Below, in pieces: positions 1 through 64,000 of a stretch of DNA of 64,000 nucleotides. The stretch is from Chloracidobacterium validum (GTDB lineage: Bacteria; Acidobacteriota; Blastocatellia; Chloracidobacteriales; Chloracidobacteriaceae): contig NZ_CP072649.1 in assembly GCF_018304825.1 (NCBI RefSeq), forward strand, positions 930,001 to 994,000, read 5' to 3'. How positions within the stretch are numbered: position 1 is the stretch's first letter; the number at the start of each line of letters is the position of its first letter. Position numbers and translations under genes: made by a program. Below the pieces are notes generated by a model. That model was given only the letters and a program-made list of their open reading frames with translations, searched no databases and was not told the DNA's origin.

Positions 1-912
1 ACCTGGACGGTCGAAGAAGTGGACTTCTCGACTGACGTTGCCGACCTTCACAGTCGGCTGACAGAAGCTGAACGCCATTTGATCAATCGCCTCGTGGCTT
101 TTTTTGCCACCGGCGACTCGATCGTTGGCAATAACCTAGTGCTCAACCTCTACAAGCACATCAACGCGCCGGAGGCGCGGATGTATCTGTCGCGGCAACT
201 GTTTGAAGAAGCCCTCCACGTGCAGTTTTACCTGACGCTCCTGGACACATACATCCCCGACATCGTTGAGCGGGAGAAAGCCTTCGCGGCCGTCCACAAC
301 ATCCCGTCCATTGCGCGCAAGGCGCGGTTTTGTCAGCAGTGGATTGACTCCATCTTCCTGCTGGACGAACTCCACACCCGCGATGACCGGCGGAAGTTCC
401 TGCTCAACCTCATCTGCTTTGCGAGCTGCATCGAGGGGTTGTTTTTCTTCGCGGCCTTTGCCTACGTCTATTTTCTGCGCTCGAAGGGACTTCTGCACGG
501 CCTGGCATCGGGAACGAACTGGGTCTTCCGGGACGAAAGCCTGCACATGAACTTTGCCTTCGCCGTCGTGGACCAAGTTCGGAAAGAAGAGCCGGAGCTG
601 TTTGATGACGAACTCGAAACGGCCGTCACCCACATGCTCGAGGAAGCCGTGGATTGCGAAATGCAGTTTGCCGAAGACCTCCTGTCGGGCGGCGTGGCGG
701 GACTGTCACTGGCCGACATGCGCCAGTACCTGGAGTTCATCGCTGACCAGCGCCTGCTCCGGCTGGGCTTTGAACAGCGTTATTACGTGAAAAACCCGTT
801 TCCGTTTATGGAACTTCAAGACGTTCAGGAGTTGACCAACTTCTTCGAGCGGCGGGTGGCGGCCTATCAAGTCGGCGTTACGGGCGAAGTCGCCTTCGAT
901 GAAGCCTTCTGA
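1..912 (+). CDS. nrdB: Ribonucleoside-diphosphate reductase small (beta) subunit, 5' truncated by the window
   Basis: Class Ia ribonucleotide reductase radical subunit, which supplies the radical for NDP to dNDP reduction by the NrdA subunit. The frame is open from base 1 and begins with the TWTVEEVDFS stretch that normally lies some 40 residues inside the protein, so the true start is upstream; the GTG at 19 is not the start. Counting from the first codon in the window, the di-iron ligands are D39, E70, H73, E145, E179 and H182. The radical tyrosine is Y77, four residues after H73 as in E. coli R2 (H118/Y122), and the D-to-E spacing of 31 also matches. So this is the tyrosyl type, not the Phe-containing chlamydial type. 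An intrinsic terminator follows. nrdA would be expected upstream, outside the window. Confidence 0.95.
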   Translation, partial: TWTVEEVDFSTDVADLHSRLTEAERHLINRLVAFFATGDSIVGNNLVLNLYKHINAPEARMYLSRQLFEEALHVQFYLTLLDTYIPDIVEREKAFAAVHNIPSIARKARFCQQWIDSIFLLDELHTRDDRRKFLLNLICFASCIEGLFFFAAFAYVYFLRSKGLLHGLASGTNWVFRDESLHMNFAFAVVDQVRKEEPELFDDELETAVTHMLEEAVDCEMQFAEDLLSGGVAGLSLADMRQYLEFIADQRLLRLGFEQRYYVKNPFPFMELQDVQELTNFFERRVAAYQVGVTGEVAFDEAF

Positions 913-947
913 GACGCAACCGGCCCGGCGCCAATCCCACACCGATG

Positions 948-984
948 ACGCTGACCGTCGTTGACGGTCAGCGTTGCTTTTTTT
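948..984 (+). terminator. Intrinsic terminator after nrdB
   Basis: A perfect 12-bp stem (ACGCTGACCGTC / GACGGTCAGCGT) with a GTT loop is followed within three bases by seven T residues on the plus strand. It lies 36 bp after the nrdB stop and ends that transcript before the convergent TPR/ankyrin gene. Confidence 0.9.
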
Positions 985-1101
985 GGCGAGCACCCGGTCG
1001 TCGCCGATCACCACGGTCGAGACGCGGTGGACGACGGTAGCCGTCGAGGGAGGCACGCGCGAAATCGCCGCATCAGCCGGGGAGGCTCAGGCGACTTGGC
1101 G

Positions 1102-2943
1102 CTAGCGGCCGCCGGCAGCGCGGATGGCGTTGATAATCTCGATGTCGCCACTCCGTACGGCCAACGTGTAGGCCGACATTCCGGCCCGATTGCGTAGGTT
1201 CACATTGGGCCGGCGCGCCAAAAGCGCCCGCGTGGCCGCCCGATTGCCGCGGTCAGCAGCGTGCATGAGCGCGGTCATCCCTTCCTCATCCTGTGCGTCA
1301 ATACCGCCACCGGCACGGCTAATCAGCGCCGTGACACACTCGATGTTGCCGGTTCGCGCGGCATACATCAGCGCCGTTCGTCCCTGGCTGTCGGTGGCGT
1401 TCGTGTCAGCTTGCGCCTGTAATAGAGCTTGCACGATCCGCCCGTAGCCACTGTCGGCCGCCACCATCAGCGCCGTCATGCCGTTTGCAGCGACAACATT
1501 GGGTGACATCCCGCGTTGGAGCATCTGCCGCACGCGCAGGTCATCGCCATCGCGAATGGCCCGCAAAAAGGTCAGGGCTTGTGGATTGCCGATACTCGAT
1601 ACGACATTGGATGGCGCGCGTCCGGCAGATGGACCACCCACCGGAACCGAATCGGCATCATCGGGTACCGGATCATCCGGAATGGGGCGGCGGGGTGGAC
1701 TCGGGTTGGGACGCCGCGGGTTACTCGGCACTGGGTCGGTATCCTCATCGGGAGGAGCGTCAACCGGCACGCGACGCGGTCGCCCGCCTCGCCTGGCAAC
1801 GTCCTCCGACGGTTCCTGACGGCCGGTGGTCGGTGGATTACCGGCCGGGGCCTCGCTGGGTGGAGCGGGCGGCGGGCTGATTTGAGAAGCCACGTCTTCG
1901 GCCGCTTTGCCGTACACGGCCTTTTGCCCAACGTCGAGCGCAAAACACTGTTTGAAATCGGCATCGGCCGCCGCCGGTTGCGACAGCTCCCGATGTGTCA
2001 TGGCGCGGTAACAAAAGACTTTCCCGGTGTTGGGGTCGAGTTCGATGGCGCGGTCGAAGTCAGCTTTGGCCAAGGCATAGTCTTTGACCTGATAACGCCC
2101 AAAGCCACGTCCGACGTAACCCCGCGCACCGCTTGGGTCAAGTCGCACCAGCTCGTCAAAGTCTTTTATTGCCCGGTCGAAACGTTTGAGTTCGAGATGG
2201 GCTTGACCGCGATAGGCTAGAATGTCCTGGTTGCTGGCTTCGACGCGCAACACAACGTCAAAATCGGCAATGGCGCGCTCATACTGCCCTTGCCCATAGA
2301 GCAAAATGCCCCGCGCCGTCCGGGCGCGGACATTGTTTGGTTCCAGCAGTAACGCCTGTTCAAAATCAGAGAGCGCGCGCTGGGTGTCTTTTTTGGCTTT
2401 GTAGGCATTGCCGCGACAGACCAGCCACAGGGCTTCGCGGGGGCTGGCTTTGATGGCGGCATCGAAGTCACGGATGGCGTTGTCATACTGATCCAGCGCG
2501 AAGTAGCACAAACCACGGTAGCCGAACAGTGTCGTCGTCTTGGGGTCCAGCTTGAGTACTTCATCGTAGTCCTTGATGGCCGCCGCGTACTCCCCTATCT
2601 CATAGAGCGTCAACGCGCGGTTTTCATAAGCTTTGGCGTAGTTTGGGCGGAGCTGAATGGCTCGGTTGAAATCCTGGCGAGCTTCTTCGCGGCGTCCAAG
2701 GGCACGGTAGGCAAAGCCACGCCAGTTATGCGCTTCGGGAAAATCCGCTTTCCGCTCGATAGCCTGGGTGTAGAACTGAATGGCCTCTTCGTACTTTCCG
2801 GCCGAAAGCGCCTGGTTGCCCTGGTTGTAGGCAGCGACGGCGTCGGCCGCGCTGGCCGGGGCTTGCGGTCCGACGGCAGAGGCGATGAACGGGCTTGCCA
2901 CGCCAAGCCAACTCAACATACCCAGCAGTGTGATGATTCGCAT
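1102..2943 (-). CDS. Secreted TPR and ankyrin repeat protein
   Basis: Predicted 613-residue exported protein of unknown partner. I chose the ATG at 2943: a GGGAGAG ribosome site precedes it and a hydrophobic signal peptide follows at once, whereas the longer frame adds a charged N-terminus. After the signal peptide, residues of about 30 to 330 form roughly nine TPR units with the usual A-x-x-x-Y/F-x-x-A-I-x-D-x-D-x-A-I pattern. A Pro/Arg-rich linker of about 100 residues follows, and then four ankyrin units (G-x-T-A-L-M-x-A-A) reach almost to the end. Both repeat types bind proteins, so a periplasmic scaffold role is likely but inferred. It stands alone, convergent with nrdB and divergent from ackA. 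Confidence 0.85.
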   Translation of the reverse strand: MRIITLLGMLSWLGVASPFIASAVGPQAPASAADAVAAYNQGNQALSAGKYEEAIQFYTQAIERKADFPEAHNWRGFAYRALGRREEARQDFNRAIQLRPNYAKAYENRALTLYEIGEYAAAIKDYDEVLKLDPKTTTLFGYRGLCYFALDQYDNAIRDFDAAIKASPREALWLVCRGNAYKAKKDTQRALSDFEQALLLEPNNVRARTARGILLYGQGQYERAIADFDVVLRVEASNQDILAYRGQAHLELKRFDRAIKDFDELVRLDPSGARGYVGRGFGRYQVKDYALAKADFDRAIELDPNTGKVFCYRAMTHRELSQPAAADADFKQCFALDVGQKAVYGKAAEDVASQISPPPAPPSEAPAGNPPTTGRQEPSEDVARRGGRPRRVPVDAPPDEDTDPVPSNPRRPNPSPPRRPIPDDPVPDDADSVPVGGPSAGRAPSNVVSSIGNPQALTFLRAIRDGDDLRVRQMLQRGMSPNVVAANGMTALMVAADSGYGRIVQALLQAQADTNATDSQGRTALMYAARTGNIECVTALISRAGGGIDAQDEEGMTALMHAADRGNRAATRALLARRPNVNLRNRAGMSAYTLAVRSGDIEIINAIRAAGGR

Positions 2944-3203
2944 AGTGGCGCGCTCTCCCTTGCCCCATCTGCGGTGGCCTTCCAACCTGACACCGGCATG
3001 ACGTTAGGACGTCCCGGAACGTTGTCTCAAGTCATGTAATGCGGTGGAAACTTGGTTTGCAGGCAGCCTCTCATTAGGCTGAACAGTAGTGCGGTGAACA
3101 ATTCGTGCGCGCATTCGTCTGGCGCGTCGCTCAAGCTGGCAATTCCAAGCTAGCGATTTTTGAATGACAGACACAACACTTTGATGACCACAAGGATTCA
3201 GGC

Positions 3204-4448
3204 ATGAACATTCTCGTCCTCAACTGCGGCAGTTCATCGGTCAAGTTTCAAATCATCGCCACCGATGTTGATGCCATCGAGCACAATGCCGACCGCCGGA
3301 TGGCCTCTGGCATCATTGAACGCATTGGCGGGGAGGCCGTTCTCACGTTTCGGGTGGACGGCAAGGTTTCCCGGCAAACGGCCCCAGTCCGCGACCATCG
3401 GCAGGCCGTCGAGCAAATCCTTCGCTGGGCTTGCTCGGGCGAATCGGGCATTGCCCAAGTTCAAAGCGTTGCCGACATTCATGCGGTCGGCCATCGCGTC
3501 GTTCACGGGGGGGAGTGTTTTACCCACTCGACGCTGATCACTGATGAGGTCATTCGCGGGATCGAGGCGTGCATTGACCTAGCCCCGCTCCACAACCCGG
3601 CGAATCTGAAGGGCATTCGGGCCGGGTCGGAAGTTTTCGGTCCAGGTTTTCCGCAAGTGGCGGTGTTCGATACGGCCTTTCATCAAACCCTGAGCGAGAC
3701 GGCCTATCTCTACGCCCTGCCTTATCAAATGTATCGCCGCCACAAGCTGCGCCGGTATGGTTTCCACGGCACATCGTTTCGTTACGTCGCTTTTCGCTAT
3801 CGCCAACTGACCGACAAATCGCGTGAAGATACCAACATCGTCGCCCTGCACTTGGGAAACGGCTGTTCCGCCTGCGCCATCAAGGCTGGGGCTTCGGTGG
3901 ATACCTCGATGGGCTTCACACCACTCGAGGGGCTGATGATGGGCACGCGCGCCGGCGACCTCGATCCGTCCCTAGTGGATTTCCTCGAAATGAAGGAAGG
4001 GTTTACGGCGCGGGAAATCGAAGCCCTGCTCAACAAGCAATCCGGGCTGCTGGGCGTGTCCGGTCTGACCAATGACATGCGCGACCTCCTCGACGAAATC
4101 CACGAGCATGACGACCGGCGCGCCAAAATTGCCGTGAGTATGTTCTGTTATCGGGCCAAGAAATACATCGGCGCCTACTTGGCGGCGATGGGTGGGGCCG
4201 ACGCCGTGGTGTTTACCGGCGGCATCGGGGAAAACGCGGCGGAAGTTCGCGCGCGCATTTGCGAAGGGTTGGAATGGTTTGGGCTGACGTTGGATTCGGC
4301 GCGGAATCAGGAAACGGTCAATCGGCGGGAGGGCATCATCAGCCAAGATGGCAGCCGGCTGATGGCCTATGTCATTCCGACCGATGAGGAATTGCTCATC
4401 GCCCGTGACACAGCCCGCTGTGTGGCAGGCGTCCCCAATCCTTACTAA
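3204..4448 (+). CDS. ackA: Acetate kinase
   Basis: Cytosolic enzyme for acetyl phosphate + ADP to acetate + ATP. The 414-residue length is normal for the family. It opens with the signature [16 protein letters not shown]. Expected active-site segments are all present: the GHRVVHGGE arginine region, the Asp of VFDTAFHQT, the His of YGFHGTSF, the LHLGNGCS phosphate-binding segment, the Arg of [10 protein letters not shown], the FTGGIGEN adenosine-binding segment and the C-terminal Glu of [12 protein letters not shown] short AAGGA ribosome site lies about 10 bp before the ATG. No phosphotransacetylase gene is adjacent, so its Pta partner must be elsewhere. Confidence 0.97.
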
Positions 4449-4579
4449 CCGACCGCTGGCCTTCGCAGTGCCCAAGAAGCGTATGCCAGCTCACAAACGA
4501 CACTAGGCAAAGGCAAGGTGGCATGTTAGCGTGCGGCCGTGTTACACCGCACTCTGTTTTCAGGAGAAAATCAAATCCC

Positions 4580-4948
4580 ATGTTGACCCGTTGCTTACAA
4601 GTGTTGACGACAACAGCGCTCGGTTTGATGGTCGCCGCCGGATTTGCCGTTTCCAGTGGCTGTAGTTCGGAAGAAAAAAAGCCGGCCGCGCCACCACCGG
4701 TTCAAAAGGAGCAGCCACCACCGCCGGCGCCGGAGCCGCCCAAGCCGTCCCCGGAAGACATTCAGCTCCAAAGCGCAATTGATGCCGCGCTACAGAAAGC
4801 CAAGCTCACCGGGGTGACGGTAACGGTGATGAACGGCGAAGCCACTGTCAAAGGCACCGTGCCGAAGGGCAAGAAAGCCGCCGTTTTGGCCGCCGTCGGC
4901 TCGGCCAAGCCAAAGAAGGTCAACTCAACCGAGCTTATGGAGCAGTAG
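4580..4948 (+). CDS. Small lipoprotein-like protein with a BON-like domain
   Basis: Predicted 122-residue envelope protein. I prefer the ATG at 4580, just after CAGGAG, over the upstream frame. A hydrophobic segment ends at a cysteine in the context VSSGC, a weak lipobox, so lipidation is likely but not certain. A Lys/Pro/Glu-rich linker follows, and then a C-terminal module of about 60 residues whose pattern (hydrophobic V-T-V, then GEATVKGTVP) resembles a BON domain, a phospholipid- or surface-binding fold. Only 12 bp separate it from the next gene, which also has a BON-like segment and a LysM, so the two probably form an envelope operon. Confidence 0.7.
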   Translation: MLTRCLQVLTTTALGLMVAAGFAVSSGCSSEEKKPAAPPPVQKEQPPPPAPEPPKPSPEDIQLQSAIDAALQKAKLTGVTVTVMNGEATVKGTVPKGKKAAVLAAVGSAKPKKVNSTELMEQ

Positions 4949-4960
4949 GAGGTAACGACG

Positions 4961-5332
4961 ATGTCTGCAACGGAGAAATACCGCGCCCTAATTGATATGG
5001 CGCACCAGCACGGCGTGGCGGACTTTTCCGCATCTGAAGACGATGGCGTCCTGACGCTTTCCGGTTCAACGACAGCGGGTATCAAGCAAAAGTTGCTCGA
5101 CGCTTGGCAGATCATCGATCCGTCGTTGAGTGCCGGGGATTTGGTGTTTGCCATTACGGATGACGGCGGCAGTGGTGAGCAGACTTACACGGTCGAGGCA
5201 GGTGATACCTTGAGCAAGATTGCCGCGCGCTATGGCACGACTTGGCAAAAACTTCACGAATACAACCGCGACACCATCAAAAACCCAGACCTGATCTACC
5301 CCGGACAGGTCATCAAAATTCCTTCGGCGTAG
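4961..5332 (+). CDS. BON-like plus LysM domain protein (Kbp/YgaU-like)
   Basis: 123 residues. Residues of about 15-60 form a BON-like segment (GVLTLSGST motif). Residues 74-121 form a clear LysM peptidoglycan-binding domain ([17 protein letters not shown], then [14 protein letters not shown]). The order BON then LysM and the length match the YgaU/Kbp family, whose E. coli member binds potassium; whether this one does is unknown. There is no signal peptide, as in Kbp. AGGAGG precedes the ATG by 6 bp. A strong terminator follows, so it ends the operon begun by the lipoprotein. Confidence 0.85.
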
Positions 5333-5353
5333 CGTTTGGTCTATCCCCGGTCG

Positions 5354-5381
5354 AAAAGGCACGCCCTGGGGCGTGCCTTTT
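5354..5381 (+). terminator. Intrinsic terminator
   Basis: A perfect 13-bp inverted repeat (AAAAGGCACGCCC / GGGCGTGCCTTTT) with a two-base gap ends in four T. Its A-tract and T-tract make it usable from either strand. It lies between the LysM gene and hpnE, which is why the hpnE start cannot be upstream of it. Confidence 0.9.
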
Positions 5382-5404
5382 CCTGTGACTTGTCAACCAA
5401 CGAG

Positions 5405-6757
5405 ATGTCACCGCATCCCTTTCACTGCATTGTCATCGGCGGTGGGTTTGCCGGGTTGAGCGCGGGAACGGCCCTGGCGGAACAGGGTGCGCGGGTCACC
5501 GTTCTGGAACGACGGCCGCGCCTTGGCGGCCGCGCCTACTCCCTGCGCGACGAAACCACCGGCGATGTCGTGGATAACGGCCAGCACCTGATGATGGGCT
5601 GCTACCATGAAACCCTGCGGTTCCTGGAGCGGATTGGTAGCCGCCACCTCATCCGGGCATTTGACACGCCACGGGTGGACTTTCTCGCGCCGGAAGGGAC
5701 GGCTTCATTTCGGTGTCCGGCGCTTCCGGCTCCGTTGCACATGCTGGTCGGGCTACTCCGGCTGGAAGGGCTGTCGCTCAGTGACAAGCTTGGCGTGTGG
5801 CGGATCGGCTGGGCGCTTCAGCGCTGGAAGCGTGATTACCGCACGCGCCTGGCCAAGCTAACCGTAGCCGAGTGGCTCGCGCAGTGCGGACAATCGGCAC
5901 GCATGCGAGAACGTTTCTGGGATCCGCTCGTCATCGCCACGCTCAACGAACCGCCGGAACGGGCCGCTGCCGTCTTGTTGATGCGCGTTTTATACCAAGG
6001 CTTTGGCGGACAGCTTGCCGACTCGAACTTGGTTGTTTCGACGGTTGGACTGAGCGAGCTTTACACCGAACCGGCTCGGCGCTTCATTGAAGCCCACGGT
6101 GGCACGGTCCGCTTACAGACGGCCGTCAAGGCCGTGCGCGTTGACGGCGGCCGATTTCAAGACGTGGTATTGGCCGATGGCGAGACCTTGGCGGCAGACG
6201 CCTGCATCAGCAGCGCGCCGTACCACGACGTCGCCAAGTATGCCGCCGACCTTGCGCCCACGGCGACGAGGCTGGCAAGTTCGCCAATTGTTTCGGTCAA
6301 CCTCTGGTTTGACCGGCCGCTCTTTGACGCTCCCTTTGTCGGCTTACTCGGCACCACCATGCAGTGGGCCTTTGACAAACGGGCGTTTACGACACCGAAT
6401 TCGGGTCTGCATCATCTCGCGCTCATCGTCAGCGCCGCCCACGAAGCCTGCCAACTTTCATCTAAAGCACTGATTAACTTAGCTTTACAAGACCTGCGCC
6501 GAGTTACGTCAAAGGTCAATAGCGCGCAACTCAAGCACGCCCGCGTCATCAAAGAACAGCATGCCACCTTTTCTGCGACACCCACCGCCGAGCCATTGCG
6601 CCCGGCACACGAGACAGCCGTCAAAGGCTTTTATCTTGCCGGTGATTGGACCGACACCGCCCTGCCCGCCACCATCGAGAGCGCCGTTGTGAGCGGACAC
6701 GCCTGCGCTGCCCATGTGCTTGCCCAACGGCAGGCACGGGAGGCAGCCGCGCACTGA
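5405..6757 (+). CDS. hpnE: Hydroxysqualene dehydroxylase HpnE (FAD-dependent amine-oxidase fold)
   Basis: Likely acts in the HpnCDE route from farnesyl diphosphate to squalene, where HpnE reductively removes the hydroxyl of hydroxysqualene for hopanoid synthesis. The N-terminus has the FAD dinucleotide-binding motif VIGGGFAGLSAG and the following ERRPRLGGRAYS. The diagnostic VDNGQHLMMGCYHET segment separates HpnE from phytoene desaturases. A C-terminal GDWTDTALPATIESAV segment is the second FAD contact. I use the ATG at 5405 (450 residues); the longer frame would start inside the terminator. No hpnC or hpnD is nearby, so assignment rests on sequence alone; a carotenoid desaturase is the alternative. 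Confidence 0.88.
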   Translation: MSPHPFHCIVIGGGFAGLSAGTALAEQGARVTVLERRPRLGGRAYSLRDETTGDVVDNGQHLMMGCYHETLRFLERIGSRHLIRAFDTPRVDFLAPEGTASFRCPALPAPLHMLVGLLRLEGLSLSDKLGVWRIGWALQRWKRDYRTRLAKLTVAEWLAQCGQSARMRERFWDPLVIATLNEPPERAAAVLLMRVLYQGFGGQLADSNLVVSTVGLSELYTEPARRFIEAHGGTVRLQTAVKAVRVDGGRFQDVVLADGETLAADACISSAPYHDVAKYAADLAPTATRLASSPIVSVNLWFDRPLFDAPFVGLLGTTMQWAFDKRAFTTPNSGLHHLALIVSAAHEACQLSSKALINLALQDLRRVTSKVNSAQLKHARVIKEQHATFSATPTAEPLRPAHETAVKGFYLAGDWTDTALPATIESAVVSGHACAAHVLAQRQAREAAAH

Positions 6758-6842
6758 AACGCTGACGGAGCGGCCTACCGACTTCGGCCCTGACGTTGAC
6801 CGGCGGCGCGCATTCCACAGTGATTCAAAGCCCCCATGTTGC

Positions 6843-9761
6843 TCACAAGTGGCTGTCCTGGAACAGTTTCTTGAGCATGTTCAGATAAGCTTGGCGATGC
6901 TGGCTGGCTTCGGCGGTGTTTCCGGTCCGGATAAGCGCCTGGATGAGCAGTGGTTTATGGTTCAGTGACTCGGTGCCTTCCTGCGCACGGAAGCGACGCG
7001 CGAGGGCAAGCAATTTGGGTGGATTGGTCAATCCTAACGCTTGTTTATCCAGATAGATTTCAGCGGCTGCATACAAGGTTGCCGATGACACAGGGTCTGT
7101 TTCAGCTCGCGCCAACCACTGCATCAAAGACGACTTGACCGCCTCGGCTGCACGCTTTTCTCCAAGGTACTGGTAGGCCATCAGCAGCACATACCGGTAA
7201 TGCGCCCGCTGCGTGTCATCTGGTAGCTTGACCAACTCGGCCTCGAGCCGGCGCGCCGCAGCGCGCGCCAACGACGGCCGCCGGCACGGCACGGCTAGCC
7301 GGATGAAGTTGGATGGCACGCTCAACGACAGGTTATCCACCTCGCGTCCGCTGCAGCCGGCGGCCTGTATCTTTTGAAGACAAGTTTCAATCCGTTGCCA
7401 CTGGACAAGCGCCAAATCGGGGCGGCCGGCAGCTTCCTCAAGCATAGAAAAGCGGCTGAGCAAAGAAGCCATATCAAACAAAAGCTCACGATTGGTGGTG
7501 TCTTCGGTCACCAGCGCCTGAAACTGCTTGAACACTTCCTCAAACTGGATGCGCGCAGTTGGGTATTGTTTCAGTCTCCCGGCAAGGTCAGCTTCATCCA
7601 CTAGACTATCCAGAACCGAACGGCGACACTCGACGGGCACCGGATTGGTCGTCGCCAGACTCCGGCGGAGGGCCAGGGCCTGCCGATGCAGAGGGAGCGC
7701 ACGGGCATATACCATCTGCGCTTCCGAGGCGAATCCACTGTTTTCGGCCTGGCGACCCAAACTCATCAAGCAATAGACTTTACGCTGTAAAGCGCCGGCG
7801 AACGTCCGCCGGTACGCGACCGCTGCCGGCATGTCGGCCACCAGCCGCTCGAGCTGCTGCCGAGCTTGCTCAAACCAACCTAACGCAGCCGAGAGATCGG
7901 ACTGCATGTGGTACCAGTCACCCCAGGCAATGGATAGCGTAGCCCTGAGGTATCGGATTTCCGGATCACTCGGTTGCGCCTTGGTCAGGGTCTCGCAGAG
8001 CGCTTGGGCGCGATCCAAGTGATGACGGGCAACCGGGAAATTACCCAGGCGATACATCATCAACTCGGCGATCCGTTCATGGCCGATGCTCAGTTCACGT
8101 TGACATTCAACCTGGGTAGGGTGCGCCTGACATGCCCGCTCCAACCACATCAGTCCGGTTTGGTAGCTCTTGAGTGCGCCGTTGACGTCGCCTAGGTTAG
8201 CAGTATAGGGACGCCCCTGAACCTCCCCGACGCGGATGTACGCGCGCCCCAGTTCACGGTGAAACATGGCATCTGTTCCGGACTCGCGGCTGAGGCGGTC
8301 GAGATAACCAAGGGTCTGTTCAACCAGGAGACCACGGGCGCCGGTCGAACCCGGTAAGCGTTGGATGGCGTCGTGCAGCTCAAAAACATTCGAGCGCGCC
8401 AGTTGCCAGGTTTCCTGAAACTGTCGTTCGGCACGCACCTGCGCTTGGCGAGCCAGATGTGCCTGGCGGAGTGAGACGGTCGTTGCTCCGGCCAGCGCCA
8501 CAATGGAAGCTAGGCTGAGCGCGACGGTGACCCGGTGGCGGCGCAGGAACTTTCGTAGCCGGTAACGCGCCGATGCGCCACGCGCCAGCACGGGCCAACC
8601 TTGCAAGTAACGCTCGATGTCAGACGAAAACTGTTCCGCTGAAGCGTAGCGGGCCGTTGGGTCTTTGTGCATGGCGCGGAGGATGATGGCATCCAGGTCT
8701 CCGGCCAGCTCCCGACTGCGCGCCATTCGGTCTTCGGTTGCCTGGGTTTCAGGTGGCGCGTCCGTAGCTTGTTTCCGGGGCGGAGCTGGCTTGCGCGCCG
8801 CCACACTGGGCGGCAGGGGTTCGGCATGTTGAATGAGATATTCCAATGAGGGCGCCCCTTCGGTGGTCTGAAACGGCAGACATCCCGTGAGCAATTCATA
8901 GAGCACTACCCCCAGGGAATACACATCCGAGACGGTCGTCACCGGTTCACCCCGGACTTGCTCCGGGCTGGCATAGGGCAAGGTCATGGCGCGCTGCACG
9001 GTGGCCGTGTGCAGCTCCGACGCCTGCGCTTGTTCATCCAGTAACTTGGCAATCCCAAAATCAATGAGCTTTGGAACGCCGTCATCGGTCACCAGGATGT
9101 TGCCCGGCTTGAGGTCACGGTGGATGACCAGGTTTTGATGCGCGTAATGAATAGCGGCGCAAACCGACTGAAACATTTCAAGCCGCTGCCGCAAGGTGAG
9201 CCGGCGCTGTTCGCCATAGGTGGTGAGTGGGATGCCGGGGACATACTCCATGACGAAGAAGGGCAGGCCGTTGTCAGTCGTGCCACCGTCGAGCAGCCGA
9301 GCAATGTTGGGGTGTTCGAGCCGAGCCAGGATCGCCCGTTCCTGCTGCAACCGGCGCTGCAGGAAATCACGATTGGAAGCAAACTGGTGGCCAATCTTGA
9401 TGGCGACCTCTTTTTCAAACGCCGCATCATCCCGAACGCCCAAGTACACCGTCCCCATGCCGCCCACGCCCAGCTCGCGGACAATGCGGTAGTCACCAAC
9501 CTTCGCGCCAATCCAAGAGGCTGCCTGCCGGGAAGCCAGGGCGCGTAAAGCATATCCAAACAGAGGCGAGTCGCTAAAATGCCAACCGGCTTCATCCGAC
9601 TCATAGGCATCGAGCAGCGCCAGGACCTCGCGGCATAGGCTGGGGCGATCGCCACAAGCGTGAATGATAAAGGGACGGCGCGCCGGCGGATCGAGGTCAA
9701 TGGCTTGCTGCAGAATTTCGTTGACCTGCATCCAGCGGTCGTTGGACAAGTCGGTGGCCAT
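6843..9761 (-). CDS. Transmembrane Ser/Thr protein kinase with C-terminal TPR-like region
   Basis: 972 residues from the ATG at 9761, preceded by AGAGG. A cytoplasmic PASTA-less kinase domain spans about residues 91-385. It has the glycine loop GVGGMG, the ATP-binding lysine K122, the catalytic HRD at 214-216, DFG at 234-236 and the YASPEQ activation-segment motif, so it should be active. One transmembrane helix lies near residues 411-431. The remaining 540 residues are helical, TPR-like repeats, presumably outside the membrane. It starts 46 bp after an ECF sigma gene on the same strand, an arrangement typical of Acidobacteriota, so sigma factor and kinase are probably co-transcribed. Phosphorylation of or signalling to the sigma factor is inference. 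Confidence 0.92.
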   Translation of the reverse strand: MATDLSNDRWMQVNEILQQAIDLDPPARRPFIIHACGDRPSLCREVLALLDAYESDEAGWHFSDSPLFGYALRALASRQAASWIGAKVGDYRIVRELGVGGMGTVYLGVRDDAAFEKEVAIKIGHQFASNRDFLQRRLQQERAILARLEHPNIARLLDGGTTDNGLPFFVMEYVPGIPLTTYGEQRRLTLRQRLEMFQSVCAAIHYAHQNLVIHRDLKPGNILVTDDGVPKLIDFGIAKLLDEQAQASELHTATVQRAMTLPYASPEQVRGEPVTTVSDVYSLGVVLYELLTGCLPFQTTEGAPSLEYLIQHAEPLPPSVAARKPAPPRKQATDAPPETQATEDRMARSRELAGDLDAIILRAMHKDPTARYASAEQFSSDIERYLQGWPVLARGASARYRLRKFLRRHRVTVALSLASIVALAGATTVSLRQAHLARQAQVRAERQFQETWQLARSNVFELHDAIQRLPGSTGARGLLVEQTLGYLDRLSRESGTDAMFHRELGRAYIRVGEVQGRPYTANLGDVNGALKSYQTGLMWLERACQAHPTQVECQRELSIGHERIAELMMYRLGNFPVARHHLDRAQALCETLTKAQPSDPEIRYLRATLSIAWGDWYHMQSDLSAALGWFEQARQQLERLVADMPAAVAYRRTFAGALQRKVYCLMSLGRQAENSGFASEAQMVYARALPLHRQALALRRSLATTNPVPVECRRSVLDSLVDEADLAGRLKQYPTARIQFEEVFKQFQALVTEDTTNRELLFDMASLLSRFSMLEEAAGRPDLALVQWQRIETCLQKIQAAGCSGREVDNLSLSVPSNFIRLAVPCRRPSLARAAARRLEAELVKLPDDTQRAHYRYVLLMAYQYLGEKRAAEAVKSSLMQWLARAETDPVSSATLYAAAEIYLDKQALGLTNPPKLLALARRFRAQEGTESLNHKPLLIQALIRTGNTAEASQHRQAYLNMLKKLFQDSHL

Positions 9762-9807
9762 GGGGGATGACCTCTTCAGACTTGGGCTAGGTGGTAGATG
9801 TCTGAAC

Positions 9808-10449
9808 TCAAACGGTGGATGAAGCAGCAACGGGGCTGGATTCAAGCCGGCGGCCGGCACCGTTCAGGAGCCGTTGCATCCACGCGCGAGACAGCGCTAG
9901 GTTTCGATTCGCCGTGCGGAGTGACACCCCGAGCGTCGTGGCAATCTCTTGATTGGTGAGACCACCGAACGCATGCAACTCGAAGACGCGCCCAAGGTGC
10001 GGGTCATGCGCTTCCAAGTGCTGCAGGGCTTCATGCAGGGCCAGAATTTCCGGGATGGGAAGCTCCTTCGCTGGCCACTGTCCGTCGAGCTGAGCTGGGC
10101 GGTTGCCCGCGCCACGCTTGGCAGATGTGGCAGCGCGGGCGTAATCCACGAGAATGTGTCGCATGACGCGACTCGCCAGGCTGAAGAATTGCTGCCGGTC
10201 GGTCACGCTGACGCCTTTGCAGTTGGCAAGCCGGAGGTACACCTCGTGAACCAGCGCCGTGGTTTGCAGCGTATGACCAGGCTGCTCACGCCGCATGTGC
10301 GCGTGCGCCAGATGGCGTAGCTCGGCATATACCTCTTCAATGAACTGGCTGAAGGCAACTTGACCAGTGGGTGGCGTAAAACATCGATTAGGAGCATCAG
10401 CCGGAGTCTTGGGAGGATTGGCTTTTCGGAGCGTCGTAGCGTTGGGCAT
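9808..10449 (-). CDS. ECF-type RNA polymerase sigma factor (acidobacterial Sig-70_X6-like)
   Basis: 213 residues from the ATG at 10449; the longer frame to 10527 adds an unlikely N-terminus. Region 2 is seen in the stretch from FIEEVYAELRHLAHAHMRRE through TALVHEVYLRL to the MRHILVDYARA promoter-melting helix. Region 4 is the helix-turn-helix around LTNQEIATTLGVSLRTANRN. The HMRRE and ALVHEVYLRL motifs are typical of the sigma family that is fused to or adjacent to Ser/Thr kinase genes in Acidobacteriota and Planctomycetes. It precedes the transmembrane kinase by 46 bp. No anti-sigma gene is visible, which fits control by the kinase in place of an anti-sigma, though this is inferred. Confidence 0.93.
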   Translation of the reverse strand: MPNATTLRKANPPKTPADAPNRCFTPPTGQVAFSQFIEEVYAELRHLAHAHMRREQPGHTLQTTALVHEVYLRLANCKGVSVTDRQQFFSLASRVMRHILVDYARAATSAKRGAGNRPAQLDGQWPAKELPIPEILALHEALQHLEAHDPHLGRVFELHAFGGLTNQEIATTLGVSLRTANRNLALSRAWMQRLLNGAGRRLESSPVAASSTV

Positions 10450-10913
10450 AGGGGTATCCCTCACTTGTGCACATCGGCGTCCAAGCAACAACAACCAACA
10501 CCCTTGTGGTGGAGCAGCTTGATGCAAGGGCCCGCAGATGTTCTACCTCACAAGTACATCATGGGTTATGATTTCTCCAGTACTACAACGTAACAATCCG
10601 CACCCTTCTTCCGACTATATCCTGATCCACATGGGGCATAAATGTCCCTTTGAAACCTTCCCGGCCCTGGAGACAGGGCTTCCCACCCATTCTAGTCAGT
10701 GGTCCGTGCAAAACCGGACTTACCTCGGCGGGGCAAGGTTCGGGGAGCACGGCAGGGAGGCGGGCTTTTAGGCGGTCTCGGCAGGCAAGACTACCTGCCG
10801 GTAGGAGCGCAACAGTGACGTAACACAGCCGATAACCTGGACACAGGTCGAGCCGCCCAAACCCAGCCGTGGGACTCAGAGCCAGTAACAATCAAAGCGT
10901 GGGAGTTTAGTTT
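10450..10913 (+). promoter_or_regulatory. Divergent intergenic region with a hairpin-rich leader before the cell-wall hydrolase
   Basis: 464 bp without a credible gene between the ECF sigma gene and the hydrolase. Three hairpins stack in the 135 bp before the hydrolase start: CGGCAGG/CCTGCCG (10779-10800), ACCTG-GACA-CAGGT (10835-10848) and CCCA-GCCG-TGGG (10862-10873). A GGGAG ribosome site follows about 10 bp before the ATG. Two divergent promoters must lie here but no clear -35/-10 pair could be picked out. No known riboswitch consensus fits. Confidence 0.35.
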
Positions 10914-12704
10914 ATGACGGTCCGCACACAGCAGGTCAGTCGAACGTCTCAGGTACAACGCAACCCAGCAACACCAGCAACCGTCGCTTCCCGGCCACAG
11001 ACGGCTGAAGTCGTGACAGCTACGTCCCAGGAAGCGGCTGCCCGGCGGGCAGAGCTGTCCTTGGCCGGCACAGCGACGCGCGCCCGACTGACGTCAGAAC
11101 TCATCTACGATGGGACACGTCCGGCGCCCGGCACAACTAACACCAATGCGGCCCGCCCGGTCGAGGCGCCTCTGCGCGGACATCCGAACCACCGCACGGC
11201 GGAAATCTATAACAACGTCATCAACCAGTTTGCCGTGGCGCATAACCCGCGTTATGCCATCCGTGATTCCAGCGGTGACGGCATCAAGGATACCTTTTGT
11301 AACATTTTTGTCTGGGACGTTACCCGCGCCATGGGGGCTGAAATTCCCCACTGGGTGGACAAGCGGACGAACCAACCCACCACCGTGTATAACTACAGCC
11401 AAAGCCGTGAACTTGATGCCAACAGCACAATGGTCTGGCTGCGCAACCACGGGGCACAGCATGGCTGGCGGCCGGTGAGTGCCGAAGAGGCCCAGCGTCT
11501 GGCCAATGCGGGACACCCGACCATGGTTGGTTGGCAAAATCCACGCGGCATTGGGCATGTGGCTATCGTGCGCCCCGGCCAGATCAACGAACGTGGCCCG
11601 GCGATCGCGCAGGCCGGTTCACGGAATGTCAACTATGCTCACGTGCGAGATACCTTCGGCAATGTTCCGGTTGAATACTGGGTCAATGACCAGGGACGCG
11701 CAACCGCCGGGCCGGCACCCCAACCAACACCACCGGCTTCCCAGCCACTGCCCCCGGCTGCCCCACCGCCAACTGGCGTGCCACAGGAAACATTACGCCA
11801 AGGTAACCGTGGAGAGTCCGTACGCCTCCTCCAGCAATCCCTCATCCGGTTGGGCTATATGACTGAAGCCGCCTACAACACCGGCCCGGGCATCTTCGGC
11901 CCACGTACTGATGCGGCCCTGCGTGCTTTCCAGCGGGATGCGGGCATCACGGTGGACGGCATCTACGGTCCCCAAACCCGACAGGCGCTGACGCAGGCAC
12001 TGGCACGCCAGGCGGGAGCGACCAGTTATACCGTCCGCCCCGGCGATACACTCTCCGTCATTGCCCAGCGGTATCGAACCACCGTTGATGAACTGGTGCG
12101 ACTCAACGGCATCCGCAACCCTAACCTCATTTATCCGGGGCAGGTTCTCCGGTTGCCGGGCACGGGGCCAACGCCTCCACCGCCAGCGCAACCGCCAAGT
12201 GTTGGCGGGACAACTCCGGTCGGGCAGATTCCACGTACCGGTAACGCCTTCATTGATCGGATTGCGGCCGATGCCATTCGTAACCAACGCGCCACCGGTG
12301 TGCCGGCTTCCGTCACGATTGCCCAAGCCATTCTGGAAAGTGGGTGGGGACGTTCAGCATTGGCGCAGCAAGCCAATAACTTTTTTGGTATCAAGGGAAC
12401 GGGTCCGGCCGGGTCGGTCACGATGCGAACGCGCGAGGTTATCAACGGCCAGTCGGTGTACGTCAATGCGCAGTTCCGCAAGTACAACACACCGCAGGAG
12501 TCCTTTGCCGACCATGCGCGGTTGTTTACGCAAAGCCGGCGCTACGCCGAAGCCATGCGGCATACCAGTGATCCCTTCCGTTTCGCTGCTGAAATCCACC
12601 GGGCTGGTTATGCCACCGATCCTGACTACACTCGCAAGCTTCATGACCTGATGCGGCAATACAATTTGACGCAGTTTGACGTGATTGCGCGTCAAACACC
12701 ATAG
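10914..12704 (+). CDS. Four-module peptidoglycan hydrolase: CHAP-like, PG-binding, LysM and glucosaminidase
   Basis: 596 residues. After a Thr/Arg-rich N-terminus without any hydrophobic signal, residues of about 90-250 resemble a CHAP/NlpC-like cysteine peptidase, with a candidate cysteine near residue 129 ([10 protein letters not shown]) and a candidate histidine in [12 protein letters not shown] Pro-rich linker leads to a peptidoglycan-binding-1 domain (about 298-360, with [13 protein letters not shown] and GIYGPQT). A LysM follows (about 370-418), and then a FlgJ-type glucosaminidase (about 440-590) with the catalytic-Glu segment [12 protein letters not shown] and the NNFFGIKG motif. Known family roles give peptide and glycan cleavage of murein. 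The lack of a signal peptide is unusual for such an enzyme. A hairpin terminator follows. Confidence 0.9.
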
Positions 12705-12727
12705 CACCCTCGTTCAAAAGGGTTTAT

Positions 12728-12754
12728 CGGCGACCGGTAGCTTACCGGTCGCCG
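12728..12754 (+). terminator. Hairpin terminator after the cell-wall hydrolase
   Basis: A perfect 12-bp stem (CGGCGACCGGTA / TACCGGTCGCCG) with a GCT loop starts 24 bp after the stop codon. The downstream tract is only modestly T-rich (TTACCCTTCTCTTT). On the minus strand an A/T tract also flanks it, so it may serve the minus-strand operon as well. Confidence 0.7.
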
Positions 12755-12839
12755 GTTACCCTTCTCTTTGGATTCTGGCGCGCGATCCTAGCCGGGCGGT
12801 TAGCCTCGTATCTTCTGTCTTGTGCAAGTTGCGTCCGGC

Positions 12840-13260
12840 AACATAGGGCGAATGGCCAACGCGAAGCCATATCGCCGATTGGTAAGCGGGGCGAGGTTGA
12901 AGTTCTTGTCTCGTTACGTTCGGCATGAATCTTGATGTGGAAAACGCCATAGGGAGCCCAACAAAGCTGGTGAGCTTGAATTCCCTGATGATGTGACGGC
13001 CGACGACAAACGTGTGTCTGCCTTGATCACCCGGAAGGCACATCCTGTGCTGTGATGTAGAGCAAGCCAGAACAAGCCGCGATCGTAGTGGACGCGGATA
13101 TCGTAGCTGCCCCACCTAAACATCATCACCAACTGATAGAAAATCTCGAACTGCGCACGTTAGCTTCGGTGGCAGCCAAGTCTGGCTTCCAGTCGAGATA
13201 GATGATTCCAACCTAGCACGTCAGCCTGCGGATTCGATAGCTTACAGATGCGCCACTTCA
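12840..13260 (-). pseudogene. Decayed copy of the C-terminal part of the adjacent TPR/PH-like gene
   Basis: No single frame stays open, but translated minus-strand pieces match the neighbouring gene at 13369-14397 in order. SNPQADVLG matches TNPRAFSMLG of the TPR, a piece reading YDIRVHYDRGLFW matches FRVRHDHDGFFS, and a third frame reads HTFVVGRHIIREFKLTSFVG against HTFAATRDIIREVKLNSFVG. The DNA also aligns by eye, for example GCAGCCAAGTCTGGCTTCCA against GCCGCCAAGTCTGGCCTCCA. At least two frame changes are needed. It lies directly downstream of the intact gene in the same orientation, as expected for a tandem duplication that later decayed. Exact ends are uncertain. Confidence 0.8.
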
Positions 13261-13368
13261 CACGGATCACCCTTATTTCTAGCATCGAACGCAAGCAAAT
13301 GTGTCTCCGGTTGTGGAAGTGGACTACACCCCCGCCAGGCAAAAAACGGCAGCCCTGGTGGTCCGTAG

Positions 13369-14397
13369 CTAATCTCGATACAACCGGTTCATCTCCTGCC
13401 CGGCATCGTACAGCCGCACAGCAAGTTCAGCCTCGTACCGTTGGTTGCTGCCCGGAGCAAAGTTGAAGTTTTTCACCTTGTTTTGTTCGGAACGAACCTT
13501 GATGTGAAATGCCCCATACTCCGACCCGACAAAACTATTGAGTTTGACTTCCCGAATTATATCGCGAGTAGCGGCAAAAGTGTGCTCGCCATCATCCGCT
13601 CGGAAGGTAATGTCGTTGGCGCTTATAAAAAGCGACCCCACGCAAAACGTACTGAAGAATCCATCGTGGTCGTGGCGGACGCGGAAGATGGCATTTCCCC
13701 CCAAAGCCATCGCGCGTCGCATGTTGGACTCCGCTGCCGCCAAGTCTGGCCTCCAATAAAGGTACGTCATGCCCAGCATCGAAAAGGCCCGTGGGTTGGT
13801 GGGTTGTAAGCTTGCCGCAGTGGTGAAGTGTCGGATGGCGAGATCGAAATCATCCGCCCGCACGGCGGCCAAACCCTGTTCAAAAACGTCATCGTAGTCT
13901 GGCTCAGGCGGCTTTGGGGGCGGGTGACGAATCGGTGTTCCTGATAATCTGGATGAGGTTGATGGCTCCGATGGTGGGTTAGGCGTGGGAGCGTCCGTCT
14001 CGTTGTTTGTGGCATCGGCTGACACCGTGCCACGATAGTTGGCACCTACGGCCAGCAGTATCTCTGGTGTCGCTCCGGCTGCCAGAAGTTCTTCTTCCAC
14101 ATCGGGCGTCAGGCTGAAATCCACACCCCGGCGTTCAATTTCACGCACCAACTCCGCCGTTGAGAGTCCGTTGATTCGCAGGGCGTTGATGAGGGCTGTC
14201 CTCCGAATGGGACGTTTGACCGGTCCAGACCGCCGGCTATCAGTTCGGCGATTTGACTGGGCGAACGCGACCATCCCGTGGTCATTGGTTGGTAGCGTCT
14301 TTGACTGGCTTGTGGTCTGTGGCATGAGCCAAACCAACCCGGCCAAGGCAGCCACGGCAAGAACTTGGAAATGGAAGCAAAAAGCCGGTTGTTTCAT
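13369..14397 (-). CDS. Membrane-anchored or secreted TPR protein with PH-like C-terminal domain
   Basis: 342 residues from the ATG at 14397, preceded by GAGGTGG. A hydrophobic N-terminal segment acts as a signal peptide or anchor. Residues of about 60-115 form a small helical domain (LINALRINGLSTAELVREIE ... GVDFSLTPDVEEELLAAG) that I associate with acidobacterial signalling proteins. A Pro/Ser-rich linker, two TPR units and a C-terminal beta-rich, PH-like domain (FISANDITFRADDGEHTFA ... DIIREVKLNSF) follow. It is the last gene of the protease, phosphatase and kinase operon, 28 bp after the kinase gene, so it may be a substrate or partner of that kinase. Function is otherwise unknown. Confidence 0.8.
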   Translation of the reverse strand: MKQPAFCFHFQVLAVAALAGLVWLMPQTTSQSKTLPTNDHGMVAFAQSNRRTDSRRSGPVKRPIRRTALINALRINGLSTAELVREIERRGVDFSLTPDVEEELLAAGATPEILLAVGANYRGTVSADATNNETDAPTPNPPSEPSTSSRLSGTPIRHPPPKPPEPDYDDVFEQGLAAVRADDFDLAIRHFTTAASLQPTNPRAFSMLGMTYLYWRPDLAAAESNMRRAMALGGNAIFRVRHDHDGFFSTFCVGSLFISANDITFRADDGEHTFAATRDIIREVKLNSFVGSEYGAFHIKVRSEQNKVKNFNFAPGSNQRYEAELAVRLYDAGQEMNRLYRD

Positions 14398-14425
14398 GAC
14401 TGACCACCTCTTTTTCAGCGATGGC

Positions 14426-15847
14426 TCACTGGTCGAGGGCTTCGAGCGCCTTGCGCCGGCGGCGCTCACGCTCACTCACGCCGGACTGGTCCTTGCCAGT
14501 GCGCTTTGGTGGTTGTTTTTTGGGCGCGACTTCTTCAGACGTACTGGGCGGCTCTGGGCTGATGACGCCGCCGCTCCGTGGTGGCAGAACATCGGGAATC
14601 AAGACGCCCGGTGGGTCAGACCGAGATGGTGGAGGAACCTCTAGGGGATCCCTCTCCGGTGGGGGTAACGCAGTGTTTGTAGCTGGTGGAAGTGATATGG
14701 CTTCTTCATGGCTTGGCGGCTGGGAAGCTGCCGGGGTACGACTTTCCGGTACGGCCCCGCCGCGATGCACCCACACATAAGCCAACGTTGCCAACACAAA
14801 TACCAAGGCCGCGACACCGGCGAGACTCCACGCAATCACCTTGAGCCAAACATCACTTGATTTGGTAGCAACGACCGGACTCGGGGGGAGTGCCGTTTGG
14901 TGAAACGGTGGCAGCATCTTGCTGGCCGCGGGCGATGGGCTGGGCGGTGGGCAAATCGGAGATGTCAGTCCGTTGGATGTACCTGAGAGCGATAACGCCA
15001 CACGCACATCGCTTGGTATGGCAGCTAGGCTGGGAGTGGTTGCGGCAACCAGCGCCAGTTTGAATTCGCCTGCCGTCTGAAAACGCCGATTAGGGTCTTT
15101 TTCAAGGGCCCGCAAGACAACCTGTGCGACGATTTCGGGTATGTCCGGGGTAAAAACACGCGGCGGCGGTGGTGAAGCCTGAATATGGGCCTGGAGCAAG
15201 GCATACTCACTATCTGCGGCAAACGGCACCCGCCCCGTCAGCATTTCATACAGCAAGATGCCAAGCGAGTAGATGTCGCTGCGAGCGTCGGTTTCTTTTC
15301 CCTGAATTTGTTCGGGCGACATATATTCGAGTGTGCCGACGATTGCGCCAACGCGCGTCTGATGACTGCTGCCCAACGCGCGTGCAATGCCGAAGTCCAT
15401 GACTTTAGGCGTCCCGTCCGGCAGCACCATGACATTGGACGGCTTGATGTCACGGTGAATGATGCCTTGCCGATGGGCATGGCCGATGGCGTCCAGGACG
15501 CCGGAAAAGAGCGGCACAGCCATGGGTAGTGGCATCGCCCCGCGCTGTTGCAGCAATGTCTCCAGCGAAGTGCCAGGCAGAAACTCCATCACCATGGCAA
15601 ACTGCTGATTGCCAATCGGCAGGAACCCATAGAGCGTCGCAATGTTTGGGTGATTCAGCTTCCCTAACAGCACGGCCTCGGTGCGAAATCGCTCAATAAG
15701 CTGCGGGTTGGCGACCAGTTCGGGTTTGAGCACTTTGATGGCCACCGGACGGTCGAGCATCACATCCACGCCTTGGTACACCGTGCCCATGCCCCCAGTG
15801 CCGAGGCAAGCGGTGACGCGGTAGGTTCCAATCACACTGCCAATCAC
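14426..15847 (-). CDS. Transmembrane Ser/Thr protein kinase
   Basis: 473 residues starting at a GTG that overlaps the phosphatase stop in the sequence GTGA, which implies translational coupling; GAGGGT lies just upstream. The kinase domain covers about residues 8-270: glycine loop GTGGMG, ATP lysine K38, catalytic HRD at 131-133, DFG at 151-153 and the YMSPEQ motif, all intact. A Ser/Pro-rich segment leads to one transmembrane helix near residues 350-378. A Pro-rich tail outside the membrane ends in a basic stretch. Together with the PP2C phosphatase and FHA protease genes just upstream, it forms a phosphorylation cassette. Confidence 0.94.
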   Translation of the reverse strand: MIGSVIGTYRVTACLGTGGMGTVYQGVDVMLDRPVAIKVLKPELVANPQLIERFRTEAVLLGKLNHPNIATLYGFLPIGNQQFAMVMEFLPGTSLETLLQQRGAMPLPMAVPLFSGVLDAIGHAHRQGIIHRDIKPSNVMVLPDGTPKVMDFGIARALGSSHQTRVGAIVGTLEYMSPEQIQGKETDARSDIYSLGILLYEMLTGRVPFAADSEYALLQAHIQASPPPPRVFTPDIPEIVAQVVLRALEKDPNRRFQTAGEFKLALVAATTPSLAAIPSDVRVALSLSGTSNGLTSPICPPPSPSPAASKMLPPFHQTALPPSPVVATKSSDVWLKVIAWSLAGVAALVFVLATLAYVWVHRGGAVPESRTPAASQPPSHEEAISLPPATNTALPPPERDPLEVPPPSRSDPPGVLIPDVLPPRSGGVISPEPPSTSEEVAPKKQPPKRTGKDQSGVSERERRRRKALEALDQ

Positions 15848-16701
15848 GACCCTACCCTCACTTCTCGGGTTTCGCGTGGAACGGCGGGTGACGGAACGTC
15901 CACATGCGAAGCCCCGTTCTGATAGGACGCCCACACGATACCAACGGTCACGTTGTCCGGGCCACCACGTGATCTGGCCAACTCAACCAACCGCTGGCAC
16001 GCTTCCTCTGGCGCTAGTTCATGCGCAAGCGCACGCATCTCGTCGTCAGTGACTAAGTCATGCAGTCCATCTGAAGTCAGTAAAAACCGGTCGCCGCAGC
16101 ACACTCGGAGCGGACGCTGCCACAGACTTGGCGTGAGGTCTGGTTTTGTCCCAAGGGCTTTGAGTAAGACATTTTTCTCTGGATGCTGCTCGGCCGCGGC
16201 GCGCGTCATTCGCCCTGCGCGGACATAGGCCATGACCTCTGAATCGTCTTCAGTCATCTGGTAGATGCTGCCGTCTCGAACCAAATACAGACGAGTATCA
16301 CCAACGTGGGCGGCAAAGGCCTCGTCGCCCCGGATGACGAGCGCCGTGCAGGTCGTGCCCATGCCACGGAGCGCTGGACGACGTTGAGCCGTTTCCCAAA
16401 TCATGCGGTTGGCCTCGACAAATGCCTGGCGTAGAACCGCCTCTGGTTCGCCCGATTCGGCGTAATACACATGGCGCACAATCTCGGCGGCCATCTGGCT
16501 GGCGATTTCACCACCGACGTGGCCGCCCAGTCCGTCGGCAACCAATGCCAGCATGCCTTTGCGCGCGGCTTCCAAGCTTGTAGGCGGTGGGCTTTCATAA
16601 AGCGCAAAGTCTTCGTTGACTTGGCGCCGACAGCCGACATCGCTCAACATGGCGATTGTCAACTTTGGATACGTAACGGAAACATTACCTACGCTCCGCA
16701 T
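15844..16701 (-). CDS. PP2C-family Ser/Thr protein phosphatase (PrpC/Stp1-like)
   Basis: 285 residues, ATG preceded by AAGGAG. Metal-dependent phosphatase that would reverse the action of the co-encoded kinase. The family motifs appear in order: DVGCRRQVNED (residues 21-31), the metal-binding ADGLGGHVGGE (about 55-65), GMGTTCTAL, HVGDTRLYL, LLTSDGLHDLV and the final GGPDNVTV. The start follows the protease gene by 30 bp, and the stop overlaps the kinase start by three bases. No transmembrane segment is visible, so it is cytosolic. Confidence 0.95.
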   Translation of the reverse strand: MRSVGNVSVTYPKLTIAMLSDVGCRRQVNEDFALYESPPPTSLEAARKGMLALVADGLGGHVGGEIASQMAAEIVRHVYYAESGEPEAVLRQAFVEANRMIWETAQRRPALRGMGTTCTALVIRGDEAFAAHVGDTRLYLVRDGSIYQMTEDDSEVMAYVRAGRMTRAAAEQHPEKNVLLKALGTKPDLTPSLWQRPLRVCCGDRFLLTSDGLHDLVTDDEMRALAHELAPEEACQRLVELARSRGGPDNVTVGIVWASYQNGASHVDVPSPAVPRETREVRVGS

Positions 16702-16731
16702 ACGCTACTCCTTGTGACTTGGCAACCGGCG

Positions 16732-18495
16732 CTAACGACCAGCAGGATTCATTAGCTCCAACCCATAACGAATCGGCACGGCGTAGGTGACACGCTCCGC
16801 TCCGGCGTTGAATACCGCCACGACCCGCCCGCGGTTATCGAAGACCGGTCCACCGCTGTTACCAGGTCCGGTTGAGTTGATGGAAAGCTGATAGCTGTCG
16901 CCCATCACACTGACGACACGGTCACGTCCGGCAGCAGTCGTTGAGGTGTCATCCCGCAGCAGCGCACTAATCACACCGGAACTGACCGTGACATTGGGAA
17001 CAACCCGCGTCTGTGCCTCGCGGTTGAAGAGGTCCTTTGACGCAATGACGCCATACTTTTTCGGTGTAAGGCCTGGATAGCCCAGGACCGTCACACTGTC
17101 GCCCGGCTTAATGTTGTCGTAACTGTCAAACAGTTCGACAGGCTTGATCCGCCCAGGAACACCGATTTTGACCAAGGCAACGTCATGGCGATCCGAGGCC
17201 ACGGAAAGCTGTCCTAGGATACGCTGCGTTTTGTTGGCAAACGTCGCGTAAAGGTAGTCATTGCGGCCCTCAAACCCACCCTGGAGAAACTTCCCACCGG
17301 CTTGCTTGGTTTCACTGGGCACCCATTCGGGCAACTGCGTCAGAAAACTGACGTTGCCAGTCCGGACATCAAAGACCATCCCGGTTGCGTCTGGAAACTC
17401 GTAACGTGACTTCCAGCTTGCCGCAACGTGACGGTTCGTGAGGATGAAGCCTTCTTCACCGACGACAAAACCCGTGCCGGTGTGCTCACCGCCGATGGGC
17501 CGGTTGCCGTCGGGGCGGGTCGTCAGCCAGGGTTCAGTCGTTCCATCCTCGAGCCGGACAAACAGCGGCATGCCATCCCGGAAACAGTGGTACAACTGTT
17601 GACCGGTTTGGGTGTAAATCAGCTTCCAGCCAACTTCGAGATACACCACCGCAGCTGAGTTTGCCGCCGCAATAGCGCTTGGGTCCAGTGGCGCATCCGC
17701 TTTTTGGCGCTCGACTTCTGAACGCGCGGCTTCTGCCTGCTGCTTGACCCGCTCAGCATGTTCCTGAGTGGCAGCGATTTTCGTATCGACTTGTTTCTGC
17801 TGCTTGTAACCGAGATAGCCCAGGTAACCAACCACGCCCGCAACAATGACGAGCACCAGCGATGCCACAAGGACAATGGTGAGGCGGTTATCGCTCTTGG
17901 CCTGGCCGATCATCCGCTCAACGGTGGCTTTCCCAATCCCACCGCCGGGTGCAGTCGGCAACGGAACCGGCGTTTGAAAGTTTCCGGGGATGCTGCCGGT
18001 CGGTGGCACAGACGCTGGCATGACAGCCATTGGTGACGGACCGTTGGGTCGGGCATCTGCTACACGGGTCGCCTTGGGTGGCGGGGTCAGCGCTTCGCCG
18101 GCAATGCGCGTGGGACGCAGAGCTTCAGGTGGGTGCGGCTCAACGTCAAACATGAACTCCGGTCCACCGGGTCCGAGCTGGACGACATCGCCTGGATAAA
18201 GCCGAACCGGAGCCGCAATCCGCTGCCGATTGACATAGGTTCCATTTCGGCTGCCAAGGTCTTTCAGGGTAAAGATTGGAGGATCGCCACTTTCAATGTT
18301 GATTTTCGCATGGTGACGGCCCACCAAGTCGTCACGGTCTGGGTCATAACGCACTTGGCAGCCACTGTCGCGCCCGATGTCAAGTTCGGTGAGATGCGCA
18401 ATTCGAAACTCCTCAACCTGATTGACGCGCGAACCGCTCAGATGACGCAGAAGAATTTTGGTAACGGTTGGTGAAGCGTAGGTTGACGTGGCCAT
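16732..18495 (-). CDS. FHA domain protein fused through a transmembrane helix to a trypsin-like serine protease
   Basis: 587 residues; AAGGGAGA precedes the ATG. Residues of about 12-115 form a cytoplasmic FHA phosphothreonine-binding domain with GRD at 41-43, the GRHHAK segment at 59-64 and GSRNGTYVN at 81-89. A Pro-rich linker leads to one transmembrane helix at about 206-230 and a coiled coil to about 265. The extracytoplasmic part is a trypsin-like protease with the full triad H356 (TNRHVA), D438 (RHDVALVKIG) and S547 (GPGNSGGP). The architecture suggests that phosphorylation inside the cell is linked to proteolysis outside. It heads the four-gene operon with the PP2C phosphatase, the kinase and the TPR/PH-like protein. 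Confidence 0.92.
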   Translation of the reverse strand: MATSTYASPTVTKILLRHLSGSRVNQVEEFRIAHLTELDIGRDSGCQVRYDPDRDDLVGRHHAKINIESGDPPIFTLKDLGSRNGTYVNRQRIAAPVRLYPGDVVQLGPGGPEFMFDVEPHPPEALRPTRIAGEALTPPPKATRVADARPNGPSPMAVMPASVPPTGSIPGNFQTPVPLPTAPGGGIGKATVERMIGQAKSDNRLTIVLVASLVLVIVAGVVGYLGYLGYKQQKQVDTKIAATQEHAERVKQQAEAARSEVERQKADAPLDPSAIAAANSAAVVYLEVGWKLIYTQTGQQLYHCFRDGMPLFVRLEDGTTEPWLTTRPDGNRPIGGEHTGTGFVVGEEGFILTNRHVAASWKSRYEFPDATGMVFDVRTGNVSFLTQLPEWVPSETKQAGGKFLQGGFEGRNDYLYATFANKTQRILGQLSVASDRHDVALVKIGVPGRIKPVELFDSYDNIKPGDSVTVLGYPGLTPKKYGVIASKDLFNREAQTRVVPNVTVSSGVISALLRDDTSTTAAGRDRVVSVMGDSYQLSINSTGPGNSGGPVFDNRGRVVAVFNAGAERVTYAVPIRYGLELMNPAGR

Positions 18496-18797
18496 GGCGA
18501 TTTCTCCCTTCTTTGTTTGACAGAGAAAGAGACCACAGCGTACCGGTCGCAGCGTGATCTTCCCTCACCCTTTCAAGCGCAAAAAAGTTGTCAGCCATGC
18601 CAAGTGAGGAAAAATTTTTTAGGAAAAGTTTAGGCATCTGGTTGGTGTCCACACCACGTGTCCACGACTTGAAAAAGATGTGGAAAGTTTATGGTTGGCA
18701 AGGCTGGATCAGCACCACCTCACAGAATGCTGGAGGGGGCAGCGGACACCTTGGTTGGCGTCCGCGGCCCCCTCCCGGGCGCGGATAATGCGGGTAG
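18496..18797. other. Non-coding gap between the giant gene and the FHA protease gene
   Basis: 302 bp with no credible ORF. The part near 18600-18640 is AT-rich for this genome, with a run of A then T at about 18608-18620, and may hold the promoter of the FHA protease operon, although no convincing -35/-10 pair was found. The other end holds the large hairpin downstream of the giant gene. Confidence 0.4.
18732..18775 (-). terminator. Large GC-rich hairpin downstream of the giant secreted protein gene
   Basis: Arms 18732-18750 and 18757-18775 are complementary at 17 of 19 positions around a six-base loop; each arm contains GGAGGGGGC or its complement. It lies 22 bp after the stop of the giant gene. 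There is no T-run on the minus strand, so it may stop transcription poorly and instead protect the 3' end of the 8-kb mRNA. Confidence 0.6.
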
Positions 18798-21700
18798 CTA
18801 TTTCAGACCGGTCGTAATGAGGAGCTTCCCTAACGTCTGATGTGGATTGTTGTCATCGGGGAAGGTCACGACTGGATACCGCGATGGGGCATCGGGATCG
18901 TAGTACCAGTCGCCGGTAGCAATCACCTGCCCGTTACGTCCGGCCACGAACCGCAGTCGCCCCCCACTGCTCGGCAGTGGGACACGAACAGTACGGGTTT
19001 CGCCGGGAGCAACCCGGTTTTCAGGGCTGAAGGCCGTGCCGGCCAGGCACAGATGAACCGGTAGGCTGGAAGCATTCCGAAACACAACTTCGATGGTCTT
19101 CGTGTCGGTTGGCGGTGGCGCTTGGCGTCCACCGCCAGGTGGGGTGGACGGCGGGTTAGAAGGCGGTGGGGTTTGACGTCCACTGCTTTGCCGGGTCAGG
19201 CGTTTAGGACCCGAATGACCGTTGTTGTTGAACCACATGCCATCTAAGACATTCCCATCCGCTGACAGCGTCAGTTCCAGTCGCCCGTCAGCTCCGCGCC
19301 ATATCTCATCCGGCGGTCGTCGCGTGAATTGAACGGTGTGCGTCACTTTATTCCCACTGATGCTACCACTGCCTATCCACTCACACGGGAAACCATTGAA
19401 AGTGAAAGAGCCCCGCACGCTGATCTGATTGCCATTCTGCGTGTAGAACACAACATTGTTGGTCAAGTCAGGGTGGCTTTCGTGCCATGTACCTTGAATA
19501 GACCGCAACCGTGGGACCTCACTGCCGGTGCGACCACCACCGGTAGGCGGAGTAGCTGGTGGAGTGGAAGGCGGTTGTGGCGGCGTGTTGGCTTCGGCCG
19601 GATACCCCTTCACAATCGCTATCCCAGCGCCACCAGAACCGCTGTTTTGCGCCCACGTCGCCGGGTCGGAGTCCACCACGGTGTATGTCCCGGCCGGAAC
19701 AACCACGTTTGGCGTACACTCCCAGTTCGCGTTGGGAACACCACCCTGTCCGGGTGTCCCCCGCGCCCGCCACGGACCGTAGAGCTTGCCGCTGCTGTGC
19801 AGGAGTCCAATCGTGCCCGGTGCTGCGCCGCGTCCGTAGTTCCAGTGGTAGGTAAACACGTAGGTCACAACGTAGGGCTGTTTGAAGGTCACTTGCGTCG
19901 GACGGGTCGGCCCGTTGTCCACCGCCGCGACGTTGCCGTTGTTGAACACGGTCGTCACGGTGTTGCCGGGTGGCGGATTGCGGGGTGGGGCGTTGCTGGG
20001 CGGGCGCTCCGTTCCCCCACCCCGGGTGCCGGGCGGTGGGGTAGATGGGGGATTGGAAGGTGGTGGTTGTGAGGTGTCAGCTTCGGCCGGATACCCCTTC
20101 ACAATCGCCATCCCAGCGCCACCAGAACCACTGTTTTGCGCCCACGTCGCCGGGTCGGAGTCCACCACGGTGTACGTCCCGGCTGGAACAACCACGTTTG
20201 GCGTACACTCCCAGTTCGCATTGGGAACACCACCCTGTCCGGGTGTCCCCCGCGCCCGCCACGGACCGTAGAGCTTGCCGCTGCTGTGCAGGAGTCCAAT
20301 CGTGCCCGGTGCTGCGCCGCGTCCGTAGTTCCAGTGGTAGGTAAACACGTAGGTCACAACGTAGGGCTGTTTGAAGGTCACTTGCGTCGGACGGGTCGGC
20401 CCGTTGTCCACCGCCGCGACGTTGCCGTTGTTGAACACGGTCGTCACGGTGTTGCCGGGTGGCGGATTGCGGGGTGGGGCGTTGCTGGGTGGGCGCTCCG
20501 TTCCCCCACCCCGGGTGCCAGGCGGTGGAGTGGATGGAGGAGACGACGGTAGGTCACGGGCCAGGCGGTCGTTCAATTTGACCCGACAGGCCTGTGCTTC
20601 CTGGTTGGGGGGTTGTAACCGCAGCACTTCCTCAACGTCCATTAGGGCAGCGGTCAGTTGGGGGCGTGTGGCGCGTGGGTTATCGGCAATGGCCCTAGCA
20701 TTGGGCAGGAGTGTGTTGATTCGCTCCAACCGGGCGGCAGCTTCGTTACCAAGATTTCGGTAATAGGCCGGTTCTGGCGCATTCGGCCCAAAGCATGTTG
20801 CGTCAAAAATCACCCCCAAATCGGCCAGTGCCCCGGTGTAATCGTAGGCATTGAAGCGTGCCTCTCCGCGCCGCAACCGTGCCAGAACACGTTCTCTTTC
20901 AGCCTCGCCAGCCCGGGCCGCCGCTTCAAGTGCTTGCACACGCGCTTCATCCGCGGCCTGGAGCGGCGTCTCTCTCCGCAGCCGCTGCGCTTCGGCGAGT
21001 GTTGCCGCGTAGTTTTTCTCGGCGTTGAACGCTGCCATGCGGTCAAGCGCCTGCCTGACGCGCTGTTCCCGTCTTCCGGCTGCGGCCGTCAACCGCTTCT
21101 CCATCTCAACAACCGGTGGATAGAGGCGATGGATGGCACTGGCTTTTTCAAAGGTAGTTCTGGCTTCGTCAAGGCGTCCGGCGGCCAGCAGTTGCTCGCA
21201 CGATTGTAAATGCTGGTGGATGCTCTCGCGGTCTTGCCGCCACCGGTCGGCCGTGGTGCGCGCCTCGGTCTGGTGTGGCGCAATGGCAGCGGCAGCACTC
21301 GCGAGCTGGATGGCTTCGTCAAGGCGTCCGGCCGCATGGGCGGCACGGGCTTGTGCCAGCTTCGCGGCAGCTTCTTTCTCCTTGTTTGAGGTATTGAGTC
21401 GGTCGCGGTCGAGCGTGACTTCAAAACTGCCCTGTCCCCGACCGAGTTCAACCCCATCGGTATTGCGCACAATGACGGTTGCCACACAGGTTCCTACCTG
21501 GCTCCGGTAGGCACGGATGTCGCGCCCAAATCCGCCACCTGCGAAGTGCGAGTCGGCGTTGAGCGACCATTCATAACGCAGCTCCTGTCCGCCGGGTGGC
21601 AAGGGGGAGACGTCAGCGCGTAAACCGACAAACTGGTGCGTTGCAATCGCTCGCTCGACAGGAACAAGCCCAACGCCTTCTTTCCAAGCTCGTGGCGGCG

Positions 21701-24700
21701 GGCCCTCTGGTCCGGTGACAACGACGGCAACATTGAGCGCGGTGGCCGTGACCTGACAGGTCGCCGTTCCGATTTCGTCACCCCCGTCGCGCGCGCGGAT
21801 GTGCGCGGTGATGGTGACCGGCTTGGTGTCCCTTGGTTTGAACTGGTAGGCGCGGTCGCCATTGGTCGGACGGCCATACACGGTACTGGGCGTCGTTTCC
21901 CACCAGTAGAGCGCCAGTCCTTCCGCAAGCGGCGGCGTTTCAACCAATGACACCACAACGTCCTGTCCTACCAACACGGCATCCGTCGGGGCTTTGAGTT
22001 CAAACTTCGGAGCCGTCACCGCCAGATCAAGCTGGGGTGAGGTCGCCACCGTCATCAGCCGACCATCCACCTGTTCCAGTACCTCAACCCACACCTTGGT
22101 GCTACCCGGGCGGCCAAAGCGGGCGGCGGTGGTTGCCGTGTTTGACTCAAATGGGGTGAACTGCGTTTCTGGGTGCGGCTGCCAGCGGAAGGTATAGTTG
22201 CCGGTGGCCGGCTTACCGTCCACAGTCACTTTGGCCACAAAATTCTGCTGGCTACCGAGCAAAATGGGTTGGTTCTGGTTGCCTAGGCGCTCGACCGTTA
22301 CCCGTACCTCGGCCACTTCATATTCAAGCGACGCCCACCCCAGCCCATAGCGCGCCCCTTCGACGCCGACCGATAGCGTGAACTTACCGGGCGCTTTGGG
22401 TTCAAGCGTGACCGTATCGCCGGCCGCCTTCGGATCGCCCTTGATGTCACCTGACCAGTTGTACTTGTACGGGGCATCGGCTGGTTCGGCGTTTTCCACC
22501 ATGGCCCGGACGGTAAGCCGCTCGCCAACACGCAGTTTGCGAACCTGATTCGGCACCAACGTGACCCGGGGCAGGTCTGACCCATCGTACTTTGGCCCCT
22601 GATAGGGGTTGGTTGTCAACTGACCGTTGAGGTCAAGCCGTAAACTGCCGATGATGGCCTTGGCTTCGCGCTGGGCGGCTTCACACTGCCGGATGAGATA
22701 GGACCGGTCACTATTGTCCCAACAACCACTACCGCTCACCGAGTAGTGAACAACAATGCGCCTGCCCGATTTACCAATAGCTTGCCCGCGCCCGCCGGCC
22801 CCCATGTAAGACCCTGTATACCCCGAGAAGCCGCCGGTGCCACGGCGGACCCAGATGGCAAAGTCGGCTAACGCGCCCTCGAAGTCTCCAATTGTCAGAG
22901 CGTTGACACCTTCGACGCCCCCAGCCTTGAACAAACCTACAGCCATGTCATTGGGGGTATCACCCTGTGGGCGCTCCTTGAGCAGTTTTTCACACCAGGC
23001 GCGCGCCGCCTGTGGCGTCTTCGGATCATTGGTGCTCGCTGCCTGCTCAACGTACACCCGAATGGTGGCTGTCACCCGGCTATCCCAACCGCAGGGGCCT
23101 TTGATCGCTGCCGGCTTACGGTTCAAGATGAAGCCATCCTTGGTGTTGCCGCCTTCCCAGTTGCCAGTGGCGACGGCTGAAAACCGTCCCTTGCCAGCCG
23201 CGCCGCCGCTATCGTCGGGCGGTTGGTCAGGTGGCTGAGAGGCTGAGTCTGCCGGCTTGCCTTCCGCTGGCTTCTTGACGGTAATCGTCAACGTGGCGGT
23301 TCCCAGCACATCGTCACCGCCGAATTGCCGCGGGCGCTTGACGGTGACGCTGTACGTCTGCGCACCCGGCGTCTCGAGGCGATAGGTCCGCTCGGCGCGC
23401 TTGTCGGTGCCGAGGTCCACCTGAGCGATACGCCACGCATAAACCAACTGCTGGGCCAAATCCGGCGGCAAGTCACTCAAGGAACCGGGTTGCCCATTTG
23501 GTTGGGAACGACGGGCGCGAACCGTGCAGCGCAGGTTCACCGCTTGGCCGACTTCAGCTTCCGCCGGGCCGGTCAGTTGTACGTCGAGGTCGCCAAGTGT
23601 GTAGTACGCGCGAAACTTTTCTAACAGGATTCGCTCCAAGTCACGCAGCCGCTTGATTTCCTCCTTGGCTTCGACGGAGCGCTGAAGAAGCCTTTGCTTC
23701 TCAAAAACCTCAAACCGCCAACGCAAGCTCTGAGCAGCTTGGGCCGCGCTCATCGTTGCCGACCAGTGCGCGATTTGCGCCCGGTAATCGTAGAGCTGTC
23801 GCTGCGCGTTGGTATCGTAGTCCCCTTCCAGCTTGGCGCGTTTGATGAGTTCTAGGTCTTTGATGGTTGAGGCTTCAGCTTGCGCCAGTCCGGCAATGTA
23901 GTGGCGCAGCGTGTCGGCGTCTATTTCTGGCTTGCCGGTCAGCGGCAGCGAACGGGTCAGCGGACGGGGACGCACGACCCGGCCCAGCCGACTGACCATA
24001 CTGCTTTCCACTGCGCCGCGTGCCTGCAGAATGGTCTCGTAGGTTCGCAGGAACTTCTGAACCGCCTTGACGGCCGCCACCTGTTGGTCACGGGTGGACA
24101 TCAACCAGCCCTTGATGCTGTTGTAAGGAGCGCCCTCAGCGTCCAGATGTTTCTCACCCTCGGCGACAATTTCCAACTCTCTCAAAATCGCCAGGAGCCG
24201 CTCGTACTGTTCAAGGGCCTTGCGGCCACGGTCGGTATCCAGCGCCAATTCGGCGCTCCGGCGATCTTCGAATGTTCGTACAATGGCTTCGGCCGTGGCA
24301 TCTTCGGCTTGCCGGCGCAGGGTTGCGCGGGAAGCCAGGAGCGTGTCGAGCGCGCGCCGTTGTCCGGGGTCGAGACTGGTCGCCCACCCTCCGGTTGTAT
24401 CGGCGTCAGCGGGCAATTCGATGCCCCAGGCTTTGGTCAGGTATGTGATGTCTTCATTGACTCGGCGAATCCCCTCACAGGCGCGCATGAGCGGACCATC
24501 CTGGGTAAAAAGGCCAGGGCGCCCATGCAAAACGGTGGCTTGGACGGCTTTGGCCAAGGCAACAATCGCCAACCGGTTGGCCCCCTGGCCAAACTCCGTG
24601 GCGCGCGAGCGGTCAATGAAATCCTTGGCGACAAGCTCGGCTTCGCCGTTACACATAGAGGCTACGAACTCCTGAGCCGCCGGCAGCCCGCCCTTCCCCA

Positions 24701-26744
24701 GTCCGCCCAAGTCAATCAACCGTCCCTCATCGTCAAACCGACTGGCGACGTAGAGCCGTTCAAGCTGCCCATCAAACAGCATCTGCGCCCCGACCGTAAT
24801 GGTCGTTTCACCGAGCGCCTCGACCAGTGCCGGCAGTGCCGTTTCGGGCACGAGCAGATACATCACGGCACGCAAAAAAGCTTTATTATCGCCTTGGTAC
24901 ACAAAGGCATAGAGCGACTGATACACCATTCCAAAAAAGGTTTCTTCAACGAGCGTTCGGCTGAGCGCCATAACGAGTTCGAGATCACTTTGGGCGGTGC
25001 TGATATTGTCGAACACACTGGCCCACATCGTGGCCGACCCCATGTAATCCACCACTTTCATGCCATGCGCTCGGGCGGAAGTGCCGACTTCGATCAGCGT
25101 TTCGACCGTCCCGCTGCGGTAGCGTCCTTCAGCCGGAGGAAACACGCGACCAATGTCGAGCAGCTTCCCGGCAAACTCGAGCAACTGCTGACCAAGCTCG
25201 GTTAGCTCAAGAAACTGCCTGAGACGGTCTTTTTTCGCCTCGTCAGTTTGGCGGATTTTTTCAAGCGCCACGCGCTGCGCGCGAAGCGCATCAATGCTGC
25301 CATCAGCTTCGGCCTGGCGAATTTTTTCAATCGTGCTCTGGGCAGCGCGGGCGTGTTCGGCGTAGGCACCACCCATCCCCTCGATAATCCTGAAATCATT
25401 CGATAGCTTATCGAGTGCTTGGCGGCGACTCGCCGGCGTTGCTTCCTGGAGCAGTATCCGATCTACCTCGACTTGAAAGGCGACCTCGGAATAACGCAGC
25501 ACCATCTCGGTCACGCGGTTGCCCAACTCTTGTAAACCGGCGTCCGGGTAATCACCAAAACGCTGCTTGAGCAGGATGGTGATTTCTGCCGGGGATGCTT
25601 TTTCGACTGCCCGCGCCAGATCGAGCAGTGATGCGTAGGACGGGTCGGAAAGAATCGGATCGGCAGCAATCAGTTGACTTACCCCCGGCGCGGCTTGGGC
25701 AAGGCTGTGGGCGCGTGGCAGGTATTTGAGAATCCTCTTCATCTTTGCTTCGGGAGCGAGTCTGATTCGTGAATCCAACACTTCCTGACGCAGGTGTTTG
25801 GCCATGTCCAGGCAGCCGCCAGGCGCCGTTGAAGTGCGACTGCGGAAGTAATCCACGCCGAGACCTTCAAGAATGTGCCGGTATTTTTGCCAAAGGGTTT
25901 GACCCTGTCCGCCACTGGTGTCTTTGAACACGCTGTCACGGAAAAGACCACGCGCGTCAAACATCTTTTCGTAATCGCCATTGCGGTTAGCCTCCTGACG
26001 CAGCCGTGCCATCATGGAAGCGTAAGCCAGTTCACCGGATGGATCGCCCCGCCAGAGTTCAACCAAGCGCATCGTGCCGTCGGGATAAATCAGATGGATG
26101 CGTTTGAGGTTGCGTTTCGCCCAGTCAATTCCACCCTCGGTTTCAAAGACGCACGACTCAACCTCGGCGCCTTCAGCCGTCACAACGATGTCAAAGTCAC
26201 CGAGTTGAAGGTGGGGTGTACCTAGCTCCCGCAAGATGGCTTGACCACAGGCATCACGAGCAGCGCGCGTGACGTTGACATCTGCCCCAAAGATGGTGAA
26301 ATCAAAATCACTCTCGATCTTGACACTGGGTTGATCAGGCCACGAGCCGGAGTCGCCAATGGCAGACAGTGCCCGCCCGGCAGGTTTGCCAAGGAAGTTC
26401 GCAAGACCCGCCTGACGTCCTCTGAGGATGGCATCCCGAACCCTTCCTTGATAAGTTCTTTGTTTGGCTTCAACTTCGCTGAAGCGGCGCTGCACATCGG
26501 CATCGAGTTGCCGGTTTCGATGGGCGAGGTTGAGCACCCGGAGCGTGTCAATCACGGGTGCGTCAGGCACGAGCTGTTTGACCCGCTCGGCCAACGCTGC
26601 CGGAGACGTCCCATCCCAGGCCAGTACAGCACGGGCAACCTCATTGAGAGCGGCCGTGTTTTGGGGGCCGTCTTGCCCCACCGGATGCAGCCGATCGAGA
26701 CACAACAGGACCAACAGCAGCAACACGACTCGGCGTAGCTTCAT
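18798..26744 (-). CDS. Giant (2648-residue) exported multidomain protein
   Basis: One uninterrupted frame; the ATG at 26744 has GAGGTG upstream and is followed by a clear signal peptide. Rough layout: a domain near residues 140-200 with an Asp-rich pattern (SDFDFTIFG ... GDFDIVV); a long helical and coiled-coil region to about 1040; an Ig/PKD-like domain near 1050-1150; a Cys-containing domain near 1180-1370; further Ig/PKD-like domains to about 1750; TPR-like helices near 1790-2060; Pro-rich linkers around two almost identical beta-rich units (about 2068-2385); a lipocalin-like beta domain (about 2408-2520); and a C-terminal beta domain. There is no sortase or autotransporter signal. I do not recognise a family for the whole. 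A surface or periplasmic structural role is inferred from export and domain types only. Confidence 0.85.
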   Translation of the reverse strand: MKLRRVVLLLLVLLCLDRLHPVGQDGPQNTAALNEVARAVLAWDGTSPAALAERVKQLVPDAPVIDTLRVLNLAHRNRQLDADVQRRFSEVEAKQRTYQGRVRDAILRGRQAGLANFLGKPAGRALSAIGDSGSWPDQPSVKIESDFDFTIFGADVNVTRAARDACGQAILRELGTPHLQLGDFDIVVTAEGAEVESCVFETEGGIDWAKRNLKRIHLIYPDGTMRLVELWRGDPSGELAYASMMARLRQEANRNGDYEKMFDARGLFRDSVFKDTSGGQGQTLWQKYRHILEGLGVDYFRSRTSTAPGGCLDMAKHLRQEVLDSRIRLAPEAKMKRILKYLPRAHSLAQAAPGVSQLIAADPILSDPSYASLLDLARAVEKASPAEITILLKQRFGDYPDAGLQELGNRVTEMVLRYSEVAFQVEVDRILLQEATPASRRQALDKLSNDFRIIEGMGGAYAEHARAAQSTIEKIRQAEADGSIDALRAQRVALEKIRQTDEAKKDRLRQFLELTELGQQLLEFAGKLLDIGRVFPPAEGRYRSGTVETLIEVGTSARAHGMKVVDYMGSATMWASVFDNISTAQSDLELVMALSRTLVEETFFGMVYQSLYAFVYQGDNKAFLRAVMYLLVPETALPALVEALGETTITVGAQMLFDGQLERLYVASRFDDEGRLIDLGGLGKGGLPAAQEFVASMCNGEAELVAKDFIDRSRATEFGQGANRLAIVALAKAVQATVLHGRPGLFTQDGPLMRACEGIRRVNEDITYLTKAWGIELPADADTTGGWATSLDPGQRRALDTLLASRATLRRQAEDATAEAIVRTFEDRRSAELALDTDRGRKALEQYERLLAILRELEIVAEGEKHLDAEGAPYNSIKGWLMSTRDQQVAAVKAVQKFLRTYETILQARGAVESSMVSRLGRVVRPRPLTRSLPLTGKPEIDADTLRHYIAGLAQAEASTIKDLELIKRAKLEGDYDTNAQRQLYDYRAQIAHWSATMSAAQAAQSLRWRFEVFEKQRLLQRSVEAKEEIKRLRDLERILLEKFRAYYTLGDLDVQLTGPAEAEVGQAVNLRCTVRARRSQPNGQPGSLSDLPPDLAQQLVYAWRIAQVDLGTDKRAERTYRLETPGAQTYSVTVKRPRQFGGDDVLGTATLTITVKKPAEGKPADSASQPPDQPPDDSGGAAGKGRFSAVATGNWEGGNTKDGFILNRKPAAIKGPCGWDSRVTATIRVYVEQAASTNDPKTPQAARAWCEKLLKERPQGDTPNDMAVGLFKAGGVEGVNALTIGDFEGALADFAIWVRRGTGGFSGYTGSYMGAGGRGQAIGKSGRRIVVHYSVSGSGCWDNSDRSYLIRQCEAAQREAKAIIGSLRLDLNGQLTTNPYQGPKYDGSDLPRVTLVPNQVRKLRVGERLTVRAMVENAEPADAPYKYNWSGDIKGDPKAAGDTVTLEPKAPGKFTLSVGVEGARYGLGWASLEYEVAEVRVTVERLGNQNQPILLGSQQNFVAKVTVDGKPATGNYTFRWQPHPETQFTPFESNTATTAARFGRPGSTKVWVEVLEQVDGRLMTVATSPQLDLAVTAPKFELKAPTDAVLVGQDVVVSLVETPPLAEGLALYWWETTPSTVYGRPTNGDRAYQFKPRDTKPVTITAHIRARDGGDEIGTATCQVTATALNVAVVVTGPEGPPPRAWKEGVGLVPVERAIATHQFVGLRADVSPLPPGGQELRYEWSLNADSHFAGGGFGRDIRAYRSQVGTCVATVIVRNTDGVELGRGQGSFEVTLDRDRLNTSNKEKEAAAKLAQARAAHAAGRLDEAIQLASAAAAIAPHQTEARTTADRWRQDRESIHQHLQSCEQLLAAGRLDEARTTFEKASAIHRLYPPVVEMEKRLTAAAGRREQRVRQALDRMAAFNAEKNYAATLAEAQRLRRETPLQAADEARVQALEAAARAGEAERERVLARLRRGEARFNAYDYTGALADLGVIFDATCFGPNAPEPAYYRNLGNEAAARLERINTLLPNARAIADNPRATRPQLTAALMDVEEVLRLQPPNQEAQACRVKLNDRLARDLPSSPPSTPPPGTRGGGTERPPSNAPPRNPPPGNTVTTVFNNGNVAAVDNGPTRPTQVTFKQPYVVTYVFTYHWNYGRGAAPGTIGLLHSSGKLYGPWRARGTPGQGGVPNANWECTPNVVVPAGTYTVVDSDPATWAQNSGSGGAGMAIVKGYPAEADTSQPPPSNPPSTPPPGTRGGGTERPPSNAPPRNPPPGNTVTTVFNNGNVAAVDNGPTRPTQVTFKQPYVVTYVFTYHWNYGRGAAPGTIGLLHSSGKLYGPWRARGTPGQGGVPNANWECTPNVVVPAGTYTVVDSDPATWAQNSGSGGAGIAIVKGYPAEANTPPQPPSTPPATPPTGGGRTGSEVPRLRSIQGTWHESHPDLTNNVVFYTQNGNQISVRGSFTFNGFPCEWIGSGSISGNKVTHTVQFTRRPPDEIWRGADGRLELTLSADGNVLDGMWFNNNGHSGPKRLTRQSSGRQTPPPSNPPSTPPGGGRQAPPPTDTKTIEVVFRNASSLPVHLCLAGTAFSPENRVAPGETRTVRVPLPSSGGRLRFVAGRNGQVIATGDWYYDPDAPSRYPVVTFPDDNNPHQTLGKLLITTGLK
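19591..20050 (-). repeat. Tandem repeat unit, copy nearer the 3' end of the giant gene
   Basis: This block of about 460 bp is nearly identical to 20080-20539, at a constant offset of 489 bp (163 codons). The encoded module has the motifs YVFTYHWNYGRGAAPGTIG, WECTPNVVVPAGTYTVVDSD and WAQNSGSGGAG. Only a few bases differ, for example one Ile/Met change after GSGGAG. Confidence 0.95.
20080..20539 (-). repeat. Tandem repeat unit, copy nearer the 5' end of the giant gene
   Basis: Partner of 19591-20050. The linkers between the units (TRGGGTERPPSNAPPRNPPP) are part of the duplication. The near-identity at DNA level points to a recent in-frame duplication or ongoing gene conversion. Confidence 0.95.
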
Positions 26745-27040
26745 CACGACACCTCGCTTGAAGCTGGGCACCGGCACGCCAACCGCGTGGGTAACCTCAG
26801 CTTGAGTGTCGGAAGTGAGGGACTGAACCGGCCGAGCGTAACTCGCGCAAGCCGCATCCCGACCGCTTGAGACAGATGACCGCCCAAGTCAGCACCTTGG
26901 ACTTCCGAGGTGGAGCGCGCGTTGAGCGCCACTTGAGTGGAATCCATGGGCGCACCCCATGCTTACAAGCGGAAATCGCGTCCGAAGTGTGCCACCTTGT
27001 CGCTTTAGTTTTTGGGTTGCCAAGTCAACCGGGGAACAGC

Positions 27041-28279
27041 TCAGTTGACCGTCGCTTCAGCCGTGGGAAGCTCCCAGTCCCCGAAGGAATCAGGCAGGGC
27101 TGCCCAGGCGGCCGGTCCACGCCGGGCTTCGGCCTCGGTCAGCAAGCAGGCATCGAGGGCAGCTTCAATGGCCGCCTGATTCATGCGGCGGTCGCCAATG
27201 AACACCAACTCCTGGCGACGGTCGCCGAATAACCCGTCGAACAGAGACCGGATTTCGGCGCGCAAGCTCTCATCCACGCCCCAGCTTTCCTCCGGCTGCG
27301 TTGCCCACCAGTAACCGCCGGGTTCAATCCGACATGCACCGCCGGCTTGACTCCAGACACCGACCACGGCCATGCGGCTGGCCAGCCAGAAGAAACCTTT
27401 CGACCGAAGCACGCCCTGCCATTCATTGCCGGTGGTTTCCCCATGAAAGAACGCCCAGAGCCGTTCGGGATGAAACGGCCGGCGGCGCCGGTACACGAAG
27501 CTTGACACACCGTAGGTTTCGGTTTCCGGCGGGTGTTCGCCCCGCAGTTCCTTGAGCCAGCCGGCCGACTGAGCGGCCCGCTCGAAGCTGAAGCGTCCCG
27601 TGCCAAGCACCTCGGACAACGGCACCTGGCCAAACCGGCAAGTCACCACCCGCGCATCTGGATTGAGCCGACGCAGGATGCCCCGCAGCTCGGCCAGGTC
27701 GGCATCCGTCACCAGATCAGCTTTGTTGATCAGGATGACGTCGGCAAACTCGACTTGCTCAACGAGCAAGTCGGCGATGGTTCGGTCGTCTTCGGGGCCG
27801 ACTTCGAGTCGGCGTTCCTTGAGGCTTTGGGCTTCGCGGTAGTCCCGCAGGAAGTTCTGCGCATCCACGACCGTCACCAGGGTGTCAAGCCGGGCGACAT
27901 CCGACAGACTGTGGCCGGTCGCGTCGGTAAATGTAAATGTCTCGGCAACGGGCAGCGGTTCGGAAATCCCAGTGGACTCGATCAGCAAGTAGTCAAACCG
28001 ACCTTCCCGCGCCAACCGGCCGACTTCAACCAGCAGGTCTTCGCGCAGCGTGCAGCAGATACAGCCGTTGGACATCTCGACCAGTTTTTCCTCGATCCGA
28101 TTGAGCGACGCGCCGCCCTGGGCAACCAGTTGGGCATCAATGTTGACCTCGCTCATGTCATTCACGATGACGGCAACGCGCTTGCCTTCCCGGTTGCACA
28201 GGATGTGGTTGAGAAGCGTGGTTTTCCCGGCTCCAAGGAAACCGGAGAGAACCGTGACCGGTAAGCGTTCGGCCGGCAT
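27041..28279 (-). CDS. CobW/COG0523-family GTP-dependent metallochaperone
   Basis: 412 residues from the ATG at 28279; the AAAGGAGA site lies about 13 bp upstream, a little far. The N-terminal G3E GTPase has the P-loop [12 protein letters not shown], the metal-binding CxCC motif in GCICC, the ESTGISEP segment and the NKAD guanine-recognition motif. The C-terminal CobW domain holds [17 protein letters not shown], typical of YjiA/YeiR/ZigA proteins. The family delivers zinc or another metal to target enzymes; the metal here cannot be read from sequence. No Zur-like box was recognised upstream, and no adjacent target gene identifies its client. Confidence 0.92.
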
Positions 28280-28366
28280 GATGACTAAGCATCTCCTTTC
28301 AATCCAAATCAATGCAAAAACTCGCTTGCCACGGAGAGGCCGAGACGTGGGATCGGTTCATACGCC

Positions 28367-28468
28367 TCAGGGTAAAGGAACACACCCCACTCGAAGCGTG
28401 AGGTCATCCAACGCGACCTGCGCGCCATAGGCTTTGGTGAGGTGAACAGCCTCCAGCAGGGAAAACAC
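28367..28468 (-). pseudogene. Remnant of the N-terminus of an ABC transporter ATPase gene
   Basis: A minus-strand frame beginning with GTG at 28468 encodes 33 residues and then stops. It includes LLEAVHLTKAYGAQVALDD followed by LTLRV. This is the standard opening of ABC-transporter ATP-binding proteins, the A-loop tyrosine (KAYG) and first strands, and it ends exactly where the Walker A segment should begin. No GxGKS/T follows in any frame, so the rest has been deleted. It sits in the gap between the CobW gene and a secreted-protein gene. The call rests on pattern recognition over about 24 residues. Confidence 0.55.
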
Positions 28469-28602
28469 TCCGATTCATCTTGGCAACACGCAATACTGCC
28501 AAATAGGAATAATCTGAATAGCAAATACCCCATCCATACGCAAGCGGGGCGCGCGCCGGCAAAGCGTCGGAAGACGCCGCGTCGACGGCTCGTGCTGGCA
28601 CC

Positions 28603-28648
28603 AAAAAATCCTCAGCCGGCGCGTGCCCGAGGCTCACACCGGCTGAGG
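28603..28648 (-). terminator. Intrinsic terminator of the secreted-protein gene
   Basis: Perfect 10-bp arms (CCTCAGCCGG at 28610-28619, CCGGCTGAGG at 28639-28648). Read on the minus strand, the hairpin is followed directly by ATTTTTTGG. It lies about 40 bp after the stop of the gene at 28687-29469. Confidence 0.88.
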
Positions 28649-28686
28649 ACGTGGTCAGGTGGAATGAATCGGGCGGTGGTGTGGCG

Positions 28687-29469
28687 TCAGCGCCGGCCAC
28701 CTCCGGACTGAAAGCCAAACGCACCGAGCGTCGCCCGCGCCAGCTCGCGCGCTGCCCGCCGGGTTTCAGGCGTGCCATTTTCCTTGGCATCCGCCTCGAA
28801 GGCCGCCATCAGTCCCGTAAACAACAAACACGTATCATAGAGCGCCGTTTGCTCTTCCGGCGTGCGGCGCAGGACATCGGAACCGGTTGTCAAAAACTCG
28901 TGCACGGTATCGAGCAGAAAGTTCGATTCATCGTCCGTCAACTCGCGGCCGCGCTCGATGCCGAGCGCCGCGCCGACCGCCAATCCAACCGCGTAGGTCA
29001 GATTGTTGCGGCGAAACTCCGGGCTGTTTTCAATTTCCTGGAACATCGCCTGTCCAAGCTGACGGAGCGGCGCGCGATGGCTTGGGTCTTGCGCCAGGGC
29101 GGCAAACTGATCAGCCACCTGCCGCCGTCGCCGTGGACGGAAATCGGTGACCGAGTAATCACGTGGGCCGGCATTTGGACGCGCCGGTACCGACGCAGGC
29201 GCGCTTCTGGCTTGTGGGTTGGCCGAACGTCCGGCCGGAGTTGCCGAAGAGCGGTTTCCCGACAGGCGCAGCGGCACGGATTGCATCGCCAGATTTTGCT
29301 GGGATTGGGAAAGAATGAAGCTGGCGTTGGCCTGCCACATGTTGCTGTATTGCATGCCTGGCGACAGGTAGTTGGCGTACTGCCCGTAAACCGTTCCCTG
29401 GCTACCCAAGAGCGATAACAGAACGCAGCTTGCGCCAGCCAACACCCAACGAAGAAGTAGTCTCACCAT
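28687..29469 (-). CDS. Secreted protein of unknown function
   Basis: 260 residues with a signal peptide of about 30 residues. The mature part begins with a short segment rich in Tyr, Asn and Gln, then an Arg/Pro/Ala-rich linker (about 75-115), and then a helical domain (about 115-255) with the segments NNLTYAVGLAVGAALGIERG and ALYDTCLLFTGLMAAF. It loosely resembles a DUF described in Acidobacteriota secreted proteins (DUF6683-like), but I cannot confirm this. It is a single-gene transcript with its own terminator. Confidence 0.75.
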   Translation of the reverse strand: MVRLLLRWVLAGASCVLLSLLGSQGTVYGQYANYLSPGMQYSNMWQANASFILSQSQQNLAMQSVPLRLSGNRSSATPAGRSANPQARSAPASVPARPNAGPRDYSVTDFRPRRRRQVADQFAALAQDPSHRAPLRQLGQAMFQEIENSPEFRRNNLTYAVGLAVGAALGIERGRELTDDESNFLLDTVHEFLTTGSDVLRRTPEEQTALYDTCLLFTGLMAAFEADAKENGTPETRRAARELARATLGAFGFQSGGGRR

Positions 29470-29654
29470 AGAGGAGTCCTCGGCAGCGGCGTGATCGTGG
29501 CCGCCACGTGGGCCGCGGCGGCACGTTCTCTTAACACTCCAGGCGCAATAGTGACAAGCCTAGCTAACTGGATGAATCCGTCGTTGGGCTGACGGTCAAG
29601 CTGATGGTGGTGAACGTCCTGGTTACGCCCAAAGCTTGGCGAACCACACTCACG

Positions 29655-30458
29655 CTACCGACTAGGTTCGATAAACTCCACGACCTCAACCGCTGGCTCG
29701 ACCGGAGGCGCGAAGTCGTCTGGGCTGGCAATCACCACCCCCAAGCCACCATCCGGGAAGCGTTCCATCAAGTGTGCAACGGATGGCAACGGCTCGGATG
29801 CGGATTCGGTGACTGCGCCGGCCAGCAAGGTTCCCGTCGTTTCCATCCAGACGTGAACATCTGCTCCGTCAATGTTCATCTGCCCGACATAGGCGTAAGG
29901 TGACTTGACAGTGTAGGTCCGGCTATACCACATCCGCGCCGTCGCACCATCGGACGTCGCCGTGTAACCGGCAAACTGGTACGTGGTGGCTTCCACGACA
30001 GCCACTGACGCCGGAAGCCCCTTGCCAACGGACACCGAGGAAACGGCCGAAGTGGACCGGACAGCGACGTTGGTCTTAACGGCTTTCGTTTTGATCGGAT
30101 GCGCCACCGCCGTTTTGATCGGATGCGCCGCCGCCCGACGGTAGGCCAGGCTGCGATTGGACTGAGCCACCCGGCGCTTGCCGGTCCACCGCGCGGACAG
30201 CCGCCGCGTCTTGCATCGCGCGAACCGTCGCCCGGCAGTCATCCGCGACATGGCGCTGGGCTTCACACCGGTGGATTTCGCGTCCGTGCCATGGGAGACT
30301 CTGACTGCCGCGCGCGCCGTCCGCCCTTCACCAGAAGACTCGCCCGCAAATGTCACCTTTTCAAACACTCCCAGCCCAAGTAGTCCGAGGCAAATGAGGA
30401 AAAGGCGGTAGGTCAAAGGGTGAAAAGGGCGCAGCACTGTGGTAGTCTCCATCTTCAT
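29655..30458 (-). CDS. Hypothetical exported protein with basic N-terminal half
   Basis: 267 residues; the start at 30458 is uncertain because a second ATG follows two codons later. A hydrophobic segment near residues 14-35 is a signal peptide or anchor. The next 100 residues are very rich in Arg, Lys, Ala and Thr and contain an eight-residue direct repeat (AHPIKTAV, AHPIKTKA) caused by a 24-bp tandem DNA duplication at 30088-30135. The C-terminal part is acidic and hydrophobic, ending PAVEVVEFIEPSR. No family is recognised. It is divergent from the sigma-54 activator gene. Confidence 0.6.
   Translation of the reverse strand: MKMETTTVLRPFHPLTYRLFLICLGLLGLGVFEKVTFAGESSGEGRTARAAVRVSHGTDAKSTGVKPSAMSRMTAGRRFARCKTRRLSARWTGKRRVAQSNRSLAYRRAAAHPIKTAVAHPIKTKAVKTNVAVRSTSAVSSVSVGKGLPASVAVVEATTYQFAGYTATSDGATARMWYSRTYTVKSPYAYVGQMNIDGADVHVWMETTGTLLAGAVTESASEPLPSVAHLMERFPDGGLGVVIASPDDFAPPVEPAVEVVEFIEPSR
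30088..30135. repeat. 24-bp tandem duplication inside the hypothetical gene
   Basis: Two adjacent 24-bp copies beginning GTTTTGATCGGATGCGCC, differing at one base. The unit is a multiple of three and keeps the reading frame. Confidence 0.9.
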
Positions 30459-30726
30459 AAATCTGAAAAGCCAGCATCGAAACCTTGGTTACCCCACTAG
30501 ACACAAATCTTGTGCCAGAATGCTCCATTTGGTCTCCAAGGCTTCCGCATCAGGCAATAATACCTTCCACTGCAAAGCTTTAGATTGGATGTAAAAAGTA
30601 TGTTCACGATGTGCGCGGAGGGCTCCGCCCGTGCCTGGAAGCGCCGGGCGACAACGCCTTTGACAGGTGATTGTCGGGCCGACGCGGTGGTGCCGTCTGG
30701 CGCATCGGCTGCACAGGTGCGAAACC

Positions 30727-33717
30727 ATGCGTTACTTTGACTTACAACCAGCCGATGACCTCTCGGCCCTGGGGCGCATTACCCAGGACATCGGAGATGT
30801 TTCCGGCCGTGACCCACTTGCCGCGCTCAAAGAGCTTGAGGACTTGCTCTCCATTTCACTGCCGCCGCTTGATGCTTTGCGGCGGTGTCAAATTGCTGAA
30901 CAGTGGGAGGTGCTGGGCAACTACAGCGCTGCCGAACAGCGACTGGCCGAAATCGAACTAGACGGCCTGCCAGATGACATCAAGGCGCAGGCCCTGCTGC
31001 GGCGCGCTAGTCTGTGTCGCTGGACGAACGATGCGCCACAGGCCATTCACCTGGCGAAACAAGCCCTCGAACTGGCCCGGCAGGTCCCAGATGACGAGTG
31101 CGCTGGTGAAGCCGCGGCGGTGATCGGTTACGCTTACTGGCTGCTCGATGAGTATGAAATGGCCTACGACGCGCTTCGCCAGGCCGTCGAGACGCTGGGA
31201 CAGACGAAAAACTTGCGCGCTTTCGCCCAGGCCTGCTGGTCGCTGACCTTTGTGTGTAACCTGCTGGGGCGGACATCCGAAGCTCAGGAGGTCTCGGAGC
31301 GTGGGATTGTCGCGCTGACCAACTCGCCGAAAGGTGACACGACCTTTGGGCAAACCATTCTGGGGCACCTTCGCGCCAGCCAGGCCGTCATTGCCTTCGA
31401 GTGCGGTAATGTCGAAATCGCACTCATGATTCACGAGCGCGCACTGGACCATTGGATGTCCACGAATGACCCGCGTCTCCTGGCCAACGGCTACCGCAAT
31501 GTCGCCGAGATTCACTTTGCGATTGGCAACTGGGACCAGGCCGAGGCCCTGCTCGAACAGGCGGCTTACCTCATCAGTGAAAGTGACTCGACCATTCGCT
31601 GTTCAACACTCATCACGATGAGTCGCCTTGCCGCCCGCCGTGGCAAATTTTCTGACGCCCGTCTTGCGCTGGCCGACGCCAACATGCTGGCTTCGCAGTC
31701 GAGCAGCCAAAGCTTGGTGGCCGAATACCATGACGCCCTGGGTGAAACCAACTTTCTCGAACAAAACTATGCTGACGCCGAGCACAACTTCAGCGCGGCC
31801 CGTGATCTCTTTATCAAGACGAACCAGCCCAGCCGGGTGGCCTATGCCAACTTGCGCCTCGCCGAAACCCGACTGGCGCAGGGCGACGTCGTTGGTGCTC
31901 AGGGTTTTTATGATGTCGCTCGTGATTTGGCGGCCCGCGCGTCCAACCTGTTACTTGAAGCCCATGTCGAACGGATAGGTGGCAAGCTGGCGTTGGCCCA
32001 GCAGGACACAACCACTGGTCTTTCATCGCTCATGCGCAGTGCCAGTTGCTTTGAGTCACTCAACTTCGCCTGGCAAGTTGCCCTGACGTACTTCGATGCC
32101 GGCACGGCCCCTGGGGAAGGCATTCCGGCGGCCCACCAACGGGAATGGCTGGAGACGGCGCTCAGTATTTTTCGCCACCTTGGCACAGCGCCCCACCTGA
32201 TGGCCACCGAAGCGGCCCTGGTTGAGTTGAGCCGCCGGACGCCTGTTACGCTTCAGGACTTGCCCGGTATCAACACCAACCAAGTTGAGCGATTGACGGC
32301 CGCAACGGCCTCCGCGGAAACAGCCGCCCGTGAACTGGCAGCCATCATTGACAGCTACAAGGTGGCCGTCGCGATCTTCGCCGAAAACGTGGAGGGGGAC
32401 CTTCTCACCATCACCTCGCGTGGACTTGAGAACGAGACGGTCCAGGACTTGGCCGCCCTGCTGCGGCGGCGTATTGGCAATCCAGACGCGCTCCACAACG
32501 AAACGATTCGGTTTGATTGCCTCTGGCGCGCGGAAGGACAGGTTTCACGCCACCGACCGCGCAGCCTGTGGATTCACCTGGGGCGCATCAAACCAGACAT
32601 CGAGCCGCTTATTCATTCCCTGGTGCAGCTTGCCGGTGTTGTGCTGGAGCTATGTCATCTCCGGGCCGTTGTCGAGGAACTCTCCGCTGCACAGAGAGTC
32701 AGTGAGGTTCGCGTGGACGATGCCCTGTTGGCCGAGTTGGGCTTCGTCGGCGCATCGTCTGCCCTGCGTGACATTGCAGAACGCATCGTCCGCATTCGGG
32801 ACTCGTCCGTGACGGTGCTCATCACGGGCGAGTCTGGCACAGGCAAGGAAGTGGTTGCCCGGGCGATTCACCGTGCCTCAGCGCGCCGTCATAAACCGTT
32901 CGTTGCCTTCAACTGCGCGGCCGTCCCGGCCGAACTCATGGAGAGCCAACTGTTTGGGCACAAGAAAGGGGCGTTTACCGGCGCTGACAAAGACGCGCTG
33001 GGTGTCATTCGGGCAGCGGACGGAGGCACGCTCTTTCTCGACGAAATTGGTGAGTTGCCCCTGCCCCTGCAACCCAAATTGCTGCGCTTCTTACAGGAAC
33101 GTGAAGTTCATCCGGTTGGCGCCGACCGGGCGCTGACCGTTGACGTACGAGTGATTGCCGCCACCAACCGTGATCTGGCCCGCGAGGTGGCGGCGCGCAA
33201 CTTCCGGGAAGACTTGTTCCATCGGCTCAATGTCCTCAACCTCAACCTGCCGCCGCTGCGGGAACGGCGCGCTGACATCCCCGTGCTGGCGCAGGCGTTT
33301 CTTCAGGAAGCCGTGGAACGTAATCACAAGACGGTCACCCTGTCGGAAGCGGCGCTCACCGCCCTGACGCTGCACGACTGGCCCGGCAACGCGCGACAAC
33401 TGCAAAACGAGATTGAGCGGGTCGTGGCACTGGCCGACGACCAGACGCTGCTCACGCCTTCGGCGTTTGACTTTACGGTTGATGACCTCAACCGACCGGC
33501 GGAGCACGTCACCGACGTGATTTTCCCAGACGGGCAAGTCCCGCCGAAGCTTGCGGACGCCGTCGCGCTACTTGAGCGTTATCTCATTGCCGAAAGCCTC
33601 AAGCGCCATGGCGGTAACGTCACCCGCGCCGCCCAGGAACTCGGCATCAGTCGGCCTAGCCTGTACGCCAAGTGCAAAACGTATGGCATTACGATTAGCA
33701 AGGCCGTGGGGGGCTAG
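30727..33717 (+). CDS. Sigma-54-dependent transcriptional activator with N-terminal TPR region
   Basis: 996 residues from the ATG at 30727, with AGGTG about 10 bp upstream. Residues of about 30-490 are TPR-like helices and probably form the sensor. A poorly conserved, GAF-like segment may occupy about 520-660. The AAA+ domain starts near 675 with Walker A GESGTGKE (about 700), the sigma-54-contacting GAFTGA loop, Walker [11 protein letters not shown] and the arginine-finger region [13 protein letters not shown] Fis-type helix-turn-helix ends the protein ([20 protein letters not shown]). No receiver domain is present, so it is not a classical two-component regulator. It directly precedes the CDP-sugar cluster and may control it, but no -24/-12 promoter could be confirmed there. 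Confidence 0.93.
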
Positions 33718-33766
33718 GGCCAGCTCAGGCGGCGCTTCCGCTCGAACCAGGAACGCCCCTGGACGT

Positions 33767-33778
33767 GCGCAATTGCGC
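33767..33778. promoter_or_regulatory. 12-bp perfect palindrome upstream of rfbF
   Basis: GCGCAATTGCGC lies 54 bp before the rfbF ATG in the gap after the sigma-54 activator gene. A perfect palindrome in this position is a candidate operator; nothing else supports it. Confidence 0.3.
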
Positions 33779-33782
33779 GTGA

Positions 33783-33818
33783 CTCCTTTATGGAAAACAG
33801 CTCCTTTATGGAAAACAG
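33783..33818. repeat. Exact 18-bp tandem duplication before rfbF
   Basis: Two adjacent identical copies of CTCCTTTATGGAAAACAG. Each contains an ATG in frame with rfbF, so the duplication creates two decoy starts upstream of the likely true start at 33832. Confidence 0.95.
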
Positions 33819-33831
33819 AAAGAGGCCTGTC

Positions 33832-34620
33832 ATGAAGGTCGCCATTTTGTGCGGCGGACGCGGCACGCGGTTGCGTGAAGTGAGTGAAACCATTCCCAAG
33901 CCCATGGTTCCCGTCGGCGAACATCCCATTCTGTGGCATGTCATGAAACTTTACGCTGCCCACGGGTTCACCGATTTTGTTCTGTTGCTTGGCTACAAAG
34001 GGGTCGTGATTCGGGAGTATTTCCTGAACTTTGCCGCCTACGAAGCTGATGTGACCGTCGATTTGTCGGCGACCGGCGACCGTCGCCTGACGTTTCACGG
34101 GCTGCCATCCGAGCCATGGCGGGTCACGCTGGTCAACACGGGGGAAGATACCCTGACCGGCGGGCGCGTCCGGCGGGCACGGCGCTACCTTGAAACCGAT
34201 GAGCTCTTCTGTCTGACCTATGGCGACGGCGTCGGGGATATTGACCTGACCGGGCTCTTGGCGTTTCACCGTGCGCACGGCCGGTTGGCAACCGTAACGG
34301 CCGTCCGGCCACCAGGACGCTTCGGCGAACTGGCGCTGGACGACGCGCGGTGCGTCCGGGTGTTCAACGAGAAACCCCAGGTCAGTGGCGGCTATATCAA
34401 CGGCGGCTTTTTTATCTTCCACCGCGACGTGATCGAGCGCTATTTTCCCGACCGCGACGATCTGATGCTCGAAAAAGAACCGCTCGAGGCGCTGGCCCGC
34501 GACGGCCAGTTGATGGCATTTCAGCACGATGGCTTCTGGCAGCCGATGGATACACCGCGTGAGTTTCAGCTTCTAAACGACCTGTGGAGGAGTGGGCGCG
34601 CCCCATGGAAAATCTGGTGA
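33832..34620 (+). CDS. rfbF: Glucose-1-phosphate cytidylyltransferase
   Basis: Makes CDP-glucose from CTP and glucose 1-phosphate, the first step of CDP-6-deoxyhexose synthesis. The nucleotidyltransferase signature MKVAILCGGRGTRLREVSE opens the protein, followed by the sugar-phosphate-binding IPKPMVPVG. YGDGVGDIDL carries the metal-binding Asp pair, and NEKPQVSGGYINGGFF is characteristic of RfbF. From the ATG at 33832, which has AGAGG upstream, the protein is 262 residues, close to the family norm of about 257. Its 3' end overlaps rfbG by 16 bp. Two earlier in-frame ATGs come from an 18-bp duplication and have poor ribosome sites. Confidence 0.94.
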   Translation: MKVAILCGGRGTRLREVSETIPKPMVPVGEHPILWHVMKLYAAHGFTDFVLLLGYKGVVIREYFLNFAAYEADVTVDLSATGDRRLTFHGLPSEPWRVTLVNTGEDTLTGGRVRRARRYLETDELFCLTYGDGVGDIDLTGLLAFHRAHGRLATVTAVRPPGRFGELALDDARCVRVFNEKPQVSGGYINGGFFIFHRDVIERYFPDRDDLMLEKEPLEALARDGQLMAFQHDGFWQPMDTPREFQLLNDLWRSGRAPWKIW

Positions 34621-35588
34621 ACTTCTGGCGCGACAAACGGGTCTTTGTCACCGGCGCAACGGGACTGGTTGGGGCCTGGCTCGTCAAGGCCCTGGTGGCA
34701 CGCGGAGCTGAGATCGTGGCGCTGATCCGCGATGCCGACCCGCAGTCTGAATTGTTGCGTTCCGGGGACATCCGGCGCATTGCCGTCGTCAACGGCCGGC
34801 TGGAAGACTTTGCGACACTCGAGCGCGCCATCAACGACCATGAGCCGGATACGGTGTTCCATCTGGCAGCCCAGACGATTGTCGGTGCAGCGCACCGCAA
34901 CCCGTTGGAAAATTTTGAATCGAACATCCGTGGCACCTACCATCTGCTGGAAGCCTGCCGGCGGGGGCAAGCGTTCGTCCGGCGGGTGGTGGTGGCGTCG
35001 AGCGACAAGGCCTATGGGACGGCGGCGACACTTCCCTACGTTGAAACCATGCCGCTGCAGGGGCAGCACCCCTATGAAGTCGCCAAAAGCTGCGCCGACC
35101 TCCTCACGTCCGCCTACCATCACACCTATGGCCTGCCGGTCGCCATCGCGCGCTGCGGCAACATTTACGGGGGCGGAGACCTGAACTGGAGCCGGATTGT
35201 GCCCGGCACGATCCGGTCGCTATGGCGCGGCGAGCGGCCCATCATCCGCAGTGATGGAACATTCGTGCGCGATTACCTGTACGTCGAAGATGTCGTCGAG
35301 GCCTATCTGCAACTGGCCGTCAACCTCGACCGGCCGGGCGTGGCCGGCGAAGGCTTCAACTTTAGCCCTGAACGGCCATTGACGGTGCTGGAACTGGTTG
35401 AGCGCATCCAACTTCTCATGGACTGTCAGCATATTCCGCTCGACGTTCGCAACACGGCCGTGGGCGAAATTCATTCGCAGTACCTGGACGCTTCCAAAGC
35501 CAAAGCGCGCCTGAACTGGACTTCCCGGTGGACGCTCGACGACGGACTCCGGGCAACGATTGCCTGGTATCAGAATTTTTTGGGTTAG
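34605..35588 (+). CDS. rfbG: CDP-glucose 4,6-dehydratase (extended SDR)
   Basis: 327 residues from the ATG at 34605, with GGAGGAG about 12 bp before it. Converts CDP-glucose to CDP-4-keto-6-deoxyglucose using bound NAD. The NAD-binding motif is TGATGLVGAWL; SNIRGTYHLLEACR and the SSDKAYG segment fit RfbG rather than generic UDP-galactose epimerases. The catalytic pair is in HPYEVAKSCADL, where Y and K are correctly spaced. The next steps in classical dideoxyhexose pathways need RfbH, which is absent here; an epimerase-like cupin and a second SDR come next instead. GDP-mannose 4,6-dehydratase is a less likely reading, given the adjacent cytidylyltransferase. Confidence 0.88.
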   Translation: MENLVNFWRDKRVFVTGATGLVGAWLVKALVARGAEIVALIRDADPQSELLRSGDIRRIAVVNGRLEDFATLERAINDHEPDTVFHLAAQTIVGAAHRNPLENFESNIRGTYHLLEACRRGQAFVRRVVVASSDKAYGTAATLPYVETMPLQGQHPYEVAKSCADLLTSAYHHTYGLPVAIARCGNIYGGGDLNWSRIVPGTIRSLWRGERPIIRSDGTFVRDYLYVEDVVEAYLQLAVNLDRPGVAGEGFNFSPERPLTVLELVERIQLLMDCQHIPLDVRNTAVGEIHSQYLDASKAKARLNWTSRWTLDDGLRATIAWYQNFLG

Positions 35589-35686
35589 GGCCAGCCACGC
35601 CAGCCGGCGGACGCTCGATGGCCGCTTGCGCCGGACTTGGCATGGGTTCTTTTCAAATCTGAAACGTAACCGGAGACCATCACATC

Positions 35687-36136
35687 ATGATTGAGGGCGT
35701 GGCCGTGCGGCCGCTACGACAAATCCCGGATGAACGCGGCAAGATCATGCACATGCTGCGGGTGGACGCGCCGCACTTCGAGCAGTTTGGAGAAATTTAC
35801 TTCTCCTGTGTCTATCCGGGCGCCATCAAGGCCTGGCATATCCACAAGGCGATGACACTCAACTACGCCGTCATTGTCGGGCGCATCAAGCTCGTGCTCT
35901 ACGATGACCGCGAAGGCTCGCCGACGCGCCATGCGCTCATGGAACTCTTCGTCGGCGACGGCAACTACGCGCTGGTGACGGTGCCGCCCCGCGTTTGGAA
36001 CGGCTTCAAAGGCGTCGGAACCGAGACGGCAATCGTGGCCAACTGCGCCACACTGCCCCATGACCCGGAAGAAATCGAGCGGATGGACCCGTTTACCGAC
36101 CGTATCCCCTACCGCTGGGACATCAAGCATGGGTGA
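35687..36136 (+). CDS. Cupin of the dTDP-4-dehydrorhamnose 3,5-epimerase (RmlC-like) family
   Basis: 149 residues, shorter than canonical RmlC (about 180). The core AWHIHKAMTLNYAVIVGRIK replaces the RmlC histidine-containing strand, DDREGSPT matches the family's D-x-R-x-x-S-P-T motif, and VPPRVWNGF corresponds to the substrate-pocket turn. In this context the substrate is probably CDP-4-keto-6-deoxyglucose, epimerised at C3 and/or C5; this is inferred from neighbours. It lies 98 bp after rfbG and overlaps the next SDR gene by 8 bp. Confidence 0.8.
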   Translation: MIEGVAVRPLRQIPDERGKIMHMLRVDAPHFEQFGEIYFSCVYPGAIKAWHIHKAMTLNYAVIVGRIKLVLYDDREGSPTRHALMELFVGDGNYALVTVPPRVWNGFKGVGTETAIVANCATLPHDPEEIERMDPFTDRIPYRWDIKHG

Positions 36137-37091
36137 GCCAATCTTCCTCATTATTGGCGGCGGTGGCTATGTTGGGGCGCGCTTGGCAGAAGACCTTGCC
36201 CAAGTCGGTCACGTCCTCGTGACCGGTCGCCGCCGGTCAGCCATCCGTGACCGGTGGCTCGCCCGTCACCTGGGACGTATCACCTGGCAGACTTACGATG
36301 CTGCTACGGACGGGACATTGCCGGTCGAAGGCGATTACGTGGCTGTGTTCAACTTAGCGACACCAAGTGCGGCCGAGGCCGCAGCGCAACCGGACGCGGC
36401 CCGCCACCAGGCACTCGCCACCGTCGAAGCCGCAGTCCAGCTTGTGGCCACCGGACGCGCGCGCCGGTTGCTGCACTTCTCGACCTTTCACGTTTACGGT
36501 GCGCCATCCGAGACGGCACCCCGCCCTTGGTATCGGGAATCCGACCCGCCGACACCGACGCATCCCTACGGCGTGATGCATGCCGCCTGTGAAGCCTACC
36601 TCAGCGCCGCCAACCTTCCGAACACCATCATCGTGCGGCCAACCAACCTCATCGGCGCGCCGGCCCACCTGGATTTGGGGCCGCAACAACAGTTGATGTT
36701 CCTCGATTTGTGTTGGCAGGCCGTCCAGCACCGTGTCATGACGTTACGCACCGATGGCCTTGCCTACCGGGACTTCCTGCCACTTGCATCGGCCCTTGCC
36801 GGTATCCACCGACTGCTCAGCAGCGAATGTCCACCCCGGCAGTGTCACCTTGCGGCCGGGCAAGCGATGCCACTGCGGGACCTGGCTGAACGCATCCGCC
36901 AGGTCGCGGCAGCCCAGTATGGCTGGGAGGTGACGCTCGCGTTCGGCAAGCACCCGGATGCCTTTCGCCACCCATTTCAAGTTGACATAACGGCGCTCCA
37001 CGAACTGGGCTGGTCGCCTGCCGGCGGCGAGACGCTCGATGCCGAGATTGCCGCGACGCTTGCCAGCTTCAATGCCATGACGCCGTCATGA
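36129..37091 (+). CDS. Extended SDR (NAD-dependent epimerase/reductase), probable CDP-4-ketohexose reductase
   Basis: 320 residues from the ATG at 36129, which overlaps the cupin gene by 8 bp; the longer frame lies inside that gene. The nucleotide-binding motif is IIGGGGYVGARL and the SFHVYG-like segment is STFHVYGAPSE. At the active-site tyrosine the sequence reads HPYGVMHAACE, so the lysine of the usual YxxxK is a histidine. By position it should reduce or further modify the 4-keto sugar made by RfbG and the cupin. The stop overlaps the glycosyltransferase start as ATGA, so the two are translationally coupled. Confidence 0.78.
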   Translation: MGEPIFLIIGGGGYVGARLAEDLAQVGHVLVTGRRRSAIRDRWLARHLGRITWQTYDAATDGTLPVEGDYVAVFNLATPSAAEAAAQPDAARHQALATVEAAVQLVATGRARRLLHFSTFHVYGAPSETAPRPWYRESDPPTPTHPYGVMHAACEAYLSAANLPNTIIVRPTNLIGAPAHLDLGPQQQLMFLDLCWQAVQHRVMTLRTDGLAYRDFLPLASALAGIHRLLSSECPPRQCHLAAGQAMPLRDLAERIRQVAAAQYGWEVTLAFGKHPDAFRHPFQVDITALHELGWSPAGGETLDAEIAATLASFNAMTPS

Positions 37092-38188
37092 CCACCCGTC
37101 CCGTCGTGCTTTTCGTCACCAGCTATGTCTCGCCGTTCATGACCGAGCTGACGGCAGCCGTGAACGACTTGGGAAAAGTCGCCTTCCACGCGGCTTACGC
37201 CGAGACGACCCAGTTCGCCAACCATGGCGCGCACTGGAACACCGCGACGGAACGCCCGGACACCCACCGGCGTGCGCCGGAGGTTTCCATGACCGATTTT
37301 CTTCGGGACTGCTTTCAGCGATACCGTCCGCAAGTCGTCATCTGTGGCTACGGCCGCGGCCCGGCTTATGAAACGACCTTTGCCCTGTGCCGTGACGGCG
37401 GGGCGGTTTTCGGAGTTTTTGCCGAGCAGCCCATGCGGGATGGGCGGCTCAAACATCTCGTCCGCGTGGCTTACTATCAGCAGCTCTGGCGCCGCCAGCC
37501 ACCGGCTTTCGTGCTGGCCGTGGGCGACCGGGCCGTGCAGTTCTACCGGCGGCTTCTGCGCGACCCGGAAGCGGCGGTCTTTTTCCCCTACTACCAGGAC
37601 TTGCGCCCAGTACTGGCAATTCCTGACCGTCCGCCACGGGAGCGGTTGCGCTTTCTGTTTTCCGGCCGCCTCGCCGCCCAGCACGGTATTCGCGGACTGG
37701 CAGCGGCCTTTGAACGGCTTGCCCAAACCCACCCGGGCCGTTTCGACTGGTGCATTTCGGGGACCGGGCCGGAAGAACGCTGGATTCGGCAAGCGCTGGC
37801 TCGGTCGCCAGCCCTGGCCCAGTCCGTCAGCTTTGACCGGGAGTTTGCGACTTGGCAGGAGCGGCTGCGGCCGTTCGCGGCATCTGACGTGCTGGTGCTG
37901 CCGAGCTTTCACGCCGGTTGGGGGCTGGTCATCCCGGAGGCCCTGGGTGCAGGGATGCCGGTCATCACCACGCGCGGCGTCGAGGCCGCGCGCTATTACG
38001 TTGAAGCCGGCGTGAACGGCTTGTTTGTCGAGCCAAATCCAACTGACATCCACCGTGCGCTGGCCTTCTGCCTTGAGCACCCGCAGGCCGTACAAGCCAT
38101 GCGAGCGCATACGCGCGCATCCGTGACGCGGGGCGATGTGCAGGTCGGGGCCGCCCGCCTTCTGGGATTACTAGCCCGGTGGCTTTAA
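37088..38188 (+). CDS. Glycosyltransferase (GT4-like, GT-B fold)
   Basis: 366 residues, starting at an ATGA overlap with the SDR gene. The C-terminal half has the GT4 pattern: RLRFLFSGRLAAQHGI, CISGTGPEERWI, and the acidic E-x7-E-like donor-binding region in FHAGWGLVIPEALGAGMPVI. The N-terminal half is variable, as usual for the acceptor-binding domain. No transmembrane segment is present, so it acts at the cytoplasmic face. It presumably transfers the CDP-linked 6-deoxyhexose made by the upstream genes to a glycan, lipid or pigment; the acceptor is unknown. Confidence 0.85.
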   Translation: MTTRPVVLFVTSYVSPFMTELTAAVNDLGKVAFHAAYAETTQFANHGAHWNTATERPDTHRRAPEVSMTDFLRDCFQRYRPQVVICGYGRGPAYETTFALCRDGGAVFGVFAEQPMRDGRLKHLVRVAYYQQLWRRQPPAFVLAVGDRAVQFYRRLLRDPEAAVFFPYYQDLRPVLAIPDRPPRERLRFLFSGRLAAQHGIRGLAAAFERLAQTHPGRFDWCISGTGPEERWIRQALARSPALAQSVSFDREFATWQERLRPFAASDVLVLPSFHAGWGLVIPEALGAGMPVITTRGVEAARYYVEAGVNGLFVEPNPTDIHRALAFCLEHPQAVQAMRAHTRASVTRGDVQVGAARLLGLLARWL

Positions 38189-38366
38189 CTGAAGTGTCGC
38201 CCCCCAACAATCGGCGAGCCATTCAGGCGAAGTGTTTCGTAGCCGGCGCACGCCCTTGGGCGGAGGCTTCGGTAACCACCGCCCGTTTCAATGCTTGAAC
38301 TCCGATGAGCGGCAAGCGTATGATTTCGCACGCTGAACCATCCCCCACCGGCGGAGCCTGGCTTCC

Positions 38367-39248
38367 GTGGACACCGACCCTGTGCACCTGCCGTCTTTGA
38401 CGACTGCAACCGAAAAAGAACACGCTTTGCGGGCTTGGCTGCGCGAGACGACATCGCTGGTCATCGCGCTTTCAGGCGGTGTGGACAGCAGTTACCTGGC
38501 CTTTATCGCGCATCAGGAGTTGGGCCACGCCGCGCTGGCCGTGACCGGGCGGAGTCCGAGTTTGGCTGCCGTCGAGCGGGCTGACGTAACGCGCTTCGTA
38601 ACGCGCTATGGACTGCGTCATGCCTTTTTAGAAACCCACGAACTGGACAATCCGGCCTACGCCGCCAACCCGATTGATCGCTGTTATTTCTGCAAGACGG
38701 AATTGTTCCGACAGCTTTGGTCGCTTGCTAAGCAACAGGGCATCCCGCTGGTCTGCGACGGAACCAACGCGGACGACCTCGCGGAGGTTCGCCCTGGACG
38801 ACGAGCAGCCGGTGAGCAAGCCGTGGCCAGCCCACTCGCTCAGTTTGGGTTTACCAAAGCCGACATTCGGGAGCGTACCCGGCACTGGGAGCTACCAACG
38901 GCAGACAAACCGGCCTCACCCTGCCTGGCATCGCGCATTCCGCACGGGCAACCCGTAACCATTGGCAAGCTTACGGCCATCGAGCGCGGCGAGGCCGCCC
39001 TGCGCGCCTTGGGCTTCCGCGAGTTTCGGCTTCGCCACCACGACCGCTTGGCGCGAGTTGAAGTCGCCCGGCAGGAGCTACCCCGCGCCCTTGACCCGGC
39101 CATGGCAGCGCAACTCGTCGCCGCGCTCAAACCCCTTGGCTTTGCTTTCGTGACGTTGGACCTCGAAGGTTTCCGCAGTGGCTCGCTCAACGACGCGGCA
39201 GTGCATAACGCCAACCTTGAGGAACTCTCTGAACGCCATCCTTTGTGA
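38367..39248 (+). CDS. larE: ATP-dependent sacrificial sulfur transferase LarE-like
   Basis: 293 residues from a GTG start, with GGAG about 11 bp upstream. LarE adenylates the pyridinium carboxylate precursor and donates its own cysteine sulfur to build the nickel-pincer cofactor of lactate racemase. The PP-loop is SGGVDSS (about residues 36-42). [14 protein letters not shown] and the [14 protein letters not shown] segment are LarE hallmarks, with C186 at the position of the sacrificial cysteine. LarB and LarC are not in the window. The stop codon lies inside a 19-bp tandem duplication shared with the gdhA leader. Confidence 0.88.
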
Positions 39249-39277
39249 GGAATACATTCCTTTGTGAGGAATACATT
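39240..39277. repeat. Exact 19-bp tandem duplication between larE and gdhA
   Basis: Two adjacent identical copies of CCTTTGTGAGGAATACATT. Each copy contains the larE-type stop TGA and a GAGGAA ribosome site; the first provides the real larE stop and the second the real gdhA ribosome site. Confidence 0.95.
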
Positions 39278-40558
39278 ATGCCCAGCGCTTTCGTTGATGA
39301 CGCCCGCAATTTCAAAGAAGACAACCCGTTTGAGTCTATGATGTCGCGCTTCGACAACGCGGCAAAGCTCCTCGACCTGGATCCGAACATCTATCGCATC
39401 CTGCGTTGCCCGACCCGCGAGATGACCGTCTATATCCCAACGCTGATGGATGATGGTCACTATGAAGTGTTTGTAGGCTACCGCGTCCAACACAACTTTG
39501 CCCGCGGACCGGCCAAGGGAGGCATTCGCTATGCCCCGGACGTGACGCTCGATGAAGTCCGCGCACTGGCGGCCTGGATGACCTGGAAATGTGCCGTGGT
39601 CAATATCCCGTATGGCGGCGGCAAGGGGGGCATCATCTGTGACCCACACAAGATGTCACCGGGCGAACTGGAGCGCCTCACCCGCCGCTACACATCTGAA
39701 ATTCTCGACATCATCGGGCCGGAACGCGACGTTCCAGCGCCGGACATGAACACCAACGAGCAGGTCATGGCCTGGGTCATGGACACCTACTCGATGCATG
39801 CTCGCCACACCGTCAACGCCGTCGTCACCGGCAAACCGGTCGAGCTTGGCGGCTCACAGGGACGGCGTGAGGCGACGGGGCGTGGGTTGCTGTTCGTGAC
39901 CCAGGAAGCCTGTAAAAAGTTTGGACTCAAGCCATCGGAAACGCGCGTCGTGGTGCAGGGGGCCGGCAATGTCGGCGGAATTGGGGCCACACTCCTCCAC
40001 GAAGCTGGCTTCAAGGTGATTGGCATCTCTGAAATTCGTCACGGTTTGCATAACCCCAACGGACTGGATATTCCGGCCGCGCTGGCCTACCTGCGCAAGC
40101 ACCGCACGTTCGAGGGCTTCGAGGGCGGAGAACTCATCACCAATGCCGAGTTGCTTGAACTCGACTGTGACGTGCTGATGCCGGCGGCCACAGAAAATCA
40201 AATCACGACCCAGAACGTCGAGCGCATCAAGTGCCGCATCCTGTGCGAAGGCGCCAATGGCCCAACGACCGCCGCCGCCGATGAGATTCTTGAGCGGAAC
40301 GGCGTTTTTGTCGTCCCAGACATCCTCGCCAATGCCGGCGGTGTCACCGTCTCATACTTTGAATGGGTTCAAAACCGCATGGGCTTTTTCTGGAAAGAAG
40401 ATTTCGTCAACGAGCGGCTGCAAGACACGATGGTGACGAGTTTCAATGACGTGTTGAGTTACGCTGAAAAACATAAGGTGAACATGCGCACAGCGGCCTA
40501 TATGTTGGCCATTGACCGGGTGGCATACGAGACCAAAATGCGCGGCATCTATGCCTAG
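39278..40558 (+). CDS. gdhA: Glutamate dehydrogenase
   Basis: 426 residues from the ATG at 39278, with GAGGAA 8 bp before it. Catalyses the reversible oxidative deamination of glutamate to 2-oxoglutarate and ammonia. Substrate-binding segments are [10 protein letters not shown] and the glycine-rich YGGGKGG with its catalytic-lysine neighbourhood, followed by DVPAPDMNT. The nucleotide-binding motif is VQGAGNVGG. The length fits the hexameric small-subunit family. The NAD/NADP preference cannot be read reliably. Confidence 0.95.
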
Positions 40559-40828
40559 ACGGGGAAGCAGCTCCCAGGTACCTCGGACTGGCGCTCGACA
40601 GGCTGGTGGCGGGGGGCGGTCACGCCAACCGCTTCAGCGCCGCGGTCTGTCCAGGCGGATGTCGGCCACAGAAAGGCTTGGTTTCCCCAATCGCCTGTGG
40701 TAGCTTCCTGCAAGTTTTGTCATCAAAAGCGTTGCACGGACGGAGCTAACCCAATACGGGCTTGATAGGTGTGAGGTCAATCTGCTTTTTTGTATCGTGT
40801 GAACGTGACAAGGTTAGAAACAATATCA

Positions 40829-40844
40829 CTGGTCACGTGACCAG
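40829..40844. promoter_or_regulatory. 16-bp perfect palindrome upstream of the OmpA/PKD gene
   Basis: CTGGTCACGTGACCAG is its own reverse complement and ends just before the AGGAGGGG ribosome site of the OmpA-family gene. It could be a repressor operator, or could fold in the mRNA over the ribosome site. The 270 bp between gdhA and this site hold no gene. Confidence 0.45.
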
Positions 40845-40857
40845 GAGGGGATAAAGA

Positions 40858-42981
40858 ATGAAACACCGTACTTGGCTTGCGCTTTTTGCCAGCGTGTTTT
40901 TGGGTAGCGCGACAGCTATGGCGCAATCGGCGCGCGAGCAAGACCGACCGCTCAATCCAACCGTTACCGGTGGCACCGGCTTGTTTACGGTCTATGATGC
41001 CTCAACGCTCAAGCGGGGAGAGTTCAATATCGCGGCCTACTACAATAATTTCGACCGTGAACCAGGCAATGTTGACATCAGTCAGCAAATTGTGAGTGGC
41101 GCGATTGGCCTTACCGATCGGCTCGAATTCTTTGCTGCTTCTGTCTTTCGGCAGCAGCTCGTAGCAGACCAGCGGCGCGAAATCAGCGGATTTTTCCTGC
41201 CGAATGTACGTTTTCCAGGCGTTCCGGCCGCCCCGGCACCGCTCGGGCCGGGTAGTTCGGCTGGAGCGCCATTTGTCGGACTGATCGGACCAAGCACGAC
41301 CAACATCTCAAACGCTGGTGCGGCCGTGGGTGGCGTCTTGCCTGGACTCGTTCAAAGCGGGACACGCATCGTTGGCACCGGCGCAAACCAGCGACTGGTG
41401 GGCAACCTGCCGGGCTATCTGAACGACTTTCCATTCCTGGCAAGCAGCGAATACACCAGCGGCAACACGACGCTCGGCGCGAAGTTCCGTTTTACCAACC
41501 CTGAAAACCCACTTGGTCTAGCCATCGTTGGCTTTGTGAACATCCCAACCTCCTTCGCCAACGGTATTTTCCGTGGCACGGGCAATGGCGTCGTTCGGGG
41601 TGGCGGACCAGGTGCGGTGGACTACGGCGTGATCCTGGTGCCAGCGGTGCGCGCCGGACGCTTCACGTTTACCGGCAACCTCGGCGCAGTCAAAACCGGC
41701 GACCCATCGGCCAACGACATCCGCTACCTTGACCGACGCAACATCTTCATTGCCTCCGCGGCCGTGGACGTCGCCGTCAACAAGTACTTTCAAGCCATCG
41801 GTGAACTGACCTCAAACATTTACTACGGCAGTGGCACGCCCAACCTCAATCCGGTCAATCCACTTGACCTGACGGTGGGGGCGCGCTTCACACCAACCGG
41901 CAATGACAAATCCGTTCATTTCAGCTTTGGTGGCGGCTACCGCCGGTTGCTCAACAACGCCAATAGCGAACGCGGCTCGAACCGCGGCGATGTGAACGGC
42001 TTCGTCGTGAATGCGGTGATTGGCTACCGCCGGCGCGTTCAGACGGTTGAAACCCCCGATCCGTGCGCCGACAACCGACCGCCCACGGTGACGCTCTCGG
42101 CTGATCGGACGACGCTCAAGACCACGGAACGGGCCCGGTTGACGGCCGTCGCCAGTGACCCCGATGCATACGACACCAACCTGACCTACAACTGGACGGC
42201 CAGCGTCGGACGCATCGAAGGCACAGGCCCAAATGTCACCTACGTGCCACCGACTGATCGCGCCGGGTCAGCGACCGTCACCGTGACGGTCTCTGACCTC
42301 TGCTGCGCTACAGCAACGGCCTCGCTCGAAATGACCATCGAGAAGAACACCTGCCCGACCGTGACCGTCACGGCTTCGCCGACACAGGTGAAAGAAGGCT
42401 CGGATGCTCCAATCAACCTCTCGGCGGTTGGACGTGATGCCGATGATGACCCATTGACCTATCGCTGGACGACAACGGCCGGCCGCATTGAAGGGAGCGG
42501 GGCCAATGTCACCCTCAACACGACCGGGCTTTCAGCCGGACGGGTTGTCATCACTGTCACAGTGGATGACGGCAAGTGCACGGGTGAAGCCTCGACCGCG
42601 ATTGAAATCCTGTCGCCGCCGCCACCACCCCAGGCCTACACCGTTGCCTGCGATGGCACGCTGGTGAACCCGCCGTTCCGGCGCAACATTGCCCGTGTGG
42701 ATAACCAGTGCAAGGGCTTGCTCGACCAGATCGTGACCCGCCTCCAGAGCGATCCAACCGCTCAGGTCATCGTGGACGGCCATGCCGACCGCGGTGAAAA
42801 ACGCGGCACGGCACGGAAGCGGGCCGATAACGTCCGGGCGTACTTGGTCGGTAAGGGCGTTGACCCGAACCGCATCGAACTGCGCATCTTCGATGACCAG
42901 CGGTCAGCCGAAGCGCCAGGCGGCAACAACCGGCGCGTCGTCGTGACGGTTGTGCCTGAAGGTGCCCAGCGCCCTGAATAA
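40858..42981 (+). CDS. Outer-membrane protein with PKD domains and an OmpA C-terminal domain
   Basis: 707 residues. A signal peptide ending near AMAQSA is followed by a long region (about 35-395) with alternating hydrophobic strands and Gly/Asn/Thr-rich turns, consistent with an outer-membrane beta-barrel. Two PKD/Ig-like domains follow (about 405-580), each with a TYNWTASVGRIEG- or TYRWTTTAGRIEG-type motif. The C-terminal OmpA domain (about 595-705) has VIVDGHADRGEKR and the RADNVRAYLVGKGVDPNRI helix for peptidoglycan binding. The family links outer membrane and murein. A strong terminator follows the stop. Confidence 0.9.
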   Translation: MKHRTWLALFASVFLGSATAMAQSAREQDRPLNPTVTGGTGLFTVYDASTLKRGEFNIAAYYNNFDREPGNVDISQQIVSGAIGLTDRLEFFAASVFRQQLVADQRREISGFFLPNVRFPGVPAAPAPLGPGSSAGAPFVGLIGPSTTNISNAGAAVGGVLPGLVQSGTRIVGTGANQRLVGNLPGYLNDFPFLASSEYTSGNTTLGAKFRFTNPENPLGLAIVGFVNIPTSFANGIFRGTGNGVVRGGGPGAVDYGVILVPAVRAGRFTFTGNLGAVKTGDPSANDIRYLDRRNIFIASAAVDVAVNKYFQAIGELTSNIYYGSGTPNLNPVNPLDLTVGARFTPTGNDKSVHFSFGGGYRRLLNNANSERGSNRGDVNGFVVNAVIGYRRRVQTVETPDPCADNRPPTVTLSADRTTLKTTERARLTAVASDPDAYDTNLTYNWTASVGRIEGTGPNVTYVPPTDRAGSATVTVTVSDLCCATATASLEMTIEKNTCPTVTVTASPTQVKEGSDAPINLSAVGRDADDDPLTYRWTTTAGRIEGSGANVTLNTTGLSAGRVVITVTVDDGKCTGEASTAIEILSPPPPPQAYTVACDGTLVNPPFRRNIARVDNQCKGLLDQIVTRLQSDPTAQVIVDGHADRGEKRGTARKRADNVRAYLVGKGVDPNRIELRIFDDQRSAEAPGGNNRRVVVTVVPEGAQRPE

Positions 42982-43013
42982 CTAGACGCCTGAGTGCGTC
43001 TCACTCGATGACA

Positions 43014-43045
43014 CGGGGCAGACCGAGTTGGTCTGCCCCGTTTTT
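43014..43045 (+). terminator. Intrinsic terminator after the OmpA/PKD gene
   Basis: An 11-bp perfect stem (CGGGGCAGACC / GGTCTGCCCCG) with a GAGTT loop is followed by five T. It starts 33 bp after the stop codon and ends only 12 bp before the tsaE start. Confidence 0.93.
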
Positions 43046-43057
43046 ATTGGCGCGCTT

Positions 43058-43528
43058 ATGACCGAACAAGCATATTTCAGCCATAGCCCGGAAGAAACGT
43101 TCACCCTTGGCTACAGGCTGGGGCAACGCATTGCGGCGTGGACTGACCCAAGCGGACGGGTGGTCTGGCTCAGGGGCGACCTGGGCGCCGGAAAAACGCA
43201 CTTCGTGAAAGGCTTGGCTTCCGCGTTCGGCATCCTGCCGGAAGACGTCACCAGCCCAACCTTTGCGCTTGCGCAAGCGCACGCCTTCCAAGGTGGAACC
43301 CTATGGCACGTGGACCTCTATCGCTTGCCGGCCGGGTCACTAATTGCCGACGCGATTGGGCTGGATGAGATGCTGACGCAACCCGGCGTCCTGGCCATCG
43401 AGTGGCCGGAACGACTTGGGCCTGGTTTCTTGGCTCACCACCCAACATGGCAGGTTGAGATTGACAGCTTGGATGATACGCGACGGCGGATCATCATCCG
43501 GTCACCCGACGCTGGTGGCCTAGGCTGA
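43058..43528 (+). CDS. tsaE: tRNA threonylcarbamoyladenosine biosynthesis ATPase TsaE (YjeE)
   Basis: 156 residues. Partner ATPase of TsaB-TsaD in making t6A37 on ANN-decoding tRNAs. The Walker A motif is GDLGAGKTHFVKGL, followed by the conserved VTSPTFAL segment, the HVDLYRL Walker B-like motif and the VLAIEWPERLG segment typical of TsaE. I chose the ATG at 43058 because the longer frame lies inside the preceding terminator; no good ribosome site is visible. Its 3' end overlaps the convergent FHA gene by 9 bp. tsaB and tsaD are not adjacent. Confidence 0.93.
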   Translation: MTEQAYFSHSPEETFTLGYRLGQRIAAWTDPSGRVVWLRGDLGAGKTHFVKGLASAFGILPEDVTSPTFALAQAHAFQGGTLWHVDLYRLPAGSLIADAIGLDEMLTQPGVLAIEWPERLGPGFLAHHPTWQVEIDSLDDTRRRIIIRSPDAGGLG

Positions 43529-44266
43529 TTCTTCAGCGTTGGACTCATCAATTTCGCGTAACGTATCCAGTGTCAGGCTCGTATTGCTGCTGGCCGTAAT
43601 CGTCACCGGGAAGGGTGTCATCGAGCGTTCGACATCAAAAAAACCTTCCGCGAAGGTTACGAACTTGCGAAAGGCGGCCAGGCCACACAAGCCACCAGCC
43701 TCACAGGTTACGATGAGGCCTTCATTGAAACCGAGCCAGCCATGGCCCTGCGGACCGCGCACGCTGAAGGCCGCCGTCAACCGATTGGCTTCGATGACCT
43801 GGATGACATCAAAAACCGATATTCGGCTCAGATCGCCCGTCAGAAACTTTGACCCACTGCGCAGCGGCAGCACGAACACGCAGGTGTGCGCCCCAATCGT
43901 GAAACGGTCGCCATCGGACAACAGGCAACGTTCGTGTGGCAGGAGACGCCGCCCGTTGAGGAACGTTCCATTCGTACTCTCCAGATCAATCAGAAAGTAG
44001 CGGACGCGCGCCTCACTGCCTGTTCCCAGATCGAGGACGACCTTGGCGTGCTCACGCGAAGCCACCGCATCACTTGCCAATGAAATCGTTGCGGTCAGTG
44101 CGCGACCGATGACCGTGGTGGGGGTGTCGAGGATATGCGTTTGCTTGACGGTGCTGCCTTCCAAAACGATCAAGGTGGCAAATCCGACAGATGACGTGAC
44201 GTTCTTTAGCGCCTCTACGTCGAGCTGAGCGGTCTTGATTGTCGGGACTTCAACCTCTTCCGACAT
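43520..44266 (-). CDS. FHA domain protein with C-terminal DUF4388 (PATAN-like) domain
   Basis: 248 residues; AGGAG precedes the ATG. The FHA domain (about 25-125) has the TVIGRALTATISL strand, the SREHAKV phosphopeptide loop and ESTNGTFLNGRRL. The C-terminal module (about 130-240) starts with LTGDLSRISVFDVIQVIEAN, matching the DUF4388 family of cyanobacterial PatA-type and acidobacterial response regulators. The first half would read Thr phosphorylation by the genome's many kinases; the second probably mediates protein interaction. It follows suhB on the same strand. Confidence 0.88.
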   Translation of the reverse strand: MSEEVEVPTIKTAQLDVEALKNVTSSVGFATLIVLEGSTVKQTHILDTPTTVIGRALTATISLASDAVASREHAKVVLDLGTGSEARVRYFLIDLESTNGTFLNGRRLLPHERCLLSDGDRFTIGAHTCVFVLPLRSGSKFLTGDLSRISVFDVIQVIEANRLTAAFSVRGPQGHGWLGFNEGLIVTCEAGGLCGLAAFRKFVTFAEGFFDVERSMTPFPVTITASSNTSLTLDTLREIDESNAEESA

Positions 44267-44280
44267 GGATGCTTCTCCTG

Positions 44281-44316
44281 CCTAGTACAAGCTACACCCC
44301 TAGTACAAGCTACACC
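44281..44316. repeat. Exact 18-bp tandem duplication between suhB and the FHA-DUF4388 gene
   Basis: Two adjacent identical copies of CCTAGTACAAGCTACACC. The copy at 44299-44316 contains the suhB stop codon (44310-44312). Confidence 0.95.
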
Positions 44317-45122
44317 GAGCCGCGCTGGACGGCCCGCATGGCGGTCTGCCCGGACGCCATCAAGACCTGCCCCATGGCGTCGTGGATGCGCCCGTTGCTG
44401 GCCACGATCTCGGCGACGTACGGACTAAATGGCTGCCCATCAAAGGCCGTGACCCGCCCGCCGGCCTCGGTCACGAGAAGGCTTCCCGCCGCCATATCCC
44501 ACGGAGACAGATTCAACTCCCAGAACCCATCAAACCGCCCCGCCGCCACATAAGCCAAGTCCAGCGCCGCGGACCCATCGCGCCGAATGGCCTGCGCGAC
44601 ATCGAGAAAAGCGCTGAAGTGATCAAGATTCTTCTGTGGCGATGCCTTGACATTATAGGGAAATCCGGTCACGAGCAATGCCTGTTCCAGGGTGTCCACG
44701 GCGGAAACCTGTATCGGGCGATGGTTGCAGCATGCACCTTGCCCCTTGGCGGCTGAAAACAGCTCGTCCCGTAGGGGGTCATACACCACGCCCACGACGG
44801 TTTCCTGCCGATGCTCAAGGGCGATGGCGACACTGAAAAACGGATACCCATGGGCATAGTTCGTCGTTCCGTCCAGTGGGTCCACAATCCAGCGAAAGTC
44901 TGAAACCGTTTGCGTCAGCCCACCCTCCTCGGCGAGGAGTTCATGGTCGGGAAACTGCGCTCGGATGCGGTCATGGATGTGCCGTTCGGCCAACACATCC
45001 ACTTCGGTCACGAGGTCAATGCGTCCCTTGTGGCGGACGGCGAAGGTCGTGCCGAAGCGATCACGGAGAATCGCGCCGGCTTCGCGGGCAATAGCTTCAG
45101 CAAATGACAGAAACTGATTCAT
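44310..45122 (-). CDS. suhB: Inositol-1-monophosphatase family protein (SuhB-like)
   Basis: 270 residues from the ATG at 45122; the longer frame runs antisense through the preceding gene's region and is unlikely. Mg-dependent phosphatase for inositol phosphate or related sugar phosphates. Metal-binding motifs are all present: LLAEEGG (Glu), WIVDPLDGTTNYAHGYPFF (Asp/Asp) and the final NLSPWDMAAGSLLVTEAGG (Asp). The ribosome site is weak and the start lies 10 bp from the upstream stop, so coupling to the carboxypeptidase-regulatory-like gene is likely. Confidence 0.93.
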   Translation of the reverse strand: MNQFLSFAEAIAREAGAILRDRFGTTFAVRHKGRIDLVTEVDVLAERHIHDRIRAQFPDHELLAEEGGLTQTVSDFRWIVDPLDGTTNYAHGYPFFSVAIALEHRQETVVGVVYDPLRDELFSAAKGQGACCNHRPIQVSAVDTLEQALLVTGFPYNVKASPQKNLDHFSAFLDVAQAIRRDGSAALDLAYVAAGRFDGFWELNLSPWDMAAGSLLVTEAGGRVTAFDGQPFSPYVAEIVASNGRIHDAMGQVLMASGQTAMRAVQRGSV

Positions 45123-45132
45123 ACAGGAAACG

Positions 45133-45780
45133 TCAGGGGCGGGCTTTCTCCGGTTCGAGCTGGAAGGCCAGATTGCGGGCTTCGCGTTTCTGCACGTCCA
45201 GCTCCTTGGTTTGGGAACGATAGCCTTTGGCCGTCGCCGTGACGCGATAGACGGCATCCGCGCCGGGAAACCGAAAGGCAAACTCGCCCGCGCCGTTGGT
45301 GGTGGTAGTGCCCGCCTTGCCGGGCTTGAGGCTGGCGTCAGTGGACGATACGCGCTCGACCGTAACGACGACGTTTGGCATCGTCAGTCCGCGCTCGTTG
45401 AACACCGCGCCGCGAATCACGGAATAGGTGCGCTCGGCTTCCAGCTCGAAAGGTCGTTTGATGACCGTCGTTTTACCGGCCTCGACGGTTTGTAAAACAT
45501 TCAAGCGCGCCCCCGACCGCCCTTCCGCTTCCACTTCGACCACATAGCTCCCCGGCGGCAAATCCCCCACTTCAAACTCGCCCTTGTCATTGGTTTCGCT
45601 ACTATAGGTTTCTTTCGTCACGGAGCGCGTGAGCGTCACCTTCGCGGCCGCCAGCGGCCGCCCGCCCTCCCGCGCGACCACCCGCCCCCGGATGCCACCG
45701 GTCGGGGTGGGTGACTGCGCCAGGCTCGCTCCAGCAAAAACGAACCAGCCGATTAGCATGCTCGTCAACAATGGTCTCAT
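45133..45780 (-). CDS. Secreted protein with two carboxypeptidase regulatory-like domains
   Basis: 215 residues with a signal peptide ending at about SLAQS. Two beta-sandwich units follow: residues 28-105 (GGIRGRVVAREGGRPLAAAKV ... GEFEVGDLPPGSYVVEVEAEG) and about 118-205 (VIRGAVFNERGLTMPNVVV ... GEFAFRFPGADAVYRV). These prealbumin-like CarboxypepD_reg folds bind other proteins or polysaccharides and have no catalysis. It is upstream of and probably co-transcribed with suhB. Confidence 0.88.
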   Translation of the reverse strand: MRPLLTSMLIGWFVFAGASLAQSPTPTGGIRGRVVAREGGRPLAAAKVTLTRSVTKETYSSETNDKGEFEVGDLPPGSYVVEVEAEGRSGARLNVLQTVEAGKTTVIKRPFELEAERTYSVIRGAVFNERGLTMPNVVVTVERVSSTDASLKPGKAGTTTTNGAGEFAFRFPGADAVYRVTATAKGYRSQTKELDVQKREARNLAFQLEPEKARP

Positions 45781-45841
45781 CAGACGTTCTACCAGTGCTT
45801 GCTCGCCTTTCGTTGGGCTGCCGATTCACGACAGCGCAGGG

Positions 45842-46378
45842 CTAAAATGTTTTGAACATGCTTTTGAGCGCGCTTCCAATGACATCGGTTAGCGTATGCG
45901 TTGCCGCCCCCCACCACAAGCCAATGAAGGCGACGAGCCAAACCTTGCCGTCAACCGCGCGGAACAAGCGCGACATATGATGCCCGGCCGTCTGGAGTGT
46001 CCGCGCCACCTGATCGCCATCCGCCGGCAGCCCATCGAGCCACACGGCCCGGGCATAGAGCACCGAAGCCAACGCCACCGTCATGACCAGCGTAAAATAG
46101 CCAACCCGCAACCAGGTGCTCCACAGCAAGCCATGGGTCCAGTGCGACCGGTGTGGAAAAAGTTTTTTGTAGGGATACCACAGCCAACGCAAGACGCCCC
46201 AGCGGGTATATTGCTTGCTGTGCGTGTCAAGGTCAGGACCGAACATCAACCCACCAAAAAGCATCATCAGCGTGCCCAGCACCGTCAAACCGGCATGGCG
46301 CGTCAGGAAGAAGAACCCCGCCGCGGTTGGCACCGCCAAGGCGTAGGTCACGAGGTCATGAGTCCGGCCGGAAGGCAT
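45842..46378 (-). CDS. Integral membrane metal-binding protein (DUF2227-like)
   Basis: 178 residues. Begins MPSGRTHDLVTYA and contains FGPDLDTHSKQYTRWG and HRSHWTHGLLWSTWLR, His/Asp clusters typical of the DUF2227 putative metal-binding family. At least four hydrophobic segments (about 10-48, 88-108, 142-160 and near the end) indicate a membrane protein. No reaction is known for the family. A near-duplicate AT-rich repeat overlaps the start region. It is a separate unit downstream of the acyl-CoA ligase gene. Confidence 0.82.
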   Translation of the reverse strand: MPSGRTHDLVTYALAVPTAAGFFFLTRHAGLTVLGTLMMLFGGLMFGPDLDTHSKQYTRWGVLRWLWYPYKKLFPHRSHWTHGLLWSTWLRVGYFTLVMTVALASVLYARAVWLDGLPADGDQVARTLQTAGHHMSRLFRAVDGKVWLVAFIGLWWGAATHTLTDVIGSALKSMFKTF

Positions 46379-46407
46379 AAAAAAACTACTGGATAAAAAA
46401 CTACCGG
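46377..46407. repeat. Imperfect 15-16 bp tandem duplication at the start of the DUF2227-like gene
   Basis: ATAAAAAAACTACTGG is followed directly by ATAAAAAACTACCGG. The copies differ by one A and one T/C. The repeat covers the first bases of the gene and its upstream side. Confidence 0.85.
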
Positions 46408-46541
46408 TGAAAAATCTGGGACTGAAACATAGAGACTCACGCTTGCCTTTTTCAACGGAAAAGCGGTCGGGAGCCTCTGATGGGTGTCACGCTCCAGTCC
46501 CTCACCCGGTTCACCTGGTTCTGGTTGGCCTGGCTCTCAGG

Positions 46542-48137
46542 TCAGGGTTGTTGGGCCATGGCTTCGCGCAGCGCCCGCTTCAGGACCTTGCCAGTTGGAC
46601 CGATGGGCAGTTCTGCCCGAAATTCAATCAGGCGTGGGTATTTGTAAGCTGCCATCTGCTCCCGACACCACTCACGAAGCTCATCTTCGGTCGTCGTTGC
46701 ATCTGGTTTGCGGACAACGTACGCCTTGACTTCTTCCCCAAGTCGCTCGTCGGGGACGCCGATCACCGTCACGAGCGACACGCTTGGATGCGTCATCATG
46801 ACTTCCTCGATTTCGCGTGGATACACATTGTAGCCACCTCGAATGATCATGTCTTTCTTGCGGTCAACGATGGTGATGTAGCCCTCTTCGTCAATGAAGC
46901 CCATATCACCGGTGTGAAACCAACCGTTGCGCATGGCCTCGGCCGTTGCCTCCGGGCGCTTGTAGTAGCCCTTCATCACACAGTGACCGCGCACGACGAT
47001 TTCACCCATCGTGCCCGGCGGAACCGGCTGGTCATGTTCGTCGTGAACCTGAATCTGAATGCCCATCAGTGGTTGTCCGACCGTTCCCGGCTTTGCCGGC
47101 TTGGTAATCTGGTTGTAGGACAGCACGCCGGTTTCCGACATCCCGTAACCTTCCAGCACCCGTGTTTTGAACTTTTCCCCAAAAGCGCGCATCAGCTCGA
47201 CCGGCATGGGCGCGGCCCCGACGTTAGCCACCTCCAGGGTTTCGGCAATGGGCGACACATCAATGTCGTGCTCAGTAGCGTAGTTGAGCAGCGCCCAATA
47301 CATCGTCGGCACGGCGGCCCACGAGTTGATGCGCTCCGCGATCATGGTTTCGATGGTTTGCTTTGGGTCAAAGCGGGGCAACAGCACCGATGTCCCTCCG
47401 GCGTACATCACGACACCAAACTGCGCAATCAACGCCGTGGCGTGGAACAACGGCGCAGTCGAAAGGACCTTGAACTCGGCTTCGAGCCGCACGTCTAGCG
47501 TTGGCAGGAGCACATCGCGCACGTGAATGAAGTTCATGATGAGCTGCCAGTGCGTGAGTTCCGCTCCCTTGGGCTGCCCGGTCGTGCCCGAAGTGTAGAG
47601 CATCAGCGCCGTGTCAAACGGGTTGACCGGCGGCAGGGCGCAAGTCAGCGGCTGCTCGGCTCGGAGTTCATCGAGCGTCAACGCGCCTGGCAAAGACGGC
47701 GGCGCGGCCGGGTTGGCCGACATCACGACGAACGTCTGGCAGTGCTTGGCTTCCGGCAGCGCGGCTTGCGCCATGTGGGCCATCGGCAACTCCGGCAGCC
47801 CTTCAAAACACAGCAGCGCCTTGGCGTCGCAATCGTTGAGGTGATAGGCAATCTCGCGCGGCTTGAGCAAGACGTTGAGCGGCACAACGACAGCGCCAGC
47901 CTTCAAAATCCCAAAAAACGCCATGGGAAAGTAGGCGACATTCGGACACGACAGCGCGACGTGATCACCTGGTTGAATGCCACGCGCCCGGAGTCCGTTT
48001 GCAATCTGGTTCGCGGCCGCCGCCAGTTGGGCGTAGGTCAAGCGGGTTGGCCCGGCAATCACCGCCAGTCGCTGGGGACGATGCTCGGCATGGTGATCCA
48101 AGATCGAAGCAATCGAATAGGAAGCAGCAGAATGCAT
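46542..48137 (-). CDS. Long-chain fatty-acid-CoA ligase (AMP-dependent synthetase)
   Basis: 531 residues from the ATG at 48137, with GGAAGGT about 9 bp upstream. Activates a carboxylic acid to acyl-AMP and then acyl-CoA. The P-loop is LMLYTSGTTGQPKGAELTH; the adenine-binding segments are GAAPMP and LEGYGMSETG; then GWFHTGDMGFIDEEGYITIVDRKKDMI covers the hinge; the C-terminal catalytic lysine lies in PIGPTGKVLKRAL. Substrate chain length is not evident; FadD-like is the closest class. Confidence 0.92.
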   Translation of the reverse strand: MHSAASYSIASILDHHAEHRPQRLAVIAGPTRLTYAQLAAAANQIANGLRARGIQPGDHVALSCPNVAYFPMAFFGILKAGAVVVPLNVLLKPREIAYHLNDCDAKALLCFEGLPELPMAHMAQAALPEAKHCQTFVVMSANPAAPPSLPGALTLDELRAEQPLTCALPPVNPFDTALMLYTSGTTGQPKGAELTHWQLIMNFIHVRDVLLPTLDVRLEAEFKVLSTAPLFHATALIAQFGVVMYAGGTSVLLPRFDPKQTIETMIAERINSWAAVPTMYWALLNYATEHDIDVSPIAETLEVANVGAAPMPVELMRAFGEKFKTRVLEGYGMSETGVLSYNQITKPAKPGTVGQPLMGIQIQVHDEHDQPVPPGTMGEIVVRGHCVMKGYYKRPEATAEAMRNGWFHTGDMGFIDEEGYITIVDRKKDMIIRGGYNVYPREIEEVMMTHPSVSLVTVIGVPDERLGEEVKAYVVRKPDATTTEDELREWCREQMAAYKYPRLIEFRAELPIGPTGKVLKRALREAMAQQP

Positions 48138-48255
48138 AACGCATACCTTCCAACAGGGATTTGGGTTTGACGCGCGCGCAGCCAAAGGCGCTCGTTATCG
48201 TCGCCACACCACGCCACCACGTCAATACGGGCCAGCAAATCACCTACCGGCAACT

Positions 48256-48942
48256 TCAAAACAACGGTGTTTGGCGGGGTTCGGGTTCGACCGGCTCGAT
48301 GAGCGAGGGATTGTCGTTGGCCACGACGTTGACGGCGCGGGACACCGGATAGACCCGCATGGCGTCGGCCGGATAGGGGCACAGCAGCCGTTCCAGCGCG
48401 TCAAGGGCGCTTTCAGTCAGCCAGGCGCGTTCCGCGTCAGGCGTCAGAATGACCGGCATGCGCTCGTGCAATGGGGCAAGCAAGGCATTGGCAGTCGTGG
48501 TGACGACCGTGCAGGAACGCAGCGGGTTGCCATCGGCGGTCACCCGCTCGTCCCACAATCCGGCCAGGGCAAAGGGGCCACCGTGCTTCAGCACGGCCCG
48601 GAATGGGGTGGTTGACCCATCGGGATGGCGACACCACTCATAAAAACCGTCGCACAGCACCCAACAACGGCGGCGGCGGAAGCTTTCACGGAACGAAGGC
48701 TTGCTCCGCAGGGTTTCAGCCCGCGCATTGATGAGTGGCGGACCGGTCATGTGTTTCTGCCAGGCCGGGAGCAAGCCCCAACGCGCAGCAGAAAGTGTGG
48801 TTGGCGCGTCATCAAAGACGACGGCGACCGGCTGCGTTGGCGCAATGTTGTAACGCGGAACGGTCTCAACCAGCGCCGTGCATAGACCGAAGCGACGCAG
48901 AAGCTCATCCTGGGGCGTCGTTAGCGTATATCGTCCACACAT
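48256..48942 (-). CDS. SRAP-family DNA-protein crosslink shield protein (YedK/HMCES)
   Basis: 228 residues from the ATG at 48942, chosen because the catalytic cysteine must be residue 2 (MCGRYTL) after Met removal; the longer frame would bury it. The protein traps abasic sites in single-stranded DNA through Cys2. Other active-site elements are the Asn/Arg of LINARAETL, the Glu of CDGFYEWCRH and the His of PLHERMPVIL. Its ribosome site is poor. A two-hairpin terminator of the upstream histidine kinase gene ends 35 bp before its start. Confidence 0.94.
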   Translation of the reverse strand: MCGRYTLTTPQDELLRRFGLCTALVETVPRYNIAPTQPVAVVFDDAPTTLSAARWGLLPAWQKHMTGPPLINARAETLRSKPSFRESFRRRRCWVLCDGFYEWCRHPDGSTTPFRAVLKHGGPFALAGLWDERVTADGNPLRSCTVVTTTANALLAPLHERMPVILTPDAERAWLTESALDALERLLCPYPADAMRVYPVSRAVNVVANDNPSLIEPVEPEPRQTPLF

Positions 48943-48976
48943 GCGTGTTCTGTTTTTTCCTTCCAGAGCGCATCTG

Positions 48977-49044
48977 AAAAAAGTCTTGCCGGTGAATGCC
49001 GGCATTCGCGCTTAGGTTCGCGCGCCCAAGAACCTGAGCGCGAA
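48977..49044 (-). terminator. Double-hairpin terminator after the Reg_prop histidine kinase gene
   Basis: On the minus strand a 15-bp stem (arms 49030-49044 and 49005-49019, with one G-T pair) is followed by a GCCGG/CCGGC hairpin (48988-49003), then AAGAC and a run of six T (48977-48982). Confidence 0.75.
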
Positions 49045-49111
49045 GCGCCATCCGCCTCAAAGCCTGGGAGCGGGTGGTTTCTTGGCGCGCTAGGGCTTTT
49101 CCGATGCGCGT

Positions 49112-52100
49112 CTAGCGACCAACTTTCGCAATCGCCATCGTGACCGACGACCTCGTGGTGGCTTCCAGGACACGGGGCAGCGTGATGGTGAAGCGACTTC
49201 CCTGCCCGGCGCCGTCAGAGGCCGCCTCGATCAGACCGCCGTGCGCGTCAATGTAGCTTTTGGCAATGGTGAGTCCCAGCCCCGTGCCGCGTGCATTGAA
49301 CTCGAATCGCCCGGATGAATGCCGCGAGGTGTCACGCCCGGTGTAAAATCGCTCGAAAACGTAAGGCAGGTCAGGAGCTTCAATGCCAATGCCCGTGTCG
49401 GCAACGTCCACGGTGACGCATTCTTCATCACCCATCACCGTGACGGCGATTTCACCTCCATCCGGCGTGAACTTGATGGCATTTTGAATCACGTTGAACA
49501 GTGACAGGCTGAGCTTGTGGGCATCGGCTTCGATGCGCGTATCACCACTGACGGTCAAGGTGACTCGCTGGTGGCGCTTGGTGATAAAGACGCTCACTTC
49601 CTCCAGGATGTCACGGACAACCGCTTCAACCATCACCGGCCCGCAGTCAAGACCAATGTAGCCCTCCTGGATTTTGAGAACTTCAAAGATGTCTTCAACG
49701 ATCCTGGCAAGCCGGTCGGTGGTTTTCAGGCAGGTCATGAGCGCCGACTGCTGCCGGTCGGTGAGTGGGTCAAACGTGCCAAACGTCAACGCCTCGATGA
49801 AGCCCTTGATGACGGTCAGGGGCGTCCGCATCTCATGCGAGGTGACCGCGAGAAAGTTATTCTTCATCACATCGAGTTCCTGCAGCCGGGCGACGACCTC
49901 TTGCTCGCGCCGGTAGAGCTTTTCAGCCGTTTCAGCCGCTTCGCGGAGCTGGCGGTTGATGGCGGCATTCTCGATGGCCACGGCCGCCTGGTGCGTCAAG
50001 CCCTCCACCAACTCACAATCCTGCTCGGTGAACGGCACACGCCCAGGCGGCCGCCGGATGTCTAGCACGCCAATGGTCACGCCATCCCGATTGCGGATGG
50101 GTACGTCGAGAATACCCTCCAGATGATAGCGCTCTAGCAACTCCGGGTAGCGAATGTCTGGACAGTTCCGAACGTCATTGACAATCCGCGCCTGTCCAGT
50201 TGCGGCGACGCTCCCCGCAATGCCTTCGCCAAGGGGGAAGGTCAACTCGCTATGCTCCCAGCTTCGGGTTTGCGTGTTCCAAATGTGGCGCAGCACCAGC
50301 ACGCCGTCCTCAACTAAGCCAATCCCCCCAGGTTCCCCGCCAATGAGGGACGCGCTCTCGGAAGCAATTTTCCGGAGCACCTCACCGACATCGAGCGTTG
50401 AGTTGATGACTCGCGTGCTATCGAGCAACTGCCGCAGGGCAGCAATGCGCGCTTCCTGATTGCGGCGAATTTGACGCACCCGGAAGTCATACACGGCGTA
50501 TCCAAAGCCAAAAATTGCCACTACGTACAGGACATAGGCCCAAGGCTGACGCCAGGGAGCGGCCTGAATGGTGAAGGTCAGCGTCGCGGGTTTGGTGACT
50601 TGGCCCTGGGCGTCCCGCGCCCACACCTTGAGCGTGTAGGTTCCCGGCGCCAAGTTGGAACAGTCGCGTCGCCCACGCGCCGTCCAGGCCGTCGGCTCCT
50701 GGTCGTAAGGAATGAGTTGCGTTTGGTATTCCACTTCACCACTGCGCCGTAAAACCGGTAGGGTGTATCGAAACGCAAGGTCACGCAGGGTATGGGGCAA
50801 AGGACGGCCGGTTCCCAGCTCCCCAAGCCAATCATCGGGAGCGATCATTTCGAGCAGCAGTTGTCCAGGTGGTTCGACCGGGGCGTCGTAGCCCGTATCC
50901 AGCGCTGCCAACCCGCGCACGGTTCCCACCCAGACTCGTCCCTGCGCGTCACAACTGAAGCGCCCGAAGTTACACTCATTACTGGGGAGTCCATCTTCCG
51001 ATGTGAACATCACCAAGGCGCGGCGATCCTGCTCGGCGACGGCATCCAGCGCAAGACAAACAACACCTCGATTTGTGGTAGCCCACAGCCGGCGGCGGCT
51101 ATCTTCCAGCAGGTGATACACCACATTGTTGGGCAGTGCCGGACTGGTTTGGGTGTTGAGTTGATCAACGATCCGGGGCGGATCGCTGGGTTCAAGGCAG
51201 ACCAGTCCGCCGCCCTGCAATCCGCACCAGAGCCGCACCTGGCCGGCGGCGTCAGTTGTCGCATGCAAGGCGTTGACCATTGGGCGACCACTCAGCCCAA
51301 ACTCGAAACGTTTCCATTCCTGTCCGACACGGTAAGCAACCCCGTGGTCCAGTCCAGCCCAGAGCCGCCAAGGGCCATCGGGCGCGCCCTCGGGATTGGG
51401 CGTTTCTGCCACGCTGTACACAGCTTCATTCAACCCCAGTGACTCGCCTTCCGGCAGGTCGAGCCGTACGGACCTCAGGCCCTGCTCAAGTCCGACGTAG
51501 AGATGCTCCGGCAACGAACGCGGCTGGTAAAGGCAATGGACATGCGCATCTGGTGGAATAGCCTCGACCTGCGCGGCGCGGGGCGCAGGGCTGTCCGCCA
51601 ATCGCCAGAGGCCATTGGCGGCAGTTCCAATCCAGAGGGTGCGCTGCTTGCCGCGGGTTGTCGTCAGCAGGGTTCGGACATTCCGAGCCTGAAAGCCTTG
51701 GCGCTGGTCAAACGTCGTCCAGTCCCCCCGCTGCCATCTGGACAAGCCGGCCAGGGTGCCCGCCCAGAGGGTCTGTGCGCCATCCGGCTCAGACCAGACT
51801 TCCGCGCACCACGCCATATTCGATGGCAACCCAGATGTTGTGGAAACCGACCACCAACCACCGTGGTGCAGGTAAGTCACCCCACCGCCGCCGCCCTGGC
51901 CAATCCAAACACCACCACTCCGCGGTTGACTCACGAACAGCGACCGGACGATGTCGCTGGGCAAATCGCGTGGGGACACAAAGCGCCGCCACTGATTGGC
52001 GCGCTGCCAGTACAGTCCCTGATTCGTGCCGACCCAGACCATCGGCGAGCCATCCGGCGCTTCAGTTTCAAGTATCGCGTTGATGGTGATCTTGGCCAGA

Positions 52101-53023
52101 TCAGGCGCATCAATCAGCGTCACCTGTGGGCGCGCGCCCTGCACCCGGCTGAGGCCCTGAAGCGTGCCAACCCAGATCGTGTTGGAGGACTCGCCATCGG
52201 ACAGACAGGTAATGTGATTCGAGGGTAGCCCATCCACTGTGCTGAGATGGTCCCATCGGTTGGCTCCAAGTTGATGTCGCCACAAACCTTGCTCTTGAGT
52301 CCCGACCCACAGCCACGCCGGGCCAGACGGGCTGGCGGCAAGCATCAGACACCGGATGGCGATGCCTTCCAATGAAGCCGCAAAGGCTGGGCGCTCCCAG
52401 CGGTCTTCCCGGAAGAGCAGGAGTCCGTCGCGCGTCCCAACCCACAATCCGCCACCAGTGGTTCCCGGCGCGGCCAACAGGCAAGTCACCGTGTTGGCCC
52501 GTTCGTTTCCGAATGAAAAAACCTTCCACTGTTGGGCTGGGTAGGTGGATGGATTGTAGCGACAGATTCCATTTGGCGTTGCAAACCACACGCCTTCCGA
52601 TGTGACGGCCAGGGCAGTGACGAAGTTTGAGCCAAGTGCTCGCGGAAGCGCGACCGGGGTCCAGGTTCGCCCGTCGAAATAGGCGGCGCCGTCTTGAGTC
52701 GCCGCCCAGAGCCGCCCCTGTAGGTCGCGCGTCAGCGCCTGGATGGAGTTTTGCGGAAGCCCTTCCTGGTCTGTATAACTGCGTATCGCTGGCTGGGCGA
52801 TGCTCAATGGCGAGCGGTTCGTCAGCGGCGTCAAGTTGGATGGTGACGACACCGGCGGGGGCTGTCTGGTTTGCGCCGGCACGATGGCTCCCACCCCCCA
52901 CACACCAACCAGCAGCAGCCACAAGTCACATGATAGCAGCCGCCAAGAGGCCGGCCGCCAACGATGTGACGCCAACCAATGCGCCGGAGCATGAGTCAGT
53001 GTTTTCCGTAGAAAGGTACCCAT
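49112..53023 (-). CDS. Reg_prop (two-component propeller) sensor histidine kinase with GAF domain
   Basis: 1303 residues from the ATG at 53023. An N-terminal hydrophobic segment targets a large periplasmic part made of Reg_prop blades (repeated LWVGT-x-x-GL and WxGT motifs, to about residue 720) and a Y_Y_Y domain. One transmembrane helix (PWAYVLYVVAIFGFGYAVYD) leads to a coiled coil, a GAF domain, a HisKA domain with the phospho-accepting histidine near residue 1063 (VTSHEMRTPLTV) and an HATPase with N box NVIQNAIKFT, DTGIGIE and GTGLGLTIAKS. It has no C-terminal receiver or AraC domain, unlike the Bacteroides hybrids. The divergent receiver-DUF4388 gene 267 bp away is the likely partner. 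Confidence 0.93.
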   Translation of the reverse strand: MGTFLRKTLTHAPAHWLASHRWRPASWRLLSCDLWLLLVGVWGVGAIVPAQTRQPPPVSSPSNLTPLTNRSPLSIAQPAIRSYTDQEGLPQNSIQALTRDLQGRLWAATQDGAAYFDGRTWTPVALPRALGSNFVTALAVTSEGVWFATPNGICRYNPSTYPAQQWKVFSFGNERANTVTCLLAAPGTTGGGLWVGTRDGLLLFREDRWERPAFAASLEGIAIRCLMLAASPSGPAWLWVGTQEQGLWRHQLGANRWDHLSTVDGLPSNHITCLSDGESSNTIWVGTLQGLSRVQGARPQVTLIDAPDLAKITINAILETEAPDGSPMVWVGTNQGLYWQRANQWRRFVSPRDLPSDIVRSLFVSQPRSGGVWIGQGGGGGVTYLHHGGWWSVSTTSGLPSNMAWCAEVWSEPDGAQTLWAGTLAGLSRWQRGDWTTFDQRQGFQARNVRTLLTTTRGKQRTLWIGTAANGLWRLADSPAPRAAQVEAIPPDAHVHCLYQPRSLPEHLYVGLEQGLRSVRLDLPEGESLGLNEAVYSVAETPNPEGAPDGPWRLWAGLDHGVAYRVGQEWKRFEFGLSGRPMVNALHATTDAAGQVRLWCGLQGGGLVCLEPSDPPRIVDQLNTQTSPALPNNVVYHLLEDSRRRLWATTNRGVVCLALDAVAEQDRRALVMFTSEDGLPSNECNFGRFSCDAQGRVWVGTVRGLAALDTGYDAPVEPPGQLLLEMIAPDDWLGELGTGRPLPHTLRDLAFRYTLPVLRRSGEVEYQTQLIPYDQEPTAWTARGRRDCSNLAPGTYTLKVWARDAQGQVTKPATLTFTIQAAPWRQPWAYVLYVVAIFGFGYAVYDFRVRQIRRNQEARIAALRQLLDSTRVINSTLDVGEVLRKIASESASLIGGEPGGIGLVEDGVLVLRHIWNTQTRSWEHSELTFPLGEGIAGSVAATGQARIVNDVRNCPDIRYPELLERYHLEGILDVPIRNRDGVTIGVLDIRRPPGRVPFTEQDCELVEGLTHQAAVAIENAAINRQLREAAETAEKLYRREQEVVARLQELDVMKNNFLAVTSHEMRTPLTVIKGFIEALTFGTFDPLTDRQQSALMTCLKTTDRLARIVEDIFEVLKIQEGYIGLDCGPVMVEAVVRDILEEVSVFITKRHQRVTLTVSGDTRIEADAHKLSLSLFNVIQNAIKFTPDGGEIAVTVMGDEECVTVDVADTGIGIEAPDLPYVFERFYTGRDTSRHSSGRFEFNARGTGLGLTIAKSYIDAHGGLIEAASDGAGQGSRFTITLPRVLEATTRSSVTMAIAKVGR

Positions 53024-53290
53024 GGTTGCACCGCGCCGGGGAGCGCCAAGGCTTCGGCACACACACGATTCAGCAGACAGAAACAGGTCAACGAAACAAG
53101 CTCACTCTGCGTGTCCGGCCGCGATCCCGTCAAGCTGGAAATGCCCGGTAACCAGTCCCCTTTCTTCGATGGTCAGGAAACGCTTGTCTGTGATACTAGT
53201 ATAGTGCCCTCTTTTACCCCTGTCTTTTACCCCGTCGCTCACGCCTTCTGGGCCATGCCCTGTTTCTGACCTACCCTCGTTCGTTGTGCT
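53024..53290. promoter_or_regulatory. Divergent promoter region between histidine kinase and response regulator
   Basis: 267 bp with no gene. Contains an 11-bp direct repeat with period 13 (TCTTTTACCCC at 53210-53220 and 53223-53233), 57 bp before the regulator start, and an AT-rich stretch ATACTAGTATAGTG nearby that could hold a promoter element. The direct repeat is a candidate regulator-binding site. Confidence 0.4.
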
Positions 53291-54004
53291 ATGAAGAAAC
53301 TTCTCGTTGTTGAAGACGACCCACTGATTCGCCAATCCGTAGCCCTCGCGCTCCAGGCGCAAGGGTTTCACGTTGCCACGGCTGAAGACGGGAGCGCCGC
53401 CCTCAAGCAGCTCGGCACCGACCAAGTGGACGGTATCGTCTGCGACATTGCCATGCCCAGCATGGATGGTATCGAGTTGTGCCGGACACTACGCCTTGAC
53501 GCCCGAACAGCGCGCATTCCGTTTCTTTTCCTGAGCGCTTATCAGGGCATTGAAGACCGTCTGCAAGGCTTATCCGTCGGCGCGGACGACTTTCTCGGCA
53601 AGCCCTTCAGTCTTGAAGAACTGGTTTATCGAATCAACCGGCTGCTGACCAACCAGCAGCAACCCCTGGTGAACGACAGTCTCGATGTCAACCCTAACCA
53701 CCTTGGCCAAGTTTCTTTTGAACAGGCGCTGGATTTGATTTGCTCCCATCAGTTGAGCGGTTTGTTGAACGTCATCCTCAGTGATAACGCGGTCGGACAG
53801 GTGTGGTTTGAAGACGGGCGCTCAGTTGCCGCCAAGCTTGAGTCAGCCAGCGGCGAGACATTGTTGGAAGCGTCCGCCGCGTTGGAGCATATCCTGCGGG
53901 CACCGCGTACCTTCTTTCACTTTTCTGGACAACAAACCCTTGATAATGCCGTTCTCGTGAGCCGGATCACGCGCATTGTCGAGTCTGAATTCGTCCGGGG
54001 CTAA
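53291..54004 (+). CDS. Response regulator with receiver and C-terminal DUF4388 domain
   Basis: 237 residues. The receiver (1-122) has the complete acceptor site: D9, D10, phospho-acceptor D52 (VCDIAMPSMDG), S82 and K104 (GKPFS). The rest (about 135-235) is a DUF4388/PATAN-like module (GQVSFEQALDLICSHQLSGLLNV ... GQVWFEDGRSVAAKL). It has no DNA-binding domain, so output is probably by protein interaction, as in PatA-type regulators. It is divergent from the Reg_prop histidine kinase. Confidence 0.93.
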   Translation: MKKLLVVEDDPLIRQSVALALQAQGFHVATAEDGSAALKQLGTDQVDGIVCDIAMPSMDGIELCRTLRLDARTARIPFLFLSAYQGIEDRLQGLSVGADDFLGKPFSLEELVYRINRLLTNQQQPLVNDSLDVNPNHLGQVSFEQALDLICSHQLSGLLNVILSDNAVGQVWFEDGRSVAAKLESASGETLLEASAALEHILRAPRTFFHFSGQQTLDNAVLVSRITRIVESEFVRG

Positions 54005-54185
54005 ACCAAGCGATTAAAGACGGTGCGCCTGGGGGCGTGGCGACCGCGATGCCAGCCGCACGCCAGGCTTGGTTTGCGCCGACCCTGCGGCGCGGCCAGT
54101 TTTGGCATTCTCAAGCAATGTCTGAGTAAGCTAGGATACGGTCGTCCTCCCAGCCGACTTCTCCGACACGGATGTTTTCACCGCC

Positions 54186-55511
54186 ATGACTACTCCGCAC
54201 ACGACTTCATCACCGATTGACATTCTCGTTTTAGGCGGCGGGTTTGCCGGTTTGAATACGGCCTTCCAGTTGTCAAACTACCCGTGGACGCGCCCGGTGC
54301 GCATTACCCTGGTGGACCGCAATGACCGGTTCCTGTTCACGCCGATGGCCTACGAAATCCTGACCGGCGAAGTCGAAGTCTGGGAGATCGCGCCACTGTA
54401 CCGCGACGTTCTCGGCAATCGGGCGGTGACGTTCGTGCAGGGCAACATCGAGCGAATAGACCTTGCCAAGCGCCAGGTGCAGGTGGGTGAGCGTGTCTAT
54501 CGGTATGACTATCTGGCGCTGGCGCTGGGTGGTCGCCCTAATTTCCGCCAAGTGCCCGGCGCGGATAAATACTCACAGCCATTTTACGACCTGGGCCATG
54601 TCCAAGCGTACCAGAAGCATATTGATCGGGTGCTCGACCGCGCCAAGCAAACCAGCGATGCCAAGGCCCGCAAGGCGCTACTGAATTTTCTGGTCGTTGG
54701 CGCCGGAACCTGCGGTGTGGAAGTAAGCTGCAAGCTGGCCGATTACCTCGATGCCCAGGCCCAGGCGCGTGGGCTTGAGCGCAAGGAAATGGAAATCCAC
54801 CTCATTGACCGCAACGAGCGAATTTTGCGCGGGGTGGCGCACCGGCTCGAACCAATTGCGCTGGATGCCTTGCAGCGGCGCAATGTCAGTTTGGTGCTGG
54901 ACTGGGGCGTGACGAAGGTGACGCCCGAAGGTGTCGAAATTCGCTGCGACAAACAGGGGACGCTCAAGCAAGTGGCGGCGGCTACTGTCACCTGGACCGG
55001 CGGCATCGAAATGCATCCACTGCTGGCGGACCTGCCGATTGAGAAAGACCCCCATGGTCGAGTGCGTGTCACACAACGTCTGGAAGTGCCCGGGCAACCC
55101 GGCGTCTATGCCATGGGGGATGCCACCCATTTCCCGACCGACGATGGCAAGGGACTGCCAGCTACGGCGCAGGTCGCGGTCCGGCAATCAGAAATTGCCG
55201 CTTGGAATATCCGCGCCGACATCGAAGGATGGGCCAAGCTGCCCTACATCTACATCGGGTTGGGGGAGATGCTGACGCTCGGCATTGGGGAAGCCGGCGC
55301 GGATGCCTTTGGCATGTGCATTGGCGGGACCCTTGGCGCGGCCATGCGGCGCACGGTTTACCTGACGAAGCTTCCAACCATGGGGCTGAAAGTGCGCGTG
55401 GGTGGCACATGGACGAACGAGATTGCCAAAAGCCTGCTCGCCACTGGCGAACGCGCCCTTGACGCCGTCCGCCAAACGGCCGCCCAGGCGCAGGCAAACC
55501 GCGCCGCCTAA
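54186..55511 (+). CDS. ndh: Type II NADH:quinone oxidoreductase (NDH-2)
   Basis: 441 residues. Peripheral membrane flavoprotein that passes electrons from NADH to quinone without proton pumping. The FAD motif is VLGGGFAGLNTAF, and the NADH motif is VVGAGTCGVEVSCKLA. VYAMGDATHFP and LPATAQVAVRQSEIAAWNI form the second FAD/quinone region. The C-terminal part contains amphipathic stretches typical of the membrane anchor. No Shine-Dalgarno sequence is evident. The next gene follows after 27 bp. Confidence 0.92.
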   Translation: MTTPHTTSSPIDILVLGGGFAGLNTAFQLSNYPWTRPVRITLVDRNDRFLFTPMAYEILTGEVEVWEIAPLYRDVLGNRAVTFVQGNIERIDLAKRQVQVGERVYRYDYLALALGGRPNFRQVPGADKYSQPFYDLGHVQAYQKHIDRVLDRAKQTSDAKARKALLNFLVVGAGTCGVEVSCKLADYLDAQAQARGLERKEMEIHLIDRNERILRGVAHRLEPIALDALQRRNVSLVLDWGVTKVTPEGVEIRCDKQGTLKQVAAATVTWTGGIEMHPLLADLPIEKDPHGRVRVTQRLEVPGQPGVYAMGDATHFPTDDGKGLPATAQVAVRQSEIAAWNIRADIEGWAKLPYIYIGLGEMLTLGIGEAGADAFGMCIGGTLGAAMRRTVYLTKLPTMGLKVRVGGTWTNEIAKSLLATGERALDAVRQTAAQAQANRAA

Positions 55512-55538
55512 TTCCAGCGCCGCGCTTGACACGAAGCC

Positions 55539-56081
55539 ATGCTGAAGAAGCTCCTTGCTTGGCTTGGGCGCGAACCACTACCGAAGCCTCCCCCCGACCC
55601 AACGGCGATGTGGTCGGCGGCCCGCCCATTGCCGCTGACGTTGCGAATCCCTGACGGGCGGCTCAACGACCTGATTGCTTTGGGGGACAGCTATCAGGTG
55701 TTGAGCCTACTGGGGCGACCAAGCAATCCGCACCCCTACGACATTGAACGCTTTGAGTATCCCACCTTGGGACTGGTTGTAGAGGGCGGTGGTGGCAACA
55801 TTGAATACTTCGAGTTTATCGTCCAGCCTGAAACCTTTGACCGCAATGTGACGCCGGCCCAAGTCACCCTTTGCCTGGCTGATGGGCGGCGGTTCTTGCT
55901 CGATGGCCAAACGGATGAAGCCGTCATTGCCGAACACCTTGGCCCTCCCACCGAACGCGACGCCGACGAAGAAGAAATCATCGTGCACTACAGGCTGGAA
56001 GGCCGCTCGCTCGAATGGGAGTTTACAGCTCATGGCAAAGCCAAACGCTTCCATGTCGAGCGATTGATGGACTCGCGCTAG
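55539..56081 (+). CDS. Conserved-looking hypothetical protein
   Basis: 180 residues, no signal peptide or membrane segment. Contains a pattern LNDLIALGDSYQVLSLLGRP ... YPTLGLVVEGGGGNIEYFEF, followed later by a second GQTDEAVIAEHLGPPTERDADEEEIIVHY unit. Both have the form helix, L-G-x-P, acidic stretch, beta strand, so it may be an internal duplication of a SMI1- or BLIP-like fold. I do not recognise a family. It lies 27 bp after ndh and is probably co-transcribed. Confidence 0.75.
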   Translation: MLKKLLAWLGREPLPKPPPDPTAMWSAARPLPLTLRIPDGRLNDLIALGDSYQVLSLLGRPSNPHPYDIERFEYPTLGLVVEGGGGNIEYFEFIVQPETFDRNVTPAQVTLCLADGRRFLLDGQTDEAVIAEHLGPPTERDADEEEIIVHYRLEGRSLEWEFTAHGKAKRFHVERLMDSR

Positions 56082-56390
56082 GGAGCGAGAAAAGCAAGTT
56101 GCAGGGATGGTTCAGCGGATGGTTGAAACCACCCGCACTGCGCACTGTGGCTTGCCTTCACCACCGAACCCGCCAAGGCACGAAATGCCAGTAGCCCAAC
56201 CGGACGGCGCTTCGCGCTTGGACGATGCGCTTGGTCCGGGTCTGGCGGCGACCGCACGCGCAGGACTGGCGATGGTTTGGCGGTTGAAGGCTTCCACCAA
56301 CCACCTCCTGACAGATCAAACCTGACTTTCAGTCCCGACCTCAGCCCCACACTGGCGCAAGCCACCAAAGCCAAAACAAGGCGTGGAGCG
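56082..56390. other. Convergent intergenic gap, nothing recognised
   Basis: 309 bp between the hypothetical gene and the Reg_prop Ser/Thr kinase gene. A 112-codon minus-strand frame crosses it but lacks family features. A weak inverted repeat (TGCCTT ... AAGGCA near 56152-56182) has no T-run. Confidence 0.4.
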
Positions 56391-59300
56391 TCAGGGCAGG
56401 CTTGATTCATCAGCAATCAGGGTCGGAGCAGCTTCGGGGGGAGTGCCTTGATGGGTCACACGGGCGGGCGGCAAGCTGGGCGACACGGTAAGGTTTCGAT
56501 GCGTTTTGAGTCCGTGGTCGCCTGTATCCGCACCAAGGGGGAGGGTCGGCCGCTCGATGGCCTGGGTTACATCGTCACTCGTCGACTCGTCTGTAAAGCT
56601 TCCGCTCACGTGCTGGATGACCTCAACCAATCGTGTCCCCAGCTCGGCGGCTGATGGACGCAGTGCCGGGTCTTTCGACAGGGCTTGGTTGACGAGTTCA
56701 ACAACGCCCGCCGGAAGCTCCGGCACGAACTGGCGGAGTGGCGGGGGCGTAACATTGAGATGGGCCAACAGCACAGCAAAGGGGTTGCCATCGGTCGCCG
56801 GAAACGGCAGATGCCCGGCCAGCATCTCATAGGCCATGACGCCAACACTGTAAACGTCGGATTTTCCGTCGTAGGGCTGGCCGGCAACCCGCTCCGGGGC
56901 AACATAGGTTGGCGTGCCGATCACAGCCCCCGTGGCAGTGAGGTCATCCTCCCCACGTCCGGCACCGATCAGCTTGGCGATGCCGAAATCCACGACTTTG
57001 ACAATCTCGCCCCGTGGCGTCTGATGAAGAAAGACATTGTCCGGCTTGATGTCGCGGTGGACGATGCCCTGCCGGTGGGCCTCATCCAACGCCCGGCACA
57101 CGGGAATCAACAGGCTGACCACCCGGCGCAGGGGTAAACGTCCGCACAGCTCGTGCCTGAGTGAATGTCCGGTCAGTAGCTCCATGACCAAATAGGCGAT
57201 GCCATCCTGTGACAGCCCGGAATCCATGACACGCACAATGTTTGGGTGATCAAGCCGCGAAATGGCGACGCCTTCCCGGCGGAAGCGCTCCAGGGCCTCG
57301 GCACTATCGTTCCCGGCAATGGGCTTGAAAACCTTGACGGCAACCGCATAGCCAAGGGTAAGGTGCGTTCCCCTGAAGACAGCGCCAAATCCACCCGCGC
57401 CGATTTTTTCATCGAGTCGGTATTTGTCGTCGAGCGTCGTTCCAGGCAGGGCATCCGCCAGGGCGGAAAACATGCGGTCGGCGCGGCGCTGGGAAGCGAT
57501 CAACTCGGCATTGCGGGCTTCGAGTTCACGGTTGCGCTCAGCGAGTTGCTGCGCGGCTTGCGCCTGCACTGCGGCGGCCTGGGCCTGGGCTTCAGCCGCC
57601 TGAGCGCGGGCGTCCGCGGCATCCCGCGCAGCCTGCGTGGCTTGCATCTGAAGCTGCGCTTCGCGCCAGGCAGCTTGGGAGCGCCAGCGGCGCACCTGCA
57701 ACTGGTAAAGCCCAAGCACCAGCCCCAGGCTGGCAACCGTGTAGAGCGCGTACGCCCAACCGGTGCGCCAAAAGGGCGGAAGAATGCGCAGGCGGAGACG
57801 AACGCCCTGGTCATTCCAGACACCGTCGTTGTTGGCGGCGCGCACCTGAAAGACATAGTCCCCTGGATCCAGATTCGTGTACCCGGCATAACGCCGGGTG
57901 CCGCACAACACCCAGTCTCGGTCAAAGCCCTCCAGCCGATAGGCATACTGGTTCTTTTCAGGCGCGATGAAGTTCAGCGCGGCAAACTCGAAGGCAAAGA
58001 AGTTCTCCCGGTGGGTCAACGTCACCCCCCGCGCAGCATCGAAGTCTGCCGCCGGACGGTCAAAAATCCGAAAACTGGTGATGGCAACGGGTGGGATGAA
58101 AGCGTTGTCCACGAGCTGGGATGGGTGAAACGAGAAAAAACCGGCGGTGGTGCCCATGTGTAGCCAACCGTCCGCGCTCCGCCATCCCGCAGCCGTGCTG
58201 ATTTCGTTGGAGGGCAGCCCATCGCGGAGGTCATAGGTGCGGCAAGTTTCCGTTTCCGGGTCAAACCGGCAGAGTCCGTGGTTTGTGCCAAGCCAAAGAT
58301 GGCCGGCCTCATCTTCCAGGATGACATTGATGACGTTGTTGGGCAGCCCCTGGGCCGTCGTGTAGCGAACAAAGGTTCGATGGTCGGGCTGGAAGCGATT
58401 GAGTCCGCCTGGCGTCCCGGCCCACAAGCTTCCCTTCCGGTCGAGATGCAGTGCCAGAACCCAATCGTGGGTCAAGCTATCGGGGCGGGATGGATCATGC
58501 CAATAGTGGTCTTCCTGCCGGGTTTGGGGCTGCCATCGGAATAAACCGCGCTCCGTGCCCAGCCAGAGCGCGCCGGTTGGATCTTCCTGAATGGCCCAAA
58601 TGGCGTCGCGTCCCGGTTCGTCAGGACGGCGCGGCCGCCGGTCAACCACCCGTTGGGTTGGTGGGTCAACCCGGTCAAGTCCGCGCTGCGTCCCGACCCA
58701 GAGTTCACCGGCGCGGGTTTCGCACAACGCATGGACCCAATCGTCACTCAAGCCATCGGCTCGACCGGGTTGGTGGCGAAGGGAGGTAAATCGGTTGGCC
58801 GTGGCGTCAAGGCGATGGAGTCCGCCCTGCTCGGTGCCTGCCCAGAGCGTGCCATCCCGCGTTGTGAGCAACGCTCCCACGATGCCGTGGTTGAGTTGGC
58901 CGGGGCGGTGGTCAGCCAAGTAGTGACGGATGCCCCCCTGGGGATCAAGGCAGTTCAGGCCCTGGTTGGTTCCAACCCAGAGGTTGCCGCGCCGGTCTTC
59001 CGTGAGTGACCAGACCAGCCCATCACTGAGGCGGTCACCCCGGTCCGGGTTGGCGTCATGAATGGCGAAACGCCCCTCGACCATTTGGTTGAGTCCGCCG
59101 AAGTCAGTCCCAATCCAAACCGTTCCGGCCTGGTCACGCACGAGTTGCCAAATGAAGTCATGCCCAAGCGACGTTGGCTGCCGGGGGTTGTGGCGGAAGT
59201 GCGTGAACCGCCCGCCATCGTTTTCGGTTTCTAGGCGGCTGAGTCCGCTGCCCCACGTCCCAACCCACAGGCGGCCCCGGGCGTCTTCGACCACGGCGCG

Positions 59301-60155
59301 CGTTTGGTCGCTGGCAAGGCTATCTGGCCGCCGAGGATCATGGCGAAAGTGCGTCACCCGACCCCGGTCTGGCTCATAGCAGGTCAGTCCCTGCCCGACG
59401 AGCCAGAGTTTTCCCTGGCGGTCAAACTGAAGCGCGAGAACTCGTTGACCGACGAGCGCCGGGGTGAACTTCCCGCTGGACGGGTCGAACCGGCACAGGC
59501 CGCCATTCGTGCCGAGCCACAGTGTTCCCGTGGCGTCTGGGACGATGGCGCGGATGACATTGAGACTTTCCGCCAGGCCGGAGTCGTCCTGGTAGGGGAA
59601 GCGGGTGAAGCGCTCCCCTTCCCAGCGATGCAACCCATGTGGCGTCCCAACCCATAAGCCGCCGCGCGCATCGCAGCCGAGCGCCGTGATGCGGTCGTGC
59701 GCAAGGCTCTGGGGGTCTTCCGCCCTGGCGTAAAAGCGGGTGAAGACCTGGCGCACCGGGTCATAGCGATTGAGACCGTGCTGGGTGCCAATCCAGAGTC
59801 CGGTGGGGGTGGCGCATAACGCCGTGATGTAGTTGTCGCTCAGACTCGCGGAGTGGGTTGGGTCAGCGCGAAAGGTTTGAAACGTATAGCCATCGTAGCG
59901 ATTGAGGCCGTCCTGCGTGCCAATCCACAGAAAGCCTTGATTATCTTGCGTGAGGCACTGCGCGGTGCTCTGAGAGAGACCCTGTCCCGTTGAAAGCCGA
60001 ACGAACGTCGTTGGCGGTGGATGTGACCGCGCCCAGGCGGTCACGGTCAATCCCGCCAGTAGCCCACACGCGCCAAGCAGGACGTAACGGAGTCGGCGCC
60101 AAACAAATGGCAGTGGATGACCAAACAGCCTTGGTCGAGCGATCACGAACGGCAT
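56391..60155 (-). CDS. Reg_prop propeller sensor fused to a cytoplasmic Ser/Thr protein kinase
   Basis: 1254 residues from the ATG at 60155. A hydrophobic N-terminal segment is followed by about 690 residues of Reg_prop blades (repeated LWVGTxxGLNRxD and DxxGxLWxGT motifs), a Y_Y_Y domain and one transmembrane helix (WAYALYTVASLGLVLGLYQL, about 800-820). An Ala/Gln-rich coiled coil leads to a Ser/Thr kinase (about 905-1175), not a histidine kinase. Glycine loop GAGGFG, AVKVFK lysine, HRD at 1033-1035, DFG and the YVAPER segment are intact. A disordered Pro/Thr tail ends the protein. The architecture links an extracellular or periplasmic sensor of the two-component type to Ser/Thr phosphorylation. 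Confidence 0.93.
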   Translation of the reverse strand: MPFVIARPRLFGHPLPFVWRRLRYVLLGACGLLAGLTVTAWARSHPPPTTFVRLSTGQGLSQSTAQCLTQDNQGFLWIGTQDGLNRYDGYTFQTFRADPTHSASLSDNYITALCATPTGLWIGTQHGLNRYDPVRQVFTRFYARAEDPQSLAHDRITALGCDARGGLWVGTPHGLHRWEGERFTRFPYQDDSGLAESLNVIRAIVPDATGTLWLGTNGGLCRFDPSSGKFTPALVGQRVLALQFDRQGKLWLVGQGLTCYEPDRGRVTHFRHDPRRPDSLASDQTRAVVEDARGRLWVGTWGSGLSRLETENDGGRFTHFRHNPRQPTSLGHDFIWQLVRDQAGTVWIGTDFGGLNQMVEGRFAIHDANPDRGDRLSDGLVWSLTEDRRGNLWVGTNQGLNCLDPQGGIRHYLADHRPGQLNHGIVGALLTTRDGTLWAGTEQGGLHRLDATANRFTSLRHQPGRADGLSDDWVHALCETRAGELWVGTQRGLDRVDPPTQRVVDRRPRRPDEPGRDAIWAIQEDPTGALWLGTERGLFRWQPQTRQEDHYWHDPSRPDSLTHDWVLALHLDRKGSLWAGTPGGLNRFQPDHRTFVRYTTAQGLPNNVINVILEDEAGHLWLGTNHGLCRFDPETETCRTYDLRDGLPSNEISTAAGWRSADGWLHMGTTAGFFSFHPSQLVDNAFIPPVAITSFRIFDRPAADFDAARGVTLTHRENFFAFEFAALNFIAPEKNQYAYRLEGFDRDWVLCGTRRYAGYTNLDPGDYVFQVRAANNDGVWNDQGVRLRLRILPPFWRTGWAYALYTVASLGLVLGLYQLQVRRWRSQAAWREAQLQMQATQAARDAADARAQAAEAQAQAAAVQAQAAQQLAERNRELEARNAELIASQRRADRMFSALADALPGTTLDDKYRLDEKIGAGGFGAVFRGTHLTLGYAVAVKVFKPIAGNDSAEALERFRREGVAISRLDHPNIVRVMDSGLSQDGIAYLVMELLTGHSLRHELCGRLPLRRVVSLLIPVCRALDEAHRQGIVHRDIKPDNVFLHQTPRGEIVKVVDFGIAKLIGAGRGEDDLTATGAVIGTPTYVAPERVAGQPYDGKSDVYSVGVMAYEMLAGHLPFPATDGNPFAVLLAHLNVTPPPLRQFVPELPAGVVELVNQALSKDPALRPSAAELGTRLVEVIQHVSGSFTDESTSDDVTQAIERPTLPLGADTGDHGLKTHRNLTVSPSLPPARVTHQGTPPEAAPTLIADESSLP

Positions 60156-60297
60156 GATGAACCCAGGAATAGCAACCCTGCGCCGGCACGACATGGCCGG
60201 AAGCAGTTGACGACCTGACGGCAAGCGCGTCGCTACCGGCCCCAAGAGCCGATAGCCACGCGCCTGTGGAAGGGCCCAGCGATGCCGTTTTCCGCCT

Positions 60298-60714
60298 CTA
60301 CTTATCGAAGCCGGCCGCCTTTTTGGCCGCTGCCGAGATAACGAATTTGAGGCGCTTGCGGGCTTTGATTTTCATTTTTTCGCCCGTGCGCGGGTTGCGC
60401 CCCTCGCGGGCTTTATACTCCCGAACGACCAACTTGCCAATTCCTGGAATCGTAAACCCAACCTTGGACTGAGCCGCCGCCAACTCAGCCTGTTCATCAA
60501 AAAAGCCGCGCACCGTTGCTTTCGGCAGCGCAAACTTTTCGGCAAAGTGGTTGATAATCTCGGTTTTGGTCATGGCTTTCGCCGGCGCTTTCTTGGCCGG
60601 CGCTTTCTTGGCCGGGGTCGCCGCTTTGGCCGATGCCGCAGCCTTGGTCGGCGCGGCCGCTTTCGATTTCGTGGTGGTGCTCGGTGACGTGGATTTTGCA
60701 GCCTTGGCAGCCAT
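60298..60714 (-). CDS. HU-family DNA-binding protein with a Lys/Ala-rich histone-H1-like N-terminal tail
   Basis: 138 residues from the ATG at 60714; AGGAGG lies 9 bp upstream. Residues 1-46 are almost only Ala, Lys, Ser, Thr and Pro, with PAKK repeats like the tail of eukaryotic H1 or bacterial Hc1/AlgP. Residues of about 47-138 form the HU/IHF fold: MTKTEIINHFAEKF, the GFFDEQ helix, IPGIGKLVVRE, and the RNPRTGEKMKIKA arm that inserts into the minor groove. It should be an abundant nucleoid protein. A perfect 15-bp tandem repeat at 60581-60610 codes for part of the tail. Confidence 0.92.
   Translation of the reverse strand: MAAKAAKSTSPSTTTKSKAAAPTKAAASAKAATPAKKAPAKKAPAKAMTKTEIINHFAEKFALPKATVRGFFDEQAELAAAQSKVGFTIPGIGKLVVREYKAREGRNPRTGEKMKIKARKRLKFVISAAAKKAAGFDK
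60581..60610. repeat. 15-bp tandem duplication in the HU tail
   Basis: GCCGGCGCTTTCTTG occurs twice in direct succession, with a degenerate continuation after it. It encodes the repeated Lys-Lys-Ala-Pro-Ala unit. Confidence 0.9.
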
Positions 60715-60994
60715 GGTTGTGGGTCCTCCTGAGCGCAAACGCGCGAATGACGTGATTTTCCCTTGTTCTGGAGCGAATTTCCTCCGAGCGTAGCCAGAAA
60801 ACTGCGTAAAATCAAGCAATTTCTAACCATCTACACGACAGATAGCGCCCAGACCGGGCGCTTCCGCCATGGGTAGTGTCCGTTTCCTTGTGGTCGCGCG
60901 GCCGCTCACCACAATATCAAGTCCGTGACAACCGACTTCGGACATGTACAATTGAGGCTTTTCCCTTTCATGCCGTTCAAGCCAGAGGACTCGA

Positions 60995-62638
60995 ATGAAA
61001 ATCGCGCTCGCCCAAATCAATACGATGGTTGGAGCCTTTGTCTCCAATGCGGCCAAAATCCGACAGTACGCCATGCGCGCGGCGGCTCAGGGGGCCCGAC
61101 TGGTCGTGTTTCCCGAGCTTACGATTCCAGGGTATCCGCCGCTCGACCTGCTCGACCGCCCGGCCTTCATCGCTCGCAACCTTGCCGCGCTGGATGATCT
61201 CGTCCGGTTCTCGGCCACGGTGGACGCGGCGTTGCTGGTGGGCTTCGTGGCGGAAAATCCTGACGATTTTGGTAAGCCGCTCTATAACGCCGTGGCCCTG
61301 CTCGAAGGCGGCGAGTTGCAGGCCATCCGCTACAAAACCCTGTTGCCGACCTATGACGTGTTTGACGAAGCGCGCCACTTCGAGCCGTCCGAACGCCGTG
61401 AAGTCATCGCCTGGCACGGGCACCGGCTTGGGGTCTGCATTTGCGAGGACGCCTGGAACAGCCGTGAGTTCTGGGATACGCACCTCTACGATATCGATCC
61501 AGTCCGCGAGCTTGCCGAGCAGGGTGCGCAGGTCATCATCAATGTGTCCGCCTCGCCTTTTCACCGCGGGAAAAGGCCGCTCCGGCAAGCCATGCTGGCG
61601 CACCACGCGGCGACGTTCCAAGTGCCCGTCATCCTGGTCAACCAAGTTGGCGGCAATGACAGCCTGGTGTTTGACGGGCGCAGCCTGGTTCTCGACGCGC
61701 AGGGTGAGCTGGTGCTGGAAGCCAAAGCTTTTGAGGAAGACCTCCGGGTGATTGACTTGGCGAACCTGCCGGCGACCATCACCCCCAGGCCGGCGGATGA
61801 GATCAGCGACATCCATGACGCGCTGGTGCTGGGCGTCAAGGATTACCTCGCCAAGTGCGGTTTTCAGCAGGCCGTGATCGGTCTGAGCGGGGGCATTGAT
61901 TCGGCCGTGACGGCGGCCATTGCCGTTCGCGCGCTCGGACGCGAACATGTTCTCGGCGTGGCCATGCCCTCGAAGTACTCGTCCCAGCACAGTCTCGACG
62001 ATGCCGCCGAACTGGCCCGCAACTTGGGCATCGCGTTCCAGGTCGTCCCCATCGAGCCGGCGGTCGGTGCCATGACGCAGATGCTCACACCGGCGTTTGG
62101 CTTTGCCCCGCACGGCGTCACGGAGGAAAACCTCCAGGCGCGACTGCGCGGCGTGACGCTCATGGCATTTTCCAACCAACAGGGCGCGCTGGTGCTGACG
62201 ACCGGCAACAAGTCAGAGTTGGCCGTTGGCTACTGCACGCTGTACGGCGACATGTGCGGCGGGTTGGCCGTGATTTCCGACGTGCCCAAAACCGATGTGT
62301 ATCGCCTGGCGGCCTACATCAATCGCCATCAAACCGTGATACCAACCCATACCATCACGAAACCGCCCTCGGCCGAACTGCGGCCCGACCAGAAGGATCA
62401 GGATTCGCTCCCGCCCTACGATGTCCTCGACGCCATCCTGGAGCGTTATATCGAGCGGTACCAGAGCATCGAAGAAATCATCGCGGAAGGCTTCGACCGC
62501 GCGACCGTCGAGCAGGTGGCAAAGCTCATCAACCGCAACGAATACAAGCGCCAGCAGGCCGCGCCGGGCATCAAGGTCACGCCAAAGGCGTTTGGACGCG
62601 GGCGGCGCGTGCCCATTGCGGCCATCATTGAACCCTGA
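60995..62638 (+). CDS. nadE: Glutamine-dependent NAD+ synthetase
   Basis: 547 residues. Converts nicotinate adenine dinucleotide to NAD with glutamine as amide donor. The N-terminal nitrilase-like glutaminase has its triad: Glu in VVFPELTIPGYPP, Lys in RYKTLLPTYDVFDE and Cys in LGVCICEDAW. The C-terminal synthetase has the PP-loop IGLSGGIDSAVT, AMPSKYSS, TTGNKSELAVGYCTLYGDM and the KPPSAELRPDQKD segment. The length is normal for the single-chain bacterial type. It is divergent from the HU gene, across about 280 bp. Confidence 0.97.
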   Translation: MKIALAQINTMVGAFVSNAAKIRQYAMRAAAQGARLVVFPELTIPGYPPLDLLDRPAFIARNLAALDDLVRFSATVDAALLVGFVAENPDDFGKPLYNAVALLEGGELQAIRYKTLLPTYDVFDEARHFEPSERREVIAWHGHRLGVCICEDAWNSREFWDTHLYDIDPVRELAEQGAQVIINVSASPFHRGKRPLRQAMLAHHAATFQVPVILVNQVGGNDSLVFDGRSLVLDAQGELVLEAKAFEEDLRVIDLANLPATITPRPADEISDIHDALVLGVKDYLAKCGFQQAVIGLSGGIDSAVTAAIAVRALGREHVLGVAMPSKYSSQHSLDDAAELARNLGIAFQVVPIEPAVGAMTQMLTPAFGFAPHGVTEENLQARLRGVTLMAFSNQQGALVLTTGNKSELAVGYCTLYGDMCGGLAVISDVPKTDVYRLAAYINRHQTVIPTHTITKPPSAELRPDQKDQDSLPPYDVLDAILERYIERYQSIEEIIAEGFDRATVEQVAKLINRNEYKRQQAAPGIKVTPKAFGRGRRVPIAAIIEP

Positions 62639-62668
62639 CGCCTCCCACGCCAAACGCGACCCGATGGC

Positions 62669-64000
62669 TCACAACATTCCGTCCCAGTTCCCCATCAGCG
62701 GCAGGTCGCCGTCGGCGCCATAAACGAACAGGAAGTCGGCCGGGCCCGGCAGATTCGTGTTGCGCAGGAAAAACGTTTGACCGCGATAGACGCCAACCGT
62801 ATCCACGCCGTCACCGTCAAAGTCGCCCACCACGAGCTTGTCATCCGGGTTACCAAAGTCAAACGTCAGGTCGGCAAAGCCGCCACTATTGTCATTCCGC
62901 AGCAGAAACCGGTTGCCCCTGACCACGCCAATGGTCGTTGTCCCGTTGCCATCCCAGTCCCCGACCACCGGGCGGTCACCGCTGTCCCCATAGGGAACCA
63001 CGATGTCAGGGAGGCCGGGCGTGTTGCTGTTGCGCAGGAAGAACGTCTGTTCGGAGGGACGATACACGCCGATGGTCGTCGTGCCGTTGCCGTCCCAGTC
63101 ACCGACGAGCGGAATGTCTTCAACCGCACCATAGGCAACCGCCAGATCGGCAAAGCCGGCGTCATTGCTGTTGCGCAGGAAGAAGGTTCCCTGGCGAAAG
63201 ACACCGACGGTGGTGACGCCATTGCCGTCCCAGTCTCCGGCCAGCGGGGTGTCACCTTCCGCGCCAAACGAAAACGCCAGGTCGGCCTCCCCGGATGTGT
63301 TCGAGTTGCGCAGGAAAAACCGGCCCTGGCGAAAAATGCCGGCGGTGTCGCCTTGCTCACCCCGCGCGCCATACGCGCCTAGCGCCTTCGACAACCCTTG
63401 GCTGCCACGTCCGCCCCAGACGACCATCTGGCGGCGCGTCGCATCCCAGATCGCCGTATGGTTGGCCGTCAAATCCGGCGCGCCTTCGGTCTCCACTGGC
63501 CGCCAGAAGTTGAACGCCGGGTTGTAGCGGGCGCCGGTCGCGCCGGCGTCACCCCACACGATCATCTCACGGCCAGTCCACACGGCCGTATGCCCGGACC
63601 GGGACGTTGGCGCGCCGGTGGCGGCCGTCGCCGCCCAAGTGTCGGTCGCCGGATTGTACAGCGCCCCGGAGTTGAACGCTTGCGCGGCCGTCGTCGCGCC
63701 GCCCCAGACAATCATCCGGTCGCCGGTCCAGACCGCCGTATGATCAAACCGCCCACTGGGCGCGCCATCCGCGCCGCCGGACGAGGTTGGATCGGTGCGG
63801 GTCGGCGTCCAAGCGTTGGTGACGGGATTGTAGCGACCGCCGGTGCGCAGTTCGGAGAAGCGATTGTCGGCAAAGGTGACGCCCCCCCAGACGATCATCT
63901 CGGTGCCTGTCCACACGGCTGTGTGGCGCGAACGCGGACCCGGACGACCATCGGTGGCCGTCGCGGCCCAAGTATCGGTCGCCGGGTTGTACCGAGCGCC
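62669..64000 (-). CDS. Kelch-like and FG-GAP/VCBS-like repeat protein, N-terminus outside the window
   Basis: The frame is open to the window edge, so the start lies beyond 64000. The visible 443 residues comprise at least five kelch-like units (HTAVWTGREMIVWGG ... RYNPATDTW), followed by five units of about 45 residues with FFLRNSN ... GDWDGNG(T/V)TT(I/V)GV, where DWDGNG resembles Ca-binding FG-GAP/VCBS loops. Both repeat types form beta-propellers, so this is probably a large secreted or surface protein with two stacked propellers. Ligand and role are unknown. It is convergent with nadE, with 30 bp between the stops. Confidence 0.88.
   Translation of the reverse strand, partial: GARYNPATDTWAATATDGRPGPRSRHTAVWTGTEMIVWGGVTFADNRFSELRTGGRYNPVTNAWTPTRTDPTSSGGADGAPSGRFDHTAVWTGDRMIVWGGATTAAQAFNSGALYNPATDTWAATAATGAPTSRSGHTAVWTGREMIVWGDAGATGARYNPAFNFWRPVETEGAPDLTANHTAIWDATRRQMVVWGGRGSQGLSKALGAYGARGEQGDTAGIFRQGRFFLRNSNTSGEADLAFSFGAEGDTPLAGDWDGNGVTTVGVFRQGTFFLRNSNDAGFADLAVAYGAVEDIPLVGDWDGNGTTTIGVYRPSEQTFFLRNSNTPGLPDIVVPYGDSGDRPVVGDWDGNGTTTIGVVRGNRFLLRNDNSGGFADLTFDFGNPDDKLVVGDFDGDGVDTVGVYRGQTFFLRNTNLPGPADFLFVYGADGDLPLMGNWDGML

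Follow-up and report, generated by a model that had tools for sequence, protein, structure and literature searches.

A two-component-type propeller sensor joined to a Hanks-type Ser/Thr kinase in Chloracidobacterium validum

A gene in the window (the whole stretch of 64,000 nucleotides of Chloracidobacterium validum DNA that was analyzed) encodes a 1254-residue protein in which, as sequence comparison and structure prediction confirm, the outside-sensing part of a two-component receptor is joined to a eukaryote-type kinase instead of a histidine kinase. The protein belongs to a receptor family that was probably built by sensor exchange over one type of kinase module and that is so far found in one order.

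The gene (56391..60155), which like all of its features lies on the minus strand, is a single uninterrupted frame from ATG to stop, with an upstream TTG at 60245 as a possible alternative start, and was assigned from the open frame, Pfam and orthologs. An N-terminal hydrophobic segment read by eye (residues 21–42; 60030..60095) would act as a signal peptide or a first transmembrane segment. The putative periplasmic sensor (residues 44–798; 57762..60026) consists of a Reg_prop double propeller (Pfam, E = 1.4e-60) and a Y_Y_Y domain (residues 729–791; 57783..57971; Pfam, E = 2.3e-18), and a PDB sequence search matched its whole length to BT4663 (4a2l, E = 5e-106). The C-terminal Hanks-type Ser/Thr kinase domain (residues 912–1172; 56640..57422; Pfam Pkinase, E = 1.8e-49) matched PknA in the PDB search (residues 905–1167, E = 5e-50), and the Gly-loop, VAVK, HRDIKPDN, DFG and APE motifs were all read in its sequence. 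Pfam found no match to HisKA or HATPase_c, to receiver or AraC-type DNA-binding domains, or to PASTA in the 1254-residue protein. The full-length AlphaFold model (residues 33–1188; mean pLDDT 84.6, pTM 0.61) matched 4a2m/4a2l (best E = 1.8e-65, TMt 0.82–0.84) and also matched the PknA fold. The Pfam, PDB and AlphaFold results thus confirm the first-pass annotation, which had read a Reg_prop, Y_Y_Y and transmembrane sensor followed by a coiled coil and an intact Ser/Thr kinase.

This architecture, for which we found no description in the open-access literature searched, might be a chimera created by misassembly or by a sequencing error that fused two genes. Intact, full-length orthologs with ~73% identity are nevertheless present in two other genomes of the genus, and the dN/dS values against the orthologs (0.13–0.16 for the sensor, 0.09–0.11 for the kinase) indicate purifying selection on both halves. 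In addition, the first-pass annotation had proposed to look for the same architecture across genomes, and at least 68 sensor-kinase fusion genes were found in 11 genomes, 27 of them in one genome. The orthologs and the selection on both halves rule out an artefact joining two genes, and we consider the probability of a chimera negligible. Among seven genus genomes, some of which are drafts, the gene is intact in three, interrupted by an element in one (G157) and not found in three, and is thus dispensable.

The 68 fusions were called in selected loci, so that their number is a minimum, using a letter pattern modeled on Reg_prop together with a custom kinase profile rather than Pfam. One of them is the 3′ portion of the gene interrupted in G157, and a few others are cut at locus or contig ends; three with short sensors were left out of the sensor-kinase comparison. 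The Gly-loop, VAVK, HRDxKPxN and DFG patterns are present in all 68, and APE in 67. In a sample of 396 Acidobacteriota genomes, for which the best three and then the best six candidates per genome were scored, fusions spanning sensor and kinase occurred in at least six genomes, all from one order among the matches listed; the six-candidate survey gave at least 30 single and two split spanning matches. Among the matches listed, none spanned both parts in 38 genomes reached via other loci, which had been chosen for similar kinases and include four Acidobacteriota (L069, L089, L099 and L141). These 38 were taken from the 80 loci of a contig scan with two kinase motifs, in which all 80 matches start at query residue 116 or later and none extends into the sensor part.

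A predicted helix connects the two halves. The putative transmembrane segment, read by eye at approximately residues 800–821 (57693..57758), lies inside a continuous helix (residues 799–901; 57453..57761) that, in an AlphaFold model of the transmembrane-linker-kinase part, comprises the transmembrane segment, a coiled-coil linker and the start of a pre-kinase signature (model positions 12–114, mean pLDDT 89.4). The full-length model shows the same helix in two pieces, with a pLDDT of 42–51 across residues 833–902, which make up most of the linker. The pre-kinase signature (residues 888–912, SQRRADRMFSALADALPGTTLDDKY; 57420..57494) is kept across the fusions: 63 of the 68 fit a loose pattern, and in 49 aligned fusions F, A, G, K and Y are invariant while L, L, P, T and L are kept at 90% or more. 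Behind the kinase, the Thr-rich C-terminal tail (residues 1181–1254; 56394..56615) evolves fast, with 42–55% identity to the orthologs. A phosphosite pattern, picked after viewing the tails, occurs in 37 of 66 fusion tails (the two fusions lacking a tail were left out) versus 19.7 expected from shuffles, and is only suggestive of a phosphosite role for the tails.

The window contains a second propeller-sensor gene (49112..53023, minus strand), in which Pfam detected Reg_prop, GAF, HisKA and HATPase_c, with Y_Y_Y at 25.5 bits, just below the curated cut-off of 26.6. The two genes are 3.4 kb apart and share the same general sensor type, and the first-pass annotation had regarded them as sisters with the same sensor that may read related signals; they could then be a matched pair that passes one signal through two chemistries. 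"The same sensor" holds for the general type but is too loose beyond it, since the two sensors are only 27% identical in a pairwise alignment. In a tree of 16 sensors from the own genome (S_1200 was left out because its locus is incomplete), the histidine kinase sensor and three sensors linked to Ser/Thr kinases make up a starred clade (100/100), and the sensor of the window kinase is placed with two sensors of SpoIIE phosphatases and that of one further kinase (88/84, not starred). The latter group is nested in a starred set of eight, outside which the window histidine kinase lies. Forcing the two window sensors to be sisters was rejected (p-AU 1.6e-7). In G157, the orthologs of the two genes are located at C2:653-659k and C2:781-785k, ~122 kb apart, and the presence patterns differ, the histidine kinase gene being present in all seven genus genomes. 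The histidine kinase also has a likely partner of its own, a divergently oriented REC-DUF4388 protein (53291..54004, plus strand; Pfam), which is kept as its neighbor, together with an NADH dehydrogenase-like gene, in all five other genus genomes checked. On the sensor tree, the AU test and the synteny we reject a matched pair as highly improbable, and the claim of related signals is unsupported given the low identity, the separate tree positions and the syntenic regulator. By eye, no polysaccharide-utilisation locus was noticed among the window genes read.

What does hold from the proposed pairing is that one type of sensor serves Ser/Thr as well as His phosphorylation. The own genome has 17 propeller-sensor genes, of which six carry a kinase, eight a SpoIIE phosphatase, two a histidine kinase and one a weak AAA-type domain. 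An eighteenth candidate, C2:344205, was rejected, as its Y_Y_Y match is below the cut-off and its frame, read by eye, is that of a carboxypeptidase-regulatory/TonB-type protein. Grouping all kinase-linked sensors as one clade on the sensor tree was rejected (p-AU 1.5e-46). In one tandem pair (C1:954-961k), the effector halves have 1148 bp in common at 99.56%, whereas the sensors are 32% identical, indicating a modular organization in which sensor and output are separable.

The sensors of the six kinase and eight SpoIIE receptors are interleaved in the tree (for instance, K_1050 and S_351 are 41% identical), which would suit a writer-eraser network in which related sensors toggle the same Ser/Thr sites in the style of partner switching. 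However, the genome has only four STAS matches, and the usual substrates of SpoIIE phosphatases are STAS proteins that RsbW-type kinases have phosphorylated, not Hanks-kinase sites. We consider such a network unlikely. The genome also holds 45 kinase matches, 42 of them above the cut-off, and 23 FHA domain matches.

In a quick tree, the kinase domain falls in one clade with kinases linked to receiver (REC) domains (SH-aLRT 100; a starred set of 34 rows). A recognizable pre-kinase signature is present in eight of 12 REC-linked kinases and absent from the other four; since the signature is common to the sensor fusions and to REC-linked kinases, the pre-kinase helix appears to serve different inputs. 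The clade is poorly resolved inside, and the kinase fusions may or may not share a single origin: the tree needs four changes, of which the starred branches force only one. Rows L160 and L179, the short second kinase in L044 and a side match in L187 were left out of this tree, and C2:699192, a kinase of the own genome, is absent from it, having no match to the custom kinase profile.

We favor, with some confidence, a one-protein receptor kinase in which a ligand-altered sensor dimer signals through a helix relay to kinases activated in trans. The periplasmic double propeller and Y_Y_Y domain would bind a ligand, probably an oligosaccharide or another envelope-derived polymer; a glycan is suggested as the ligand class by sequence similarity to HTCS propeller sensors, which bind oligosaccharides (PMC3243724). 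Binding would alter the geometry of the receptor dimer, and the change would pass through the single transmembrane helix into the continuous cytoplasmic helix that ends in the conserved signature. Once in register, the two kinase domains would each phosphorylate the activation loop of the other before turning to Ser/Thr sites in cytoplasmic targets, some of which are probably read by FHA proteins. Alternatively, the propeller might be a docking or envelope-status platform for a protein, lipopolysaccharide or peptidoglycan partner, like the Y_Y_Y-containing PorZ, for which two papers mention a propeller, Y_Y_Y and LPS delivery (PMC5121618, PMC8545088). A genome with dozens of divergent sensors would also be in keeping with many protein partners. 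The nearest solved folds over the whole sensor length are nonetheless the HTCS sensors BT4663 and BT3049, and we view docking as a rather unlikely function.

For the family as a whole, it is conceivable, though somewhat short of an even chance, that the order evolved a receptor-like kinase superfamily of its own, in which a REC-input kinase lineage gained two-component propeller sensors and expanded, to at least 27 copies in one genome, with sensor exchange and effector homogenization, following a logic comparable to that of plant receptor kinases. Such a superfamily would form a broad signaling layer, with Ser/Thr phosphorylation taking the role that histidine kinases have elsewhere. That close relatives carry up to dozens of these receptors suggests that receptor kinases were invented here independently. 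The connection, in one genome, of one type of outside sensor to Ser/Thr kinases, SpoIIE-type phosphatases, histidine kinases and probably an AAA-type protein offers a natural setting in which to study how a transmembrane signal is uncoupled from the chemistry of its output, and whether the pre-kinase signature acts as adaptor. For organisms that have many kinases but few known inputs, the family also provides a candidate class of receptors whose sensor fold is known.

Among known systems, the Bacteroides HTCS proteins (BT4663 and BT3049; Reg_prop-Y_Y_Y-HisKA-HATPase-REC-AraC) share with the window protein the whole periplasmic sensor, Y_Y_Y, the following transmembrane segment and the one-protein receptor plan, but the window protein has a Hanks-type kinase in place of the histidine kinase, receiver and DNA-binding domain. 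The transmembrane Hanks-type kinases PknA, PknB and StkP have a similar catalytic domain with all motifs (the fold matches to PknA show 39–42% identity). In PknB the kinase domain is N-terminal, whereas the window protein differs from PknB and StkP in having its sensor N-terminal, its kinase C-terminal and no PASTA match. The propeller SpoIIE phosphatases of the own genome have a related sensor, Y_Y_Y, a transmembrane segment and a helical linker, but a phosphatase domain with chemistry opposite to that of the window kinase. A non-kinase output, DNA binding, is also joined to a Y_Y_Y sensor in transmembrane transcription regulators (PMC10269533). Finally, the Ser/Thr kinases that other Acidobacteriota link to REC domains (12 rows among L045–L056) share the kinase clade and, in most cases, the pre-kinase signature, but they receive their input through a receiver domain, whereas the window protein, which has no receiver match in Pfam, has a membrane propeller sensor.

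The propeller-sensor Ser/Thr kinase at 56391-60155 on the minus strand is, by reading-frame analysis, a single gene of 1254 codons. We read two hydrophobic segments by eye, one N-terminal and one near residues 800-821, and the domain search placed Reg_prop repeats, Y_Y_Y (residues 729-791) and a protein kinase domain (residues 912-1172), with a helical linker between the second hydrophobic segment and the kinase. A sequence search of the PDB matched the entire sensor to the periplasmic region of BT4663, a heparin sensor, and the kinase to PknA, and a fold search with a full-length model built from 33 sequences (mean pLDDT 84.6, pTM 0.61) recovered both solved folds, confirming the claim of the first-pass annotation that a propeller sensor and an intact Ser/Thr kinase share one gene. 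Modelled separately from 49 sequences (mean pLDDT 89.4), the TM-linker-kinase part has a single helix running from the membrane to the kinase, which the full-length model splits into two pieces, with pLDDT 42-51 over most of the linker.

An artefact joining two genes, which that annotation had raised, was ruled out by orthologs in two other genomes of the genus (G434 and G437; 73% identity, near full length), which contain no stops and give low pairwise dN/dS values in a custom Nei-Gojobori script (0.14-0.16 for the sensor, 0.09-0.10 for the kinase); the window gene is a real gene. The ortholog in a third genome, G157, is broken within the sensor by an IS607-like element (L235 8983-11014; G157:C2:653982-656013), consisting of a serine recombinase and TnpB according to inspection of the translations by eye. 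G114 and the draft assemblies G435 and G436 showed no ortholog.

We compared this sensor with the Reg_prop sensor of the GAF-HisKA-HATPase histidine kinase at 49112-53023 (minus strand), which had been proposed to be its sister. The two are 27% identical in pairwise comparison, and a tree with them as sisters was rejected (p-AU 1.6e-7). The closest relatives of the kinase sensor are two SpoIIE-linked sensors and the sensor of the kinase K_1018 (36-41%), and those of the histidine-kinase sensor are three kinase-linked sensors (30-31%). In the own-genome sensor tree, the latter four form a well-supported clade, and support is weaker (88/84) where the window kinase sensor joins its own three closest relatives. 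Thus, one sensor type does occur with both Ser/Thr and histidine kinases, as originally interpreted, but the sister pairing does not hold. The histidine kinase is present in 7/7 genus genomes, and since a REC-DUF4388 gene, together with an NADH dehydrogenase-like gene, adjoins it in all five other genomes checked, the REC-DUF4388 regulator is its likely partner. The orthologs of the two window receptors are separated by ~122 kb in G157.

The own genome contains 74 Reg_prop matches, 17 Y_Y_Y matches (15 above the cut-off) and 42 kinase matches above the cut-off. Its 17 propeller-sensor genes carry Ser/Thr kinase (6), SpoIIE (8, one found through Y_Y_Y alone), histidine kinase (2) and AAA-type (1) outputs, the AAA match falling under its curated cut-off; this last gene, L038 102-4211 (C1:1877957), also has a carboxypeptidase-regulatory domain. 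The sensor tree requires 6 changes for the four outputs, and its well-supported branches force at least three for the kinase and at least three for SpoIIE. Shuffled labels reached as few as 6 in 29 of 200 shuffles, so that the observed number is not clearly fewer, which fits free sensor-output exchange.

At least one long-frame match running from sensor to kinase occurs in 10/10 genomes of the family, and at least 68 distinct fusions were counted across 11 genomes: 27 in G063, 15 in G051, six each in the own genome and G339, four in G157 (including the 3' part of the interrupted ortholog), three each in G114 and G438, and one each in G434, G435, G436 and G437. The Gly-loop, VAVK, HRDxKPxN and DFG patterns are present in 68/68, APE in 67/68 and the pre-kinase pattern in 63/68. 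In 21 of 65 fusions, a single partner supplies both the closest sensor and the closest kinase, and over the 65 the sensor and kinase similarities correlate weakly (Spearman 0.21). The C-terminal tails (56394-56615 in the window) carry a Thr-hydrophobic-hydrophobic pattern, e.g. APTLI, in 37/66 fusions versus 19.7 expected from shuffling; such sites are possible candidates for autophosphorylation and FHA docking.

In a tandem receptor-kinase pair of the own genome (L031 669-7986; G000:C1:954-961k), the sensors are 32% identical, while the genes have 1148 bp in common at 99.56%, a stretch that starts no more than a few bases from where the TM segment begins. In the corresponding G157 pair (L182), the common stretch is 1161 bp long at 98.3% identity, and its boundary lies at nearly the same place. 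Compared across the two genomes, the kinases of these pairs are only ~83-84% identical, and each sensor is 71-73% identical to its own ortholog. Repeated gene conversion confined to the output half would explain this most simply, and would leave two inputs feeding a single output.

A quick tree of 66 kinase domains placed the 20 fusion rows without exception in one well-supported set of 34 (SH-aLRT 100), along with two other own-genome kinases and 12 receiver-linked kinases of other Acidobacteriota. Therefore, receivers feed this kinase lineage in some proteins, and propeller sensors do so in others. Pfam confirmed Response_reg and Pkinase in 5/5 receiver-linked kinases scanned, of which one also carries HisKA and another PAS domains; the remainder were labelled by letter pattern. 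A recognisable pre-kinase helix is present in 8 of the 12 (all except L050, L052, L055 and L056). The receiver is linked to the kinase in L045-L050, L052, L053, L055 and L056, and via PAS domains in L051 and L054; in L047, a HisKA lies in-frame upstream. Such proteins could pass a phosphorelay signal straight on to Ser/Thr phosphorylation. The same clade includes a small kinase, L167 1836-3044 (C1:588862; 403-aa frame), whose kinase domain is preceded by a helical stretch and in which neither a receiver nor a sensor domain was found; G114:C1:789968-790339 matches it in a 404-aa frame. Two more Ser/Thr kinases of the window (6843-9860 and 14426-15934), whose kinase domain sits nearer the N-terminal end, fall outside the receptor-kinase clade.

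A closing movement has reportedly been proposed for the BT4663 sensor, and PknB-type kinases activate in trans. In the window protein, a closing-type movement in a putative dimer would rotate or shift the long helix pair, the signature helix (residues 888-912) would put the two kinases in register, and these would activate in trans in the PknB manner. The phosphorylated targets would perhaps be read by FHA proteins. The own genome has 23 FHA domain matches. Within the window, the small domain DUF4388 accompanies a reader of phospho-Thr in one protein (FHA-DUF4388, 43520-44266) and a phospho-Asp receiver in another (REC-DUF4388, 53291-54004; DUF4388 match barely above the cut-off).

A profile from Y_Y_Y through the kinase N-lobe matched 229 of 396 Acidobacteriota genomes at 1e-25. 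At least six genomes, all of the window's order, had single matches that reach across sensor and kinase among those listed. Seven genomes of this order were sampled, and the seventh, G259, had no spanning match among those listed. In 38 genomes reached via other loci, the profile gave sensor matches in 10 and spanning matches in none. For both sets of genomes, a longer profile agreed among its matches listed. Independent fusions made of less similar parts may exist elsewhere.

The available part of the Solibacter paper (PMC3174227) handles its kinases as one group of paralogues, and the main text does not use the term propeller; the sensor-kinase combination was not found in the part of the open-access literature covered. 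A survey of kinase architectures in prokaryotes, published in 2005, mentions WD and PQQ propellers on kinases, its available part making no mention of a Reg_prop/Y_Y_Y-type sensor (PMC1262709). Propeller sensors of the BT4663 type in Bacteroides are described as binding oligosaccharides (PMC3243724). The window gene puts a new output on this known sensor, and the large family to which it belongs was seen only in a single order.
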